From contig CANMGT010000007.1 of NCBI GenBank assembly GCA_947497495.1, forward strand, positions 1 to 64,000: a DNA stretch of 64,000 nt, in the 5' to 3' direction. The DNA is from an uncultured Lentibacter sp. Its GTDB lineage: Bacteria; Pseudomonadota; Alphaproteobacteria; Rhodobacterales; Rhodobacteraceae. This document shows positions 1 through 64,000 of this stretch, in pieces. Each line of letters opens with the position of its first letter. Position 1 is the stretch's first letter. Below the pieces are notes generated by a model, which was given only the letters and a program-made list of their open reading frames with translations, did not search any database and was not told the origin of the DNA. The position numbers and the translations under genes are program-made.

Positions 1-77
1 TGGCGCGGTTGACGGGGCTCGAACCCGCGACCTCCGGCGTGACAGGCCGGCACTCTAACCAACTGAGCTACAACCGC
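1..77 (-). tRNA. tRNA-Asp (anticodon GTC), CCA encoded
   Basis: Reverse complement GCGGTTGTAGCTCAGTTGGTTAGAGTGCCGGCCTGTCACGCCGGAGGTCGCGGGTTCGAGCCCCGTCAACCGCGCCA folds as a cloverleaf; 7-bp acceptor GCGGTTG/CAACCGC, GTTCGAG T-loop, anticodon GTC. Confidence 0.95.
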
Positions 78-317
78 TCACTACCCGCTCTGAAGATGCT
101 CCAAAGCGTGAGGGACGTCTTAGGGGTAGCCCAAGTCCGCGTCAAGCGCCGAAAGGCCAGCATATTGGAAAAAATGGTGCCATTGGGCCACGCTTCCCGC
201 CCCGCCCGATTTTTGCCACATTTCAGGCCCCATTTGGGCACAATCCGCTCGCAGATTTGAAGTGTTAACGTTTTAGTAACCGTCTTTTTTGAAAATCCAG
301 CCCAAGGAGGAAGTCTC

Positions 318-437
318 ATGGCCTCATCCAAGCCGCAAACTCCCGCCCCACAGCCTGCGTCCAAGCAAGCGCAAACACGCAACATGCCGCGTCCTGACCC
401 AAAACAACCGGTCATCACCGACTACGCCTCACTATAA
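318..437 (+). CDS. putative 39-aa small protein MASSKPQTPAPQPASKQAQTRNMPRPDPKQPVITDYASL
   Basis: Strong Shine-Dalgarno (aaggagga, ~303-310) a few nt upstream of the ATG; ORF below the 60-aa track cutoff. Confidence 0.45.
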   Translation: MASSKPQTPAPQPASKQAQTRNMPRPDPKQPVITDYASL

Positions 438-473
438 GGTGACAGCAGCGTCGCACGCGCCTAAACTGGCCGC

Positions 474-824
474 ATGTCAACGCCCGTCTCCTCAATTCGA
501 AACTTAGGCCCGGCCTATGAGGCCTCGTGCAAACGCGCAGGCATCAACTCGGCTGAAGAGCTGCGCGCACTCGGCCCAGACGAGACATACAGCCGCCTGC
601 TTGCAACGGGCAGCACCCCTCACTTTATCGGCTACTACGTGCTCGTTATGGGCCTGCAAGGGCGTCCGTGGAACGACTGTAAAGGCAAAGAAAAACAAGA
701 ACTTCGACAGCGGTTTGACGCGATCAAAGCGGCAAATTCCAAGGCTCTTGAAAAGACCAAGGGCCGCTCTCAGCTAGAGGCGGCCCTTGATGCGATCGGT
801 GTGATCGAGAAGCGGAAGGCTTAG
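474..824 (+). CDS. TfoX/Sxy C-terminal domain family protein
   Basis: [41 protein letters not shown]... resembles the TfoX C-terminal domain. Confidence 0.75.
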
Positions 825-1243
825 CCGACCAGTTCGAGACCCGAGAAGAAAAACGCGATTTCTTCAGCGGCAGTTTCAGGCGCATCCGAGCCGTGAACTG
901 AGTTTTCGCCGATTGAAAGAGCGAACTCTTTGCGGATCGTGCCTTCAGCCGCTTCAGCCGGGTTTGTTGCACCCATAACTTCACGGTTCTTCGCGATCGC
1001 GTCTTCACCTTCCAGAACCTGAACAACAATCGGCTCGGAGATCATGAATTCGCAAAGCTCTCCGAAGAACGGACGCTCTGAGTGCACGCCGTAAAACTGC
1101 TGGGCCTGCGCCAATGTCAGTTGAATGCGCTTTGAGGCGACGATACGCAGACCAGCTTCTTCAAACTTCGCGGCGATCTTGCCGGTCAGGTTGCGCTTGG
1201 TTGCGTCTGGTTTGATGATCGAGAATGTGCGTTGAATGGCCAT
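821..1243 (-). CDS. ndk: nucleoside diphosphate kinase
   Basis: 140 aa; [23 protein letters not shown]... and active-site [20 protein letters not shown]. Confidence 0.97.
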
Positions 1244-1318
1244 GTTGTCAGGCTCCTATCGGTGTTGCGTGGTTGAATTGGCGCCCTGCTACCACGCGGC
1301 TCAGCGTTTGAAAAGCGC

Positions 1319-2527
1319 CTATTGAGCGCGCTCAAGCGCCTTGATCCACAAGACCGAAGCCAGACTGGCAGCCGAGGTGAGAGCCATCACGCCAAGCAGC
1401 ACATAAGCGCCCCTATCGCCTGAGGCCAAAGCCCCCGTCAGCGCCGCAGCCCCTGCCCCGCCAAGCACACTCAACGCGCCAGACAGGCCCGAAGCGCTGC
1501 CCGCGAGCCTCGGGTTCACAGACATCACCCCCGCATTCGCTCCCGGGAGCGTCAGGCCATTACCAAGGCCGACAAAGATCGCCCCTGCAAACATCACCCA
1601 GACGTTCATGAGGCCAAGCGACATAAGCACCATCGCTGCGAGCGGGCCAAACGTGCCAAACACGCGCCCCAGCAGGATTAGTTTCAACATCCCCAGGCGC
1701 CTTGACAAACGTCCGGTGAGAAAATTGCCAAGCATAAAGCCGCTTGAAATTGACCCCATTCCAATGCCGATCTGCGAGGGAGACAGGCCAAAAACCCCTT
1801 CCCCAACAAGCGCAACACCCCCCAGAAAGGCGTAAAATGCGCCGACCGAAAACACGAGGCAAGCGGTATAGGCCCAGAACAGCCTGTCGCGCACGAGGTC
1901 CGGGTAGGCGCGGAACTGCTCGGTAAAGCTGGCTGTCGGCTGCAAGTTTGTCTCGCTCAGATCGCGCCAACAGATGACAGTCATAACCACGCCCATAAAG
2001 CCGTAGAGCGCGAAGTTGGCTCGCCAACCAAACTGCTCGCCGAGAAGCCCTCCAAGCATCGGCCCAAGAAGCGGCGCCAGCGCCATGGCGGTCCCGATAA
2101 CCCCCAAAAGGCGCGCGGCCTCTTCGGGGCGGGCAATGTCGCGCACAATCGCGCGGCTGAGAACCATGCCGCCGATGACAGCCCCCTGCAGCATGCGAAA
2201 CGTCAGGAAAACCCATATATTTTCAGACAGATAACACCCTAAAGATGCCCCTGTGAAAACAACCAGCCCGATCAGCAACACAGGCCGCCGCCCGTAGACA
2301 TCTGACAGGGGGCCGATCACAAGCTGCAGTGCCGCCGAGACAAGCATGTAGCCGCCCACCGCGAGCGATATCAGCCCGTAGCTGACATCAAAGCCCGTGG
2401 CCATCTGCGCAAGAGAGGGCAAAAACATGTTGAGCGACAGCACGGACAGGCCTGTCAGCAAGATCAGCGTGAGCATTTTGGGCTGGTGACGCTCTGGCGT
2501 GGCCAAAGCTGAAGACTCATGCTGCAT
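1319..2527 (-). CDS. MFS transporter, Bcr/CflA drug-resistance family
   Basis: 402 aa, ~12 hydrophobic segments, D-x-x-GRRPVLL loop typical of Bcr/CflA. Confidence 0.85.
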   Translation of the reverse strand: MQHESSALATPERHQPKMLTLILLTGLSVLSLNMFLPSLAQMATGFDVSYGLISLAVGGYMLVSAALQLVIGPLSDVYGRRPVLLIGLVVFTGASLGCYLSENIWVFLTFRMLQGAVIGGMVLSRAIVRDIARPEEAARLLGVIGTAMALAPLLGPMLGGLLGEQFGWRANFALYGFMGVVMTVICWRDLSETNLQPTASFTEQFRAYPDLVRDRLFWAYTACLVFSVGAFYAFLGGVALVGEGVFGLSPSQIGIGMGSISSGFMLGNFLTGRLSRRLGMLKLILLGRVFGTFGPLAAMVLMSLGLMNVWVMFAGAIFVGLGNGLTLPGANAGVMSVNPRLAGSASGLSGALSVLGGAGAAALTGALASGDRGAYVLLGVMALTSAASLASVLWIKALERAQ

Positions 2528-2629
2528 TCGTTAACCTGTGTTCATTCCCACAAGCCCTACGCCTCATATTCGCCGCGGGCAAGGCTTTGCCCTCTGGCGT
2601 GGCGCGAAACCCTCTGTTAAGTCGCCTCC

Positions 2630-4480
2630 ATGCTCAAGATCCAAAACATATCATATTCGGTCGCTGGCCGCCTGCTCATCGAAGACGCCTCGGTTACCAT
2701 TCCGACAGGCCACAAGGTTGGCATTGTGGGCCGCAACGGCACTGGCAAGACAACGCTCTTCAAGATCATCCGCGGCGAACTTAACCTCGACATGGGCTCG
2801 TTCTCCCTGCCCGCACGCGCCCGCATTGGGGGTGTGGCACAGGAAGTGCCCGGTAATGAAGTCTCGCTGATCGACACGGTTCTGGCCGCCGACACCGAGC
2901 GTGCTGCGCTTCTGGCTGAATCCGAAACCGCAACAGACCCGACCCGCATCGCTGACATCCAGACGCGGCTTGCCGACATTGACGCTTGGTCTGCCGAAGG
3001 CCGCGCCAGCTCGATCCTGCGGGGGCTTGGCTTTACGCCTGAAGAGCAGCTGCAACCCTGCTCTGCCTTCTCCGGCGGCTGGCGCATGCGCGTGGCTTTG
3101 GCGGGGGTTCTGTTCTCTGAGCCTGACCTGCTCCTGCTCGATGAGCCGACAAACTACCTTGATCTGGAAGGCGCGCTCTGGCTTGAGGCCTACCTCGTCA
3201 AATACCCGCACACGGTACTGATCGTCAGCCACGACCGCGGGCTTTTGAACCGCGCTGTGGGCGCTATCTTACACCTAGAAGACAAGAAACTGACGCTCTA
3301 CCAAGGCAACTACGACCGCTTCGCCGAAACCCGCGCAGCCCGTCTTGCTGTGGCCGAATCCGAGAACCGCAAAACAGAGGCCCGCCGCGAGCATTTGCAA
3401 AAGTTCGTAGACCGCTTCCGCGCCAAGGCTTCCAAAGCCGTGCAAGCCCAGTCGCGCCTGAAGGCGATTGCCAAGCTCAAGCCGATCACGACCCCGCAGG
3501 AAGCCGCTCTCAAGCGCTTCACCTTCCCCTCACCGGAAGAGCTGTCGCCGCCGATCGTACACCTTGAAAACGGGTCTGTCGGCTATGATGGCAAAGCTGT
3601 TCTCAGCAAGCTTGACCTGCGGATCGACCAAGACGACCGCATCGCCCTTTTGGGCCGCAACGGTGAGGGAAAGTCTACACTTTCCAAGCTCTTGTCCGGC
3701 AGACTTGATCTGATGGGCGGCAACATGACGACCTCGTCAAAACTACGGGTTGGCTTCTTTGCCCAGCATCAGGTTGATGAGCTTTTCGTTGACGAAACCC
3801 CTGTTGATCACATCCGCCGCGTGCGCCCGGGTGAAACGCCTGCGCGCCACCGTGCCCGCCTTGGCGGCTTCGGCATTGGCGCCGAGCAGGCCGACACATT
3901 GGTAGGGGCGCTCTCGGGCGGCCAGAAAGCCCGCCTGTCGCTGATGCTAGCGACCATTGATGCGCCGCATATGCTGATCCTCGATGAGCCGACAAACCAC
4001 CTTGATATCGAAAGCCGCGAAGGCCTTGTCGAGGCGCTGACAGCCTATACAGGCGCTGTCATTCTTGTCAGCCACGACATGCACCTGCTGTCTCTGGTTG
4101 CCGACAGGCTCTGGCTTGTCAAAGACGGCTCCGTTCAGCCTTATGAGGATGATCTGGAAAGCTACCGCAAGCTGCTGCTTGCCCCTGCCGAGAAGCCTGC
4201 AAGCAAGCCAAAGAAAGAAAAGCCTAAGCCCAAACGCGCCTCACGCGAGCAGATTCTCGCGCTTAAAGCCGAAGTGAGGAAATGCGAAGAACGCATTGGA
4301 AAGCTTGACGAGTTCCGAATGAAGCTCGACAAGCTCCTGGCCGACCCCGCACTTTATGACGAGCGCCGCGCCGAGCTGCCCAGCTTGCAGAAAAAAGACG
4401 CCGAGATCAAACAGGCCTACACCCGCGCTGAAGAGATGTGGGAGAAGGCCTTGCAAAAGCTTGAGAGGGCGCAAGCATGA
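2630..4480 (+). CDS. ABC-F family ATP-binding protein
   Basis: Two NBDs (GRNGTGKTTL...LSGG-like/LLDEPTNYLDLE; GRNGEGKSTL...LSGGQKARLSL...LDEPTNHLD), no TM segments. Confidence 0.93.
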   Translation: MLKIQNISYSVAGRLLIEDASVTIPTGHKVGIVGRNGTGKTTLFKIIRGELNLDMGSFSLPARARIGGVAQEVPGNEVSLIDTVLAADTERAALLAESETATDPTRIADIQTRLADIDAWSAEGRASSILRGLGFTPEEQLQPCSAFSGGWRMRVALAGVLFSEPDLLLLDEPTNYLDLEGALWLEAYLVKYPHTVLIVSHDRGLLNRAVGAILHLEDKKLTLYQGNYDRFAETRAARLAVAESENRKTEARREHLQKFVDRFRAKASKAVQAQSRLKAIAKLKPITTPQEAALKRFTFPSPEELSPPIVHLENGSVGYDGKAVLSKLDLRIDQDDRIALLGRNGEGKSTLSKLLSGRLDLMGGNMTTSSKLRVGFFAQHQVDELFVDETPVDHIRRVRPGETPARHRARLGGFGIGAEQADTLVGALSGGQKARLSLMLATIDAPHMLILDEPTNHLDIESREGLVEALTAYTGAVILVSHDMHLLSLVADRLWLVKDGSVQPYEDDLESYRKLLLAPAEKPASKPKKEKPKPKRASREQILALKAEVRKCEERIGKLDEFRMKLDKLLADPALYDERRAELPSLQKKDAEIKQAYTRAEEMWEKALQKLERAQA

Positions 4481-5097
4481 TAGATGCCGCCTTTCTCATC
4501 ACCGGCTTTGTCACGCTCTTTGTGGTGATTGACCCGATCGGCCTCACGCCGATGTTTATCGCCCTTACCCAAGGCAACAGCCCGCAAGAGCGTCGCCGCA
4601 TCGCGATCCACACCTGTCTCACGGCTTTCGCGATCCTCGTGGTTTTTGCGCTGTTTGGCGAAGCGGTGCTCGGCTTTATCGGCATCTCAATGCCCGCTTT
4701 CCGCGTCGCTGGCGGGATCCTGCTCTTCCTGACAGCCCTTGAAATGCTGTTTGAGCGCCGCTCAAAACGCCGCGAAGGCCAGGCGCAGGAAGAAGAACTG
4801 CCAGACCCGTCAATCTTCCCCCTTGCGATTCCGCTAACAGCGGGCCCGGGTTCTATCGCCACCGTCATCCTGCTCGCTGGCCAGCAACCCGGCTTCCTCG
4901 GTACGCTGACCATCATCGGCATCGTCGCCGCAGTGCTTGTCTTGGTGCTGAGCTTTTATCTCGCCTCGGGCATCCTTGAACGCGCGCTCGGCAAAACCGG
5001 CATCAACGTCGCCACGCGCTTGTTGGGTATGCTGCTCGCGGCTCTGGCCGTACAATTTGTGCTGGATGGCCTGCGCGACTTTGGTTTCGCCGGTTAA
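4477..5097 (+). CDS. MarC family integral membrane protein
   Basis: 206 aa; FVVIDPIGLTPMFIALT and PLTAGPGSIATVILL signature; ATGA overlap with upstream CDS. Confidence 0.9.
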   Translation: MIDAAFLITGFVTLFVVIDPIGLTPMFIALTQGNSPQERRRIAIHTCLTAFAILVVFALFGEAVLGFIGISMPAFRVAGGILLFLTALEMLFERRSKRREGQAQEEELPDPSIFPLAIPLTAGPGSIATVILLAGQQPGFLGTLTIIGIVAAVLVLVLSFYLASGILERALGKTGINVATRLLGMLLAALAVQFVLDGLRDFGFAG

Positions 5098-5129
5098 GCC
5101 ACTATATAGGGGCAAAGACGGAGAGTAAT

Positions 5130-5705
5130 ATGGGCGATCCTGCCAGCCTGACATATATGGTAATCCTTGCTTCGGTGCTCATTTTCGGTGCGCTGGTGCA
5201 AAACCGGAGTTCGCTTGGCAAAATGGCCCAGCAAGCGCTGATCTGGGCACTTATTTTTGTTGGCGGCATCGCCGTTGTTGGCCTTTGGGAAGACATCAAA
5301 GGCACCGTCATGCCTCAGCAATCGGTGATCACCGATCAGGGCCGGATCGAGATCCCCCGCGCCAACGACGGCCACTACTATCTGCAAGCCGAAGTGAACG
5401 GCGCCCCACTGACCTTTATGGTTGACACAGGTGCAAGCTCGATCGCGCTCAGCCAAGCCGATGCGCGCAAGGCGGGCATCGATGTGAACAATCTGGCCTT
5501 TCTCGGCACCGCCAGCACGGCCAATGGCGAAACGCGCATTGCTCATGTGCGGCTGACTTCGCTCAAGATCGGCGGGCTCGAAGACACCAATGTGCGCGCA
5601 TGGGTCAACGAGGGTGAGCTTGAACAGTCCCTCCTCGGGATGACCTACTTGCAACGCTACAGCAAAGTCTCCTTCGAGAATGGCACACTGGTGTTACAAC
5701 GTTAG
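5130..5705 (+). CDS. retropepsin-like aspartic protease (TIGR02281 / clan AA)
   Basis: N-terminal TM segments; FMVDTGASSIALS active-site motif and LLGMTYL. Confidence 0.88.
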   Translation: MGDPASLTYMVILASVLIFGALVQNRSSLGKMAQQALIWALIFVGGIAVVGLWEDIKGTVMPQQSVITDQGRIEIPRANDGHYYLQAEVNGAPLTFMVDTGASSIALSQADARKAGIDVNNLAFLGTASTANGETRIAHVRLTSLKIGGLEDTNVRAWVNEGELEQSLLGMTYLQRYSKVSFENGTLVLQR

Positions 5706-5762
5706 TTTGCAACAACGCGCAAACAGGTTTTCAATGCGTTCAGCTTGCCCTAAGACACTCCT

Positions 5763-6578
5763 ATGACAGACAAACTCCGCTCTCACGGCCGCAAAGCCAT
5801 CACCGCTTCGTTCAAGCCACGCGAGCTTATGGCCGACGAGCGGCTCGCCAATGTTTGGACAGCCCAGATCATTACGCTCTTCCCCGACGCTTTTCCCGGT
5901 GTTCTTGGCCAGTCGCTGACGGGCAAGGCACTGAAAGACGGGCTCTGGCAGCTCGAAACCATTGACCTGCGCCCCTTTGGCATCGGTAAGCACCGCAACG
6001 TAGATGACACGCCAGCAGGCGGCGGCGCGGGCATGGTTCTACGAGCCGACGTTGTGAGCGCCGCCATTGAACAGGCCCGCAAGACAGCACAGGCTGACTT
6101 GCCGCTGATCTACCTCAGCCCACGCGGCAAACCATTCACGCAGGCCATGGCCAAAAGCCTTGCCGCTGGTCCGGGTGCCACGCTGCTCTGTGGCCGCTTT
6201 GAGGGCGTCGACCAGCGCGTGCTGGACCACTACAACATCGTCGAAGTCTCCATGGGTGACTACGTTCTGACAGGTGGCGAAATCGCTGCGCAAGCCATGC
6301 TCGACGCTTCGGTTCGCCTCATCCCCGGAGTTCTGGGCAACGCGGAAAGTGCGGTTGAAGAAAGTCACTCAAACGGCCTTCTGGAACACCCGCAGTTCAC
6401 CAAACCCGCCGAGTGGGAAGGCCGCGCAACGCCAGAGGTGCTCATGAGCGGCCACCACGGCAACATCGCCAAATGGCGTCGTGCAGAGGCCGAGAAACTC
6501 ACCCAAGAGCGGCGGCCTGACATGTGGGCCGCCCACCAGGCCCGCCAACCAGCGAAGCCCCCTGTTAAAAAGGGTTGA
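5763..6578 (+). CDS. trmD: tRNA (guanine-N1)-methyltransferase
   Basis: IITLFPDAFPGVLGQSL..., GGGAGMVLRADVV, LCGRFEGVDQRVLDHY, SMGDYVLTGGE; start codon uncertain. Confidence 0.95.
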   Translation: MTDKLRSHGRKAITASFKPRELMADERLANVWTAQIITLFPDAFPGVLGQSLTGKALKDGLWQLETIDLRPFGIGKHRNVDDTPAGGGAGMVLRADVVSAAIEQARKTAQADLPLIYLSPRGKPFTQAMAKSLAAGPGATLLCGRFEGVDQRVLDHYNIVEVSMGDYVLTGGEIAAQAMLDASVRLIPGVLGNAESAVEESHSNGLLEHPQFTKPAEWEGRATPEVLMSGHHGNIAKWRRAEAEKLTQERRPDMWAAHQARQPAKPPVKKG

Positions 6579-6805
6579 TATAGCCCTCCAACAAGCCTAA
6601 ACAGCGCAAGTTCGGAATCACAACTGTGGCTCTGGGCCTTTTGTGCTATTTCGCTTTCTTCGGCGGCTCGACAGCACGGACCATACGACAAGCAATGTCG
6701 GCCTAGCCTCCTGCGGGCGCTTTATGCGGACCCGATCGAAGACAAGGAGCTACAGGACGCGCCAAAACTTCGTGGAAAAACCACGAGCAAAATAGGAGAT
6801 GGTCA

Positions 6806-7183
6806 ATGGACCTTCTGAGAGAAATCGAAGCGGAGCAGATCGCTGCGCTGGGGAAAAAGATCCCCGACTTCAAAGCCGGCGACACAATCCGCGTAGGCTT
6901 TAAAGTAACCGAAGGCACACGCACACGTGTTCAGAACTACGAAGGCGTTTGCATCGCGCGTAAAAACGGCCACGGCATTGACGGCTCGTTCACCGTGCGC
7001 AAAATTAGCTTCGGTGAAGGTGTCGAGCGGGTTTTCCCACTCCACTCAACAAACATCGACGAGATCACAGTGGTTCGCCGCGGTCGCGTTCGTCGTGCCA
7101 AGCTGTACTACCTGCGCGCACGTCGCGGCAAATCTGCGCGTATCGCAGAAGTCACCAACTACAAGCCACGCGCGGAAGCGTAA
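6806..7183 (+). CDS. rplS: 50S ribosomal protein L19
   Basis: [32 protein letters not shown]...[11 protein letters not shown]. Confidence 0.97.
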
Positions 7184-7197
7184 GCGGGAGAGACACC

Positions 7198-7419
7198 ATG
7201 AAAAAAGATATTCACCCCGATTACCACTTCATCGACGTCAAAATGACCGATGGTACAATGCTTAAAATGCGCTCGACATGGGGCAAAGAAGGCGACCAGA
7301 TGTCGCTTGATATTGACCCGACAGCCCACCCGGCCTGGACAGGCGGCAATTCGCGCCTGCTCGACGCTGGCGGCCGCGTGTCGAAGTTTAAAAAGAAATA
7401 CGAAGGCCTTGGCTTCTAA
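7198..7419 (+). CDS. rpmE: 50S ribosomal protein L31
   Basis: [29 protein letters not shown]...HPAWTGG. Confidence 0.96.
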
Positions 7420-7442
7420 GAAGCTTACAGGTTTACGTGATG

Positions 7443-7473
7443 AAAACGCCGCCTCCCTCGGGGCGGCGTTTTT
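7443..7473 (+). terminator. Rho-independent terminator of rplS-rpmE
   Basis: AAAACGCCGCC-tccctcgg-GGCGGCGTTTT stem followed by a T run, directly after rpmE. Confidence 0.9.
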
Positions 7474-7825
7474 CATTGGGCTAACCCAACAGCGACTTGT
7501 CGTTTATGGCGTGACGCTCGAAAACTTTCTTTTGCAAGCTCCCGCACTTATTATCACGGGTTGGCAAGCGGTATTAGCCACCAAGTGAAAGGACGTCATT
7601 TCCATACAAAACAACAACTTAAGTCGCACTTTACTTTGTGCTAAAGCCTTTCCCTTTTCAGCGAAAACTTGCTAACGATAATTTGGCGATAGGAAATAGC
7701 CATCCTACGTTTGCGTGACGCAAAATTGACGTCATATAGAAAATATTTCTATTTTCGAAAATTGGCAGAATAGTAGCACGCTAATGCGGATAGTTTTCCG
7801 CCTGGGCGGAGAAATGAGATTAACG

Positions 7826-8260
7826 ATGAAAACTACTGCAATGCTTGTCATAGCGTCCTTCTTAGCCGCCCCCCTTGCCGCACAATCTGTGCGTTTCGGC
7901 GACAACGCCAGTGAATGGGCCAATGACGGGGAATGCGACGATAGGCGCTTCACAGGTCGCAAAATGGCGACAAGCCTCGACAACGATGACCTGTTGCACG
8001 ACGCGAACGACTGCAAAAACGCCTATACAGCCGGGCTTATCAAGCTCGTTGACGAAAAGGCTGCCCGCGCGGCTACCGTCTGCTCTCGCATAAAATTCGG
8101 TGACAATTCAAGCGAGTGGGCCAAAGACGGTGAGTGCGACGACTACCGCTTTGAAGGCACGGGAATGACCTCGATCATCGCAGTTGAAGACATCGGCCGC
8201 GATGCTGCCGACTGCAAGCGCCTTTGCGAGACCGGTTCAATTTACTTGCGCGAGTATTAA
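7826..8260 (+). CDS. secreted protein with a duplicated FGDN(S/A)SEWAxDGECDDxRF repeat
   Basis: Signal peptide MKTTAMLVIASFLAAPLAAQS followed by two homologous ~60-aa Cys-containing units; alternative start at 7814. Confidence 0.8.
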   Translation: MKTTAMLVIASFLAAPLAAQSVRFGDNASEWANDGECDDRRFTGRKMATSLDNDDLLHDANDCKNAYTAGLIKLVDEKAARAATVCSRIKFGDNSSEWAKDGECDDYRFEGTGMTSIIAVEDIGRDAADCKRLCETGSIYLREY

Positions 8261-8300
8261 GGAAAAAGCCCTTCATGGGTCTGCGCTGCAAAAGTGTGAG

Positions 8301-8385
8301 TGGTGCGGGTGAAGGGACTCGAACCCCCACGCCTCGCGGCGCCAGAACCTAAATCTGGTGCGTCTACCAATTCCGCCACACCCGC
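8301..8385 (-). tRNA. tRNA-Leu (anticodon TAG), CCA encoded
   Basis: Reverse complement GCGGGTGTGGCGGAATTGGTAGACGCACCAGATTTAGGTTCTGGCGCC...GGGGGTTCGAGTCCCTTCACCCGCACCA; long variable arm; anticodon loop TTTAGGT. Confidence 0.95.
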
Positions 8386-8527
8386 ATCGGAGTGCGTCTT
8401 AGCAGGGCGCTCAAAAGGAAGCGAGCGAATTCAATCGAATTGAAGATAAAAAAAACCGCGACATTAACGCGGTATTGCCGTATTCTCGTGCAAAAAACTG
8501 AGGCAGTAAAAAAAAGCGGGTCATAAA

Positions 8528-9013
8528 ATGAATCCCATTCAAGCGGTGGAGTCCGTTCAGACTCCAGTTCTGTCTGCTGACGACGGCTTCGTCCTAGGCA
8601 GCTCTATTCTCACGCTCGACGGCGAAATGCCGGTTGAGTTTCTCTCCCCCGGTGATCGTATCATCACCCGCGACAGCGGCGTGGCGACACTTGTTGGCAT
8701 CGAATCTGTCGACGTCGAATGCGACATGGTTTGGATCATGGCAGGCTCGCTTGGGCACAGCAAACCCGAAGGTGACACCTTGTTGCCTGCGGGTCAGCAA
8801 ATATTGCTGCGCGACTGGCGTGCAGAAGCGCTTTCAGGCAAGCCGCAAGCTCTCGCCTCTGCTGCGGCGTTGATCGACGGCGAGTTCATCCGCAACGCAG
8901 GCCGCAAGACTGTCACGCTCTATAAGCTGACCTTTGCGACACCTCACATTCTTTACGTTGATGGGCTTGAGCTGGCGAGCGTGCCACAAAGAGCCGTGAA
9001 GGCCGCCGCTTAA
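8528..9013 (+). CDS. stand-alone Hint-domain-like protein
   Basis: FVLGSSILTLDGEMPVEFLSPGDRIITRDSG...LPAGQQILLRD...LYKLTFATPHILYVDGLELAS matches the Hint_2 layout common in Rhodobacteraceae. Confidence 0.75.
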   Translation: MNPIQAVESVQTPVLSADDGFVLGSSILTLDGEMPVEFLSPGDRIITRDSGVATLVGIESVDVECDMVWIMAGSLGHSKPEGDTLLPAGQQILLRDWRAEALSGKPQALASAAALIDGEFIRNAGRKTVTLYKLTFATPHILYVDGLELASVPQRAVKAAA

Positions 9014-10590
9014 ACGCCAAGCGCCCTGAATACTTTGGGCAGTTCTTCAGGCAAATCCTCCGCGATCAGCCCTGCGCCAAAACTGCGCGCGCACTCAACG
9101 TGCAGCCAAGCGCCCGTTTCCGCCGCCTGCATGGGCGTAAAGCCACGCGCCAGAAGCCCTGTGATAAACCCCGCCAGCACATCCCCCGCGCCCGCCGTTG
9201 CCAACCAAGGTGCTGCGCGCTCATAAAGAGCCGCGTTGATGCTACAGCGCCCGTCTGGCGCCGCGATCACCGTGTCAGCGCCCTTGAAGAGCACAATACA
9301 GCCTGCGCGCGCCGCAGCCTCGCGCGTAGCTTCCACTTTTGAATAGGCTGGGCCTGTCACAGCAGGCGCGTTGAGCTTTTCGGCAATATCCGGAAACAAC
9401 CGCGCAAATTCGCCCCCATGCGGTGTCAAAACGCAGTCTTCATTTAGCATCGCGAACAATGCTTCCGGCGCATCCGCAAAAGCACTCAAAGCATCGGCAT
9501 CAAGTACCACCGCCCGTTTGGCCTTAAGCGCCACAGGCACCAGTTCCCGCGCCCGCTCATGGCCCAACGCAGGCCCTAGGCACAGAGCATTGATCCGCTC
9601 ATCTTCCAGAACCGCGCCAAGCTCCTCTGCCGTCCCTGCCCGTCTGAGCATCACCGCCGTGATCTGGCTTGCCACTTCCATCTGAGCAGACCCCGGCACC
9701 CCCAGCGTCACCAGCCCCGCTCCGATCCGCAAAGCCCCCCGCGCCGCGAGCCGCGCAGCCCCTGTTTTACCCGAGCCACCAGACAGAACAAGCGCATGAC
9801 CGTGCGAGTATTTGTGTTCTCTGTTACCTTTTTGCATACGGTGGCTTGATGGGTCTACAAGTTGCACGACCTCCCTTGATGAGTCCGAATTGCTCTCAAG
9901 CCCGATGTCGGCGACACGAACCTTGCGATTGTATCCCGAGAGTCCGTCAAGGAGATGCCCGATTTTCAACGCATGAAACGTCACCGTAAGATCCGCGAAG
10001 AATTCAAGGTGTAAATCGCCCTCCCATATGTTGGGTCGCAGTAGAGGGAATCCTGAATCCAAGTCAAAACAACTTGGGCAATCTATGGCTACGCGTTTGC
10101 AATAGAATGAGTTTGGCTCCGCAATCGTTCGTGTCGCTGAGAATAGCCCTTCAACCTCACGTTCTGGAGGCCGCTTCAAGCCATCCCCAAAAACTGCATC
10201 AAAGCAAACATCAAACCCGTGTCCCTTAACAGCAACGAAGACAGATTTTGACGTGGCCACCTTCACTGTCCCAATCTTCAACCACCGCTCATAGTTCACT
10301 CGCGCATCGGTTGGCAGCTTGTTCGCGTCCCCGAATAGAAACACCTCAACCTCCCAGCCCCACTCCTTCAAGAGTCGCGCGACGACAAACCCGTCGCCGC
10401 CGTTGTTGCCCGGCCCGCAGAGAACCACGGCTTTGTTCGAGGTTGCGGCCAGTTCGGGCCACTCTTCAAACACTGCCTCAACAACGCCGCGCCCTGCCCG
10501 CTCCATCAGTTCAAGGCCGGTCACTTGCCCCGACTCAATCGCAGCTTGTTCAATCGCCCGCATCTGCGCGGCTGTGAGTAGTTCTGTCAT
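9010..10590 (-). CDS. bifunctional NAD(P)H-hydrate epimerase / ADP-dependent NAD(P)H-hydrate dehydratase
   Basis: N-terminal YjeF_N (CGPGNNGGDGFVVARLL) fused to C-terminal carbohydrate-kinase-like domain (LTPHGGEFARLFPD, VLFKGADTVIAAPDG, TAGAGDVLAGFITGLLARG). Confidence 0.93.
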   Translation of the reverse strand: MTELLTAAQMRAIEQAAIESGQVTGLELMERAGRGVVEAVFEEWPELAATSNKAVVLCGPGNNGGDGFVVARLLKEWGWEVEVFLFGDANKLPTDARVNYERWLKIGTVKVATSKSVFVAVKGHGFDVCFDAVFGDGLKRPPEREVEGLFSATRTIAEPNSFYCKRVAIDCPSCFDLDSGFPLLRPNIWEGDLHLEFFADLTVTFHALKIGHLLDGLSGYNRKVRVADIGLESNSDSSREVVQLVDPSSHRMQKGNREHKYSHGHALVLSGGSGKTGAARLAARGALRIGAGLVTLGVPGSAQMEVASQITAVMLRRAGTAEELGAVLEDERINALCLGPALGHERARELVPVALKAKRAVVLDADALSAFADAPEALFAMLNEDCVLTPHGGEFARLFPDIAEKLNAPAVTGPAYSKVEATREAAARAGCIVLFKGADTVIAAPDGRCSINAALYERAAPWLATAGAGDVLAGFITGLLARGFTPMQAAETGAWLHVECARSFGAGLIAEDLPEELPKVFRALGV

Positions 10591-10642
10591 CGGGTTGGTC
10601 CTGTCGATTCTAAACTGCACACTTTATGTGCTTTTCGCCTAA

Positions 10643-11098
<456 letters not shown>

Positions 11099-11143
11099 CC
11101 CACTAAACTGCAAAGACTTTACCTAAAGAAAAGGACCAAGAGC

Positions 11144-12550
11144 ATGAGTGTAAAAGACGTTCTCAAGACGCTCAAAGACGAAGAAGTCGCTTATGTCGAC
11201 ATTCGCTTTACAGACATCCGCGGCAAACTTCAGCACGTGACAGTTGATGTCGACCTCGTCGACGAAGACTTCCTCGAAGAAGGCTTCATGTTTGACGGCT
11301 CGTCTATCGCTGGCTGGAAATCAATCGAAAACTCCGACATGAAGCTGATCGCCGACACAGAATCTGCTTACATCGACCCGTTCTATGCTGAGAAAACACT
11401 CTGCATCCACTGCTCGATTGTTGAGCCAGACACCGGCGAAGCCTACGACCGTGACCCGCGCGGCACAGCCCAGAAAGCCGAAGCTTACCTGAAGTCTTCA
11501 GGTATCGGTGATGTGGCTTACATGGGTCCGGAAGCTGAGTTCTTCATCTTTGACGATGTTCGCTTTGAGAACAAAATCAACAAGGTATCTTACGAAGTTG
11601 ATGCGATCGACGGCTCATGGAACACCGATACAGAATACGAAATGGGCAACACAGGCCACCGCCCTGGCCTTAAGGGCGGCTATTTCCCAGTGAACCCGAT
11701 CGACGACGCACACGATCTGCGCGGCGAGATGCTGTCGACCATGAAGTCACTCGGCATGAAGACGGACAAGCACCACCACGAGGTTGCCTCTTGCCAGCAT
11801 GAGTTGGGACTGATCTTTGACAGCCTGACCAAACAAGCCGACGAACTGCAAAAGTACAAATACATCATCCACAACGTCGCGCACGCCTACGGCAAATCAG
11901 CGACATTCATGCCAAAGCCGATCTACGGCGACAACGGCACAGGCATGCACGTGAACATGTCGATCTGGAAAGACGGTAAGCCGCTTTTCGCTGGCGACAA
12001 ATACGCTGATCTAAGCCAGGAAGCGCTCTACTTCATCGGCGGTATCCTGAAGCATGCGAAAACGCTCAACGCCTTCACCAACCCGTCAACAAACAGCTAC
12101 AAGCGTTTGATCCCTGGTTTCGAAGCCCCTGTTCTGCGCGCCTACTCAGCCCGCAACCGTTCAGGCTGCGTTCGTATCCCATGGACAGAGTCGCCAAAGG
12201 CCAAGCGCGTCGAAGCTCGCTTCCCTGATCCGTCAGCCAACCCATACCTGTGCTTCGCAGCACTGTTGATGGCCGGCCTTGACGGCATCAAAAACAAGAT
12301 CGACCCTGGCGAAGCCATGGACAAAAACCTTTATGATCTTCCGGCGGAAGAGCTTGAAGGCATCCCAACAGTTTGTGGCTCACTTCGTGAAGCGCTTGAC
12401 TGCCTCGCAGCCGATCACGACTTCCTCTTGGCAGGTGACGTATTCACCAAAAGCCAGATCGAAGGCTACGTAGAGCTTAAGATGGAAGAGGTTCTGCACT
12501 ACGAGCACACGCCTCACCCTGTCGAGTTCGGCATGTACTACAGCTGCTAA
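11144..12550 (+). CDS. glnA: type I glutamine synthetase
   Basis: 468 aa; [50 protein letters not shown], adenylylation-site-like NLYDLPAEE. Confidence 0.98.
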
Positions 12551-12568
12551 ACCACTGATAAACAAATC

Positions 12569-12602
12569 AAAGGCGCTCCAATCGGGGCGCCTTTTTCTTT
12601 TG
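12569..12602 (+). terminator. Rho-independent terminator of glnBA
   Basis: AAAGGCGCTCC-AATC-GGGGCGCCTTT stem followed by TTCTTTT. Confidence 0.9.
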
Positions 12603-12698
12603 GCATCTTACTTGGGTATCAACTGGGTTGACGGGATTGCGCGCTTGGCTATGTTGCGCGGCTTGCCCTTCCCCAAACCCGCACGAAAGCCCAAGCCA

Positions 12699-13931
12699 AT
12701 GCACACCCTCGGGATAGACTTTGGAACCTCTAACTCAGCCGCCGGCGTCAGCGTGAATGGTGCACCTTGGCTGATCGAGATGGAGCCGGGTGAAAACACG
12801 CTTCCCACGGCTGTCTTTTTTGACCCTCACAGCAAGCAAATGCAGATCGGCCACCGCGCCGTTCGAGCGCTGATCAATGGTGAAGAAGGCCGCTTCCTGC
12901 GCGCACTCAAAAGCCTGCTCGGCACCCCGCTTTTACACGAAGAGCGCCGCCTTGGGGGTGAGAGGCTCACATTTGCAACCGTAATCGCCCGTTTTCTTGC
13001 ACAGATCAAACAGCGCGCAGAAGTCTCCACCGGGATGACATTCTCGCAAGCGCTCTCTGGCCGCCCGGTCTACTTTCACTCTGCAGACATGGCCCGCAAC
13101 ACGAAGGCGGAGGAAGACCTGCGCGCCTGCTACCTTGAGGCCGGCTTTGAAAACGTGCGTTTCATGTTCGAGCCCGTCGCAGCCCTGCGCGCCACCGCCA
13201 CAACCGAAGGCTACGGGCTGATCGCCGATATCGGCGGCGGCACCTCTGACTTTACGGTCTTTCACCAAACCGCAACGGGCAAAACCGACATCCTCGCCTC
13301 GCACGGATTGCGCCTTGGCGGAACCGACTTTGACCGCCAGATCAGCATCGACACTGTCATGCCGCTCTTCGGGCGCGGCAGTGAAATTCGCAACAGCTTT
13401 GGCGCCGAGACGCACACAGCCCCCAAGCGCATTTTTAACGAGCTCGCCACATGGCAGCTGATCCCCTTTGTTTACGCGCCCGAAAGCCGCAAACTGGCTG
13501 CCGACTTGGCACAATTCGCAAAAGAACCCGAAAAGCTGGCGCGGTTGGTCAGCGTGCTCGAATACGAGCTTGGCCATGACGTTGCTTTCGCCGTCGAACG
13601 CGGCAAAATCACAGCCAACAGTGCCAACAGTGCCAGCGCTGAGATCAACCTGTCACCCGTCGAGCCGCGCCTCAAAGCCGCTTTGCCCTTAGAAAAGCTG
13701 GTCGCCACGATGGCCCCACTCGCAAGCCAGATCAGCCGGGAGGCCAAAGAAGCCCTCCTACTGGCTGACATCGCGCCAGAGCAGATCAACCGCGTCGTTC
13801 TGGTCGGTGGCAGCGCGTTGATGGGAATCGTCAGTTCCGAGTTGGGCGCGCTTTGCCCCAATGCGCGGCTAGACGCCCAAAACGCGATGACAGCTGTTGC
13901 CTCAGGCCTTGCTCTCGCCGCTGCCGACTAA
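12699..13931 (+). CDS. short Hsp70-family (YegD-like) ATPase
   Basis: LGIDFGTSNSAAGV phosphate-1, ADIGGGTSDFTVF phosphate-2, VVLVGGSALMGIV; ~410 aa with no full substrate-binding domain. Confidence 0.88.
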   Translation: MHTLGIDFGTSNSAAGVSVNGAPWLIEMEPGENTLPTAVFFDPHSKQMQIGHRAVRALINGEEGRFLRALKSLLGTPLLHEERRLGGERLTFATVIARFLAQIKQRAEVSTGMTFSQALSGRPVYFHSADMARNTKAEEDLRACYLEAGFENVRFMFEPVAALRATATTEGYGLIADIGGGTSDFTVFHQTATGKTDILASHGLRLGGTDFDRQISIDTVMPLFGRGSEIRNSFGAETHTAPKRIFNELATWQLIPFVYAPESRKLAADLAQFAKEPEKLARLVSVLEYELGHDVAFAVERGKITANSANSASAEINLSPVEPRLKAALPLEKLVATMAPLASQISREAKEALLLADIAPEQINRVVLVGGSALMGIVSSELGALCPNARLDAQNAMTAVASGLALAAAD

Positions 13932-13997
13932 AGCGCTGGATATTGCAGACAAAACCGTTAACCTATGGCGTAACTGTGAAACAAACTGGATGCTGCC

Positions 13998-14789
13998 ATG
14001 CGTATTTCTGTAAAAGCCCTTTTTATCAGCGCCCTACTCGCGTCGCCTGCCATAGCCGCGCCTTGCGGCAACACATCGTCAGGCTTCAACGCCTGGAAAG
14101 CTGACTTCGCCCGCACCGCCAAGCAAGCCGGCGTGAAAAAACGCGGCCTCGACGCCCTCGCCGCGACGAGTTACTCCAAAGGCACAATCGCGGCTGACCG
14201 AAACCAGAAAAGCTTCAAATACAGCCTCGACAAATTCATGAAGATACGCGGTGTTCCGACGATTATCGCTCAGGGCAAGAAACGCCTCGCCGCAAACCGC
14301 AATTTCTACGCCGGACTTGAACAGCGCTACGGCGTACCTGCCGGTGTCATCATCGCCATTCACGGCATGGAAACCGGCTTTGGGCGCTTTATGGGCGACA
14401 CGCAGGTTGTCTCGGCCATTGTCACGCTCACCTATGACTGCCGCCGCTCTGCCTTCTTTGAGCCACACGCGATCGGCGCGCTGAAGCTGATCGACCAAGG
14501 CTCGATCACGATGGGCACCAAAGGCGCCAAGCACGGAGAGTTGGGCCACACGCAGTTTCTGCCCGGAAATGCCCGCGCTTTCGGCGTTGACGGCAACGGA
14601 GATGGTCGTGTTGATTTTTACAATCAAGCCGACGCCCTCGCGTCCACAGCCAACTTCCTGCGCGGCAAAGGCTGGCAGCCCGGCAAAGGCTTTCAGGAAG
14701 GCCAGCCCAACTATCGCGTGTTAAAAGAGTGGAACGCGGCAACAGTCTACCAACAATCTCTCGCGATCATGGGCGCAAAGATCAAGTAA
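13998..14789 (+). CDS. lytic murein transglycosylase (MltB-like)
   Basis: Signal peptide; YGVPAGVIIAIHGMETGFGRFMGDTQVVSAIVTLTYDCRR and GELGHTQFLPGN. Confidence 0.88.
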   Translation: MRISVKALFISALLASPAIAAPCGNTSSGFNAWKADFARTAKQAGVKKRGLDALAATSYSKGTIAADRNQKSFKYSLDKFMKIRGVPTIIAQGKKRLAANRNFYAGLEQRYGVPAGVIIAIHGMETGFGRFMGDTQVVSAIVTLTYDCRRSAFFEPHAIGALKLIDQGSITMGTKGAKHGELGHTQFLPGNARAFGVDGNGDGRVDFYNQADALASTANFLRGKGWQPGKGFQEGQPNYRVLKEWNAATVYQQSLAIMGAKIK

Positions 14790-14882
14790 CCCGCCAGACA
14801 AACTGTCGCATTTCATGTCGCAATCCGGCCAGACTGGCAGGGTGTAGCGCATGACACTTGGGCCATAAGGGAGGCCCAAGCC

Positions 14883-16226
14883 ATGAACGAACACTTCCGC
14901 GACACCCGTAAGATTGACCCGACAAAAGGCGCAACATTGGGCGACGGTTCTCCCAATGACAACAACCGCGTCGAGATCGGGCCGACGCAGCTTGCTTTCG
15001 CCGAGTGGGAGGCAGCGGGCCTCACCCTGCCCAATCTTGCCAAGATGCGCAAATTCCGCCTCGACCGCCTCACCAAGGCGGTGCAGGACAGGGGCTATGG
15101 CGGCATCCTGATGTTTGACCCGCTCAACATCCGTTACGCCACCGACAGCACCAATATGCAGCTCTGGAACACGCACAACCCGTTCCGCGCCGTGCTTGTC
15201 TGCGCTGATGGCTATATGGTGATCTGGGACTACAAAAACTCCCCTTTCCTGAGCGAATTCAACCCGTTGGTGCGCGAGCAACGCTCGGGTGCGTCAATGT
15301 TCTACTTCTCATCCGGCGACAAGGGCGCACAAGACGCCGACGCCTTTGTGAGCGAAGTCGCCGAGCTGATCCGCAAGCATGCGGGCGACAACAAACGCCT
15401 CGCCGTCGACAAAATCATGGTTGCAGGGCTGCGCGCGCTTGAAACGGCTGGCTTTGAAGTCATGGAAGGCGAAGAAGTCACTGAAAAAACGCGCGCTATC
15501 AAAGGCCCCGACGAAATTCTGGCGATGCGCTGCGCCAACCACGCCTGCGAAACCTCGGTGCGCGCGATGGAGGATTTCGCCCGAGCAAATGTCCCGCTTG
15601 GCAACACTTCCGAGGATGATATCTGGGCCGTGCTGCACGCAGAAAACATTAAACGCGGCGGCGAGTGGATCGAAACCCGCCTGCTGGCGTCGGGCCAGCG
15701 CACCAACCCTTGGTTTCAGGAATGCGGCCCGCGAATCGTGCAGAACAACGAGATCGTCGCCTTTGATACAGACCTGATCGGCAGCTACGGCATCTGCATC
15801 GACATCTCCCGCACATGGTGGATCGGCGATGAGAAGCCCAGCGATGATATGGTCTACGCCATGCGCCACGCCCATGAGCACATCATGACCAACATGGAAA
15901 TGCTCAAACCCGGCGTTACCATCCCCGAGCTGACAGCCAACTCCCACAGGCTCGACGACAAGTTTCAAGCGCAGAAATATGGCTGCCTCATGCATGGCGT
16001 TGGCCTGTGCGACGAGTGGCCGCTAGTGGCCTACCCCGACAAGGCCGTTCCCGGCGCATTCGACTACGCGCTCGAGCCGGGCATGGTCATCTGCGTTGAA
16101 GCCGCTGTTGGCGAAGTCGGTGGCGCCTTCTCGATCAAACTTGAAGACCAAGTTCTGATCACGGAAGATGGCTACGAGAACCTCTCGACATACCCGTTTG
16201 ACAAGGCGCTGATGGGGGAAGACTAG
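14883..16226 (+). CDS. dddP: dimethylsulfoniopropionate lyase DddP (M24 peptidase fold)
   Basis: 447 aa; PLNIRYATDSTNMQLWNTHNPFRA, VIWDYKNSPFLSEFNPLVREQRSG, FDTDLIGSYGICIDISR, KYGCLMHGVGLCDEWPL, VICVEAAVGE, IKLEDQVLI; strong resemblance to recalled DddP sequences, with metal-ligand motifs intact. Confidence 0.95.
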   Translation: MNEHFRDTRKIDPTKGATLGDGSPNDNNRVEIGPTQLAFAEWEAAGLTLPNLAKMRKFRLDRLTKAVQDRGYGGILMFDPLNIRYATDSTNMQLWNTHNPFRAVLVCADGYMVIWDYKNSPFLSEFNPLVREQRSGASMFYFSSGDKGAQDADAFVSEVAELIRKHAGDNKRLAVDKIMVAGLRALETAGFEVMEGEEVTEKTRAIKGPDEILAMRCANHACETSVRAMEDFARANVPLGNTSEDDIWAVLHAENIKRGGEWIETRLLASGQRTNPWFQECGPRIVQNNEIVAFDTDLIGSYGICIDISRTWWIGDEKPSDDMVYAMRHAHEHIMTNMEMLKPGVTIPELTANSHRLDDKFQAQKYGCLMHGVGLCDEWPLVAYPDKAVPGAFDYALEPGMVICVEAAVGEVGGAFSIKLEDQVLITEDGYENLSTYPFDKALMGED

Positions 16227-16323
16227 CCCTCACCGCCCCCTCACCTTCGCGTGACTGATGTTTCGCCGCCTTGCGAAACGAGGCGTAAACCCGCAGGTAT
16301 AGGGCAACCCCGAGGAGCCCGAT

Positions 16324-17535
16324 ATGCCCACGCAACGCCTTACCTTTACTGGCCACAACGGCCATCAGCTCGCCGCGCGGCTTGATCTGCCAGCGGGGGC
16401 GCATCTGGCCACGGCTCTGTTTGCGCACTGTTTCACCTGCTCCAAAGACATCCCCGCCGCCAAGCGCATTGCACAGCGGCTGGCTGCGCAGGGCATTGCT
16501 GTGCTGCGGTTTGACTTCACAGGCCTCGGCCACTCGGAAGGCGAGTTCGCCAACACGAATTTCTCGACCAACCTGCAAGACTTGAAGGCTGCGGCACAGG
16601 CGCTTGCGGACAAAGGCATGGCGCCTGACATACTGATCGGCCACTCGCTGGGCGGCGCAGCCGTGATCGCGGCCGCCAAAAACATCGCCTCGGCGCGCGC
16701 CGTCGTGACACTCGCCGCCCCGTTTGACCCAGCCCACGTCGCCGAGCACTTTCAAGCCGCCCATGACACGATCTGCCGTGAAGGCGAAGCCGAGGTGAGC
16801 CTCGGAGGGCGGCCATTCACCATCCGGCGTGACTTCCTTGAAGACGTCTCAAAACAAGAGCTTACAAACTCGCTCAAGTCGCTGCACAAAGCTCTTTTGG
16901 TGCTGCATGCTCCGCTTGACGAAATAGTCAGCATCGACAATGCCGCCGATATCTTCATGACGGCAAAGCACCCCAAAAGCTTTGTCACACTTGATAAGGC
17001 CGATCACCTGATCAGTCGTGCTCAAGACGCTGAATATGCCGCCGAGGTTATCGCCGCTTGGGCGGCACGCTACCTTGACCTGCGCCCGCCTGCCCCGCCC
17101 ATCGGCGCACCAGAGGGCATCACGCGGGTGTCTGAAGTTGATCCGTCAGGTTTCTTACAAGACATCATGGCAGGCCCGCTGCACCATGCGCTCGCTGACG
17201 AGCCTGAGGCCTATGGCGGCACCAACCGCGGGATGAGCCCTTATGGGCTTGTCTCTGCGGGCCTTGGCGCCTGTACCTCGATGACGATCCGCATGTATGC
17301 CCGCCGCAAGGGCTGGCCGCTGGCCCATGTGAGTGTCGATGTGAGCCATAACAAAGTTCACGCCCAAGACGCGGGCGGGGTCGCCGGTGACAAGATCGAC
17401 AGTTTCCGCCGTGAGATCACCCTTGATGGCGCGCTCTCAAGCGAACAACGTGCCAAGCTTCTGGAAATCGCCGACAAATGCCCCGTACACCGAACGCTTG
17501 AGCGCGCCAACCATATCGAGACGGTTCTGGTGTAA
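16324..17535 (+). CDS. alpha/beta hydrolase - OsmC fusion protein
   Basis: N-terminal hydrolase (FAHCFTCSKD, LIGHSLGGAAVI) and C-terminal OsmC (GMSPYGLVSAGLGACTSMTIRMYARRKGWPL...CPVHRTLE). Confidence 0.9.
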   Translation: MPTQRLTFTGHNGHQLAARLDLPAGAHLATALFAHCFTCSKDIPAAKRIAQRLAAQGIAVLRFDFTGLGHSEGEFANTNFSTNLQDLKAAAQALADKGMAPDILIGHSLGGAAVIAAAKNIASARAVVTLAAPFDPAHVAEHFQAAHDTICREGEAEVSLGGRPFTIRRDFLEDVSKQELTNSLKSLHKALLVLHAPLDEIVSIDNAADIFMTAKHPKSFVTLDKADHLISRAQDAEYAAEVIAAWAARYLDLRPPAPPIGAPEGITRVSEVDPSGFLQDIMAGPLHHALADEPEAYGGTNRGMSPYGLVSAGLGACTSMTIRMYARRKGWPLAHVSVDVSHNKVHAQDAGGVAGDKIDSFRREITLDGALSSEQRAKLLEIADKCPVHRTLERANHIETVLV

Positions 17536-17549
17536 CTCCGGTGTAAGCC

Positions 17550-18089
17550 TTACTGCCCGCGAGCTTTTTCAATCGCAGGGCGGATCGTGCTGTCAATGAC
17601 CCGCTGGGTGATAGGGCCGGCGTGGCGCAAGATAACGGTGCCATTGCTGTCGATCACATAGGTTTCCGGCACGCCGTAGACGCCCCAGTTCAGCGCCATC
17701 TTGCCCTCTGGGTCAGCGCCAAGCGCTGTATACGGGTCGCCCAAGTCACGCAGGAATTTGAGCGCATTGGCGGGTTTGTCTTTGTAGTTCACCCCGTAGA
17801 GCGGAATGCCTTCAGCGGCAAAAGCCTCCAGATGTGGGTGCTCAACGCGACACGGCGCACACCAGCTGGCCCAGAAGTTGACCAGCTTCACACCTTCCGC
17901 ACGTAGCATCGAGTCGGTGAGCATGGGCTTCTCGCCCAAAGCTGTAGCAACGACAGTCGGCGCTGCACGCCCCTCCATGGTTGAAGGCAAAGCGTTCGGG
18001 TCATCGCGCTGCAAACCGATGAACAACATCACAGCAAGCCCCGCGAAGATGAGCGGCGGAGCCAGCATGAGAGGCGACACTTTAGCCAT
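17550..18089 (-). CDS. ccmG: thiol:disulfide interchange protein CcmG/DsbE
   Basis: TM anchor plus thioredoxin fold VNFWASWCAPCRVEHPHLEAFAAEGIPLYGVNYKD...GVYGVPETYVID; downstream of ccmABCD. Confidence 0.93.
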   Translation of the reverse strand: MAKVSPLMLAPPLIFAGLAVMLFIGLQRDDPNALPSTMEGRAAPTVVATALGEKPMLTDSMLRAEGVKLVNFWASWCAPCRVEHPHLEAFAAEGIPLYGVNYKDKPANALKFLRDLGDPYTALGADPEGKMALNWGVYGVPETYVIDSNGTVILRHAGPITQRVIDSTIRPAIEKARGQ

Positions 18090-18240
18090 TCTTCTGTCTC
18101 CTGCCTTCAACTTCGGCGAGCTCGGCCTTCACACGGCGCGCGCGCGCAAGGCTAAGCCAGATAAGCCCGAAAATCAGCGCCAAAGACACGCCGTAAGCCG
18201 AGAGAACCTCAGCTGCATATTTCCCCAGATCAGGCATCAT
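18082..18240 (-). CDS. ccmD: heme exporter protein CcmD
   Basis: Hand-translated 52-aa ORF MMPDLGKYAAEVLSAYGVSLALIFGLIWLSLARARRVKAELAEVEGRRQKNG; one TM helix plus basic tail; overlaps ccmC stop and ccmG start; below ORF-track cutoff. Confidence 0.9.
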   Translation of the reverse strand: MMPDLGKYAAEVLSAYGVSLALIFGLIWLSLARARRVKAELAEVEGRRQKNG

Positions 18241-18968
18241 GCTTGACGCTCCCGTGCCATGAGCGCGCGCATGCGACGGGCTCTGATTTCGGTGTTGGTG
18301 CGGATGATCACCAGCGCAACAAACAACAAGACGAAGCCCGCGATACAGACAAGTGCGGGGTACCAGAACACATCTGCGACGTTCTCTTCCTTATCAAGCG
18401 AAAGCGACGCCGCCTGGTGCAATCCCTGATTCCAGAAATTGACAGCGTAGCGGCTGAGCAAGGCAAATACCGAGCCTACGAGGCAAAGCACAGCTGTCAG
18501 GTCGGCGGCTGTGTCGTCGTCGTCAATCGCGGCCCAAAGCGCCATATAGCCGAGGTAAAACAAAAACAGGATCAGGAAAGACGTGAGCCGAGGGTCCCAC
18601 GCCCACCATGTGCCCCACATCGGCTGGCCCCAGATGGCTCCGGTGATCAGCGCGACCAATGTCATCACAGCCCCGATCGGCGCAGCCGCACGGGCTGCCA
18701 AAGCGCTCACGTGGTGGCGGCGCACGATCCAGATAAGTGATGTCACAAGCATCATCACCCAGATGTTGATCGCCATCATCGCGCTTGGCACATGGATGTA
18801 GAAGATTTTCACAGTCGAGCCTTGGCGGTAGTCATCCGGTGTGAAGAAGAACCCCCAGATCAGACCGCCCACAAAGCAGACAACCGCCGCAAATGTAATG
18901 AACGGCAAAACGCGCTCTGTCGTGCGCATAAACTTCAGCGGGTTTGCATATTCCCAGAATGACGCCAT
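18237..18968 (-). CDS. ccmC: heme exporter protein CcmC
   Basis: IFYIHVPSAMMAINIWVMM, WGTWWAWDPRLTSFLILFLFYLGYMAL (WWD motif). Confidence 0.95.
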   Translation of the reverse strand: MASFWEYANPLKFMRTTERVLPFITFAAVVCFVGGLIWGFFFTPDDYRQGSTVKIFYIHVPSAMMAINIWVMMLVTSLIWIVRRHHVSALAARAAAPIGAVMTLVALITGAIWGQPMWGTWWAWDPRLTSFLILFLFYLGYMALWAAIDDDDTAADLTAVLCLVGSVFALLSRYAVNFWNQGLHQAASLSLDKEENVADVFWYPALVCIAGFVLLFVALVIIRTNTEIRARRMRALMARERQA

Positions 18969-19038
18969 CAAGCCTCTCCCTTTTTCCCACATTCCATTGC
19001 CCGAATTTGAGGGCAAAGGCCAGTGATACCTTGTCACA

Positions 19039-19695
19039 TTATCGCAAGTTCACGCGCAATACCGCCGCACTGGCAAACGGCAAAAGTGCGAGCGCCGCTG
19101 CGCTGATGCCCGCGAGCATCAAAAGCGGTGTCATATAGTCTTGCCCTTCAGCCCCGCGCCGCGCGACTTCAGCACCAAAAATAAGCGTTGGCACGTAGAG
19201 TGGCAGCACCAACAAGCTGAGCAGCAAGCCGCCGCGTTTGATCCCCACAGTCAGCGCTGCGCCGAAGGCTCCGATCACCGAAAGCGCAGGCGTGCCCAGC
19301 AAAAGCGACAGCACGATAGGGCCAAACCCCGCCATAGGCAGGCTCATCAGCAGCCCCAGAACAGGCGCGGCCAAAACAAGCGGCAAGCCCGTTGTCAGCC
19401 AATGCGCGAGCGCCTTTACGGCCGCCACGCCTTCCAGCGGCAAGGGCGATGTGGCCAGCAAATCAAGCGAGCCATCCTCAAAGTCGAGCGCAAAGATACG
19501 ATCAAGCGAGAGCAGACACGCCAGCAGGGCCGCAACCCACAACACGCCCGGAGCGATCTTGCTCAACAGTGCAGTTTCCGGCCCGACACCGAAAGGGATC
19601 AGCACGACGACGATCAGAAAGAACGACAAGCCAAGGCCAAAGCCGCCCCCTGCCCGCATCGCAAGCCGCAAATCGCGTATCAGCAAAGCGCTCAC
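19039..19695 (-). CDS. ccmB: heme exporter protein CcmB
   Basis: Hydrophobic 218 aa, [27 protein letters not shown]...[12 protein letters not shown], between ccmA and ccmC. Confidence 0.94.
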
Positions 19696-20309
19696 AGGAA
19701 AGCCTCGTCGAAGTCGTCACCCAGCCTTGAGACAGCCTTGAAGGGCGCAAGCTCAAGCTCCTCGGCCTCTTCCAGACCAAGGTCGATATGCGTCGCCAGA
19801 AGTGCCATGCCGCCCGCAGCCAGATGCGCACGCACAACCTCGGCAAACAGCTTAACAGACCACGCATCAAGCGAAACGGTCGGCTCATCCAGGATCCAGA
19901 CAGGCCGCCCGGTGACCAACAAACGTGCAAGCCCCAAGCGGCGCTTTTGCCCGGCTGAAAGGGTGCCGGCCGTGCGCGTGCGCAGCTCATCGAGGTTGAA
20001 ACTGTCAATCGCCGCCTCCACATCGTCTGTGCCAAAGGCCTGTGCCCAGAAGCTGAGGTTTTCCTGCACTGTCAGCGTTGCCTTCAGCCCGTCGGCATGG
20101 GCGCCGTAAGCCATCGCTTCGCGGTCAAGGCTGATCTCGCCAACAGGTGCGGGTTGAAGGCCCGCGACGGTGCGCAAAAGCGTGGTTTTGCCACAGCCGT
20201 TTGGCCCGCGCAAAACAAGCGCACGCCCTGCGCTCAACGCAAAGCTCACACCCTCCAGAACGGGCAAGCCGCCTCTGGCAACAGTAAGGTTGCTCACGCG
20301 AAGCTCCAT
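19692..20309 (-). CDS. ccmA: heme ABC exporter ATP-binding protein CcmA
   Basis: [43 protein letters not shown]; 4-nt overlap with ccmB. Confidence 0.94.
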
Positions 20310-20313
20310 AGCG

Positions 20314-20667
20314 CTACACCGGAAAGGCGGCCAGCGCCACGCGGCGGCCTTCGTTGACAAGCACATTATAGGTGCGGCAGGCCGCGGGTGAGTTCATCAC
20401 TTCGACGCCCATTCCGGCAGCTTCCACGTCACGACGCAAGGCAGGCGGCAAATGCGCGATTTCGGGGCCAGTGCCAACAAGGATAACATCAATTTCCCCC
20501 GCAAGCGCCAGCAAAGCCGCAGCATCCTCATAGCCGCCCCAAGAGTTGAGGCCCGTTGCGGTGATCAGCATCGCCCCCTCGATCTTTTCGCCCTGCACGC
20601 GGAAAAAGCCCGGCCCGTAAGCGTCAACGGGCTGCGCGCCCTCGAAATGCATTTCTGTTAGTTTCAT
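20314..20667 (-). CDS. Mth938-like domain protein (DUF498 family)
   Basis: [15 protein letters not shown]...[19 protein letters not shown]...[27 protein letters not shown]. Confidence 0.85.
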
Positions 20668-20670
20668 CTC

Positions 20671-21423
20671 TTACTCCCAGATCGGCAGGCTGGTGATTGC
20701 AGCGGTAAACACCACGGCATACGCCACCATGCGGTAAACTTTCTCGCGGGTCGGGTCAAATATCGCAGCCCCTGTGATATTGCCCATAACCGCAGGCACA
20801 AGGAAAATGAGGCCCAGCCAGACAGGCACAGCCTCTAGCCGCCCATTGAAGGCAACCCACCCCAGCAACATGATGTCAAAGGCGAACAAATACATCATCG
20901 TATTCGCGCGCATGATGCTGACAGGCTTTGTGCTCGCCGCATAGAGCAGCACAACAGGCGGGCCAGGTAAGCCCGCAGCGCCGCCCGTGATGCCCGCAAG
21001 CGCGCCCGTGCCAAACATAACGGAGGGGCTGAGAGCGCCGCGATAGCGAAACCCTGTGAGCAACAGCATAGGCACTAGAATTGCCAGCCCCGACACAGCG
21101 TAGCGAAAGACTTCAGCAGGCACAGCAAACAGGAGCGCAAGGCCGATGGGCAAACACAACAGCGTCGCAACCCCAAGCCGCGCGACATCCTGCGGCTCGC
21201 CAGCACGCCAGGCTTTGCGCAGCAAGGGAACAGGGCCGAAGATGTCCATAACCGTCAGGCAAATCAGCGCCCAGACCGGCTCCATGAACTTGGCCGCAAC
21301 CGGCAGGAAGATCATCGCAGTGCCAAAGCCTGAAAAGCCCCGAACAATGCCCGCAACGAAAACTGTAGCGATGAGCCAGAGCAGGCCGTCATGGCCGAGC
21401 GCTGCGCTCAGGGCTTCAGGCAT
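20671..21423 (-). CDS. TauE/SafE family sulfite/anion exporter-like protein
   Basis: GIVRGFSGFGTAMIFLPVAA N-terminal repeat and GAITGGAAGLPGPPVVLL-type second repeat (ALAGITGGAAGLPGPPVV). Confidence 0.85.
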   Translation of the reverse strand: MPEALSAALGHDGLLWLIATVFVAGIVRGFSGFGTAMIFLPVAAKFMEPVWALICLTVMDIFGPVPLLRKAWRAGEPQDVARLGVATLLCLPIGLALLFAVPAEVFRYAVSGLAILVPMLLLTGFRYRGALSPSVMFGTGALAGITGGAAGLPGPPVVLLYAASTKPVSIMRANTMMYLFAFDIMLLGWVAFNGRLEAVPVWLGLIFLVPAVMGNITGAAIFDPTREKVYRMVAYAVVFTAAITSLPIWE

Positions 21424-22384
21424 CTACATTGGCGAACTGGTTGCCGGTGGTGGCATCAGGCTTTGACCAGTCGCGCTTCACACCAAGCTTGAGCAGGATC
21501 GCCGAAGCCACAAAGACAGAGGAATAGGTGCCGACAATGACGCCCCAGATCATCGCGAAGACAAAGCCGCGAATGCTGTCGCCGCCAAGCACAAACAGGG
21601 CAATCAGCGCGATAAGCGTGGTAACCGATGTCATCATCGTGCGGCTCAGGGTTTCGTTGATCGACAGGTTGAGAACCTCTTTCAGCGGCTTCTTCTTGAA
21701 GCGCCGCAGGTTTTCGCGCACGCGATCAAACACCACAACTGTGTCGTTGAGCGAGTAGCCGACAATCGTCAGAAGCGCGGCGATAATCGCCAGGTCAAAC
21801 CTGATCTGAAGCTCGCTGAACACCCCGATAGTAAGCAAAACGTCGTGCACAAGTGCAGCCACAGCACCAACAGCAAACTGCCACTCAAAGCGCAACCAAA
21901 TGTAAATCAATACTGCGCCAATCGCGAGAATAACCGCGATAATTGCCGTTTGGATAAGCTCGCCCGAAACCTTCGGACCAACGCTTTCGACCGAGCTGAA
22001 GGTAATGTCAGGTGCGACCGTCGTCAGAGCCGTTTGCACATTCGCGATCACAGTGGCCGTTACAGCTTCTTCGCCGTCTTGGGCTTCAATCCGGATCATC
22101 GAAACGTGCTGATCTGCGCCAAATGAAGGGTCAAACACTTCTGTTACCGTCACCTCACCAAGCCCCAAAGGCTCGATCGCCGCGCGGTAAGCCGCGACAT
22201 CAAGCTCAACAGCGCTATCCGTACGGATCGTCGTGCCGCCTTTGAAGTCGATGCCGTAGTTGAGCCCCTGCACAAGGAAGCTGCCAAGCGCCAGAACCAT
22301 GAGCAGCGCCGAAATGCCAAGCCAGAGCTTGGGGCGAGAGAAGAAATCCCAGTTGGTCTCTTGAGGAACAAGTCTCAGGCGCAT
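21416..22384 (-). CDS. secF: protein translocase subunit SecF
   Basis: GIDFKGGTTI, GYSLNDTVVVFDRVREN, SINETLSRTMMTS. Confidence 0.97.
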   Translation of the reverse strand: MRLRLVPQETNWDFFSRPKLWLGISALLMVLALGSFLVQGLNYGIDFKGGTTIRTDSAVELDVAAYRAAIEPLGLGEVTVTEVFDPSFGADQHVSMIRIEAQDGEEAVTATVIANVQTALTTVAPDITFSSVESVGPKVSGELIQTAIIAVILAIGAVLIYIWLRFEWQFAVGAVAALVHDVLLTIGVFSELQIRFDLAIIAALLTIVGYSLNDTVVVFDRVRENLRRFKKKPLKEVLNLSINETLSRTMMTSVTTLIALIALFVLGGDSIRGFVFAMIWGVIVGTYSSVFVASAILLKLGVKRDWSKPDATTGNQFANVDA

Positions 22385-22387
22385 CGC

Positions 22388-24049
22388 TTACACCTCCAGC
22401 GTTTTGGGTTTGCGGCGTTCAAACCACATAACCACGATAAGGCGTGTGACGAAGATCGCCGTGAAGACAGATGTCATGATGCCAAGGCCAAGCGTAATGG
22501 CAAAGCCGCGCACAGGGCCCGAGCCAACCATGTAAAGGATGACAGCGGTGATGAACGTGGTGATGTTGGCGTCGATAATGGCTGAAAGAGCCTTCTCATA
22601 CCCAAGATCAATCGAGCGCGCAGGCCCTTTGCCAGACCGTGTCTCTTCGCGTATCCGCTCAAAGATCAGCACGTTGGCGTCAACCGCCATGCCGACAGTC
22701 AGCACGATCCCCGCGATGCCCGGAAGCGTCAGCGTGGCGCCCAGCATGCTGAGCAAGCCAAAGATCAGCCCGACATTGATGATAAGCGCTATGTTGGCGA
22801 ACATCCCGAACAGCCCGTAGCTGAGGAACATAAAGATCAGCACCCCTGCGAAGGCCACCAAACAGGCGATCTTGCCAGCGTCGATGTTGTCTGCGCCAAG
22901 CTGCGGGCCAATCGTGCGCTCTTCCAGAAAATCAAGGCCAGCGGGCAAAGCACCCGCCCGCAACAGCACCGCAAGGTTGGTGCTTTCCTCAAGGCCGAAG
23001 TTACCTGTGATGATCCCTGAGCCACCGGGAATATGGCTCTGAATAACTGGCGCCGAGATCACTTCACCGTCCAGCACGATGGCAAAGGGCGAACCGATGT
23101 TCTCGGCGGTGTAGTCGCCAAAGCGGCGCGCGCCTGAGGTGTTAAAGCGGAACGAAACAGCAGGCCGCCCGTTCTGGTCAAAGTCGGGTTGCGCATCGAC
23201 AAGGTCTTCGCCCGTCACAACAGGAGCGGTTTCCAGAATGAAGAACACGCCCTCTTCGTCAAGCGACGGCGCGATGAAATTGCCGGCACCTGCCGGAGCC
23301 CCCGCATCCGTTGCACGGCTCACAACAGGGTGGAACGCCAGCTGCGCCGTCGTCCCGATGATTTCTTTCAGCTCGGCAGCGCTGCCAAGGCCCGGCACCT
23401 GAATGAGAATGCGGTCTGTGCCTTGGCGCTGGATCGTCGGCTCGCGCGTGCCCACTTCGTCAATGCGGCGGCGGATAATCTCAAGGCTTTGGCGCACTGT
23501 GCGCTCGTCCGAGGCAAGCTTCTCGGCGTCTGACAGCGTCACAACGATCAAGCCGTTCTCAACGCGCACGTCGATGTCGTTCGCTCCTGCGCCAGTCAGG
23601 CTTGTCACAGGCCTCGCAAGACCGCGTATAAGGCTGGCGGCGCGCTCAAGTTGCTCGGGGCGGCTGATCTTGACGCGCAGCTCTTCGCCCGCACTCTTTT
23701 GCAAACGCACGGTGCCAATCGTGGCGCGCTCTTCCTTGAGCATATCGCGAATTTCAGGCCACATGCCCTGCACCCGCGCGGCGTAAACGTCCGCAACCTT
23801 CACTTCAGCAAGCAAATGTGCCCCGCCGCGCAGGTCGAGCCCGAGGTTTACAAGGCCAGATGGCAAAAAGCTGGGCCACATATCGACCTGATCTTGCAGA
23901 CTCGCCGCGTTTCCGTCCAACTCAACCGCTTTAACAGCATCATTATGCGCCTCAACGCGGCTGTAAAAACCGTTGGGCAAAGCAAACAAGAGGCCAAAAG
24001 CAACTGTCAGCCAAATCGCCCAGCGTTTCCATGTATTAATCTGAAGCAT
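22388..24049 (-). CDS. secD: protein translocase subunit SecD
   Basis: LGLDLRGGAHLL, GMAVDANVLIFERIREE; adjacent to secF and yajC. Confidence 0.97.
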   Translation of the reverse strand: MLQINTWKRWAIWLTVAFGLLFALPNGFYSRVEAHNDAVKAVELDGNAASLQDQVDMWPSFLPSGLVNLGLDLRGGAHLLAEVKVADVYAARVQGMWPEIRDMLKEERATIGTVRLQKSAGEELRVKISRPEQLERAASLIRGLARPVTSLTGAGANDIDVRVENGLIVVTLSDAEKLASDERTVRQSLEIIRRRIDEVGTREPTIQRQGTDRILIQVPGLGSAAELKEIIGTTAQLAFHPVVSRATDAGAPAGAGNFIAPSLDEEGVFFILETAPVVTGEDLVDAQPDFDQNGRPAVSFRFNTSGARRFGDYTAENIGSPFAIVLDGEVISAPVIQSHIPGGSGIITGNFGLEESTNLAVLLRAGALPAGLDFLEERTIGPQLGADNIDAGKIACLVAFAGVLIFMFLSYGLFGMFANIALIINVGLIFGLLSMLGATLTLPGIAGIVLTVGMAVDANVLIFERIREETRSGKGPARSIDLGYEKALSAIIDANITTFITAVILYMVGSGPVRGFAITLGLGIMTSVFTAIFVTRLIVVMWFERRKPKTLEV

Positions 24050-24157
24050 CGTAACCTCTTACGCAGGCAGTTTGCCTGCCACTCGCCCGTTGCAATTACC
24101 CGTTTGAAGGAAGGTCAAAGGAGTGTGGCCAAGCGCAAAGCACCGGCCCACACCAGC

Positions 24158-24442
24158 CTAGCTTGCCGCAGCAGCAGGCTCGGTCTTATTGAGAACCTGA
24201 ACGATCGTCGCCTTGATGACACGCACCTTCACGCCTTCCGCGATCTCGACTTCAAGTTCGCCATCAGCGCGCACTTTGACAACCTTGCCAACAATGCCGC
24301 CCTGCGTGATCACCTGATCACCACGGCTCACCGCATCGATCATCTTCTGATGCTCTTTCATCTTCTTCTGTTGCGGGCGGATCAAAAGGAAATACATAAT
24401 CGCGAAAATCGCGGCCAGCATCAGTAAGTCACCAGGTCTCAT
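24158..24442 (-). CDS. yajC: preprotein translocase subunit YajC
   Basis: MYFLLIRPQQKKMKEHQKMIDAVSRGDQVITQGGIVGKV. Confidence 0.96.
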   Translation of the reverse strand: MRPGDLLMLAAIFAIMYFLLIRPQQKKMKEHQKMIDAVSRGDQVITQGGIVGKVVKVRADGELEVEIAEGVKVRVIKATIVQVLNKTEPAAAAS

Positions 24443-24627
24443 AGCTCGTCCCCATCTCGTTGTTCTGTTGGGCTATTGCCCATAAAATCCAGCCCTACCT
24501 AAGCGTGATGCGCCCTCTTTGCAATGGGCAAAGGCCAATTCAGGCGCGCTCATATTCCCCCGTTTACCTGCGCCTATGAAATAGGCCATAACGCGGCCAG
24601 TCGACTCAAACATGAAGGACAGGAAAG

Positions 24628-25920
24628 ATGCACGATATTCGCGTGATCCGAGACAACCCCGCCGCTTTTGACGCCGCTATGGCGCGCCGTGGGCTTGAGC
24701 CTGTCTCTCCCGAGTTGCTCGCGCTTGACGAAGAGCGTCGCGCCAAAATTTCGGCCGCCGAAACGGCGCAAGCCGCCCAGAACGCTGCAGCCAAAGAAAT
24801 CGGCGCCGCCAAGGCCTCGGGCGACGACGCGCTTTTCAACAAGCTGCGCGAGGAAGTTTCCGCCAAAAAAGCCGAAGTGGCCCAGATGCAGACCGAAGCC
24901 AAAGAGCTTGACGCCAAGCTCTATGATGCGCTCTCCCGCCTGCCCAACTTCCTGCACGACGACGTGCCAAACGGGGCTGATGAAGCCGACAACGTCGAAA
25001 TCCGCCGCTGGGGCACGCCCACCGAGCTAAGCTTTGAAGCCCGCGAGCACTATGACATCGAAGGCGTCAAAAAGGGCATGGACTTTGAGACCGCTGCCAA
25101 ACTCTCTGGCGCGCGCTTTGTTGTGCTCTCTGGCGCCGTGGCGCGCATTCACCGCGCCCTCGCCCAGTTCATGCTCGACACCCACGTTGACGAGCACGGC
25201 CTCACCGAGGCCTGGACGCCCGTGCTGGTGCGCGAAGAAATGATGTTCGGCACAGGGCAACTGCCCAAGTTCGGCGAAGACAGCTATAAGACAACCAATG
25301 GCTGGTGGCTGGTGCCAACTGCCGAAGTCACGCTGACAAACATAGTCAATGGTGCAACGGTTGACGAAAGTTATATGCCGCGGCGCTATGTGGCCCACAC
25401 CCAGTGCTTCCGCTCCGAGGCGGGCTCTGCAGGGCGCGACACATCAGGCATGCTGCGCCAGCACCAGTTTGAAAAAGTCGAGATGGTGACAATCGCCCAC
25501 CCCGACACCTCGATGGACGAGCACGCCGCCATGACGGGCCGTGCCGAAGCCATCCTTGAAGCGCTCGGCCTTGCTTACCGCACGGTTGTATTGTGCGCGG
25601 GAGACATGGGGGCAGGCATGCTCAAAACCCACGACATCGAAGTCTGGCTGCCGGGTCAAAATACCTACCGCGAGATCAGCTCTGTCTCTGTCGCTGGCGA
25701 CTTTCAGGCGCGCCGCATGAACGCCCGCTTCAAGCCCGCTGACGGCGGCAAGCCCGCGTTCGTGCATACGCTTAACGGCTCTGGCCTCGCCGTGGGCCGT
25801 GCGCTGATTGCTGTGCTTGAGAACGGCCAGCAAGAAGACGGCTCGGTTGTGCTGCCAGACGTGCTGCACCGCTACCTTGGCGGCAAATCCACGCTCGCGG
25901 CCGACGGAAATCTGATCTAA
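24628..25920 (+). CDS. serS: seryl-tRNA synthetase
   Basis: [22 protein letters not shown]...; class II motifs ([44 protein letters not shown]). Confidence 0.98.
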
Positions 25921-25962
25921 AATCCCGCAGCGCACGTAACCCTCCCGAAACTGGAGACAAAC

Positions 25963-26664
25963 ATGACACGCGCTTTCTCGATCCTCACATTCGTCGCCGC
26001 GCTCTTTTTCGCGGCAGCTCCCTTTGTGAACACGGGCTTCAACGGCTTTGAGGCCAGCCAGTTCCCGATCCCGCAGATCAACGTTCCGGTGCAGCCCGCA
26101 GGCTATGCCTTCTCGATCTGGGGCGTGATCTATCTTTGGCTGATCATTGGCACTGGCTTTGGCCTGCTCAAGCGCGCTGACAGTGACGACTGGGCCGCAG
26201 CCCGCGCGCCCCTGTTCATCTCACTGGCTGTTGGCGTGTCGTGGCTTTCCGTCGCGCAGACATCTGTTGTCTGGGCCACGGTGCTGATCTGGGTGATGCT
26301 CATAACCGCGCTCTCGGCCCTGTTACGCGCAGGCACAAGCGACCGCTGGCTGCAACGCGAAGCGATCGGCATTTACGCGGGCTGGCTCACGGCAGCGTCA
26401 TCCGTTTCCATAGGCCTCATGCTGGCTGGCTACGGCTACACCTCTGAAACCATTGCAGCTTTCATCGGCCTCGCCATTGCCCTCGCTCTCGCTACAGCCA
26501 TCCAGCGCGCACGGCCTGACAGTGTCGCCTACCCCGCCGCTGTCATCTGGGCGCTCGTCGGTGTGATCGTGAGCAACTTCGATCCGCTCAACGCAGCGGT
26601 CATCGGCCTCACGACCGTCGGGATCGGCTACCTCGGGCTTCAGACGTTTCAGAACAACGCCTAA
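25963..26664 (+). CDS. TspO/tryptophan-rich-sensory-protein-like membrane protein
   Basis: Multiple TM helices, PAGYAFSIWGVIYLWLI motif. Confidence 0.65.
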   Translation: MTRAFSILTFVAALFFAAAPFVNTGFNGFEASQFPIPQINVPVQPAGYAFSIWGVIYLWLIIGTGFGLLKRADSDDWAAARAPLFISLAVGVSWLSVAQTSVVWATVLIWVMLITALSALLRAGTSDRWLQREAIGIYAGWLTAASSVSIGLMLAGYGYTSETIAAFIGLAIALALATAIQRARPDSVAYPAAVIWALVGVIVSNFDPLNAAVIGLTTVGIGYLGLQTFQNNA

Positions 26665-27548
26665 GCCGCGCTCAGACCCGCCGCGCCAAATTCCAGCCAA
26701 GCGCGCTCTTTGGGCGCAAGGCTGCTGTCCATCACTGCATTATAGGCGCCCAGTTCCGCCTCCGTCAGCTTGCCAACCCACTTGCCGCTCGTCCCGCTAT
26801 GGAAAAACGCGCTGTCTGACTTCATGAAACCCTTACCGCCCGAAGGCGCAAAACGCTCGGCATGGGCCTTCATATTGTCAAACCGCGCCGCTTGAACGAG
26901 GTGTTCCATGACATCCGGTGCATGCGTGATACCCAATAGTTTGGCCATTCTGGCAAAGGTGCCTGGCAGGTCGCGGATCATATCCGCATAGTGGAACATC
27001 GTGACATTCGGCCTGTCAGCAAGGGCGCAGGCCGCTTGATAATGCCTCAAAATATGCGCCAGCGGCATGGCGTCGCCGTCAAACCCTTCTGCCCCACCGT
27101 CAAGAAATCGGCGAAACGTGACACCCTCCGCATCATCCTGAGGATACCACGCATCAAAGAAGGGCATCGGCAGGTTGCGCAAATGCTCCCGGAACGAGAA
27201 ATGCGCATCAAGCGGGTGGCGAAACACGCAGATATACTGGGCGTGGTCCTCCAGCGGCAAACCGTCCATCGGCGTGTGACTTTTCATGCTGCGCCTCTGT
27301 GTCATCGCCTCCAGCCGCGCGGCGACAGGCGGCATCTCGCGAAAGCGTGCATCGACCCATGGCATCTTGACCATAAGCTCTGTCTCGACATCCGGATCAG
27401 CCGAAAACAGCAAGGCCAAAATCGTCTGCATCCATGTGGTGCCACTTTTGGGGGGCGTCACAACGAACACATCGTCGGTGCGGATGTTGATCATATCCCA
27501 ACGTCGGCTGTCGGTGATCGGGCCAAGGTAGAGTTTGCGGTTGCTCAT
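26661..27548 (-). CDS. sulfotransferase domain protein
   Basis: VVTPPKSGTTWMQTIL (5'-PSB loop) and FRHPLDAHFSFREH (3'-PB); start set at MSNRKLYLG, leaving der free of overlap. Confidence 0.88.
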   Translation of the reverse strand: MSNRKLYLGPITDSRRWDMINIRTDDVFVVTPPKSGTTWMQTILALLFSADPDVETELMVKMPWVDARFREMPPVAARLEAMTQRRSMKSHTPMDGLPLEDHAQYICVFRHPLDAHFSFREHLRNLPMPFFDAWYPQDDAEGVTFRRFLDGGAEGFDGDAMPLAHILRHYQAACALADRPNVTMFHYADMIRDLPGTFARMAKLLGITHAPDVMEHLVQAARFDNMKAHAERFAPSGGKGFMKSDSAFFHSGTSGKWVGKLTEAELGAYNAVMDSSLAPKERAWLEFGAAGLSAA

Positions 27549-27615
27549 GCTGACAGCAGACACCGAACGGAGCGTGAATTCAACAAAAGAGGGCGGATTG
27601 CTTCGGCTCAACGCC

Positions 27616-29070
27616 TCAGTCGCGCCGCCCTTCCTTGTGCTTGCGCAGCTTTGAGGGGCCAGCTTTCTTGCGCCCTTTGAAGGGGTTTTGCTCAGACTGG
27701 CCGCGCATATACAGGCGGATCGGCGTGCCGGGCATGTCAAAATCTTCGCGCAGCCCGTTGACCAGATAGCGCGAGTAAGCTGTCGGGATCTTGTCCGCGT
27801 GCGAGCACATCACCACAAAGCCCGGCGGGCGGGTTTTGGCCTGTGTCATGTAGCGCAGTTTGATGCGTTTGCCCTGCGGTGCGGGCGGCGGGTGGGCCTG
27901 CACCATGCCCTCTAGCCAGCGGTTGAGCGCAGCTGTGGGAATGCGGCGGTTCCACACGTCGTGAGCTTTCAAGATAGCCTCGCGTAGCCGCTCAAGGCCA
28001 CGGCCTGTGAGGGCCGAAACTGTAATCAGCGGCGCACCGCGTAGCTGCGGCAGGAGCCGCGCGAACTCTTCCTTGAGTTCCTTAAGCTTGTCTTGCTTGT
28101 CATCTTCGATGTCCCACTTGTTGACAGCAATGACAACAGCCCTGCCCTCGCGCTCGGCCAAATCGGCAATCCGCAGGTCTTGTTGTTCAAACGGGATCGC
28201 GGCATCAAGCAGCACGACAACAACCTCGGCAAATTTCACCGCGCGCAAACCGTCAGAGACAGACAGCTTCTCAAGCTTGTCCTGCACCTTGGCTTTCTTG
28301 CGCATACCTGCCGTGTCAAAAATCCGCACAGGCGTGCCTGTCCAGTCAAGCGTCAGACTGATAGCGTCGCGGGTGATGCCCGCTTCCGGCCCGGTCAGCA
28401 GACGGTCTTCCCCCAAAATTTTGTTGATCAGCGTTGACTTGCCCGCGTTCGGGCGGCCCACAACGGCAATCTGCAGCGGGCGGTTCACGGTTGGCGTGTG
28501 GTCAGGCACATCCTCGCCGTCTTCATCAACGGTCACGTCAACCTGTGGCGCGTCGGCCTCGGCGCGCTCTTTATACGCGTCCACCAGCGGCATGATGGCG
28601 GTGTAAAGCTCCATCATGCCCTCGCCATGTTCGGCAGACATGCGGATCGGATCACCAAGGCCAAGCCCGTAAGCTTCCATAACGCCAGCATCAGCCGCCA
28701 TGCCCTCGGCCTTGTTGGCCCCGACAAACACCGGATGGCCCTTGCGGCGCAGTATGTCGGCGAACATCTCGTCAGACGGCGTGATGCCCATCCGTGCATC
28801 AATGATAAACAGGCAGGCGTCAGCCATATCGACAGCGCGCTCTGTCAGGCGGCGCATACGCCCCTGCAGCGATTCATCCGTTGCGTCTTCAAGCCCCGCC
28901 GTGTCGATCACGGTAAAGCGCAGGTCGGCTAACTTGGCTTCGCCCTCGCGCAAATCACGTGTGACGCCAGGTTGGTCGTCAACCAAAGCAAGCCGCTTGC
29001 CCACCAAACGGTTGAACAAGGTCGATTTGCCCACATTCGGGCGCCCAACAATGGCGAGTGTAAAACTCAT
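27616..29070 (-). CDS. der: ribosome biogenesis GTPase Der
   Basis: Tandem G domains ([29 protein letters not shown]) and C-terminal KH-like domain. Confidence 0.97.
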
Positions 29071-29128
29071 AGCTCTGGCTCCTGCGCGCAGAATGGCACG
29101 AAAGATCGCTGCCTATACGGCTTTAAGG

Positions 29129-30481
29129 TTAGCGGAAAGCGAAAAGTTGGCCCTTGCTGCCGACGACATACATCACGCCGCCTGCAAACACTGGGCTGGT
29201 TGTCGCGCCGCCAGGAATTTCGGCCTGCCCGATCAGGCTGCCATCTCGCGGATCAAACGCGCGAATAACACCGTCGTTCGAGGCCACATAAAGCCGCCCG
29301 CCCGCCATCACAGGGCCGTAATGCGCAAAGACTTCTCTCTGGCGTTTGGGCTTGTCCTTGACGAAGAAGGGCAGTTTCGCCCCCCAAATGCGGTTGCCCG
29401 TTTCGGCACTCAAACGCACCAGCTCGTTGCTGTCAGACACCAAGAAAACTGAGCCTCCCGCAACCCAAACAGGGCTCATCGGGCCCTCTTCCGCCGTCCA
29501 GATACGCTTGCCTGTGCCCGCGTCGAGCGCAACCATGCGGCCTGAATGCGTGCCAGCGTAAAGCTTTGTGCCCACGATGACGGGATCACCCGTGATGTCG
29601 GAAATACGCGAGCGCGCAAAGCCGCGTCGCTGGCCTGAAATGACGGCGTCCCAAAGGCGCAAACCGCCTTGACGGAACGCGGCCTGCATTTCCCCGTTGC
29701 CGAACGAGAATACCACCAACTGGTCGTTCACGGCGGGGGCTGGCCCGCCCATGATGTTGTTTTTGTCTGCGGTTGAGCCGAGCTGCCACAAAATGCGCCC
29801 GCTGTCCGCGTCAACGGCCCAAGCTGTCGCATCGCCAGCCACAAGATAAACGATTCCGTCGCGCACTGTCGGGTTGCCAGAGCCCGTGGCTTCAAGCTTT
29901 TGCTGCCAGATAACCGCGCCGGACTTGGCATCAAGCGCACTCAGCAGGCCAAAGCCCGACGAAACAAACACTTTGCCGTCTGCATAGGCCAAGCCACCGC
30001 CCGTGGCGTCGCGGGACGACTCGCGCTCTGGCACGAGATCGACGCTCCAAACCGTGCCGCCGCCTGTTGATGTGGCGCTCACACGCGCTTCGCTGTCTAG
30101 CGTGAAAACTTTGCCCTGCGCAACGATCGGGTCAGCGGTAACGCGGCCGTGCTTGCTGTCGCCCGCGCCGATATTGGCGCTCCAAAGCATCTGCATACTG
30201 CCGCCAAATGCCGGATGGCTGATGCGCGTATGCGGGCTGCCGTGGCGCTGTGTCCAGCTGGCGTTGTTCGTGGTTTTCGCAAGCGAAACAGCAACCGAGC
30301 TGTTTTCGCCGCTATTCTCAGCAAGGCCTGTCTCGACGTGTTGAGCGCGCAGAGGCTCTCGAACGCCGCCCAAAACGACATCCGGCTCGTCGCAAGCGCT
30401 CAGCAGCATCAGGCACGCAGCGCCAAGCCCGAGTGTGCCCAGTTTTGCCTGCCTGCGAACCCATGTGTGTGAATTGCTCAT
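29129..30481 (-). CDS. bamB: BamB-like PQQ/beta-propeller lipoprotein
   Basis: Lipobox LLSAC, repeated WSVDL/VIWQQ/ILWQLGS/RIWTAEEG blades; der-bamB-TPR order. Confidence 0.85.
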   Translation of the reverse strand: MSNSHTWVRRQAKLGTLGLGAACLMLLSACDEPDVVLGGVREPLRAQHVETGLAENSGENSSVAVSLAKTTNNASWTQRHGSPHTRISHPAFGGSMQMLWSANIGAGDSKHGRVTADPIVAQGKVFTLDSEARVSATSTGGGTVWSVDLVPERESSRDATGGGLAYADGKVFVSSGFGLLSALDAKSGAVIWQQKLEATGSGNPTVRDGIVYLVAGDATAWAVDADSGRILWQLGSTADKNNIMGGPAPAVNDQLVVFSFGNGEMQAAFRQGGLRLWDAVISGQRRGFARSRISDITGDPVIVGTKLYAGTHSGRMVALDAGTGKRIWTAEEGPMSPVWVAGGSVFLVSDSNELVRLSAETGNRIWGAKLPFFVKDKPKRQREVFAHYGPVMAGGRLYVASNDGVIRAFDPRDGSLIGQAEIPGGATTSPVFAGGVMYVVGSKGQLFAFR

Positions 30482-30516
30482 GTCACCAGCCTTTTTATCA
30501 TTCTGCTTGCCGCGCC

Positions 30517-31218
30517 TTAGTCTGACGCAGCCTCGTCGTCGCCACTTGCAGCGGCCTGCGTATTCGGTGCGTTCAACTCGCCGCCCAGGGACACTATCAG
30601 CTGCGAAGCGCGCCTGCGCAATCCTACAGTGCTTTCCTCGTCCGAGACAATGGCCTGTAGCGTCTGTAGCGCCGCATCGGTTGCACCCTCTTCGATATCA
30701 ATCAGCGCAAGCTGTTCTTCCGCCAGAAGTCGCAACTGCGCATTCTTGCCGATCAGCGTTTGATAGCCTGCCCGGCGCTCTTCAGCAGGCAGAACACCCG
30801 CCTGCAGGCCCAGCAGCTTGAACGTGGCAACCTGACGGTAAGCCATGGGCGTGGCTGAGCTGTCCGCAAGAGCCTGAAGTGTGGCGCGCGCGCCCTCAGC
30901 GTCTCCGGCAGCAAACTGCTCACGCGCATTGAGTAAGCCCACAATAGCGGCTGCACCCGCATTTTCAGGCGCAAGTGCCGCCAATGCAGCCTGACGCATT
31001 TGCGGGTCGTCATCTTCGAGTGCTGCGATGATACTGTCGCCCATTGCCTGCGCGGCCGCCGTTTCGCTGGCCTTGCGGTATTCGTTATATGCCGCACCGC
31101 CGACAATAAGCACCACCAGCGCAATCGCGATCCAACCGTAGCGCTTCATCAGCGCAAACAAGCGGTCTCGGCGAACTTCTTCGCTGACTTCGTCAATAAA
31201 ACTATCCGTGTCGCTCAC
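30517..31218 (-). CDS. TPR-containing membrane protein (YfgM-like)
   Basis: Cytoplasmic N-term, one TM (GWIAIALVVLIVGGAAYNEY), TPR-like remainder; upstream of bamB-der. Confidence 0.8.
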   Translation of the reverse strand: MSDTDSFIDEVSEEVRRDRLFALMKRYGWIAIALVVLIVGGAAYNEYRKASETAAAQAMGDSIIAALEDDDPQMRQAALAALAPENAGAAAIVGLLNAREQFAAGDAEGARATLQALADSSATPMAYRQVATFKLLGLQAGVLPAEERRAGYQTLIGKNAQLRLLAEEQLALIDIEEGATDAALQTLQAIVSDEESTVGLRRRASQLIVSLGGELNAPNTQAAASGDDEAASD

Positions 31219-31343
31219 GTGTCGCCCCCATCATTTCCCCCCTCTTACCCCGAAGCAAAGCCCCTGCCAAGGGCTGCTCACATGCTTCACGGTCATGGCC
31301 CTGTTTAAACGCCCCAGAGCAAGGAAACCAAGGCAAAACGCAG

Positions 31344-31366
31344 CTAAACTGAACTAGACAGTTTAG
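31344..31366. promoter_or_regulatory. 23-bp palindrome, candidate TetR-type operator
   Basis: CTAAACTG-AACTAGA-CAGTTTAG, perfect 8-bp arms, ~93 bp upstream of the RND adaptor; overlaps a possible -35 (TAGACA) with TATTGC 17 bp downstream. Confidence 0.6.
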
Positions 31367-31458
31367 AAAAACTGATCTATTGCTCAAAAGGCCTCGTAAA
31401 TCAGCGAAACAAGACTAAATTTAAGCCTCTAGAGCCGCGCGAACACAAGAGACCAGAT

Positions 31459-32736
31459 ATGCGAATTATCCCGATTTTAACAGCTCTCCTTGTGACGGCT
31501 TTTTTGTTCTTTCTGGTGGTAAAACGCGAAAGTTTGCTCGGGTTTGCAGGCGTGGACACCGCCCAAACAGACACTACTCAACAGGATGAGGCAGAGCCAG
31601 AAGGCGCCGCAAAGCCCCAACGCGCTGTCGGCGTGATCGCGGTGCACTCCCAAGCGCGCGAAATCGACAGCGCCGTGCTGCTGCGCGGGCAGACAGAAGC
31701 CGCCCGTCAAGTTGATGTGCGCGCCGAAACCAGCGGTCAGGTTGTTTCAGAGCCGCTGCGCAAAGGAGCCTTCGTTGAAAAGGGCCAGATCCTCTGCACC
31801 CTTGATCCGGGCACGCGCGCCTCAAGCCTCGCCGAAGCCGAGGCCCGCCTTGCGGAAGCGCGCGCCCGGATACCCGAAACCGAAGCCCAGATACCACGCG
31901 CCGAGGCCCAGCTTGAGCAAGCGCGCGCGCAGCTTGAAGAGGCCCAGATCAACGACAACGCTGCACGCAAACTCTCACGAGGCGGATATGCCTCTGACAC
32001 GCGCGTCGCCCAGACAGCGGCCTCCGTGCGAACAAGTGAAGCTGCGATCAAATCTGCCGAGGCAGGTGTCAAAACAGCCGCGTCAGGCATGCTGACGGTC
32101 GACGCCTCTATCCAGGCAGCAGAAGCAGGCGTTGCCGCCGCGCAAAAAGAGATCAGCCGCCTGACACTGCGCGCGCCGTTCGAGGGCATCCTCGAAAGCG
32201 ACACAGCTGAACTGGGCGCGCTGCTACAGCCCGGGGCCTCTTGCGCCACGGTAATCCAGCTTGACCCGATCAAGCTTGTCGGCTTTGTGCCCGAGACACA
32301 GGTCTCGCGCGTCAAAGTCGGCGCGCTTTCGGGCGCCAAACTCACGACAGGCCAGACGCTGACAGGCAAAGTCAGCTTCCTTGGCCGCTCCGCTGATCCG
32401 CTCACCCGCACCTTCCGCGTCGAGATCGAAGTGCCAAACCCCAACCTGATGATCCGGGATGGCCAAACCACCGAAATCATCATCGGGGCAGAAGGCAGCA
32501 AAGCCCATCTTGTCGCGCAATCCGCCCTGACGCTCAACAACGAGGGGCTTTTGGGCGTGCGCGTGGTCGATGCGCAGAGCCTCGCCCGCTTCATGCCCGT
32601 CACCCTGCTGCGCGACAGCGTCGAAGGCGTCTGGATCGCGGGGCTGCCCGAGCAAGTTGATATCATCATCATCGGTCAGGAGTATGTCGTTGATGGCGTC
32701 CCTGTCGCCGCAAGCTTCGAGGATCCTGCCCAATGA
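31459..32736 (+). CDS. efflux RND transporter periplasmic adaptor subunit
   Basis: N-terminal TM, LRGQTEAARQVDVRAETSGQV lipoyl half, long Ala/Glu coiled coil, ISRLTLRAPFEGIL. Confidence 0.93.
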   Translation: MRIIPILTALLVTAFLFFLVVKRESLLGFAGVDTAQTDTTQQDEAEPEGAAKPQRAVGVIAVHSQAREIDSAVLLRGQTEAARQVDVRAETSGQVVSEPLRKGAFVEKGQILCTLDPGTRASSLAEAEARLAEARARIPETEAQIPRAEAQLEQARAQLEEAQINDNAARKLSRGGYASDTRVAQTAASVRTSEAAIKSAEAGVKTAASGMLTVDASIQAAEAGVAAAQKEISRLTLRAPFEGILESDTAELGALLQPGASCATVIQLDPIKLVGFVPETQVSRVKVGALSGAKLTTGQTLTGKVSFLGRSADPLTRTFRVEIEVPNPNLMIRDGQTTEIIIGAEGSKAHLVAQSALTLNNEGLLGVRVVDAQSLARFMPVTLLRDSVEGVWIAGLPEQVDIIIIGQEYVVDGVPVAASFEDPAQ

Positions 32737-35700
32737 CCGGCCTCGTCGATTGGGCCGCTGAACGCGCACGGATGATCATGGCCTTTATCGCCCTCTCGCT
32801 TTTGGTGGGGGGCTTTGCCTATGCCAACCTGCCCAAAGAAGGCGAGCCTGATATCCAGATCCCCGGTCTGTTTATCTCGGTGCCTTTCCCCGGCATTTCC
32901 GCCTCTGACAGCGAGACATTGCTGGTCAAGGTGATGGAAACCGAAATGGCCGACCTTGACGGCCTTAAGAAAATGTCGGCCACAGCGGCCGAAAACTACG
33001 CTGGTATTTTCCTTGAGTTCGAGTTCGGCTGGGACAAATCAGCGATCATGGCCGACGTGCGCAGTGCGATGAACTCGGCAGAGGCCAACTTCCCCGCAGG
33101 GGCCGAGAAGTACACCATCAACGAGATCAACTTCTCTGAGTTTCCGGTTCTGATCATCAATCTCACCGGCGACGTGCCAGAGCGCACCATGAGCCGCGTC
33201 GCGCAAGACTTACAAGACAAGATCGAAAGCCTCGATGCCGTGCTGGAAGCGGGCATTGCAGGCAACCGCGACGAGATGCTGGAAGTGATCATCGACCCGC
33301 TCAAGCTTGAGGCCTACAACGTCACCGCAGGTGAGTTGATCAGTGTTGTGCAAAACAACAACCAGCTCATCGCAGCGGGTGAAGTCGAAACCTCTACAGG
33401 CGCTTTTTCGGTCAAGATCCCGTCAAGCTTTGATGAGCCGCAAGACGTTTACAGCCTGCCAGTCAAGGTGAATGGCAATCGTGTCGTCACGCTGGGCGAC
33501 CTTGCCGAAATCCGCCTCACCTTTCAGGACAGGAAAGGCACCGCGCGCTTTAACGGCGACACAACCGTGGCGCTGCAAGTGGTCAAGCGCAAGGGCTTCA
33601 ACCTTCTGGACATGGACAAGGAAGTGAAGGCCGTCGTCAAACAGGCCGCCGCCGATTGGCCGCCCGAGCTGCAATCAGCCGTCTACCTTGGCACATCCAA
33701 CGAACAGGCCCGCATCGTGGGTTCGATGATTTCACAGCTCGAAGGCTCGGTTCTCACCGCCATCGCGCTGGTGATGATCGTTATCCTCGCTTCCCTCGGC
33801 GTGCGCCCCGCGCTCTTGGTGGGCTTTGCGATCCCGACATCCTTCCTGCTCTGCTTTGCATTGCTCGCGCTAATGGGGATCACGATTTCCAACATCGTCA
33901 TGTTCGGCCTGATCCTCGCGGTGGGCATGTTGGTTGACGGGGCGATTGTTGTGGTTGAATACGCCGACAAGCGCATATCGGAAGGCACAGGCCCGATGCA
34001 CGCCTATGTCGAGGCGGCAAAGCGCATGTTCTGGCCTGTGGTCAGCTCGACAGCGACAACGCTCTGCGCATTCTTGCCAATGCTGTTCTGGCCCGGTGTG
34101 CCAGGGCAATTCATGGGCATGTTGCCTGTCACGCTGATTTTTGTTCTGTCGGCCTCCCTCGTCGTGGCGCTGGTTTACCTGCCCGTTCTGGGCGGCGTTA
34201 CGGGCCGCATGAGCCGCCTGTTTGGCAACACATCCGACGCCCTGCGCGCCGCAACGCCCTGGTGGCTTCGCGCACTGCTGGTGATTCCGTCGCTCTACCT
34301 TGTCTTCCTCGGCGCGATGCAGACTCTCAACCCGAGCTACCTGTTTGAAGCAAACCCGGAAGCCTCGGCCTTGGCCAAACTCTTCCCGGGCGCAACGTTG
34401 TTTTTGCTCGGAGCCTTCGCCTCATCCGTCACCATGGGCGCTGCGCAAATTGAATTCAAACGCAAGCCCGTCAGCGCAGGCCGTAAGCGTACCCTGTTTG
34501 GCCGTGTGATCCGGTTTATCGTTGGCAATCCGATCATGCCGATCGTCTCTGGCGTTGCCGTTATTTTCTTTGTGATGAGCGTGTTCAGTTACTATGGCGC
34601 CAACAACAAAGGCACCGAGTTTTTCGTTGAGAGCGAGCCGGAAATGGCCATCGTCTATGTCCGCGCACGCGGCAACCTGTCGATGGAACAAAAAGACGCG
34701 CTGGTGATGCGCGCCGAACAGATCGTACTCGCGCACCCCGGTGTGGCCAATGCGTTCTCCTTTGCGGGTGAAGGCGGGCTGAACAGCAACACAGGCGGCG
34801 CACAGGCCCCGAAAGACACCATCGGCCAAGTCCAGTTCGAGACGATCCCTTGGGACGACCGTGCAGACAGGCCCGAGCTGGACGGCGATCTGGTGCTTGA
34901 AGAGTTGACCGCCGAGCTGGAGAAACTCCCCGGCATCCAGATCGAGATCCTCGCAGCGTCGCGCGGGCCGGCCTCGGCCAAACCCGTGCACCTGCGCCTC
35001 AAGGGCGACGACTGGGACAGCTTGCTTGAAGCCACAAAGTTGGCCCGTGCACGGTTTGACGAAACCGCAGGCTTGCAGCTGCAAGAAGACACCCGCCCCC
35101 TGCCCGGCATCGACTGGCAGCTTAATGTCGATGTCGAGGAAGCGGGCCGCTACGGCGCGGACGTGGCGACAGTCGGCGGCATGATCCAGTTGGTGACACG
35201 CGGCATCCTGCTCGACACGATGCGCGTTGACAGCTCTGATGAAGAGATCGAAATTCGTGTGCGCCTGCCCGAGGAAGACCGCGTTCTGTCAACGCTCGAC
35301 AGCCTCAAGCTGCGCACCAAGGAAGGGCTCATCCCGCTGAGTAACTTTCTGACACGCCAGCCTGTTGCCAAGCTTGCCGAGATCAACCGCGAAGGCCAGA
35401 CGCGCTACTTTGACGTCAAAGCCGGCGTGGCGAAAGACATTGTCACTTTCACTGCCTACCCGCTTGATGACGACGGCGAAAAAATTGTCGATGAAGGCAT
35501 TCTGCTCGGCTCGGGCGACAAGCTGACCGAGGGAAAAATCGCCGCAGGCGCGCCTGCCAACCTGCGTATCAGCATCGCGCCTAAAGGCTTGTTTGCCTTT
35601 CTGAAGTCTCCTGTTGAAAGCGCTTACAACCTGCCTGATTTAACCTCCGCCGAGAGCCTCGCGAAAGTGAAAGCTTCGGTCGAAGCAGGCACCATGCTGA

Positions 35701-36611
35701 TCGAAGGCACGCCGCTGACGGCCGCCGAACGCATAGAAACGCTCACGCAATGGCTGAGCAAAAATCCCCTCCCTGCAGGTGTCACTTGGGAGTGGACGGG
35801 CGATCAGGAAGACGAAGCCGAAAGCGCGGCGTTCCTGCAAAACGCTTTTGCGGGTGCGCTTGGGCTGATGTTCATCATCCTGCTGGCGCAGTTCAACAGC
35901 TTCTACAACTCGGCCCTCGTGCTGCTGGCGGTTGTGCTGTCAACAGCTGGCGTGTTGATCGGCATGTTGGTGATGGATCAGACGTTCTCAATCATCATGA
36001 CAGGCACGGGCATCGTGGCGCTGGCAGGGATCGTTGTGAACAATAATATCGTTCTGATCGACACCTATCAGGAATACTCTGCCTATATGCCCCGCGTCGA
36101 GGCCATCGTGCGTACGGCGGAAGACAGGATCAGGCCTGTATTGCTGACCACAATCACGACAATGGCAGGCCTTGCTCCGATGATGTTCGGCCTCTCGCTT
36201 GACTTTATCGGCGGTGGCTACACGATTGATAGCCCGACAGCGCTGTGGTGGAAGCAACTGGCGACTGCCGTTGTCTTCGGCCTCGGGATCGCGACGGTTT
36301 TGACGCTGGTGTTCACCCCGTCGATGCTGGCGCTGCGCATCTGGGTGTCGACCTACTTGGGCTGGGCCGCGCGGGCACTGGCCGCCCTTTCGCTTGGTTC
36401 GGCCAGCCGAGTTGCCAAAGACATGGCGCTGCAAAGCGCGGCCCGTCGAGTACAAGCGCCGGAGCTGATCTGGGGCGATGACATGGATGTCGCCGAAAAT
36501 CAGGACGACCTTGACGACGCGCCCGATGCAGACGCCGTGAAAGCCGTGTTAACACGCGCTGGCAAGCTGCCAGATGGCGACGATGATGACAAAGTCAAAG
36601 CAGCCGAGTAG
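32733..36611 (+). CDS. efflux RND transporter permease subunit (1292 aa)
   Basis: AANLPKEGEPDIQIPG-type start, GMLVDGAIVVVEY, LAGIVVNNNIVLIDTYQE; ATGA overlap with adaptor. Confidence 0.95.
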   Translation: MTGLVDWAAERARMIMAFIALSLLVGGFAYANLPKEGEPDIQIPGLFISVPFPGISASDSETLLVKVMETEMADLDGLKKMSATAAENYAGIFLEFEFGWDKSAIMADVRSAMNSAEANFPAGAEKYTINEINFSEFPVLIINLTGDVPERTMSRVAQDLQDKIESLDAVLEAGIAGNRDEMLEVIIDPLKLEAYNVTAGELISVVQNNNQLIAAGEVETSTGAFSVKIPSSFDEPQDVYSLPVKVNGNRVVTLGDLAEIRLTFQDRKGTARFNGDTTVALQVVKRKGFNLLDMDKEVKAVVKQAAADWPPELQSAVYLGTSNEQARIVGSMISQLEGSVLTAIALVMIVILASLGVRPALLVGFAIPTSFLLCFALLALMGITISNIVMFGLILAVGMLVDGAIVVVEYADKRISEGTGPMHAYVEAAKRMFWPVVSSTATTLCAFLPMLFWPGVPGQFMGMLPVTLIFVLSASLVVALVYLPVLGGVTGRMSRLFGNTSDALRAATPWWLRALLVIPSLYLVFLGAMQTLNPSYLFEANPEASALAKLFPGATLFLLGAFASSVTMGAAQIEFKRKPVSAGRKRTLFGRVIRFIVGNPIMPIVSGVAVIFFVMSVFSYYGANNKGTEFFVESEPEMAIVYVRARGNLSMEQKDALVMRAEQIVLAHPGVANAFSFAGEGGLNSNTGGAQAPKDTIGQVQFETIPWDDRADRPELDGDLVLEELTAELEKLPGIQIEILAASRGPASAKPVHLRLKGDDWDSLLEATKLARARFDETAGLQLQEDTRPLPGIDWQLNVDVEEAGRYGADVATVGGMIQLVTRGILLDTMRVDSSDEEIEIRVRLPEEDRVLSTLDSLKLRTKEGLIPLSNFLTRQPVAKLAEINREGQTRYFDVKAGVAKDIVTFTAYPLDDDGEKIVDEGILLGSGDKLTEGKIAAGAPANLRISIAPKGLFAFLKSPVESAYNLPDLTSAESLAKVKASVEAGTMLIEGTPLTAAERIETLTQWLSKNPLPAGVTWEWTGDQEDEAESAAFLQNAFAGALGLMFIILLAQFNSFYNSALVLLAVVLSTAGVLIGMLVMDQTFSIIMTGTGIVALAGIVVNNNIVLIDTYQEYSAYMPRVEAIVRTAEDRIRPVLLTTITTMAGLAPMMFGLSLDFIGGGYTIDSPTALWWKQLATAVVFGLGIATVLTLVFTPSMLALRIWVSTYLGWAARALAALSLGSASRVAKDMALQSAARRVQAPELIWGDDMDVAENQDDLDDAPDADAVKAVLTRAGKLPDGDDDDKVKAAE

Positions 36612-36715
36612 CCACGCCTGAAGGCGTGTCGCCCCTGCGGGGAGCGGGGTTGGGGGCTTTGCCCCCTCTTGGCCTTAAGGCCAATTCACCCCCAGGATAT
36701 TTGTGCAAGAAGAAA
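36612..36715 (+). repeat. intergenic palindrome cluster plus GGATATTTnnnnCAAGAAGAAA motif (copy 1)
   Basis: CACGCCT-ga-AGGCGTG, GGGGGC-ttt-GCCCCC, TTGGCCTTAAGGCCAA, then CCCCCAGGATATTTGTGCAAGAAGAAA. Confidence 0.7.
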
Positions 36716-36719
36716 TCGC

Positions 36720-38543
36720 CTAGGCCGCGTCTTGCTCGTTGGCTTGGCGCGCCCAGAGGTTGGCGTAGCGGCCTTTGCGTTTGAGAAGCGCCGCATGTTT
36801 GCCCGTCTCAACGATCTCGCCATCTTCCAGAACGACGATCCTGTCAGCGTCGGCGATTGTGGAAAGCCGGTGCGCAATTGTCAGCACCGTGCGGCCTTCA
36901 CCAGCTGCTTTGAGCGCGGTCTGGATGTCTTGCTCCGTTTCCGTGTCGAGCGCCGAAGTGGCCTCGTCGAGCAACAGAATGGGCGGGTCTTTCAGCAAGG
37001 TGCGGGCGATGCCGACACGCTGCTTTTCTCCGCCCGAGAGCTTGAGGCCACGCTCGCCAACGGCAGTGTCATAGCCCTCTGGCAAGCTTTCAATGAACTC
37101 GTGAATCTGTGCAGCTTTGGCAGCGGCGATGATGTCAGCCTCTGTCGCGCCATCGCGACCATAGGCGATATTGTAGCGGATGGTATCGTTGAACAGCACC
37201 GTGTCTTGGGGCACCACGCCGATGACATCGTGCAGGCTCTCTTGAGTAATGTCGCGCACGTCTTGTCCGTCGATCAGAAGCGCACCGCTTTGCACGTCGT
37301 AAAAGCGAAACAGCAGCCGCCCGATGGTTGACTTGCCCGACCCTGACGAGCCGACAATTGCGACGGTTTCACCCGCACCGATGTCAAGGCTGACACCTTT
37401 GAGGATCGGGCGCGCCGCGTCGTATCCGAAGTGAACATTGTCTAGTGTCACAGCCCCGCCTTGAACAGCAATGTCAGGCGCATTCGGCTTGTCTTTTACC
37501 TCGGAAGGTTGGCGCAAAAGCGAGAACATTTGCCCCATGTCCACAAGACTCTGACGGATTTCGCGGTAAACAGAGCCGAGGAAATTGAGCGGCATTGTGA
37601 TCTGGATCATGTAGGCATTGACCATCACGAAGTCCCCGACTGTCAGCCTGCCGGCCTCAACGCCCTGCGCGGCCATCACCATGACAATGACGAGACCTGC
37701 GGTGATCAGCAATGCTTGGCCGAAATTGAGAAAAGAGAGCGAGTAAGCGGTCTTCAAGGCAGCGGCTTGGTAACCCGCCATGGCGGCGTCATAACGGCTG
37801 GCTTCGCGACGTTCGGCGCCGAAATACTTTACCGTCTCGAAGTTGAGCAGTGAGTCGATCGCCTTTTGGTTGGCGTCTGTGTCCTGGTCGTTCATCTCGC
37901 GACGCAGTTTCACGCGCCACTCCGTCACCTTGAAGGTGAACCAGACGTAGATCGCGATGGTGACGGTGACGACGGCGAGATACCAGAAATCGAACAGGTA
38001 AAACAGAATGCCCGCGATAAGGGCCAGCTCCAGAATGAGCGGCCCGATCGAGAACAGCATGAACCGCAGCAGAAACTCGACGCCTTTGACACCGCGCTCG
38101 ATGATCCGGCTGAGCCCGCCGGTTTTGCGCGTGATATGATAGCGCATGGAAAGCTTGTGAATGTGCTGGAACGTTTCAAGTGCAAGGGCGCGCAAGGCGC
38201 GCTGTCCGACGGCCGCAAATATGGCATCGCGAAGCTGCTGAAAACCGTTGCTCATAAGGCGTGCCATGCCATAGGCCACCGTAAGGCCAACAGCTCCGAG
38301 CACAAGCTGGCTGGTGCCGTCAGCGGCCAAGGCATCAACGGCGCGCTTGTAGAGCATGGGGGTGTAAACCGCGATGATCTTGGAGAGTAACAACGCCAGC
38401 ATCGCAAAAACGACGCGGCGTTTGACCCATGGCACATCATCGGGCCAGAGATAAGGGAGAACTCTGCGGATTGTTTGCCAGCCTGAAGCACGTTCTGCCT
38501 GTGCTTCTGCCGTGTCGTCCGTGTTACTGCCAAAGTTGCGCAT
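36720..38543 (-). CDS. ABC transporter permease/ATP-binding protein, Atm1-type half exporter
   Basis: 607 aa; TM domain plus NBD GSSGSGKSTIGRLLFRFYD...LSGGEKQRVGIARTLLKDPPILLLDEATSALDTETE. Confidence 0.92.
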   Translation of the reverse strand: MRNFGSNTDDTAEAQAERASGWQTIRRVLPYLWPDDVPWVKRRVVFAMLALLLSKIIAVYTPMLYKRAVDALAADGTSQLVLGAVGLTVAYGMARLMSNGFQQLRDAIFAAVGQRALRALALETFQHIHKLSMRYHITRKTGGLSRIIERGVKGVEFLLRFMLFSIGPLILELALIAGILFYLFDFWYLAVVTVTIAIYVWFTFKVTEWRVKLRREMNDQDTDANQKAIDSLLNFETVKYFGAERREASRYDAAMAGYQAAALKTAYSLSFLNFGQALLITAGLVIVMVMAAQGVEAGRLTVGDFVMVNAYMIQITMPLNFLGSVYREIRQSLVDMGQMFSLLRQPSEVKDKPNAPDIAVQGGAVTLDNVHFGYDAARPILKGVSLDIGAGETVAIVGSSGSGKSTIGRLLFRFYDVQSGALLIDGQDVRDITQESLHDVIGVVPQDTVLFNDTIRYNIAYGRDGATEADIIAAAKAAQIHEFIESLPEGYDTAVGERGLKLSGGEKQRVGIARTLLKDPPILLLDEATSALDTETEQDIQTALKAAGEGRTVLTIAHRLSTIADADRIVVLEDGEIVETGKHAALLKRKGRYANLWARQANEQDAA

Positions 38544-38662
38544 ACTGTCCCCGAAGTGCCCTAATTGCCTAAGCTAAGACAGGTAAGCCTCTTTGGGCCC
38601 AGATGCCAGAGGCGCGCTTGATAAGAAGTAAGGATTTGCGCCTTGGCTTCGCCAAGTCGCCC

Positions 38663-38706
38663 GGTGGGTGGCGCTTTTGCAGCTTACTGCAAAAGCGCCA
38701 CCCACC
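38663..38706. terminator. perfect 20-bp inverted repeat with CTTA loop
   Basis: GGTGGGTGGCGCTTTTGCAG-CTTA-CTGCAAAAGCGCCACCCACC, 17 bp past the LysM gene stop on the minus strand; no clear T tract. Confidence 0.55.
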
Positions 38707-38723
38707 AGCCAAAAACCGGAACC

Positions 38724-39818
38724 TTAGCCCGGTATGTCAAACACCTGCCCCGGGTAGATCAGATCGGGATTGCGGATCTGATCCTTGTTGGCCTCATAGA
38801 GTTGCACATACATAAGACCGTTGCCAAAACGCTCGGCAGCGATCGCCCACAGCGTCGTTCCGGGTTGAACTGTGACAGCACTGACCTTGGCCTCTTGCAC
38901 CTTGCCCGCAGGCTCTCGCTTGAAGGGCGTTTCAACACGGCTGGTGACGGCTCCGCTCGCATCAACCTTATCAACACGCAAGGTGTAAATGCCGCTGTCG
39001 ACGTCAGGCAGCTCGGTGCGCCACTGGCCAGACTGCGCCACCGGCTGTGTCGTCACCGGCTTGTTATCGAGGTAGATCCGCACAAAGCCTTCGCTCGGTG
39101 CACGACCTGCAAGTTGCACGTCTCCGACATCAGAATAGCTGATCGCATCCAGCGCGACCTCGCTCATAACTTGAGGCGAGGCACTTTGGACAACTTCAAC
39201 ACCTGCTTTAGATATCTCGACGACGGCTTGCTGCTTTTGCGGCTCCACAGTGTCGGAGCTGGCCACTGCATTGCTTGCAACAACAGCGTCCGGTGCGGCA
39301 GCCTCAGCCGCCCGCAAAGGCGCCACGAGAAACTCGCTCTGCCCCGTCTCGCCACTGTCAGTCATCCGCAGGCTCAAAACGCGCGCAGTCTCGCTGGCAG
39401 GCAAATCACCCAAATGCACAAAGCTGCCATCCGCTCCGGCCAACAGCGTCGCCAAGACGTCGCCATCCAGCAACAACTCGACAGCCTGCCCAGCTGGAGC
39501 TTCACCCGCGATGGTCAAGCGGCCATCAGGATCAACGCGGACAATGTCGAACGCAGGCGCACTCAAAGAGGCCTCCTGAGACGATACGGCAGGGGCAACA
39601 GCGCCGCCTTCTTGAACCGGCATTGCGGCAGACTGCTGATCCGTCTGCACTGACTCCGTTTCCGGCGCTCCGCTCATAGGCGCTTCTGCCTGCGGCACCT
39701 CAGGCGTGCCGATCAGCACATCCTTGAAGTAGACTCCAACACCACCTGCCACCAAAACAGCAGCTGCCCCCAAAGACACGGCTGTGTTTGTGCCCAATAA
39801 ACTTGCGAGTTTGCTCAT
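38724..39818 (-). CDS. LysM peptidoglycan-binding domain protein
   Basis: C-terminal VTVQPGTTLWAIAAERFGNGLMYVQLYEANKDQIRNPDLIYPGQVFDIPG; N-terminal TM. Confidence 0.88.
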   Translation of the reverse strand: MSKLASLLGTNTAVSLGAAAVLVAGGVGVYFKDVLIGTPEVPQAEAPMSGAPETESVQTDQQSAAMPVQEGGAVAPAVSSQEASLSAPAFDIVRVDPDGRLTIAGEAPAGQAVELLLDGDVLATLLAGADGSFVHLGDLPASETARVLSLRMTDSGETGQSEFLVAPLRAAEAAAPDAVVASNAVASSDTVEPQKQQAVVEISKAGVEVVQSASPQVMSEVALDAISYSDVGDVQLAGRAPSEGFVRIYLDNKPVTTQPVAQSGQWRTELPDVDSGIYTLRVDKVDASGAVTSRVETPFKREPAGKVQEAKVSAVTVQPGTTLWAIAAERFGNGLMYVQLYEANKDQIRNPDLIYPGQVFDIPG

Positions 39819-39928
39819 CGACGTCCCCAATAGCGCCTACATACTTGATGCATGGTTGAGGGAGCATATCAACAAGGCTATGACAAATCAAAACATCATC
39901 TGACCCAGTTACTTTCGGAGCGCTCTCT

Positions 39929-40480
39929 ATGTCAAAACACTCTATCTGCGTTTACTGCGGCTCACGCCCCGGCAAGAGCCCGGCCTATATGCAAGCGGCC
40001 GAGGCCTTCGGGCAAGACATCGCCGCGCAAGGCTGGCGGCTCGTCTATGGCGCGGGGGACGTTGGCCTCATGGGGGCTGTGGCCCGCGCAGCGCAGGCGG
40101 CCGGAGCAGAAACTTTCGGCGTCATTCCCACGCACCTCATGGATATGGAAGTCGGCAAACGTGACCTGACAACATTTGTCGTCACCGAGAACATGCACGA
40201 GCGCAAGAAAGTCATGTATATGAACGCCGATGCTGTGGTCGTCTTGCCTGGGGGGGCCGGCTCGCTTGACGAGTTCTTTGAAGTGCTCACATGGGCGCAG
40301 CTTGGCCTGCACGCAAAGCCGATCGTTGTGCTCAATGTACTGGGCTACTGGGCGCCGTTGCTTGCCTTGGTCGAGCACGCGATTGCCGAAGGCTTTGCCG
40401 ATGCGAGCCTCAAAGAGCTGTTCACGGTGGTCAACACCACGGAGGCCGCCACGGCCTATCTACGCGAGGCCCTCTCCTGA
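39929..40480 (+). CDS. LOG family (TIGR00730) cytokinin riboside 5'-monophosphate phosphoribohydrolase-like protein
   Basis: ICVYCGSRPG...VYGAGDVGLMGAVA...VVLPGGAGSLDEFFEVLTWAQLG (PGGxGTxxE-like). Confidence 0.93.
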   Translation: MSKHSICVYCGSRPGKSPAYMQAAEAFGQDIAAQGWRLVYGAGDVGLMGAVARAAQAAGAETFGVIPTHLMDMEVGKRDLTTFVVTENMHERKKVMYMNADAVVVLPGGAGSLDEFFEVLTWAQLGLHAKPIVVLNVLGYWAPLLALVEHAIAEGFADASLKELFTVVNTTEAATAYLREALS

Positions 40481-41355
40481 GCCAACGATGACAGCGAGTA
40501 AAGCGCAAGACCCGCCCAGATAAGGCCAAACGCGAGCTTGTGCCAAAGCCCGAACGGCTCGCCAAACACAACCACGGCGCAGAAAAACTGTGCTGTCGGG
40601 TTGATGTATTGCAACAGGCCAACTGTCGAAAGCCTCAGGCGCTTGGTGGCATAGGAAAACAACATCAAAGGCGTCGCCGTCAGCACGCCCGAAAACACCA
40701 GCATGCCGCTGTCCCAAACTGCCATGCCAAAGTGCCCCTGCCCTTGGCTGTGCACATACGCCAGCACCCCAAGCGCTACCGGCACCAGCAAGCCAACCTC
40801 GGCTGTCACCGAAACAACAGGGCCAACATCCAGCCTCTTCTTCACCAAGCCGTAGACGCCGAATGTCACAGAGACGACAATGGCGATCCAGGGCGCAACG
40901 CCCAAGCCGTAAGTCAACAGGCTGACAGCCAAAGTTGCCAGCGCGACGGCCAAAACCTGCACCCTAGAAAGCATCTCACCCAAAGCAAAACGCCCGATAA
41001 GCACGGCAACCAGCGGAAAGATATAATACCCGAGCGCCGCCTCCGTGGCACGCCCGACTTGAATCGAAAAGATGAAACTAAACCAGTTCACCGAGATCAT
41101 CAGCGCAGCCACCGCGATGGTCAGCACGGCCTTCGTGTCTTTGAGCGCAGTCTTCAGCGCCCCGATGCGCCCCTGCGCAAGCAGCAAGCCCGCGAAAATC
41201 ACGAAAGACCAAAACGTGCGATGCGCCAGAATTTCGATCGGCGGAATATGGGCCAAAGCCTTGTAATACAGCGCCGAAAACCCCCAAATCAGACAGGCTG
41301 CGACCATGGCAAGAACGCCTCTGAGGCTTTCGTTTTGCATCTGCTCGCTTCCCAC
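40456..41355 (-). CDS. rarD: EamA family transporter RarD
   Basis: GVLAMVAACLIWGFSALYYKAL...EILAHRTFWSFV; 10 TM. Confidence 0.9.
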   Translation of the reverse strand: MGSEQMQNESLRGVLAMVAACLIWGFSALYYKALAHIPPIEILAHRTFWSFVIFAGLLLAQGRIGALKTALKDTKAVLTIAVAALMISVNWFSFIFSIQVGRATEAALGYYIFPLVAVLIGRFALGEMLSRVQVLAVALATLAVSLLTYGLGVAPWIAIVVSVTFGVYGLVKKRLDVGPVVSVTAEVGLLVPVALGVLAYVHSQGQGHFGMAVWDSGMLVFSGVLTATPLMLFSYATKRLRLSTVGLLQYINPTAQFFCAVVVFGEPFGLWHKLAFGLIWAGLALYSLSSLAQERASRR

Positions 41356-41455
41356 ATCCGCCCAAACAGGCTCGGTTAAGACTATTTGAATTCAATTGTT
41401 GGCGAATTCGAAACCTATTGCTATCGTCATGTCTGAAAAAACAGGACATTGGAAG

Positions 41456-42283
41456 ATGCGACATACGCTGCCTCTGGCACCGCAGTTTTACGTGACGGCC
41501 CCGCAGCCCTGCCCCTACCTTGAAGGCAGGCTCGAGCGCAAGCTGTTCACCGCCCTGCAAGGCCAAGGCGCCCAAGAGCTGAACGACGGCCTCTCGCACC
41601 AAGGCTTCCGGCGCTCACAAAACGTGCTCTACCGCCCTTCCTGCACCGACTGTTCGGCCTGCCTGTCCGCGCGGATCGAAATAGAAAACTTCACAGCCTC
41701 CAAAAGCCAGAAGCGCGTGCTGAAGAAAAACGCTAACCTTGAGCGCCGCGTGACCTCGCCCTGGGCGACCGAAGAGCAATACGAGCTGTTTCGCCGCTAC
41801 CTTGACAGCCGCCACGCCGAAGGTGGCATGGCTGACATGGATGTCTTCGAGTTCGCCGCGATGATCGAAGAAACGCCGATCCGCTCGCGTGTGATCGAAT
41901 ACCATGATCGCGACACAGGCGCGCTCGTCGCCGTTTGCCTGACCGATGTTTTGAACGACGGGCTGTCGATGGTCTATTCCTTCTTTGACCCGACCTACGA
42001 AAAACACTCGCTCGGCACCTTCATCATCCTTGATCACATCGCAATCGCCCGTGAAAGCAACATGCCCTTCGTCTATCTGGGCTATTGGGTGCCCGGCTCG
42101 GCGAAAATGGGCTACAAAGCAAAGTTCTCGGCGCTTCAAATCTACAAACACAGCGCGTGGCACCCCCTCGGCGACCCGGCCGATCACGACACCGAGACAC
42201 ACCCGCTCTCAACCGCCCCCATCGCCGAACAAGTCGCCAACATCTCCCTGCCCGACCTGCCCGCGCACCGCAAAACCCGCTGA
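41456..42283 (+). CDS. aminoacyl-tRNA--protein transferase (ATE/Bpt family)
   Basis: [83 protein letters not shown]. Confidence 0.92.
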
Positions 42284-42383
42284 GGGTTTGAGTAGAGCGC
42301 ATCCGCAGGCCATGGTGTGACCCACGACTTCCAAATTTGGGCGGGAAGGAGACATTCGCTGCGCTTTGCACCGAGGTCTCCTG

Positions 42384-42606
42384 TGCGGGACTTTCCCGAC
42401 ATTGACGTTTTGCCATGTTGCTGACGCAGCATTCGTTTGCATTTGCGGTGCGGGACACGCGGCACCGCAGCAAATGTCGGCAAACCGGTCATTCGCAGGC
42501 ATCGTTTTCGCCAGAACCGAAACTGAACTTTCGCCGCACGTTGCCCGGACACTAGAGCTGCGGGACTTTGCCGCCATTGGTTTTAGGGTCTTCGCTGACG
42601 CAGCAT
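42384..42606. repeat. degenerate non-coding repeat pair
   Basis: TGCGGGACTTT..CCG.CATTG...GCTGACGCAGCAT at 42384-42432 and again at 42559-42606. Confidence 0.55.
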
Positions 42607-42844
42607 CGCTTCGCGCTTGCAGCATGCTTATCGATGCGTTCCAGATCACATCGCCGATGCGGCCATTTAACCTGGCTCTATGACGTCAAATTCAGACCGC
42701 GCTTTCGCTGCGCGGTGTTAGAAATATCGACGCGCGGGAGGAAGTGTGAATTCACTGTAGTTACAACAATCACCGCTTGTCTGATTCAAGCTATCTGGAT
42801 CGTGGAACACGGCCTTCGGGCAAGACATCGCTATTCTTAGAATT

Positions 42845-43126
42845 CTAGAAGTCGTCAAATTCTGGAACACTGCCCATCCTTATAAGGAAGCTCGGCGCGC
42901 CAACCTCTCCGCTGTTTGGGTCCTCAATGACCATGTAAGCGTCGGCACCCGCGCAATCCTCTGATAGAGATTCTCGCTCAGCTCTGTTCTGTGCCTCCGA
43001 CGCTGTGGAGTATTCGAATTGCTTGGCAATTTTTAAGCCGGCCTGCCCATCGCGTCCAGCCTTCGTTTTCACATACGTTTGGCAGATGTAATGGATTTTT
43101 TCTGCGGTTTGTTCTGAATTCGTCAT
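42845..43126 (-). CDS. hypothetical protein (93 aa)
   Basis: Compact ORF co-directional and close to the upstream gene; soluble composition. Confidence 0.6.
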   Translation of the reverse strand: MTNSEQTAEKIHYICQTYVKTKAGRDGQAGLKIAKQFEYSTASEAQNRAERESLSEDCAGADAYMVIEDPNSGEVGAPSFLIRMGSVPEFDDF

Positions 43127-43147
43127 GGACTGATCCTTTGAGGAAGC

Positions 43148-43366
43148 CTACGAGCGACGCGTTTTACGCGTGGCTGTGGTTGTGGTTTCTGGTGGCGCGC
43201 TTGCTTCTCTTTCAAGACGGGCCTTGCGAAGACGGGTAATCTTAACTTGTCGTTGCTTCTCTTCTTCGTCGATCATGCCTCTGACAACACGCGTTGTCTT
43301 GTCCATCGCGGTTTCCGGTTTGGGAACATACGCTTTGGCGCCATTTGGTTTTTTAATATTCTTCAT
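43148..43366 (-). CDS. hypothetical basic protein (72 aa)
   Basis: MKNIKKPNGAKAYVPKPETAMDKTTRVVRGMIDEEEKQRQVKITRLRKARLEREA...; good RBS (ggagacac region). Confidence 0.6.
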   Translation of the reverse strand: MKNIKKPNGAKAYVPKPETAMDKTTRVVRGMIDEEEKQRQVKITRLRKARLEREASAPPETTTTATRKTRRS

Positions 43367-43416
43367 TGGTGTGTCTCCCTTTTTGGTTTCAGGTCGGTTG
43401 GTCTAGGCGAGGTGTT

Positions 43417-44538
43417 TCAAACCAGCGCCAGGTGTTGGGGCTTGTCTTGGGTACGCCGCGGGTGTCTTGGAGGGCGATCATCGAGCAGTTTTACTTTGAT
43501 GTCGGGCGCGGCCATTGCATGCATCAACGCATTGTAGTTCATCTGGAACTTCACTTCAGATCCCACCTTCAAGATGGTTCGGTTCGTCCCAATGACGAGA
43601 TGATCGCTGGTTGCACCGATAAATGTGCTGCCAGCAGGCATTGAAAGCCCCAAAATGTCGGTGTCCTGCTGCCCTATCGCGAGGATATGGCGTTTGGAAA
43701 CCCCACTGACTGGCGCGATACGAAGTCTTGCCAAAGTTGGATCGACCAAGGCGATGGGGAAAGGCGCTGGTTTTGCACTCGCTTCAATAACTTCGGCGAC
43801 AAGCGTGAAGGCGTCCGTGTGCATCCCGTCGATCTGCTCGCCAGACACTGGTTCAACACCCAAAAGGATTGCCTCACCCAGCCTCAGGTTGTTGATGCGG
43901 CCAGTAGATTGTTCGCCAAACGCCCAGGGTAGGTTGGCAGAACCGCCGCCGGATACGATCTTGAGGAATGGGCCGCACGCCCCCTCGATTTCATTCGCCA
44001 GAGCGCCAAAATTGGCCATTTGAGACGTCGTCGGGGCGAGCCCGCTTAAACAAGCAAAGTTTGCGCCAATGCCTTTCAACGCGACCCCCCGCATAGTCAT
44101 AACCTGCAGCGCAACTTCAGCCAGGTTCTCGGGTAAAATACCTTCGCGTCGATCGCCCATCTCGACCATCAGTATGATACCGTGAACCCTTCCTCTGCGG
44201 ATGGCGGCAGATGACAAGGCGGCAATGACAGCAATCTCTGTGTTATAGCTCGCTTCACAGAACTGAACCACTTGATCGGCTTGGCTCATCATCGGCGTCC
44301 GGATCAGAGTGACTGGGCTTGTGATGCCTGCTTGACGTAACCTCTGCACATTGCTGATGCGTGCATCCGCAAGCCCCGCGACACCTCCGTCGAGCAGAGC
44401 TTGAGCGATCGCAGGGTGCCCGCGGACACCCTTGGTAACGCCTGTGACATCAATCCCACGCGCGCCCAACCGCCGAACGACGGTTTGTGTGTTGCGACGT
44501 ATCTTGTTCAGATCTACTTCAATACGCGGGCAGCTCAT
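43417..44538 (-). CDS. alanine/ornithine racemase family PLP-dependent enzyme
   Basis: PRIEVDLNKIRRNTQTVVRRL...VTGVTKGVRGHPAIAQALLDGG (candidate PLP Lys), VEMGDRREGILPE, NLRLGEAILLG. Confidence 0.85.
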   Translation of the reverse strand: MSCPRIEVDLNKIRRNTQTVVRRLGARGIDVTGVTKGVRGHPAIAQALLDGGVAGLADARISNVQRLRQAGITSPVTLIRTPMMSQADQVVQFCEASYNTEIAVIAALSSAAIRRGRVHGIILMVEMGDRREGILPENLAEVALQVMTMRGVALKGIGANFACLSGLAPTTSQMANFGALANEIEGACGPFLKIVSGGGSANLPWAFGEQSTGRINNLRLGEAILLGVEPVSGEQIDGMHTDAFTLVAEVIEASAKPAPFPIALVDPTLARLRIAPVSGVSKRHILAIGQQDTDILGLSMPAGSTFIGATSDHLVIGTNRTILKVGSEVKFQMNYNALMHAMAAPDIKVKLLDDRPPRHPRRTQDKPQHLALV

Positions 44539-45734
44539 ATCGCGACCATGGGGGGCCTTTTGGACAGGTCGGGGTATGCGGCGACCACCATTGCGAGCAA
44601 ATGTGAGGCCGGTCGCGCCAAGGCATCGGTGACTGGCAACCCGAGTTTTTGAGATTGTGCCGCGATGGTGTCGGTGATTTCAGCTTCGGTCATCCCCTCA
44701 TGATTTAGCGTGACACCTATGACCTTTGTATTGGCAAAGGCCTCAATCAGGGAAATCTCACTTGCAGCGGAAGGCATTGGCATACTGGGAAAATCGCAGC
44801 GATGTGCGCGTTTTGGCGCGTGCTGAAGGATGACAGCATCTGGCTGGCTGCCCCGCAGAATAAATGCCGATGTGCAGAACGCAGGATGGCTCAGCGCGCC
44901 CTGACCTTCGATCAAAATGACATCGGGTTGCTCCGCTTCAGACGCCGCAACAATCGCGCCTTCAAGCTCGCCACAGCAGAACTGGGGCGGCACTGCATCC
45001 ATTGCGATGCCATATTTGGCCCCCTGCATCAAGCCGGTCTGGCCTGTGCCGACAAGCACTGTCTTGATGCCCTTCGCATTCAGGGCGCGCGCCAAAACGG
45101 TCGCCGTTGTCCGCTTGCCGATCGCGCAATCAGTACCAAGAACGGCAATCCGCAGCGCCTTTACACCAGCAACACTGCCATCGAAGAGGCGCATGTCCTT
45201 ACTGGGCTTTGGCTTTCGGATGTCGCGGATCGTGACATTCCGTTCGGATGCTGCGGTGGCTATTTCTCTATCATCGCTCAGATATTCATGCAGCCCGCTC
45301 ACGATGTTCATGCCAAGCTCTATCGCTTTCAGAACAACGCCCCGGTCAGCCTTCGAAAGACGCCCTATTGAGGGGGCCATCCCATAGATCAAAGTATCGG
45401 GAATGACGGCTTCATGGACAATTGCGGCATCCAGATGACCAAAGATCGGTATGTGGTTCATCGCATCGTCGAGGACGGATCCGCTGTCTTGTCCGCCATA
45501 GGTGCTGTCGATGACAGAAAGGATGCGATACGCCTCAGAATGGCGCACAAGGCCATTCGCAGTCTTGCCGTCGATTTGCGCGAAGTTCCCCTCGCAATAG
45601 ACGACTGCCGAGGGTGTTGCTGCGATCTGCATGACCGAAGTCAGATGGGTCGGCTCGTTTGGGGCCATTGGCGGCGCTTGAGCGCCTCTGACAAGGCGGC
45701 GGATTGTGTCGACAGTTTTGGAAGTGGTTTCCAT
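44535..45734 (-). CDS. DUF1611 family protein (DgcN / D-glutamate N-acetyltransferase-like)
   Basis: P-loop-like VLGTDCAIGKRTTATVLARAL, VGTGQTGLMQGAKYGIAMDAVPPQFCCGELEGAIV, DVILIEGQGALSHPA; 4-nt overlap with racemase gene. Confidence 0.8.
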   Translation of the reverse strand: METTSKTVDTIRRLVRGAQAPPMAPNEPTHLTSVMQIAATPSAVVYCEGNFAQIDGKTANGLVRHSEAYRILSVIDSTYGGQDSGSVLDDAMNHIPIFGHLDAAIVHEAVIPDTLIYGMAPSIGRLSKADRGVVLKAIELGMNIVSGLHEYLSDDREIATAASERNVTIRDIRKPKPSKDMRLFDGSVAGVKALRIAVLGTDCAIGKRTTATVLARALNAKGIKTVLVGTGQTGLMQGAKYGIAMDAVPPQFCCGELEGAIVAASEAEQPDVILIEGQGALSHPAFCTSAFILRGSQPDAVILQHAPKRAHRCDFPSMPMPSAASEISLIEAFANTKVIGVTLNHEGMTEAEITDTIAAQSQKLGLPVTDALARPASHLLAMVVAAYPDLSKRPPMVAI

Positions 45735-45815
45735 TGTAATTCCTTTTTTGTTGGCAAGGAGGACAGAGCTGTCATCACCTGCGCATTTTGAAGTCCGAGT
45801 TGCTGTGCTCTGCGC

Positions 45816-46655
45816 CTAGTTGTTCAGCACGCATTGCCCCCTTGATCTTTGGAAGTTCCTGTCGCATGCCCAGCGGTTTCCTGATCGATCCAGATGGGCA
45901 TTGGCCGGGATGTCTATGATATCGCAACTCTGGCCCGAGGCCGCATATCCGCGTTCACAGCGCCAACCGGAGCCATAGCTTGCATCGTCAAAGTATGCAT
46001 TCGCAGGGATCACGACAGCTTCACACAGGCCGGCTTTTTCAAAAAAGCCGCGTTCACACGTCCATGGCTGACCGTATCCTGATCCGTTCAGATAGGCGTT
46101 GGCCGGAATCTTAATGGCAGCACATTGCTCACCAGTCGCTTCAAATCCGCGGTCGCATGTCCAAGCGGAGCCACTTGAGGCATCTGCCAAGTATGCATTC
46201 GCAGGCAGGACGATCTTTTGACATGTTTTATCAACCTTGATGTAGCCGCGCGAACAACGCCAGCGTTCGCCTGACGGGTCTAGAAACCCACCATCTGGCA
46301 CCTCAACTTCAACACAGGCAGTGTCATCGGTTCTGCGAAACCCATGCAGACACTCCCATCCCGAACCGTGGCGCCGGTTCGTTTCATATGCGTTTGCTGG
46401 CACAATCACAGCGACACAGGCATTCTCCTTTAGCCTAAATCCGATGTTACATTCCCATCCATCACCGTAACTTTTGGCACTGGCATTCTCAGGCATCTGC
46501 CGAGCGACGGTTTTTGCAAATGTAGGTAGTGCAAATAGCAAGACTGCAATAATCGACCCAATAAAGAGGGCCATGATTGTTGGTATGTCCGCTGCGATAT
46601 TGGCACTGTTAGATTGCGGGGGTCGCGGCTTTATGAACTGTGATTTAGGATCCAT
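45816..46655 (-). CDS. membrane-anchored Cys-rich repeat protein (seven ~33-38 aa repeats)
   Basis: One TM then repeats of type (I/V)PANAYL..S.YG.GW.C.RGF......C. Confidence 0.75.
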   Translation of the reverse strand: MDPKSQFIKPRPPQSNSANIAADIPTIMALFIGSIIAVLLFALPTFAKTVARQMPENASAKSYGDGWECNIGFRLKENACVAVIVPANAYETNRRHGSGWECLHGFRRTDDTACVEVEVPDGGFLDPSGERWRCSRGYIKVDKTCQKIVLPANAYLADASSGSAWTCDRGFEATGEQCAAIKIPANAYLNGSGYGQPWTCERGFFEKAGLCEAVVIPANAYFDDASYGSGWRCERGYAASGQSCDIIDIPANAHLDRSGNRWACDRNFQRSRGQCVLNN

Positions 46656-46998
46656 CCAACTCAAGCCCCGCGAGACACGCGTCTGCCAAATCCCAGCTTG
46701 GGGCATCAGTGCCCGGCAAAGTGGCCCAGCCTGTTTCCATCATGATTTTGCGCCGTTGAAAGCTTGAAGCGTCTTGAAGTATCGCTAGTTTTGCGGCGCG
46801 TTCGGTATCAACCTGTGAACGTTTCAAACAGACCGGCACCATCGCCAATGTGACTTCTTCTGCTGCAAAGTTCCGAGCCATCTCGCCTGCACTGCCTGCA
46901 GTTGTCCAGCCGCCCCAGTTGAAGCCAAGAATAGAGACAGTAACCGCGCCAACCAAGGCGCCGTAAACACCGGGTTTCGTCCATTCGGGAAAAGTCAT
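46645..46998 (-). CDS. small conserved-looking membrane protein
   Basis: MTFPEWTKPGVYGALVGAVTVSILGFNWGGWTTAGSAGEMARNFAAEEV...; ATGA overlap with next upstream gene. Confidence 0.7.
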   Translation of the reverse strand: MTFPEWTKPGVYGALVGAVTVSILGFNWGGWTTAGSAGEMARNFAAEEVTLAMVPVCLKRSQVDTERAAKLAILQDASSFQRRKIMMETGWATLPGTDAPSWDLADACLAGLELDGS

Positions 46999-47306
46999 TT
47001 TCGTTCCTCTGACGGAGAAAGCGCCGCCGCACTATTTTTGATTACGTTAGTGTTTGCCTTGGCCTGATCCTGCGCCAGAGCCAACTCCAGGTCTCGGTGA
47101 TCCACAGCGCGCAGCTCTGATTTTCCTGTGTGCCAATTGATCAATAGAAACGTCGCTGTCCGTCGGTATGCCGCAAAGCTGTCGCTCTGCATGACGTCTT
47201 CGTCTGCCAACACTTCGTAGTCGCCCGCGGGCAGCTCATCCGTATATCCCGCGACCACAAACGGATGAAGAAATGTCACAACTGACGTGGTCGTGCGCGA
47301 TGACAT
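46995..47306 (-). CDS. small conserved-looking hypothetical protein
   Basis: MSSRTTTSVVTFLHPFVVAGYTDELPAGDYEVLADEDVMQSDSFAAYRRTATFLLI; ATGA overlap. Confidence 0.65.
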   Translation of the reverse strand: MSSRTTTSVVTFLHPFVVAGYTDELPAGDYEVLADEDVMQSDSFAAYRRTATFLLINWHTGKSELRAVDHRDLELALAQDQAKANTNVIKNSAAALSPSEERK

Positions 47307-47713
47307 CGGCAACCTTCCCAAACATCAGATCCCTGCTACAGGACGTGACAGCTGAATTTTCATGATGGATGGTTGTGGTTCGCTATGGCAGGCTGATGCG
47401 CCTATGCCGGAGTAAACCGCAACTTTCGTATCTCTCACATAGTCTCTTAGCGTCGGAAATACAATGTTGGTGATTCCGGCTCCATTTCTCAGACCACCCG
47501 TGCCCTTAAAGAAGTCAAGGTTGGTAAACCCCCAGCGTGAGCATCGGAAGAGCCTTCTCCAGTTATGTCATTCTCTCGATACGCCTGTTCAGAAGCTGAC
47601 ATCTGCTGCGTTACAGAAGACTGTTTGAGAGGGCGCCTACTTCGTTTTCACCGCTACATTGTCGAAGGCCTCTTCCAAATTGGCGAACGGCTAATGCCGT
47701 CCGCCAACATGGT

Positions 47714-48346
47714 TTAGATGTCGATACGCTCTGCAATACTTAGAGCATCTTCTAGCTCAACGCCGAGGTAGCGCACCGTGCTATCAACCTTTGTATGGCC
47801 AAGCAGGAGTTGCACCGCGCGGAGGTTGCCTGTTTTGCGGTAGATTTCTGCAGCTTTAGTCCGACGAAGTGAATGGGTACCATAGCCACTGGGCTCCAAT
47901 CCGATCGCTGTCACCCAATCACGAACAAGTCGACCGTATTGTCGCGTCGAGATGTGGGGCCGATCGTGGAAACGGCTCGTGAACATAAAGCGACAACCAA
48001 TCATTTCGGGTGATGTGACCCACGCAATGACAGTATCTCTTGTGTTTTCAGTCAACTCGAATTGGACTGGTCGCTTGGTTTTGCTCTGGATGACCGAAAC
48101 CCGTTCGCGCGCGCGATCATCCTTGACCAAATCGGTCACGGTGAGTTTGACCAGATCACAGCCGCGCAGCTTGCTATCGATCGCTACGTTGAACAGCGCA
48201 AGGTCGCGAAGATAGCCCGCAATTTCGAGCCGCGCACGGATGGCCCAGACCTGCTTTGGCAATAGCGGTCGTTTCTGTCCGATTATCCGGCCCTTATTCC
48301 AAGCTCGGCGTTTCGGGGTGACGGCGGGAAGTTGGACTCTTGGCAT
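47714..48346 (-). CDS. short tyrosine-type recombinase/integrase
   Basis: SKLRGCDLVKLTV (catalytic R), GTHSLRRTKAAEIYRKTG (HxxR), VQLLLGHTKVDSTVRYLGV (H...Y). Confidence 0.9.
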   Translation of the reverse strand: MPRVQLPAVTPKRRAWNKGRIIGQKRPLLPKQVWAIRARLEIAGYLRDLALFNVAIDSKLRGCDLVKLTVTDLVKDDRARERVSVIQSKTKRPVQFELTENTRDTVIAWVTSPEMIGCRFMFTSRFHDRPHISTRQYGRLVRDWVTAIGLEPSGYGTHSLRRTKAAEIYRKTGNLRAVQLLLGHTKVDSTVRYLGVELEDALSIAERIDI

Positions 48347-48989
48347 GATTTGCCCTCCATCCAACCCTCCAACCCAAACATCAGCACCGCGCCGACGTCG
48401 AGAGCTTAGCATCGGATTGAATGGCCGTTGCCCGAAGGCTCAATTGCGTAGTATCTCTTCAGGTGCATTGGGCCGCAGCCAGTCCATTTTAACGGATGCT
48501 ACGAAATTCACTAAATTCGGCTTGGTGACGTGGTCCTTGCGATATTTTTCCAAATGTCCGTTTTTTCTCCGATAGCGAGGGTTGTCACCTTTCAGCCGAA
48601 AGGTGAAACGGCGCTCGTTGAAGAGGCTCATTTACGTCCTGACGGTGGCGTCTGTCGTGCTGAGGAATGGCCGCGGCGAACGCCCCGTTTACCTTTGACC
48701 ATGCTGCGTTGCAGCGCAAAAATTGTGCATACGCGTGCTGCACGGATAGCTGCACTGCATTATGCATACCGTAGGCACTTGCGATCCACTCGCAGTTTCT
48801 GCGTTTACACAAGTTACAATTTGGCTAATTTTCCGGCTCAAATTACCAATTCTGAGCTTTGCGGTGGGATTTTCGCAATAAAAATACAAAAAAAGCCACT
48901 CAAACGTTCATTTATTCAGGAATTCGCGGTTGACGCCCCTTTTGAGCGGGCATAGTGTCCTCGCGAACGCAGCATAGAGGGCTTCCGGC

Positions 48990-49037
48990 ATGACCGAGCT
49001 AGTGGTGATTGTGAGAAAATGGCGCATGGGCCGGTAA
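48990..49037 (+). CDS. ilvB leader peptide MTELVVIVRKWRMGR
   Basis: 15-codon ORF with upstream agagg RBS and L-V-V-I-V codon run, followed by alternative stem and terminator before ilvB. Confidence 0.8.
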   Translation: MTELVVIVRKWRMGR

Positions 49038-49086
49038 CGGCACCGTAAGGTAACCCCATGCGCCCCCGATGATCGGGGGTTTTTTT
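49021..49086 (+). promoter_or_regulatory. transcription attenuator of ilvBN
   Basis: GGCGCATGGG (49021-49030) pairs with CCCATGCGCC (49055-49064), overlapping the terminator stem CCCCCG-ATGAT-CGGGGG (49063-49079) plus T7 (49080-49086). Confidence 0.8.
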
Positions 49087-49124
49087 ATGTGCGAATACAA
49101 TGTGTTGAAACGGAGTTTGGAAAT

Positions 49125-50879
49125 ATGACACGTCAGATGACCGGCGCGAAAATGATCGTAGAATGTCTTAAGGACCAAGGCGTAGATACCGTCTTTGGCT
49201 ACCCGGGTGGGGCCGTGCTACCGATCTATGACGAAGTCTTCCAGCAAAACGCCATCCGCCACGTCCTCGTCCGCCACGAACAAGGCGCCGTCCATGCCGC
49301 CGAAGGCTACGCCCGCTCGACAGGCAAACCCGGTGTTGTTTTGGTAACGTCCGGCCCCGGCGCGACCAACGCGGTAACCGGCCTCACAGACGCACTCTTA
49401 GACAGCATTCCGATCGTTGTTCTGACGGGTCAGGTCCCGACGTTCATGATAGGCAATGATGCGTTTCAAGAGGCCGATACTGTAGGTATTACAAGGCCTT
49501 GCACCAAGCACAACTGGCTGGTTCGTGAGACAGAAAGCCTCTCTGCGACGATCCATGAAGCCTTTCACGTCGCCACAACTGGCCGTCCCGGCCCTGTGCT
49601 TATCGACATCCCGAAAGACGTGCAATTCGCATCAGCTGAGTACACGCCCAAGCAAAAAACTAAGGTTAGCCATTACCAACCGCAACTCAAAGGCGACATG
49701 GCCTCCATTGAGGAGCTCGTGGAAGCCATGGAAACGGCCAAAAAACCGATTTTTTACACAGGTGGCGGCGTCATAAACTCAGGCCCCGCTGCAAGTCAGC
49801 TGTTGCGTGAGCTCGTGGAAGCCACTGATTTTCCAATCACATCCACGCTGATGGGTCTTGGCGCCTATCCGGGAACTGGCAAGAACTGGCTTGGCATGCT
49901 GGGCATGCACGGCCTTTACGAAGCCAACATGGCGATGCACGACTGCGACTTGATGATCAACATCGGCGCCCGCTTTGACGACCGCATCACTGGACTCGTG
50001 GAAGCCTTCAGCCCGAAATCAACCAAGGCGCACGTCGATATTGATCCATCCTCGATCAACAAGGTCATCCACGTTGATATACCGATTGTCGGCGACGTCG
50101 GCCATGTCCTTGAAGACATTCTCAAAGTCTGGAAAGCCCGCGGCCGTAAAACCAACCGCGCAGGCCTGCAAGACTGGTGGAAGACAATAGACGCGTGGCG
50201 TGCTGTGAAATGTCTGGGCTTTGAGCAAAAGGGCCAGGTTATTCGCCCACAACATGCGCTCTCACGGCTCGAGGCGCTGACCAAAGACTATGATCGCTAC
50301 GTTTGCACGGAAGTTGGCCAGCATCAAATGTGGGCAGCACAATATCTCACTTTCAATGATCCCAACCGTTGGATGACATCAGGCGGGCTTGGCACAATGG
50401 GATATGGCTTCCCCGCTTCCATCGGCGTTCAGATGGCGCATCCTGAAAGCCTTGTCATCAACGTGGCTGGCGAAGCAAGTTGGCTTATGAACATGCAGGA
50501 AATGGGTACCGCGATGCAGTTTGGCCTGCCCGTTAAGCAGTTCATCCTGAACAACGAACGTCTTGGAATGGTTCGCCAGTGGCAAGAACTTCTGCATGGC
50601 GAGCGCTACTCGCAATCATGGTCGGAAGCCCTGCCCGACTTCGTCAAATTGGCCGAAGCTTTTGGCGCCAAAGGGATCAAAGTTGATCACGCCGATGACC
50701 TTGATGAAGCCATCAAGGAGATGATCGCACATGATGGCCCTGTTATTGTCGACTGCATGGTCACAAAGCACGAAAACTGCTTCCCGATGATCCCGTCTGG
50801 CGCACCGCACAACAAGATGCTCATGGGTGACGCAAACACCCAAGATGCAATCGGTGACTCCGGCGCAGTGCTCGTTTGA
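49125..50879 (+). CDS. ilvB: acetolactate synthase large subunit
   Basis: [48 protein letters not shown], ThDP motif region [15 protein letters not shown]; paired with small subunit. Confidence 0.97.
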
Positions 50880-50912
50880 GCGCAGCCCAGTCACAACGAA
50901 AGGAAAAACACT

Positions 50913-51476
50913 ATGTCTCCGCTAAAGATCAAAAAAGGCTCAAACAAGCACTCGGCTTACAACCTGCGGCCAAACTTCAGTGACCAACAGGAAACGCATA
51001 CTCTCGCAGTTGTCGTTGATAACGAAGCCGGTGTGCTTGCGCGTGTTATCGGGTTGTTTTCCGGTCGAGGCTATAACATCGACAGCCTCACAGTCGCCGA
51101 GATCGACCACGAAGGCCGCCGCTCACGTATCACAATCGTAACAACTGGCACGCCTCAGGCCATTGAACAGATCAAGGCTCAGCTGGGCCGGATCGTGCCT
51201 GTACACGAAGTACATGATCTCACAGTAGAAGGCCCCGCCGTTGAGCGCGAGCTTGCGCTATTCAAGGTTGAAGGCACAGGCGACAAGCGCGTCGAAGCCA
51301 TGCGCCTCGCGGACATCTTTCGCGCCAATGTCGTTGACAGTACATTGGCTAGCTTTGTGTTTGAGATAACAGGAACGCCCGAAAAAATTGATGCGTTTGC
51401 TGACCTTATGCGCCCGCTTGGCTTGTCAGAGGTTGCACGCACAGGTGTTGCCGCCCTGTCTCGCGGCATAGTCTAA
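50913..51476 (+). CDS. ilvN: acetolactate synthase small subunit
   Basis: ACT domain HTLAVVVDNEAGVLARVIGLFSGRGYNIDSLTVAE. Confidence 0.96.
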   Translation: MSPLKIKKGSNKHSAYNLRPNFSDQQETHTLAVVVDNEAGVLARVIGLFSGRGYNIDSLTVAEIDHEGRRSRITIVTTGTPQAIEQIKAQLGRIVPVHEVHDLTVEGPAVERELALFKVEGTGDKRVEAMRLADIFRANVVDSTLASFVFEITGTPEKIDAFADLMRPLGLSEVARTGVAALSRGIV

Positions 51477-51494
51477 AGTTAAAGAAACACGATT

Positions 51495-51514
51495 GGCCCC
51501 ATTTCGATGGGGCC
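51495..51514 (+). terminator. hairpin after ilvN
   Basis: GGCCCCAT-TTCG-ATGGGGCC, 19 bp after the stop; no T tract. Confidence 0.6.
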
Positions 51515-51539
51515 GAACACAAGCTGCGGCGTTAGTGAC

Positions 51540-51884
51540 TTACGCTGTGCAGGTCAGCTTGAACTGAAGTACGTTTGATTGCTCTTCCGTGCTGGAAGCC
51601 GCGTGTTTGCTTTCCTCAACAAAAGGCTTGGGAGTGTTCATCGCTGCGCGAAGGCGTTCCGCCAGTGCTGGCGCGTGGCTTTCCGCGACCAATTCAGGAT
51701 TGCTCGCCAAACGCATGGGGGCGCCGTCTGTAACTTCAAAATAGACAAGATCACCAGCGTCAAGCGACTGCCCCATGAACGCTGATGATGATCCGCCTCC
51801 ATAGTATGCCAGATCACCATGGTCTTCACACCAGATAACGGCCTTTTCGTCGCTTCTATCACTCCAAAGTACTACGCCGTACAT
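51540..51884 (-). CDS. hypothetical protein
   Basis: MYGVVLWSDRSDEKAVIWCEDHGDLAYYGG...; preceded by AT-rich promoter-like DNA. Confidence 0.65.
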   Translation of the reverse strand: MYGVVLWSDRSDEKAVIWCEDHGDLAYYGGGSSSAFMGQSLDAGDLVYFEVTDGAPMRLASNPELVAESHAPALAERLRAAMNTPKPFVEESKHAASSTEEQSNVLQFKLTCTA

Positions 51885-52166
51885 TTCATTCCCCAAACGT
51901 AATCTTCTATGCACACATTAACTACAATTTAATTGTTAGAATTAAACTCATAAAGCGAAACCCCTGATAGCGTGTCGAGCTTATCATTTATGTGACTCTA
52001 AATCTACAATTTGACGCTATTTAGCGACAACTCAGACGCATAAAAGCGTCAGTATATTGCGATATGTGGTTACTTTTAAACCAAAACCCGCGTAAGAATA
52101 GATTCGGAGGCGCTGACTACCCCTTGAGTTGACTGGCCTGAAACGAACAACGCGGACTTCGAAGAT

Positions 52167-52976
52167 ATGGTGCAAAGCGAAACAGATGCATTAGACCCAG
52201 TGAAGCTGCGCGGCGTGTTCGGAGCGAACCTGCGCAAACTCGCTGATAGCTACCCCTCAATTGCCGGACTGTGCCGTGAACTCGGTATCAACAGAACGCA
52301 ATTCAACCGCTATCTATCAGCAGAGAGCTTCCCGCGCCCTGATGTGCTCCATCGGATTTGCACATTTTTTGACGTCGACGCTCGCATTTTGCTTGAGCCT
52401 GTCGAGGGCCTAAAATCAAACGTTCAGGACATTTTCCACCACCCAGTTGTTGAAGAATTCCTCGGATTGACGGGCAGCAGTGTGCCAGAGAGTGACTTTC
52501 CCAGTGGATTATACCGCTTCAGCAGGCCCAGCTTTGTGAACGAAGAACAGTTCGTCATAGGCCTTCTTTATATATTCCGCCGCGACGGGCAGACGTTTGT
52601 GCGCAGCTTTGAAGCAAAACAGGCCATGCAACAACAAGGCCTCGAAAGCACAATCAAGAACCGCGAAATCCGCGGCATTATCCTCAAGCAAGAGCAAGGC
52701 ATTGCTTTGCTCGCAGCCCGCCGAAACAGCACCACATGCTCGTTCAGTTTCCTCTCCAGAGTGGCCTCGTTCCAAAACAACTTCTGGGAGGGCTACGCTG
52801 CCCGCACGATTGCGGAAAGCCTCAATGGCCAACGCGTTGTGCGCATGGTTTGCGAGCATGTCAGCGGCAACACGGCTGCTATCTTTTCGGCTGCGCGGCA
52901 GGCCGGGCTTTGCGCCAAAGAAGACTTACCCCCCTACCACGCCCGCTTGTTGCGTTTAGGGCAAGCGTTCCAGTAA
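52167..52976 (+). CDS. helix-turn-helix (Xre-type) transcriptional regulator
   Basis: LRKLADSYPSIAGLCRELGINRTQFNRYLSAESFPRPDVLHRICTFFDVDARILLEP HTH; long C-terminal effector-like region. Confidence 0.85.
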   Translation: MVQSETDALDPVKLRGVFGANLRKLADSYPSIAGLCRELGINRTQFNRYLSAESFPRPDVLHRICTFFDVDARILLEPVEGLKSNVQDIFHHPVVEEFLGLTGSSVPESDFPSGLYRFSRPSFVNEEQFVIGLLYIFRRDGQTFVRSFEAKQAMQQQGLESTIKNREIRGIILKQEQGIALLAARRNSTTCSFSFLSRVASFQNNFWEGYAARTIAESLNGQRVVRMVCEHVSGNTAAIFSAARQAGLCAKEDLPPYHARLLRLGQAFQ

Positions 52977-53015
52977 GCGCTCACCCTACGCTCTCACCCT
53001 ACACTCACTGTGTCC

Positions 53016-53783
53016 TCACTGTGCGATGGCAAGGCGGTAAAGATGCCAGCTGGCATGGCCAAACAATGGCAGCACTAAAAATAGCCCCAAAAAGCCCGGG
53101 ATCATTGCCACAAACGTGAACCCCGCAATCAGCGCGCCCCAGATCACCATCGGGAAAAAGTTGTTCTGAACGGCGGCAAAGCTGGTGATCATAGCGGTGA
53201 CAAAATCAACCTCGCGATCGAGCAACATCGGCAGTGCAAACACCGTTATCATGAACAAAAGCAGCGAAAAAAGCGCCCCGACAGCGGAGCCGACAGCCAG
53301 CATCGTCAGCCCGTTTCCCGTCAGGTAGACTTCAAATGACGAAGACACATTCGTCATCGTCGACAAGCCTAAAAACAGCGCGAAGATCATATGGGCGATG
53401 AAAAACCAGAACAGGAAAACCATCAGGATGATGACACAGATCGAGGGCAGCTGGCGGCGCGCCTGAAAGAAAACAACCGTGAATATCTCACGCATGTTGA
53501 GCGGCTCGCCCTGCTCGAGCCGATGACTGGCCTCATAGAGCGCGATCGCCGTGAATGGTCCGAACAACGGGAAGCCAACAGCCGCGAACACCAGCCAGTA
53601 GCTTTGGCCCGTGCTGTAGGTGATCCAGGCCATCAACAGGCCGAAGACAACACAGATTCCCGCGACGATCAGCCCGTAGGCAGGCGCGAGACGCATGTCG
53701 CGCCAGCCCTTCAACAAGGCTGTTTTCATGTCTGAAAATCCGATAGCGCCGAACTCTGGCGCGCCAAGCTGCTTTGGTAGCAT
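53016..53783 (-). CDS. DUF2189 domain membrane protein
   Basis: FSDMKTALLKGWRDMRLAPAYGLIVAGICVVFG...; six or so TM helices. Confidence 0.82.
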   Translation of the reverse strand: MLPKQLGAPEFGAIGFSDMKTALLKGWRDMRLAPAYGLIVAGICVVFGLLMAWITYSTGQSYWLVFAAVGFPLFGPFTAIALYEASHRLEQGEPLNMREIFTVVFFQARRQLPSICVIILMVFLFWFFIAHMIFALFLGLSTMTNVSSSFEVYLTGNGLTMLAVGSAVGALFSLLLFMITVFALPMLLDREVDFVTAMITSFAAVQNNFFPMVIWGALIAGFTFVAMIPGFLGLFLVLPLFGHASWHLYRLAIAQ

Positions 53784-54170
53784 ATTTGCTCCCCTCCCCT
53801 TTGCGCCCATGAGACGCAATTGAGCGATCAAAATCAAGCAATGCATTTGTTGAATTCGTATGCACAGATGTTTGGTTCCGGTTGATCAACGGCATGATTG
53901 CCTCTTTCATGCGCCACACCACGCCGCCGTCACGGGTGGCCAGAGCGGCGAGACACTGCGCAATGCGGGGGAAATATGCATTTATTATCAAAAACATACC
54001 ATAACATAGCATGAAATCCTCCATGCCCTGTTAGGGCTGCGCACGGTGGGGTTAATTGGTTAACGCCCTTCAAAATAGGCTGTATGGCTCTCTATGCAGA
54101 ACGCGTGCATAATGCAGTGCATACAATCGCCCGTTAACCTTTGTGCCTCAAAATGGTTAACGCAGCGGCC

Positions 54171-55583
54171 CTAGACGCCTGCGGGCGCGTGGTCGGAGTG
54201 TTTGTAAGCCTCATGCCAAGCCTTGCCGATCTGCATCAGCGCGCCGTCTGCGTTGCGCGGCCCGAAGACTTGCAAGCCAGCCGGAAGCCCGTTTGCGCCG
54301 ATGTCGACGGGGATGTTGATACAGGGCAGCCCCAGCAGCCCGATGGGCGTGACGACCTGCATCCAGCGGTGGTAGGTGTCCATCTGCTGGCCAGCAATCT
54401 CTGTCGGGTAGACCCAGTCTTTGGGGAACGGGTAAAGCTGTGTGCTTGGCAAGATCAGCGCGTCATACTGCTCAAACAAGCGCGCGCAAGCTTGGAACCA
54501 CTCCGAACGTATGACGCTGGCGCGGTGCACCTCCATGGCGGAGTAGGACAAGCCACGCTCGATCTCCCAGATTGCCTCTGTCTTGAGCTGACGACGCTGC
54601 GCTGGATTGTCGTAAAACGCCGAGAGCCCCGCTCCGACCTGCCATGAGCGCAGGGTTGTCCAGCTATCCCAGATCGCCTCGGAAGAGAACGGCGGTGCAA
54701 CCTGCTCGACATGCATACCAAGCGCTTCAAGCTGCGCAATGGCCGTTTCGGAATGGGCCAAAAGCCCCGCTTCCATCGGAAAGGCGCCGCCCCAGTCCCC
54801 GAGCCAGCCGATGCGGCGGCCCTTAACCGGAGCGTTGATGCTCGGGAGTGTCGGCGTCATATCAGCGCCGTGCGGCTGGCGCGGATCAAGGCCTGATTGC
54901 GTGTCCAGCAGCGCCGCCAAGTCGCGCGGGTTGCGCGCCATCGGGCCGAGCGTGGCGAGCTGGTGCAAAAAGCTGTCGCCCTTCGGCTCGGAGGGCACGC
55001 GGCCAAATGTCGGCCGAAAGCCATAGACGTTGTTCCAAGCCGCAGGGTTGCGCAGGCTGCCCATCATGTCGGAGCCGTCAGCCACGCTGAGCATACGCGC
55101 TGCCAGTGCTGCTGCAGCCCCACCAGAAGACCCCCCCGCAGAGAGCGAAGTGTCATATGGGTTGCTCGTCGCTCCAAACACTGTGTTAAACGTGTGCGAG
55201 CCCAAGCCAGCTTCGGGCGTATTCGTTTTGCCTATGATGAGTGCGCCAGCCGTGCGCATACGCGAAACCACCAAGTCGTCTTTCTCAGCAATATCGTCTT
55301 TGTGTATCGGACTTCCCATAGTCGTGGGCAGGCCTTTTGCGTTGGCGAGGTCTTTCACTGCCAGCGGGATGCCATGCAGCCAGCCGGTGCTTTCGGCGTT
55401 GTCGGCGGCTTCGGCTTCGGCGAGCAATTCGGCCTCGTCCCGCAGGGAGACAATGGCATTGACGCTTGGGTTGAGCTTGCTGATCTGCGCCAATGTGGCT
55501 TGCATAAGTTCGCGCGCGCTGAGGCGTTTGCTGGCAATCGCTTCGGATTGCTCAAGTGCTGTCATGTTGACGATATCTGGCAT
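54171..55583 (-). CDS. amidase signature family hydrolase
   Basis: GIPLAVKDLANAKGLPTTMGS (Lys), ATSNPYDTSLSAGGSSGGAAAALAARMLSVADGSDMMGSLRNPAAWNNVYGFRPT. Confidence 0.93.
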   Translation of the reverse strand: MPDIVNMTALEQSEAIASKRLSARELMQATLAQISKLNPSVNAIVSLRDEAELLAEAEAADNAESTGWLHGIPLAVKDLANAKGLPTTMGSPIHKDDIAEKDDLVVSRMRTAGALIIGKTNTPEAGLGSHTFNTVFGATSNPYDTSLSAGGSSGGAAAALAARMLSVADGSDMMGSLRNPAAWNNVYGFRPTFGRVPSEPKGDSFLHQLATLGPMARNPRDLAALLDTQSGLDPRQPHGADMTPTLPSINAPVKGRRIGWLGDWGGAFPMEAGLLAHSETAIAQLEALGMHVEQVAPPFSSEAIWDSWTTLRSWQVGAGLSAFYDNPAQRRQLKTEAIWEIERGLSYSAMEVHRASVIRSEWFQACARLFEQYDALILPSTQLYPFPKDWVYPTEIAGQQMDTYHRWMQVVTPIGLLGLPCINIPVDIGANGLPAGLQVFGPRNADGALMQIGKAWHEAYKHSDHAPAGV

Positions 55584-55699
55584 TGTTTGGCTCCCTCTCG
55601 GGGGCATGCTGCCGCGCAGGCCGTTCAAGCGCAAGATTATTTCGCGTTATGCTAGCATAACACGACCGATTTGGGGCTAGTCCCCGGACACAGGCCCAG

Positions 55700-55745
55700 C
55701 TGGGGGCTAGCCCCCAGACCCCCAAAGTATTTGCATCAAGAAAAA
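55700..55745 (+). repeat. intergenic palindrome plus TATTTnnnnCAAGAAAAA motif (copy 2)
   Basis: CTGGGGGCTAGCCCCCAG then CCCCCAAAGTATTTGCATCAAGAAAAA. Confidence 0.7.
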
Positions 55746-55756
55746 GCCTGAGCTAC

Positions 55757-56884
55757 CTAGCTATCGCCTTGGGCCTGGTCGCGAGATTTTCCGGCAACGC
55801 CGAGTGCCAATGTGGCGGCCATCAGGCCATCCAAGTCTCCGTCGAGCACACCTTTGGTGTCGGATGTCTCGTAGTTTGTGCGCAGGTCTTTGACCATTTG
55901 GTAGGGTTGCAAAACGTAAGAGCGTATCTGGTTGCCCCAGCCCGCGTCGCCCTTGTTTTCGTGCATTTCGTTGACGGCCTCGTTACGGCGGTCAAGTTCC
56001 ATTTGGTAGAGGCGCGATTTCAGCGCTTTCATGGCGATGTCACGGTTCTGGTGTTGCGACTTTTCCGAGCTTGTCACGACAATGCCTGTGGGCGCATGGG
56101 TGATGCGAACGGCGGAGTCTGTTGTGTTTACGTGCTGCCCGCCTGCCCCTGAGGAGCGGTAGGTGTCGATGCGGATGTCGGCCGGGTTGACCTCGATTTC
56201 GATGTTGTCGTCAACCACAGGGTAGACGCCGACCGAGGTAAACGAGGTGTGGCGCTTGGCGGCGCTATCAAACGGCGAGATGCGCACGAGGCGATGAACG
56301 CCTGACTCAGACTTCAGCCAGCCATAAGCGTTGTGGCCCGATATCTTGTAGGTTGCCGATTTGATGCCCGCCTCTTCGCCGCGCGACTCTGACTGGAGCT
56401 CGACTTTGTAGCCGGATTTCTCGGCCCAGCGGACATACATGCGCGCCAGCATTGAGGCCCAGTCGCAGCTTTCGGTACCGCCAGCGCCCGAGTTGATTTC
56501 AAGGAAAGTGTCGTTGCTGTCGGCCTCGCCATCGAGCAGGGCTTCGAGTTCTTTGGCGGCGGCTTTCTTGGCGAGTTTGGTGATCGCGTCTTCCGCGTCT
56601 TTGACGACTTCGGCGTCGTCTTCCATTTCGCCAAGCTCGATCAGTTCGAGATTGTCTTCCAAGTCCTGCTTGATCGTGTCGTGGGTTGCCAGAGCATCAA
56701 CTAGCATCTGGCGATCCCGCATGAGCTTTTGCGCCTTTTCCGGATCGTCCCAAAGCGTGGGGTCTTCCACCCGCGCGTTGAACTCTTCCAGACGGTGCTG
56801 GGCGGTGTCCCAATCCATCCGCTGACGCAGCAGATCAAGTGACTTTTCGATTTCGCCTGTAAGGCTTTGAATTTCGGCGCGCAT
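55757..56884 (-). CDS. prfB: peptide chain release factor 2
   Basis: [31 protein letters not shown] (GGQ); [23 protein letters not shown] continuous. Confidence 0.97.
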
Positions 56885-56982
56885 CGGGAGTTCCTAGTGT
56901 TCTTGTTGGTCAGGTGATAGCGCAGCCAAAGGCCAGCGACAAGACTGCTGACAAGGCGACTGGCAAGGCGCGGCGGGCAGGA

Positions 56983-59505
56983 TCAGTAAAGCCCGCCGGA
57001 GCTGAGCGTGCCGAAGCCCGCCTTTGGCCCGACGACGGCTTTCTTGCCCGTTGATGTCGTGACTTGCTTGGCCCCACCCGCTTCCTTGTAAAGCGGAAGG
57101 TTCTCGCCCATTGCGAAGCCACCATCAAAGGTTATGCCGAAAATGCTGTCGTTGATCTCGCCATCGCGGAAACACTCGGAAACGACATGGTCGCCAGAAG
57201 CGCCGTCAGACAGGCGCGCGCCTGTGAACCGATCGATCTTGATGAACACGCAGTTTTCGGGCACGCGGAACTTGCCTGCGCCGTATTTCTTGATGGCTTT
57301 TGACATGAAGCGCTGGAACACGGGGCCGCACATGCCCCCGCCCGAGGCCCCTTTGCCAAGGCTGCGCGGGTTGTCGTAGCCAATGTAGCAGCCCGCCACG
57401 ATGTTGTTTGTAAACCCGATGAACCAGACATCTTTGGCGTCGTTCGTCGTGCCGGTTTTGCCCGCCACAGGCACACCAAGGTTAACGGACTTGCGCGCCG
57501 TGCCGCGTTCGACAACGCCGCGCATCATCGAGGTGAGCTGATAGGCGGTTACCGCGTTCATAACCCGCTCGCGGTTTGACGTGATCCGCGGGCTGCGGGC
57601 GCGCGGCACTGTCGGATCGGCGCATTCGGGGCACAGGCGCACATCGTGGCGATAAACAGTCTTGCCATAGCGGTCTTGCACGCGGTCAATCAGCGTCGGC
57701 TCGACCCGCTCGCCGCCATTGGCAAACATCGCATAGGCCGACACCATCTTGTAAAGCGTCGTCTCTTGCGAGCCGAGCGAGTTGGCCAAAAAGCGGCCCA
57801 TATGGTCATAGACACCAAAACTTTCGGCATAATCGCCGACAACATCCATGCCGACTTCTTCCGCCAGACGAATTGTCATCAGGTTGCGCGACTGCTCGAT
57901 GCCTGTACGCAACGGGGTTGGCCCGTAAAAGCGGTTTGATGAGTTGCGCGGGCGCCACAAGCCCTGCGGTGTGTTGATCTCGATCGGCGCATCCACAACA
58001 ATCGTCGCGGGCGTATAGCCACTGTCGAGTGCCGAGGCATAAACAAAGGGCTTGAACGAAGAGCCCGGCTGGCGGCGGGCTTGCGTGGCGCGGTTAAACA
58101 CCGAGTGCTGGTAGCTGAAGCCGCCCTGCATCGCGAGAACGCGGCCGGTGTTCACGTCCATCGCCATGAAGCCGCCCTGCACTTTAGGCACTTGGCGCAA
58201 TGTCCAGCGGATGAAGTCGCCAGCGCCGTTGTTGCCCGACGTCATCCGCCGCACAAGCACTACATCGCCGCGCTTGAAGTTGTCTGCAAAGCCGCCCTTG
58301 ATCCAGGAAATGTCCTTGCGTGGCACCACATGAGGCTGCGCTTCGGTTTCCGTTACGCCTTCAATGCCGAGACGTAGGCTGTTGTCTTCCACCGCGCGCA
58401 CAACAGCGGGATACCACTGGCTTTCAAGTTTGATATCGCGTGGCACATTGGTGCCAGCCAAAGCCTCGCGCCAGCCCTCTTCGCTTGCAAGCGCTTCAAC
58501 AGCGATGGTTTTGCCGGTGCCGTTCCAGCGGCCAAGCCCCCTGTCGTATTGCTCCAGCTGGCGCTGCAAGGAGGCTGCGGCCAACTCCTGCATTTCAGGT
58601 TCGATCGTCGCGCGCACCGTCATACCGCCGGTAAAAAACTCTTCTTCGCCAAAGTCTTTTGACAGTTGGCGGCGGATCTCGTCGGTGAAGTAGTCGCGCG
58701 GCGGCAAGGCGTCTTTGAACGGCTCGTAGTCCCCGTTCTGGACAGACAGAAGCGGGGCCGCTTTCTCAACTTCATAGACATCATCAGAGATGTAGGCGTT
58801 CTCGTTCATCTCTTTGAGAACAAAGTTGCGGCGGGCCAGCAGCCGCTCTTTGCGGCGCACAGGGTGAAAGCTTGAAGGGGCCTTGGGCAGGGAGGCCAGA
58901 AATGCTGCTTCGTTTGGAGCCAGCTCCCCCAGTGTTTTGTTGAAATAGCTCTGCGCAGCCGCTGTCACACCAAAGGAGTTTTGCCCGAGAAAAATTTCGT
59001 TGAGGTAAAGCTCGAGGATTTTCTCTTTGGGCAGCGCAGTTTCAATGCGCGTCGCAAGGATGATCTCCTGAATCTTGCGCTCGGCTTTGCGATCGGCGGA
59101 CAGGAGGAAGTTCTTCACAACCTGCTGGGTGATCGTTGAGGCACCGCGCAGGCGGCCGCCTTTCAGCGCATCAATCGCGGCAGAGGCGATCCCGCGGGTA
59201 TCGTAGCCTTTGTGCGTATAGAAGTTTTTGTCTTCTGCGCTGACAAACGCATGCTTGATGAGGTCAGGGATCTCGTCAGCGGGCGTAAACAGGCGCCGCT
59301 CTTTGGCGAATTCGTCAAGCATCCGCCCCTCGCCCGAGTAAATCCGGCTGATGGTTGGCGGCTGGTAAGAGGCGAGGCTTTCATGGCTCGGCAAGTCACG
59401 CCCGTAGATGTAGAAAACCGCGCCAATCGAAAGCGCAACGGCCATCATTCCGAGCGTGATAAGGCTGAAAAGAGCCCCGAGTGTCGAGAAGAAGAATCTT
59501 AGCAC
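56983..59505 (-). CDS. penicillin-binding protein 1A
   Basis: 840 aa; GT51 motifs (SAEDKNFYTHKG, ASTITQQVVKNFLL) and transpeptidase (RQPGSSFKPFVYASALD, AGKTGTTNDAKDVWF). Confidence 0.96.
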   Translation of the reverse strand: MLRFFFSTLGALFSLITLGMMAVALSIGAVFYIYGRDLPSHESLASYQPPTISRIYSGEGRMLDEFAKERRLFTPADEIPDLIKHAFVSAEDKNFYTHKGYDTRGIASAAIDALKGGRLRGASTITQQVVKNFLLSADRKAERKIQEIILATRIETALPKEKILELYLNEIFLGQNSFGVTAAAQSYFNKTLGELAPNEAAFLASLPKAPSSFHPVRRKERLLARRNFVLKEMNENAYISDDVYEVEKAAPLLSVQNGDYEPFKDALPPRDYFTDEIRRQLSKDFGEEEFFTGGMTVRATIEPEMQELAAASLQRQLEQYDRGLGRWNGTGKTIAVEALASEEGWREALAGTNVPRDIKLESQWYPAVVRAVEDNSLRLGIEGVTETEAQPHVVPRKDISWIKGGFADNFKRGDVVLVRRMTSGNNGAGDFIRWTLRQVPKVQGGFMAMDVNTGRVLAMQGGFSYQHSVFNRATQARRQPGSSFKPFVYASALDSGYTPATIVVDAPIEINTPQGLWRPRNSSNRFYGPTPLRTGIEQSRNLMTIRLAEEVGMDVVGDYAESFGVYDHMGRFLANSLGSQETTLYKMVSAYAMFANGGERVEPTLIDRVQDRYGKTVYRHDVRLCPECADPTVPRARSPRITSNRERVMNAVTAYQLTSMMRGVVERGTARKSVNLGVPVAGKTGTTNDAKDVWFIGFTNNIVAGCYIGYDNPRSLGKGASGGGMCGPVFQRFMSKAIKKYGAGKFRVPENCVFIKIDRFTGARLSDGASGDHVVSECFRDGEINDSIFGITFDGGFAMGENLPLYKEAGGAKQVTTSTGKKAVVGPKAGFGTLSSGGLY

Positions 59506-59635
59506 ATGTGCCCCCTGCTGAGCGTGTTCTGTATATAGGGTGTGCTTGGTGAAACGTCAAAATCACAAAGCGGGGAAGTTGAGCCGTATTTCGCCAGTTT
59601 CGGGCCGCGATTTGCAGCGCTCACTGTGAAGGGAG

Positions 59636-60841
59636 TCATTGTCGCACCACCCGGGAAATGGCTTTATCCTGGATCACCCAAGCGATGATACCATCGCGGA
59701 TGGCGTCTGCCATCTTCTGCCGCCAAGCCACCTCGATGATGTTTGCGAAGTCACGATCGCTTGACAGAAAGCCTATCTCCAGCAGCACAGAGGGGATGTC
59801 GGCCGCCTTGAGCACCGAGAACGCCGCGGAACGGTGCGGGCGGCGGTTGAGTGGTGCTTGACTGGCCCGCAGCCCCTCAATAAGCGCTTTGGCGAGCCTG
59901 TCGGCGCGGGGCTGCGTTTCGGCGCGCGCAAGGTCAAGCAAGACATCGACAACATCGTCGTCCTGCCCTGTCAGATCAACGCCCGAGAGCATGTCATCGC
60001 GATTGTGGCGCTCCGCAAGAAGGGCGCTGGCCTCGTCGCTGGCGTGGTCTGCCAGCGTGTGAACCGTCGCGCCATGGGCATGTCCTTCGCCCAGAGCATC
60101 AGCGTGCAGCGACAGAAACAGGCTTGCCCCCACTTGGTGCGCCATCGCCACGCGCCGCTCAAGCGACACGAAGCTGTCGTCTTCGCGCGTGAGCAGAACT
60201 TCGATGCCTTCAACACGCCCGAGCGCGTCAGCAATTTCACGCGCAAAGGTGAGCATCAGGTCCTTCTCGTTGTGCCCGTCGCGCGAGGCGCCCGGGTCAA
60301 TCCCGCCGTGGCCCGGATCAAGCATGATCAGAACACGCTCGGGGTTGGGCGTGGGCAGTTTGGGTGTCGGCTCGGGCCAATCCGTTGATTTGGGTGCGCC
60401 AGCTTTGGCGGCAAAGCTGACGGCATCAGAGCGGATCAGCTTGACTTTCAGCTGCGCGCGCCCTGTGTCGGACTGCGCGCTGATCTGTGCTGTCGCCAGC
60501 CGCATGGGCTCGCTCAACTCGGCCACAAGCCGCGACCATCCGGGGCGAAACCCGCCAAAGCGCACGGCACTAACTCTATCAGATTGCTCGATTTTATCAA
60601 CATCCGCGCCCTGCCAGTCGACTTCCCGAAAGTCGATCACCAAGCGGCGCGGAGCATCCAGTGTAAACACACGGTAAGGCACTGCCTGGCTCAGGTTGAG
60701 CGTCAATTCAACCGCGCGCCCACGATCACGAATGGCGCTGCCCTCAGGGACAAACCGCGCCAAACCGCTGAGATCCTGACACAGTAGCGAGGTGGCCGAC
60801 ACAGCCAGCCAGAGGGTAAAATATGCAAAAAGCCTGTTCAT
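59636..60841 (-). CDS. N-acetylmuramoyl-L-alanine amidase (AMIN + Amidase_3)
   Basis: AMIN-like N-term, IMLDPGHGGIDPGASRDGHNEKDLML...LFLSLHADALGEGHAHG...VLLEIGFLSSDRD. Confidence 0.94.
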   Translation of the reverse strand: MNRLFAYFTLWLAVSATSLLCQDLSGLARFVPEGSAIRDRGRAVELTLNLSQAVPYRVFTLDAPRRLVIDFREVDWQGADVDKIEQSDRVSAVRFGGFRPGWSRLVAELSEPMRLATAQISAQSDTGRAQLKVKLIRSDAVSFAAKAGAPKSTDWPEPTPKLPTPNPERVLIMLDPGHGGIDPGASRDGHNEKDLMLTFAREIADALGRVEGIEVLLTREDDSFVSLERRVAMAHQVGASLFLSLHADALGEGHAHGATVHTLADHASDEASALLAERHNRDDMLSGVDLTGQDDDVVDVLLDLARAETQPRADRLAKALIEGLRASQAPLNRRPHRSAAFSVLKAADIPSVLLEIGFLSSDRDFANIIEVAWRQKMADAIRDGIIAWVIQDKAISRVVRQ

Positions 60842-60903
60842 GCGCGCCTGTTTGTTTTGCCCAAGTCTAAACGAACTCGAAAGGCTTGAAAATCGGCGAT
60901 ATG

Positions 60904-60923
60904 TCTTCTTGGCGTAAATATCC
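60904..60923 (-). repeat. GGATATTTnnnnCAAGAAGA motif (copy 3)
   Basis: Minus strand GGATATTTACGCCAAGAAGA preceded by GC-rich inverted repeats. Confidence 0.6.
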
Positions 60924-60967
60924 AAAAAGCGCGCGAGGGCGCAGCCCGAGCGCGCGAGTCGAGCGCG

Positions 60968-62107
60968 TCAGCGCTCGAAATACCTCTTAAGTCGCCGCAG
61001 CCCCTCCTCGATTTCCTCTGTCGAGCGTGCGTAGGACAAGCGCAGCGTCGTCGCTCCGCGCTTCGGGTCAAAGTCCATCCCCGGCGTCACAGCGACACCT
61101 ACCTCTTTCAAGATGTCACTCGCCAGAGCACGGCTGTCTTGCGTTACGTGGCTAACGTCAACGTAGATGTAAAACGCACCATCCGGCGGGGCGAAGTTGC
61201 CAAGCCCCGCTTTGGGCAGCTCGCGGATCATCAAAGCCCTGTTGGCGCGGTAAACGTCCAGGTTGCCTTCCAGTTCATCAGCGCAGTCCATCGCAGTCAA
61301 AGCCGCGATCTGGCTGGCGTGCGGCGCGCAGATAAACATATTTTGCGCCAATCGTTCGATCAACCGCACATGGTCTTCCGGCACCACCATCCAGCCGATG
61401 CGCCAGCCCGTCATCGAGAAGTATTTCGAGAAGGAGTTGATTACATAGACATCATCGCTCAACTCCAAAGCGCTGACAGCCTCGCCCTCATATTCGATGC
61501 CCTGGTATATCTCGTCGGATATGAAACTGATGTCTTCCGCCGCGCAGGCCTCAAGCAAGGCCTGCATCGCCGTGCGGTCAAGCATCGTGCCGGAGGGGTT
61601 CGCCGGAGAGGCAACAAGCAGCCCGTCAAGCCCCTGCCCTGCAAAGTCGGCAACAACCGGTTGAAAGCGGTTCTCGGCCTGCGTTTGGAGCCCCACAGGT
61701 GTCACATCAAGCGCCTTGAGGATCTGCCGATACGACGGATATCCCGGCTCGCCGACACCCACTTTTGCCCCCGCATCAAAGAGCGCCGTGAACGCCAGAA
61801 TAAACGCGCCAGACGAGCCCGGCGTTATCACAACACGTTCAGGGCTGATCTTCACACCGTGTTTGTCGGCGTAGTGCTGCGCCACCCGTGCGCGCAGCTC
61901 CGGAATGCCAAGCGCTACAGAATACCCAAGCGGGTCATGCTCCATCGCCGCGCTCAATGCCACCCGCGCATCGGCAGGTGCCGCTGTGCTCGGCTGGCCA
62001 ACTTCCATATGGATGATATCGCGCCCACTGGCCTCGGCCTGGCGCGCTTCTTCCATCACGTCCATCACAATAAAGGGATCAACGACACCACGGCTTGAGT
62101 TTCTCAT
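60968..62107 (-). CDS. PLP-dependent aminotransferase class I/II
   Basis: IHMEVGQPSTAAPADAR, SPANPSGTMLDR, VINSFSKYFSMTGWRIGW (PLP Lys). Confidence 0.92.
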   Translation of the reverse strand: MRNSSRGVVDPFIVMDVMEEARQAEASGRDIIHMEVGQPSTAAPADARVALSAAMEHDPLGYSVALGIPELRARVAQHYADKHGVKISPERVVITPGSSGAFILAFTALFDAGAKVGVGEPGYPSYRQILKALDVTPVGLQTQAENRFQPVVADFAGQGLDGLLVASPANPSGTMLDRTAMQALLEACAAEDISFISDEIYQGIEYEGEAVSALELSDDVYVINSFSKYFSMTGWRIGWMVVPEDHVRLIERLAQNMFICAPHASQIAALTAMDCADELEGNLDVYRANRALMIRELPKAGLGNFAPPDGAFYIYVDVSHVTQDSRALASDILKEVGVAVTPGMDFDPKRGATTLRLSYARSTEEIEEGLRRLKRYFER

Positions 62108-62161
62108 AGTTTTATCCCTACTCTCTTGCTCAGAGTGATACGCGAAAGGTTTGCCCCGTCA

Positions 62162-63499
62162 ATGAGACTTGCCCAGAAAATCTTTTCCCTGTTTGCGCTG
62201 GTCTTGATCCTTGCGCAACCAGCGCAGGCTGCCTCATTGGTGCGCGACCCCGATATCGAGAACGCGCTCAGGCAGCTTGCCAAACCGGTGCTCGATGCCG
62301 CCGGCCTGCCCAGTGCGCGTATCAAGATACTTGTGGTCAATGACAATGCCCTGAATGCATTTGTCATCGACAGGCACCACGTCTTTATCCACGCGGGGCT
62401 GATCCTTCGGCTGAAATCGGCCGAAGAGCTTCAGGCCGTGATTGCCCATGAAGCCGCCCATATCGCCAACGGCCATATCGCGCGGCGCACCGTGAATGCC
62501 CGCGCCGCCCAGACAGTTGCCGGATTTGGCATAGCCCTTGCCGTGGCCGCAGCAGCTGCCTCCGGCAAGGGTGAGGCTGGTGCCGCGCTCGGTGTTGGCA
62601 TTTCAAGCGCCGCAACGCGCAGCTTTTACGGCCACACCCGCGCCGAAGAAGCCTCGGCCGACCAGTCCGCCGTGCGCTACATGGCCCGCTCGGGTGTTGA
62701 CCCGCAAGGCGCCGTGCGCGTGATGGAGCTGTTCAGCGGTCAGGAGCTTTTGTCAGCTAACCGCCAAGACCCTTACGCGCGCTCGCACCCGCTGTCGCGC
62801 GACCGCTTGCGCGCCATGAAAGCGGCCGCAGGCGCTCTTGCGGGCACCTCGGGCAACAACAACGCGGCGGCGAACTACTGGTTCCAACGCGCCAAGGGCA
62901 AGCTTTCAGCCTTCACCCGCGCCCCGAAATGGACATTGCGCCGCGCCGGAGACAGCGGCCACAAAGACGTGGCCCTGATGCGCAAAGCCGTTGCTTATCA
63001 CCGCAGCGGCAAGCCCAAACAGGCATTGAGCGCGATCAACAGCCTCATAGCCGCCTCCCCGAAAGACCCTTACCTGCAAGAGCTGAAAGGCCAGATCCTG
63101 CTGGAGCGCCGCCAATACCCCGCCGCAGTGTCGGCCTATAAGCGGGCCGTGTCCCTCGCCCCGCGTGACGCCCTTATTCTGGGGGCCTATGGCCACGCCC
63201 TGCTCGTGTCGGGCAACCCGAAGGCCGCCTTGCCGCAGCTTGAGCGCTCGCTTGAGCGCGACAACCGCGATGCGCGCACGATGCGCGACTTGGGCGGAGC
63301 CTATGCGCGGGTTGGCAACGCGGGCATGGCCAGCCTGCTCACCGCCGAGAGATATGCTCTTTTGGGCCGGCTGAAAGACGCCGGCATTCATGCAAAACGC
63401 GCCGTTGGGCTATTAAGACGCGGCTCCCCCGGTTGGCAAAGGGCGCAAGATGTGCTTGTTGCCGCTCAAACTACTGAAAATTCACGGAGAAAGAAATGA
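62162..63499 (+). CDS. M48 family metalloprotease with TPR (BepA-like)
   Basis: Signal peptide; VIAHEAAHIANGHIARR (HExxH), SRDRLRAMKAA, C-terminal TPRs. Confidence 0.9.
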   Translation: MRLAQKIFSLFALVLILAQPAQAASLVRDPDIENALRQLAKPVLDAAGLPSARIKILVVNDNALNAFVIDRHHVFIHAGLILRLKSAEELQAVIAHEAAHIANGHIARRTVNARAAQTVAGFGIALAVAAAAASGKGEAGAALGVGISSAATRSFYGHTRAEEASADQSAVRYMARSGVDPQGAVRVMELFSGQELLSANRQDPYARSHPLSRDRLRAMKAAAGALAGTSGNNNAAANYWFQRAKGKLSAFTRAPKWTLRRAGDSGHKDVALMRKAVAYHRSGKPKQALSAINSLIAASPKDPYLQELKGQILLERRQYPAAVSAYKRAVSLAPRDALILGAYGHALLVSGNPKAALPQLERSLERDNRDARTMRDLGGAYARVGNAGMASLLTAERYALLGRLKDAGIHAKRAVGLLRRGSPGWQRAQDVLVAAQTTENSRRKK

Positions 63500-64000
63500 T
63501 CAGAACACCTGCCGCTCTTGCCCTTGTAACGGCGCTCGCCGCCGCACCTGTTCAAGCGTTTGACCTCACCGCAATGAGCCCTGAAGAGCGCGCTGCTTTC
63601 CAGCTCGAAGTCCGTGCCTACCTTATGGAGAACCCACAGGTTATCATGGACGCTGTCGCCGTGCTTGAACAACGCCAAGCCGAAGCTCAAGTCGCGTCAG
63701 ACGCCGAGTTGGTCAAGGTGAATGCCGAGGCCCTGTTTGAAGACGCGGCCTCATGGGTTGGCGGCAACCCCGACGGTGACATCACCATGGTCGAGTTCGT
63801 TGATTACCGCTGCGGCTATTGCCGTAAAGCGCATGACGAAGTCGCCGCCTTGCTCAAGAGCGACGGCAACATCAAGCTTATCGTCAAGGAATTCCCGATC
63901 CTCGGCGAGGCTTCGACAGTGTCCTCACGCTTTGCCATCGCCACGCGCCTTGTTGCGGGTGACAAGGCCTACAAGACAGTTTCAGACGTTTTGATCACGC
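63496..64000 (+). CDS. DsbA family thioredoxin-fold protein, truncated by window end
   Basis: Signal peptide MIRTPAALALVTALAAAPVQA; TMVEFVDYRCGYCRKAHDE (CGYC); ATGA overlap with the upstream protease. Confidence 0.9.
   Translation, partial: MIRTPAALALVTALAAAPVQAFDLTAMSPEERAAFQLEVRAYLMENPQVIMDAVAVLEQRQAEAQVASDAELVKVNAEALFEDAASWVGGNPDGDITMVEFVDYRCGYCRKAHDEVAALLKSDGNIKLIVKEFPILGEASTVSSRFAIATRLVAGDKAYKTVSDVLIT

Follow-up and report, generated by a model that had tools for sequence, protein, structure and literature searches.

Classical enteric attenuators carry a protector segment, and their antiterminator overlaps the terminator over a large stretch. In the ilvB, ilvGMEDA, leu, his and trp leaders of E. 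coli and Salmonella, which the locus described here resembles in this respect, stalling of the ribosome at control codons picks either the antiterminator or the terminator. Among the Alphaproteobacteria, ilvBN of Caulobacter crescentus is attenuated (Tarleton, Malakooti and Ely 1994, as cited in PMC4117421), and leader peptides in front of ilvB have been predicted by genome comparison (Vitreschak et al. 2004, as cited in PMC1273637). Several ilvB uORF motifs are known (PMC10272879), and in the ilvBNC operon of C. glutamicum a boundary GCC switches between antiterminator and terminator, with GCC mutations affecting ilvB expression (PMC11857589).

Here we describe the region in front of ilvBN in a 64,000-nucleotide stretch of DNA from an uncultured Lentibacter sp. 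(Rhodobacteraceae), the whole of which we refer to as the window. Sequence comparison indicates that positions 48930-49086 very probably constitute a ribosome-mediated transcription attenuator of ilvBN. It is unlike the classical enteric attenuators in that antiterminator and terminator overlap by only about 3 nt and in that the antiterminator arm is part of the leader ORF, 5' of its stop codon. An earlier reading of the window, made from its letters alone (the sequence-only reading), had named the enteric operons as precedent for ilv attenuation; this precedent holds, though Caulobacter ilvBN and, for the small overlap, C. glutamicum ilvBNC have to be set beside it.

Results

Anatomy of the ilvBN leader region

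The features of the region, with the evidence for each, are as follows.

48930-48958, plus strand: predicted promoter, with -35 box TTGACG (48930-48935), 17-nt spacer and -10 box TAGTGT (48953-48958); sequence and family comparison
48976-48981, plus strand: Shine-Dalgarno-like AGAGGG, 8 nt 5' of the leader ATG; sequence, with AGG or GGAG similarly placed in most relatives
48990-49037, plus strand: predicted 15-codon leader peptide ORF, MTELVVIVRKWRMGR, followed by a stop codon; sequence and family conservation
48999-49013, plus strand: control codons CTA GTG GTG ATT GTG (Leu-Val-Val-Ile-Val); sequence and family codon bias
49021-49030, plus strand: 5' arm of antiterminator stem S1, GGCGCATGGG, within leader codons 11-14; sequence and covariation
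49031-49040, plus strand: inner hairpin P2, CCG-GUAA-CGG, with the leader stop UAA inside its GNRA tetraloop (49034-49037); covariation
49042-49051, plus strand: second inner hairpin P3, ACC-GUAA-GGU; predicted fold, seen by eye in many relatives but variable
49055-49064, plus strand: 3' arm of antiterminator stem S1, CCCATGCGCC; sequence and covariation
49062-49086, plus strand: intrinsic terminator, GCCCCCGA-UGA-UCGGGGGU followed by U7; sequence and pairing in relatives
49125-50879, plus strand: ilvB, acetolactate synthase large subunit; NF006581, 1108 bits, above cut-off
50913-51476, plus strand: ilvN, acetolactate synthase small subunit; NF008864, 220 bits, above cut-off

The predicted transcription start, at about 48965, lies 25 nt 5' of the leader ORF. 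A simple promoter scan of the window missed the promoter, which has few consensus bases in its -10 box; family comparison recovered it. Further 5' lies an ORF of the phage integrase family (tyrosine recombinase) on the minus strand (47714-48412). The leader ORF, the 10-bp stem and the T7 terminator given by the sequence-only reading match the sequence base for base: the two S1 arms are perfect complements over 10 bp, and the terminator DNA reads GCCCCCGA-TGA-TCGGGGGT at 49062-49080, with an 8-pair stem starting at 49062 and the T7 run at 49080-49086. The two-base overlap between stem and terminator claimed there stands if Watson-Crick pairs are counted (49063-49064), and grows to three nucleotides, GCC at 49062-49064, once the G49062-U49080 wobble is included. 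The minimum-energy fold of the leader, at -47.1 kcal/mol, has S1 and the terminator both present, with a z score of only -1.7; folding energy being this weak, comparison is needed and it is conservation that convinces.

Conservation across the Rhodobacteraceae

Eighty loci came from named genomes and about 110 more loci were drawn across Rhodobacteraceae genera; an automated scan looked for a short ORF that carries a Leu/Ile/Val cluster and precedes a T run. The layout is present in 186 of 192 ilvB loci, which include some duplicates and yield 177 distinct leaders. An unbroken five-of-five Leu/Ile/Val run occurs in a short upstream ORF at 150 of 182 loci, against 0.5 expected from shuffled sequence and none on the reverse strand. 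All 175 distinct relatives have TTGAC at a similar upstream distance, where shuffling would give 15 of 182; the promoter spacer is 17 nt in 159 relatives and the -10 box is mostly TAATGT. Between the final control codon and the S1 arm lie 7 nt in 130 of 177 relatives, as in the window, and mostly 10 or 13 nt in the others. Such an alignment of ilvB upstream regions within the family had been set beforehand as a check, and it came out in favor of the claim, with a conserved branched-chain amino acid leader and stems that covary; the observation at 48990-49086 is confirmed as real, far beyond chance.

The loci missed by the scan include one cut by a contig end (L048), one element with a poor T run (L168) and one diverged element (L121). 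At the other three (L062, L171 and L188), no attenuator was apparent before ilvB on inspection among the 192 family loci, and these few genes appear to have lost it; L062 has promoter-like sequence directly 5' of ilvB. A candidate conserved motif 3' of the U tract, ATGYGC, was dropped as it is present in only 59 of 175 relatives.

Covariation of the stems

In an alignment of 122 sequences (A2), standard pairs fill 93.7% of the cells of S1 and P2, and five pairs are changed on both sides (17 cells), a level reached by none of 500 shuffles. When the partner strand is slid as a control, pairing falls to 21-60%. The three P2 stem pairs show both-side changes in 8, 2 and 4 sequences, and the terminator is paired in 99.8% of cells across the 122 relatives, with compensatory changes unmatched by any of 500 shuffles. 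In diverged loci the stem is kept with other letters, as in L180 (GCGCGCCTG/CAGGCGCGC), L185 (GCGCGGG/CCCGCGC), L060 and L068, and in L153 a column shared by the two helices changes together with its S1 partner while terminator pairing is still kept. The S1 sequence is conserved beyond the needs of pairing, such that an additional constraint may act on it. The P2 loop is GTAA or GTGA, both of GNRA type, in 152 of 177 leaders, with the stop codon inside the loop. TAA is the stop in 136 of 177 leaders versus 39 of 80 ilvB genes, an excess that is consistent with a structural preference.

Control codons

Rare synonyms are strongly enriched at the control positions of the relatives' leaders. CTA makes up 41% of Leu control codons, compared with 2.4% of Leu codons in the ilvB genes, and GTA makes up 50% of Val control codons, compared with 5.1% (P < 1e-70). 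In the window's own leader the Leu codon (CTA) is the sole control codon of the rare kind, the Val codons being GTG. In charging theory a bias toward rare codons is a route to sensitivity, the CUA codons of the leu leader being the standard example (PMC1183508); the E. coli and Salmonella leu attenuators share the use of rare CUA control codons with the leaders described here. The window also contains a tRNA-Leu(UAG) gene, the product of which would read CUA, at 8301-8385 on the minus strand.

Ribosome position and antagonism between S1 and the terminator

Ribosome footprints were placed on the leaders with 12 nt taken as covered downstream of the first base of the A-site codon. When the stop codon occupies the A site, the footprint would mask the S1 arm in 178 of 180 relatives; when a control codon occupies it, 7 or more bases of the arm would in most cases stay free. 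Since the arm is covered at the stop and exposed at nearly all control codons, S1 should be the starvation structure and hence the structure of readthrough.

S1 and the terminator share 2-3 nt at 167 of 182 loci, and the end of S1 lies between -4 and +3 nt from the terminator base at 180 of 182. Five relatives (L166, L180, L185, L060 and L068) have instead a gap of 2-3 nt and no bases common to the two helices. In thermodynamic calculations for the window, the outermost terminator G-C pair has a probability of 0.999 without S1 and 0.30 with it; the corresponding values for the median relative are 0.997 and 0.77. The terminator hairpin left once S1 is complete has -7.0 versus -14.7 kcal/mol. 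The modelled equilibrium is therefore one in which the terminator would be weakened and not abolished, with a partial antagonism by S1. The weakening of the terminator by the stem, as proposed in the sequence-only reading, is borne out insofar as basal pairs lose probability, but its mode is subtler than was assumed, as the helices can coexist. With an overlap of only 2-3 nt and both helices able to coexist, weakening must act via the basal pairs, via abutment, or both. Strict competition for sequence as the sole mechanism was rejected, given the gaps in some relatives and this coexistence. For the gap relatives we infer steric exclusion, in that a duplex lying directly against the base of the terminator would be forced into the RNA exit channel.

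Copies in front of Bcr/CflA-type transporter genes

At E <= 0.1, a covariance model built from S1, P2 and the terminator (R1) finds a match in 147 of 150 genomes from the order. In 385 genomes of the class, the best 11 matches outside the Rhodobacteraceae (40-65 bits) all lie just 5' of a Bcr/CflA-type MFS gene and none before ilvB. Further copies precede the same type of transporter within the Rhodobacteraceae (L250-L253, L262, L263 and L272), a weak copy (L302, 19.6 bits) was located through its protein, and in one other family nine of nine new R1 matches stand before a Bcr/CflA-type gene. In all, 28 transporter copies were collected from 11 alphaproteobacterial families (L226-L236, L250-L253, L262, L263, L272, L302 and L310-L318). 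Seven of the transporter proteins were scanned and match TIGR00710 (Bcr/CflA efflux), six of them scoring above the curated cut-off and the seventh slightly under it. The leaders of the transporter copies end similarly and contain codons for Val and Ile, examples being MNPKSVVVVVSRRCMVR, MKQIVVVVGERRLDR and MTTVSIVSKRRRGKP; covariation is weaker in this smaller set than in the ilvB set.

The element precedes only some Bcr/CflA-type genes, and the window's own gene of this type (1331-2497, minus strand) was checked and has no such leader upstream. Those R1 matches below about 33 bits that were inspected (L237, L239, L241, L254 and L255) look like ordinary gene-end terminators. The transporter leaders were also considered for an arrest motif of the macrolide type (+X+), which is not conserved by eye and was dropped. 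The literature searched yielded no report linking the attenuator module to Bcr/CflA genes.

Discussion

The ilvBN leader combines a branched-chain amino acid leader ORF with putative translation, a terminator before the structural genes and an antagonist helix controlled by ribosome position, as expected of an attenuator. The attenuation model put forward in the sequence-only reading gains support from the conservation of promoter, Shine-Dalgarno sequence, branched-chain codons, maskable stem arm and abutting terminator. In this model, transcription would start at about 48965 and a ribosome would begin translation of the 15-codon leader. With ample charged Leu-, Val- and Ile-tRNA, the ribosome at the stop codon would cover 49021-49030 and block S1, the terminator would close fully and transcription would end at about 49086, giving a leader RNA of about 120 nt. 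With scarce charged tRNA the ribosome would stall on CTA-GTG-GTG-ATT-GTG and the S1 arm would be exposed; S1 would form ahead of synthesis of the terminator 3' arm. S1 would then take the boundary GCC at 49062-49064 and abut the terminator, the basal pairs beside the U tract could not close and, with these open, RNA polymerase would probably read into ilvBN.

The alternative that fares best, though we consider it unlikely, is the classical four-segment design of the trp/his type, in which an upstream protector would pair with the 5' arm of S1 when the leader is not translated, making termination the default. This is the best-studied design, and C. glutamicum ilvBNC does have an anti-antiterminator hairpin (PMC11857589). 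However, when 99 whole leaders with their 5' UTRs are folded to a consensus, S1 and the terminator are the sole helices, with no protector helix (1:2) upstream of the antiterminator, and in the minimum-energy fold of the window the 5' part forms a weak hairpin of its own and S1 is undisturbed. As there is no conserved protector helix, S1 should form in an untranslated leader RNA and allow readthrough, in contrast to trp-type attenuators.

A slightly weaker candidate is that the leader senses a general slowing of translation, through antibiotics or stringent stress, and not branched-chain amino acids specifically. The presence of the same module before efflux-type Bcr/CflA genes, a kind that is often drug-induced, would fit this idea, as would those transporter leaders that keep only an Ile-Val pair. 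It sits poorly with the ilvB leaders, which nearly always have 4-5 Leu/Val/Ile codons out of five at a fixed distance, and with their enrichment in rare synonyms, which is expected of charging-sensitive control codons (PMC1183508).

We regard as improbable a scheme in which attenuation is secondary and the terminated RNA of about 120 nt, or its peptide, acts in trans like Sinorhizobium rnTrpL/peTrpL. Attenuator products with functions in trans are known (PMC10117765, PMC7298713), a terminated leader RNA is predicted here, and the RMGR end of the peptide is widely conserved. RMGR nonetheless changes together with the stem: L042, L052 and L101 have HMGR and a 3' arm that compensates for it, and the ends of L180 and L185 are wholly different. 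We therefore rejected conservation of RMGR for its amino acids, as RNA pairing and not the peptide explains it. A small RNA of the Rfam Atu_C8 type, or a metabolite riboswitch, in place of a leader-peptide attenuator can be dismissed, since the only Rfam match, full-length to RF02502 at 48989-49094 (19.8 bits, E 3.2, against a gathering threshold of 50 bits), is at chance level, an unrelated site in the same genome scoring 19.6 bits, and what is conserved is an ORF, the stop codon of which sits in a hairpin loop, together with a terminator.

The leader-peptide attenuator is a form of ilv control conserved across a large, ecologically important family, with named parts that are open to mutation. 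Its small overlap makes it well suited to testing how few bases an antiterminator has to claim from a terminator, and with no protector helix present, an untranslated leader is predicted to give readthrough and not termination. As for the transporter copies, we favor with some reserve the interpretation that one attenuator RNA, consisting of S1, the stop-codon hairpin and an abutting terminator, serves two unrelated genes, namely ilvBN in the Rhodobacteraceae and, across at least 11 alphaproteobacterial families, that of a Bcr/CflA-type MFS transporter. The transporter would be attenuated via its Val/Ile codons and so may handle a branched-chain compound or respond to inhibition of translation, and the module would have moved between genes and would work by abutment with an overlap of at most 3 nt. 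Such a transfer may have gone from transporter to ilvBN or the reverse, the sequence being too short to show its direction. If functional, these copies would provide a regulatory clue for a transporter family with mostly unknown substrates, and would exemplify the passage of an attenuator module from one gene to an unrelated one.

Comparison with known attenuators

The closest counterpart in operon and class is Caulobacter ilvBN, which also has tandem Ile/Val codons and a rho-independent terminator as outlined in PMC4117421, a likeness drawn at the level of codons and terminator and not of helices. R1 found no strong element before ilvB outside the Rhodobacteraceae in the genomes searched, so the Caulobacter RNA presumably differs in sequence or has drifted. 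The alphaproteobacterial predictions of Vitreschak et al. 2004 are similar in placing a leader peptide before ilvB, as reported in PMC1273637. Two atypical loci from other alphaproteobacterial families (L208 and L217) have short Leu/Val/Ile leaders before ilvB, with the stop codon in a hairpin loop and then a terminator; their leader sequence is unlike R1. Before cysS in the Rhodobacterales, uORFC-8-2 likewise has a uORF bearing control codons and then a stem with a terminator next to it, but its Cys codons lie inside the first stem and the gene is another one, and its three-stem junction is rare and without covariation (PMC8632094).

In design, the nearest counterparts are Corynebacterium ilvBNC and ilvB-II, where the uORF spans the first stem and the second stem is the terminator (PMC11857589, PMC10272879), and where only the boundary trinucleotide GCC is common to both helices, as is GCC 49062-49064 in the window. 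The Corynebacterium ilvBNC leader differs in its leaderless start, its anti-antiterminator hairpin and its unrelated sequence and phylum, and the likeness of the window to ilvB-II is a resemblance of design, not homology. Attenuation of ilvBN is of a kind already known, and the ilv attenuator of this family is ordinary, well-conserved biology; the copies in front of transporter genes are the part that a specialist would not expect.
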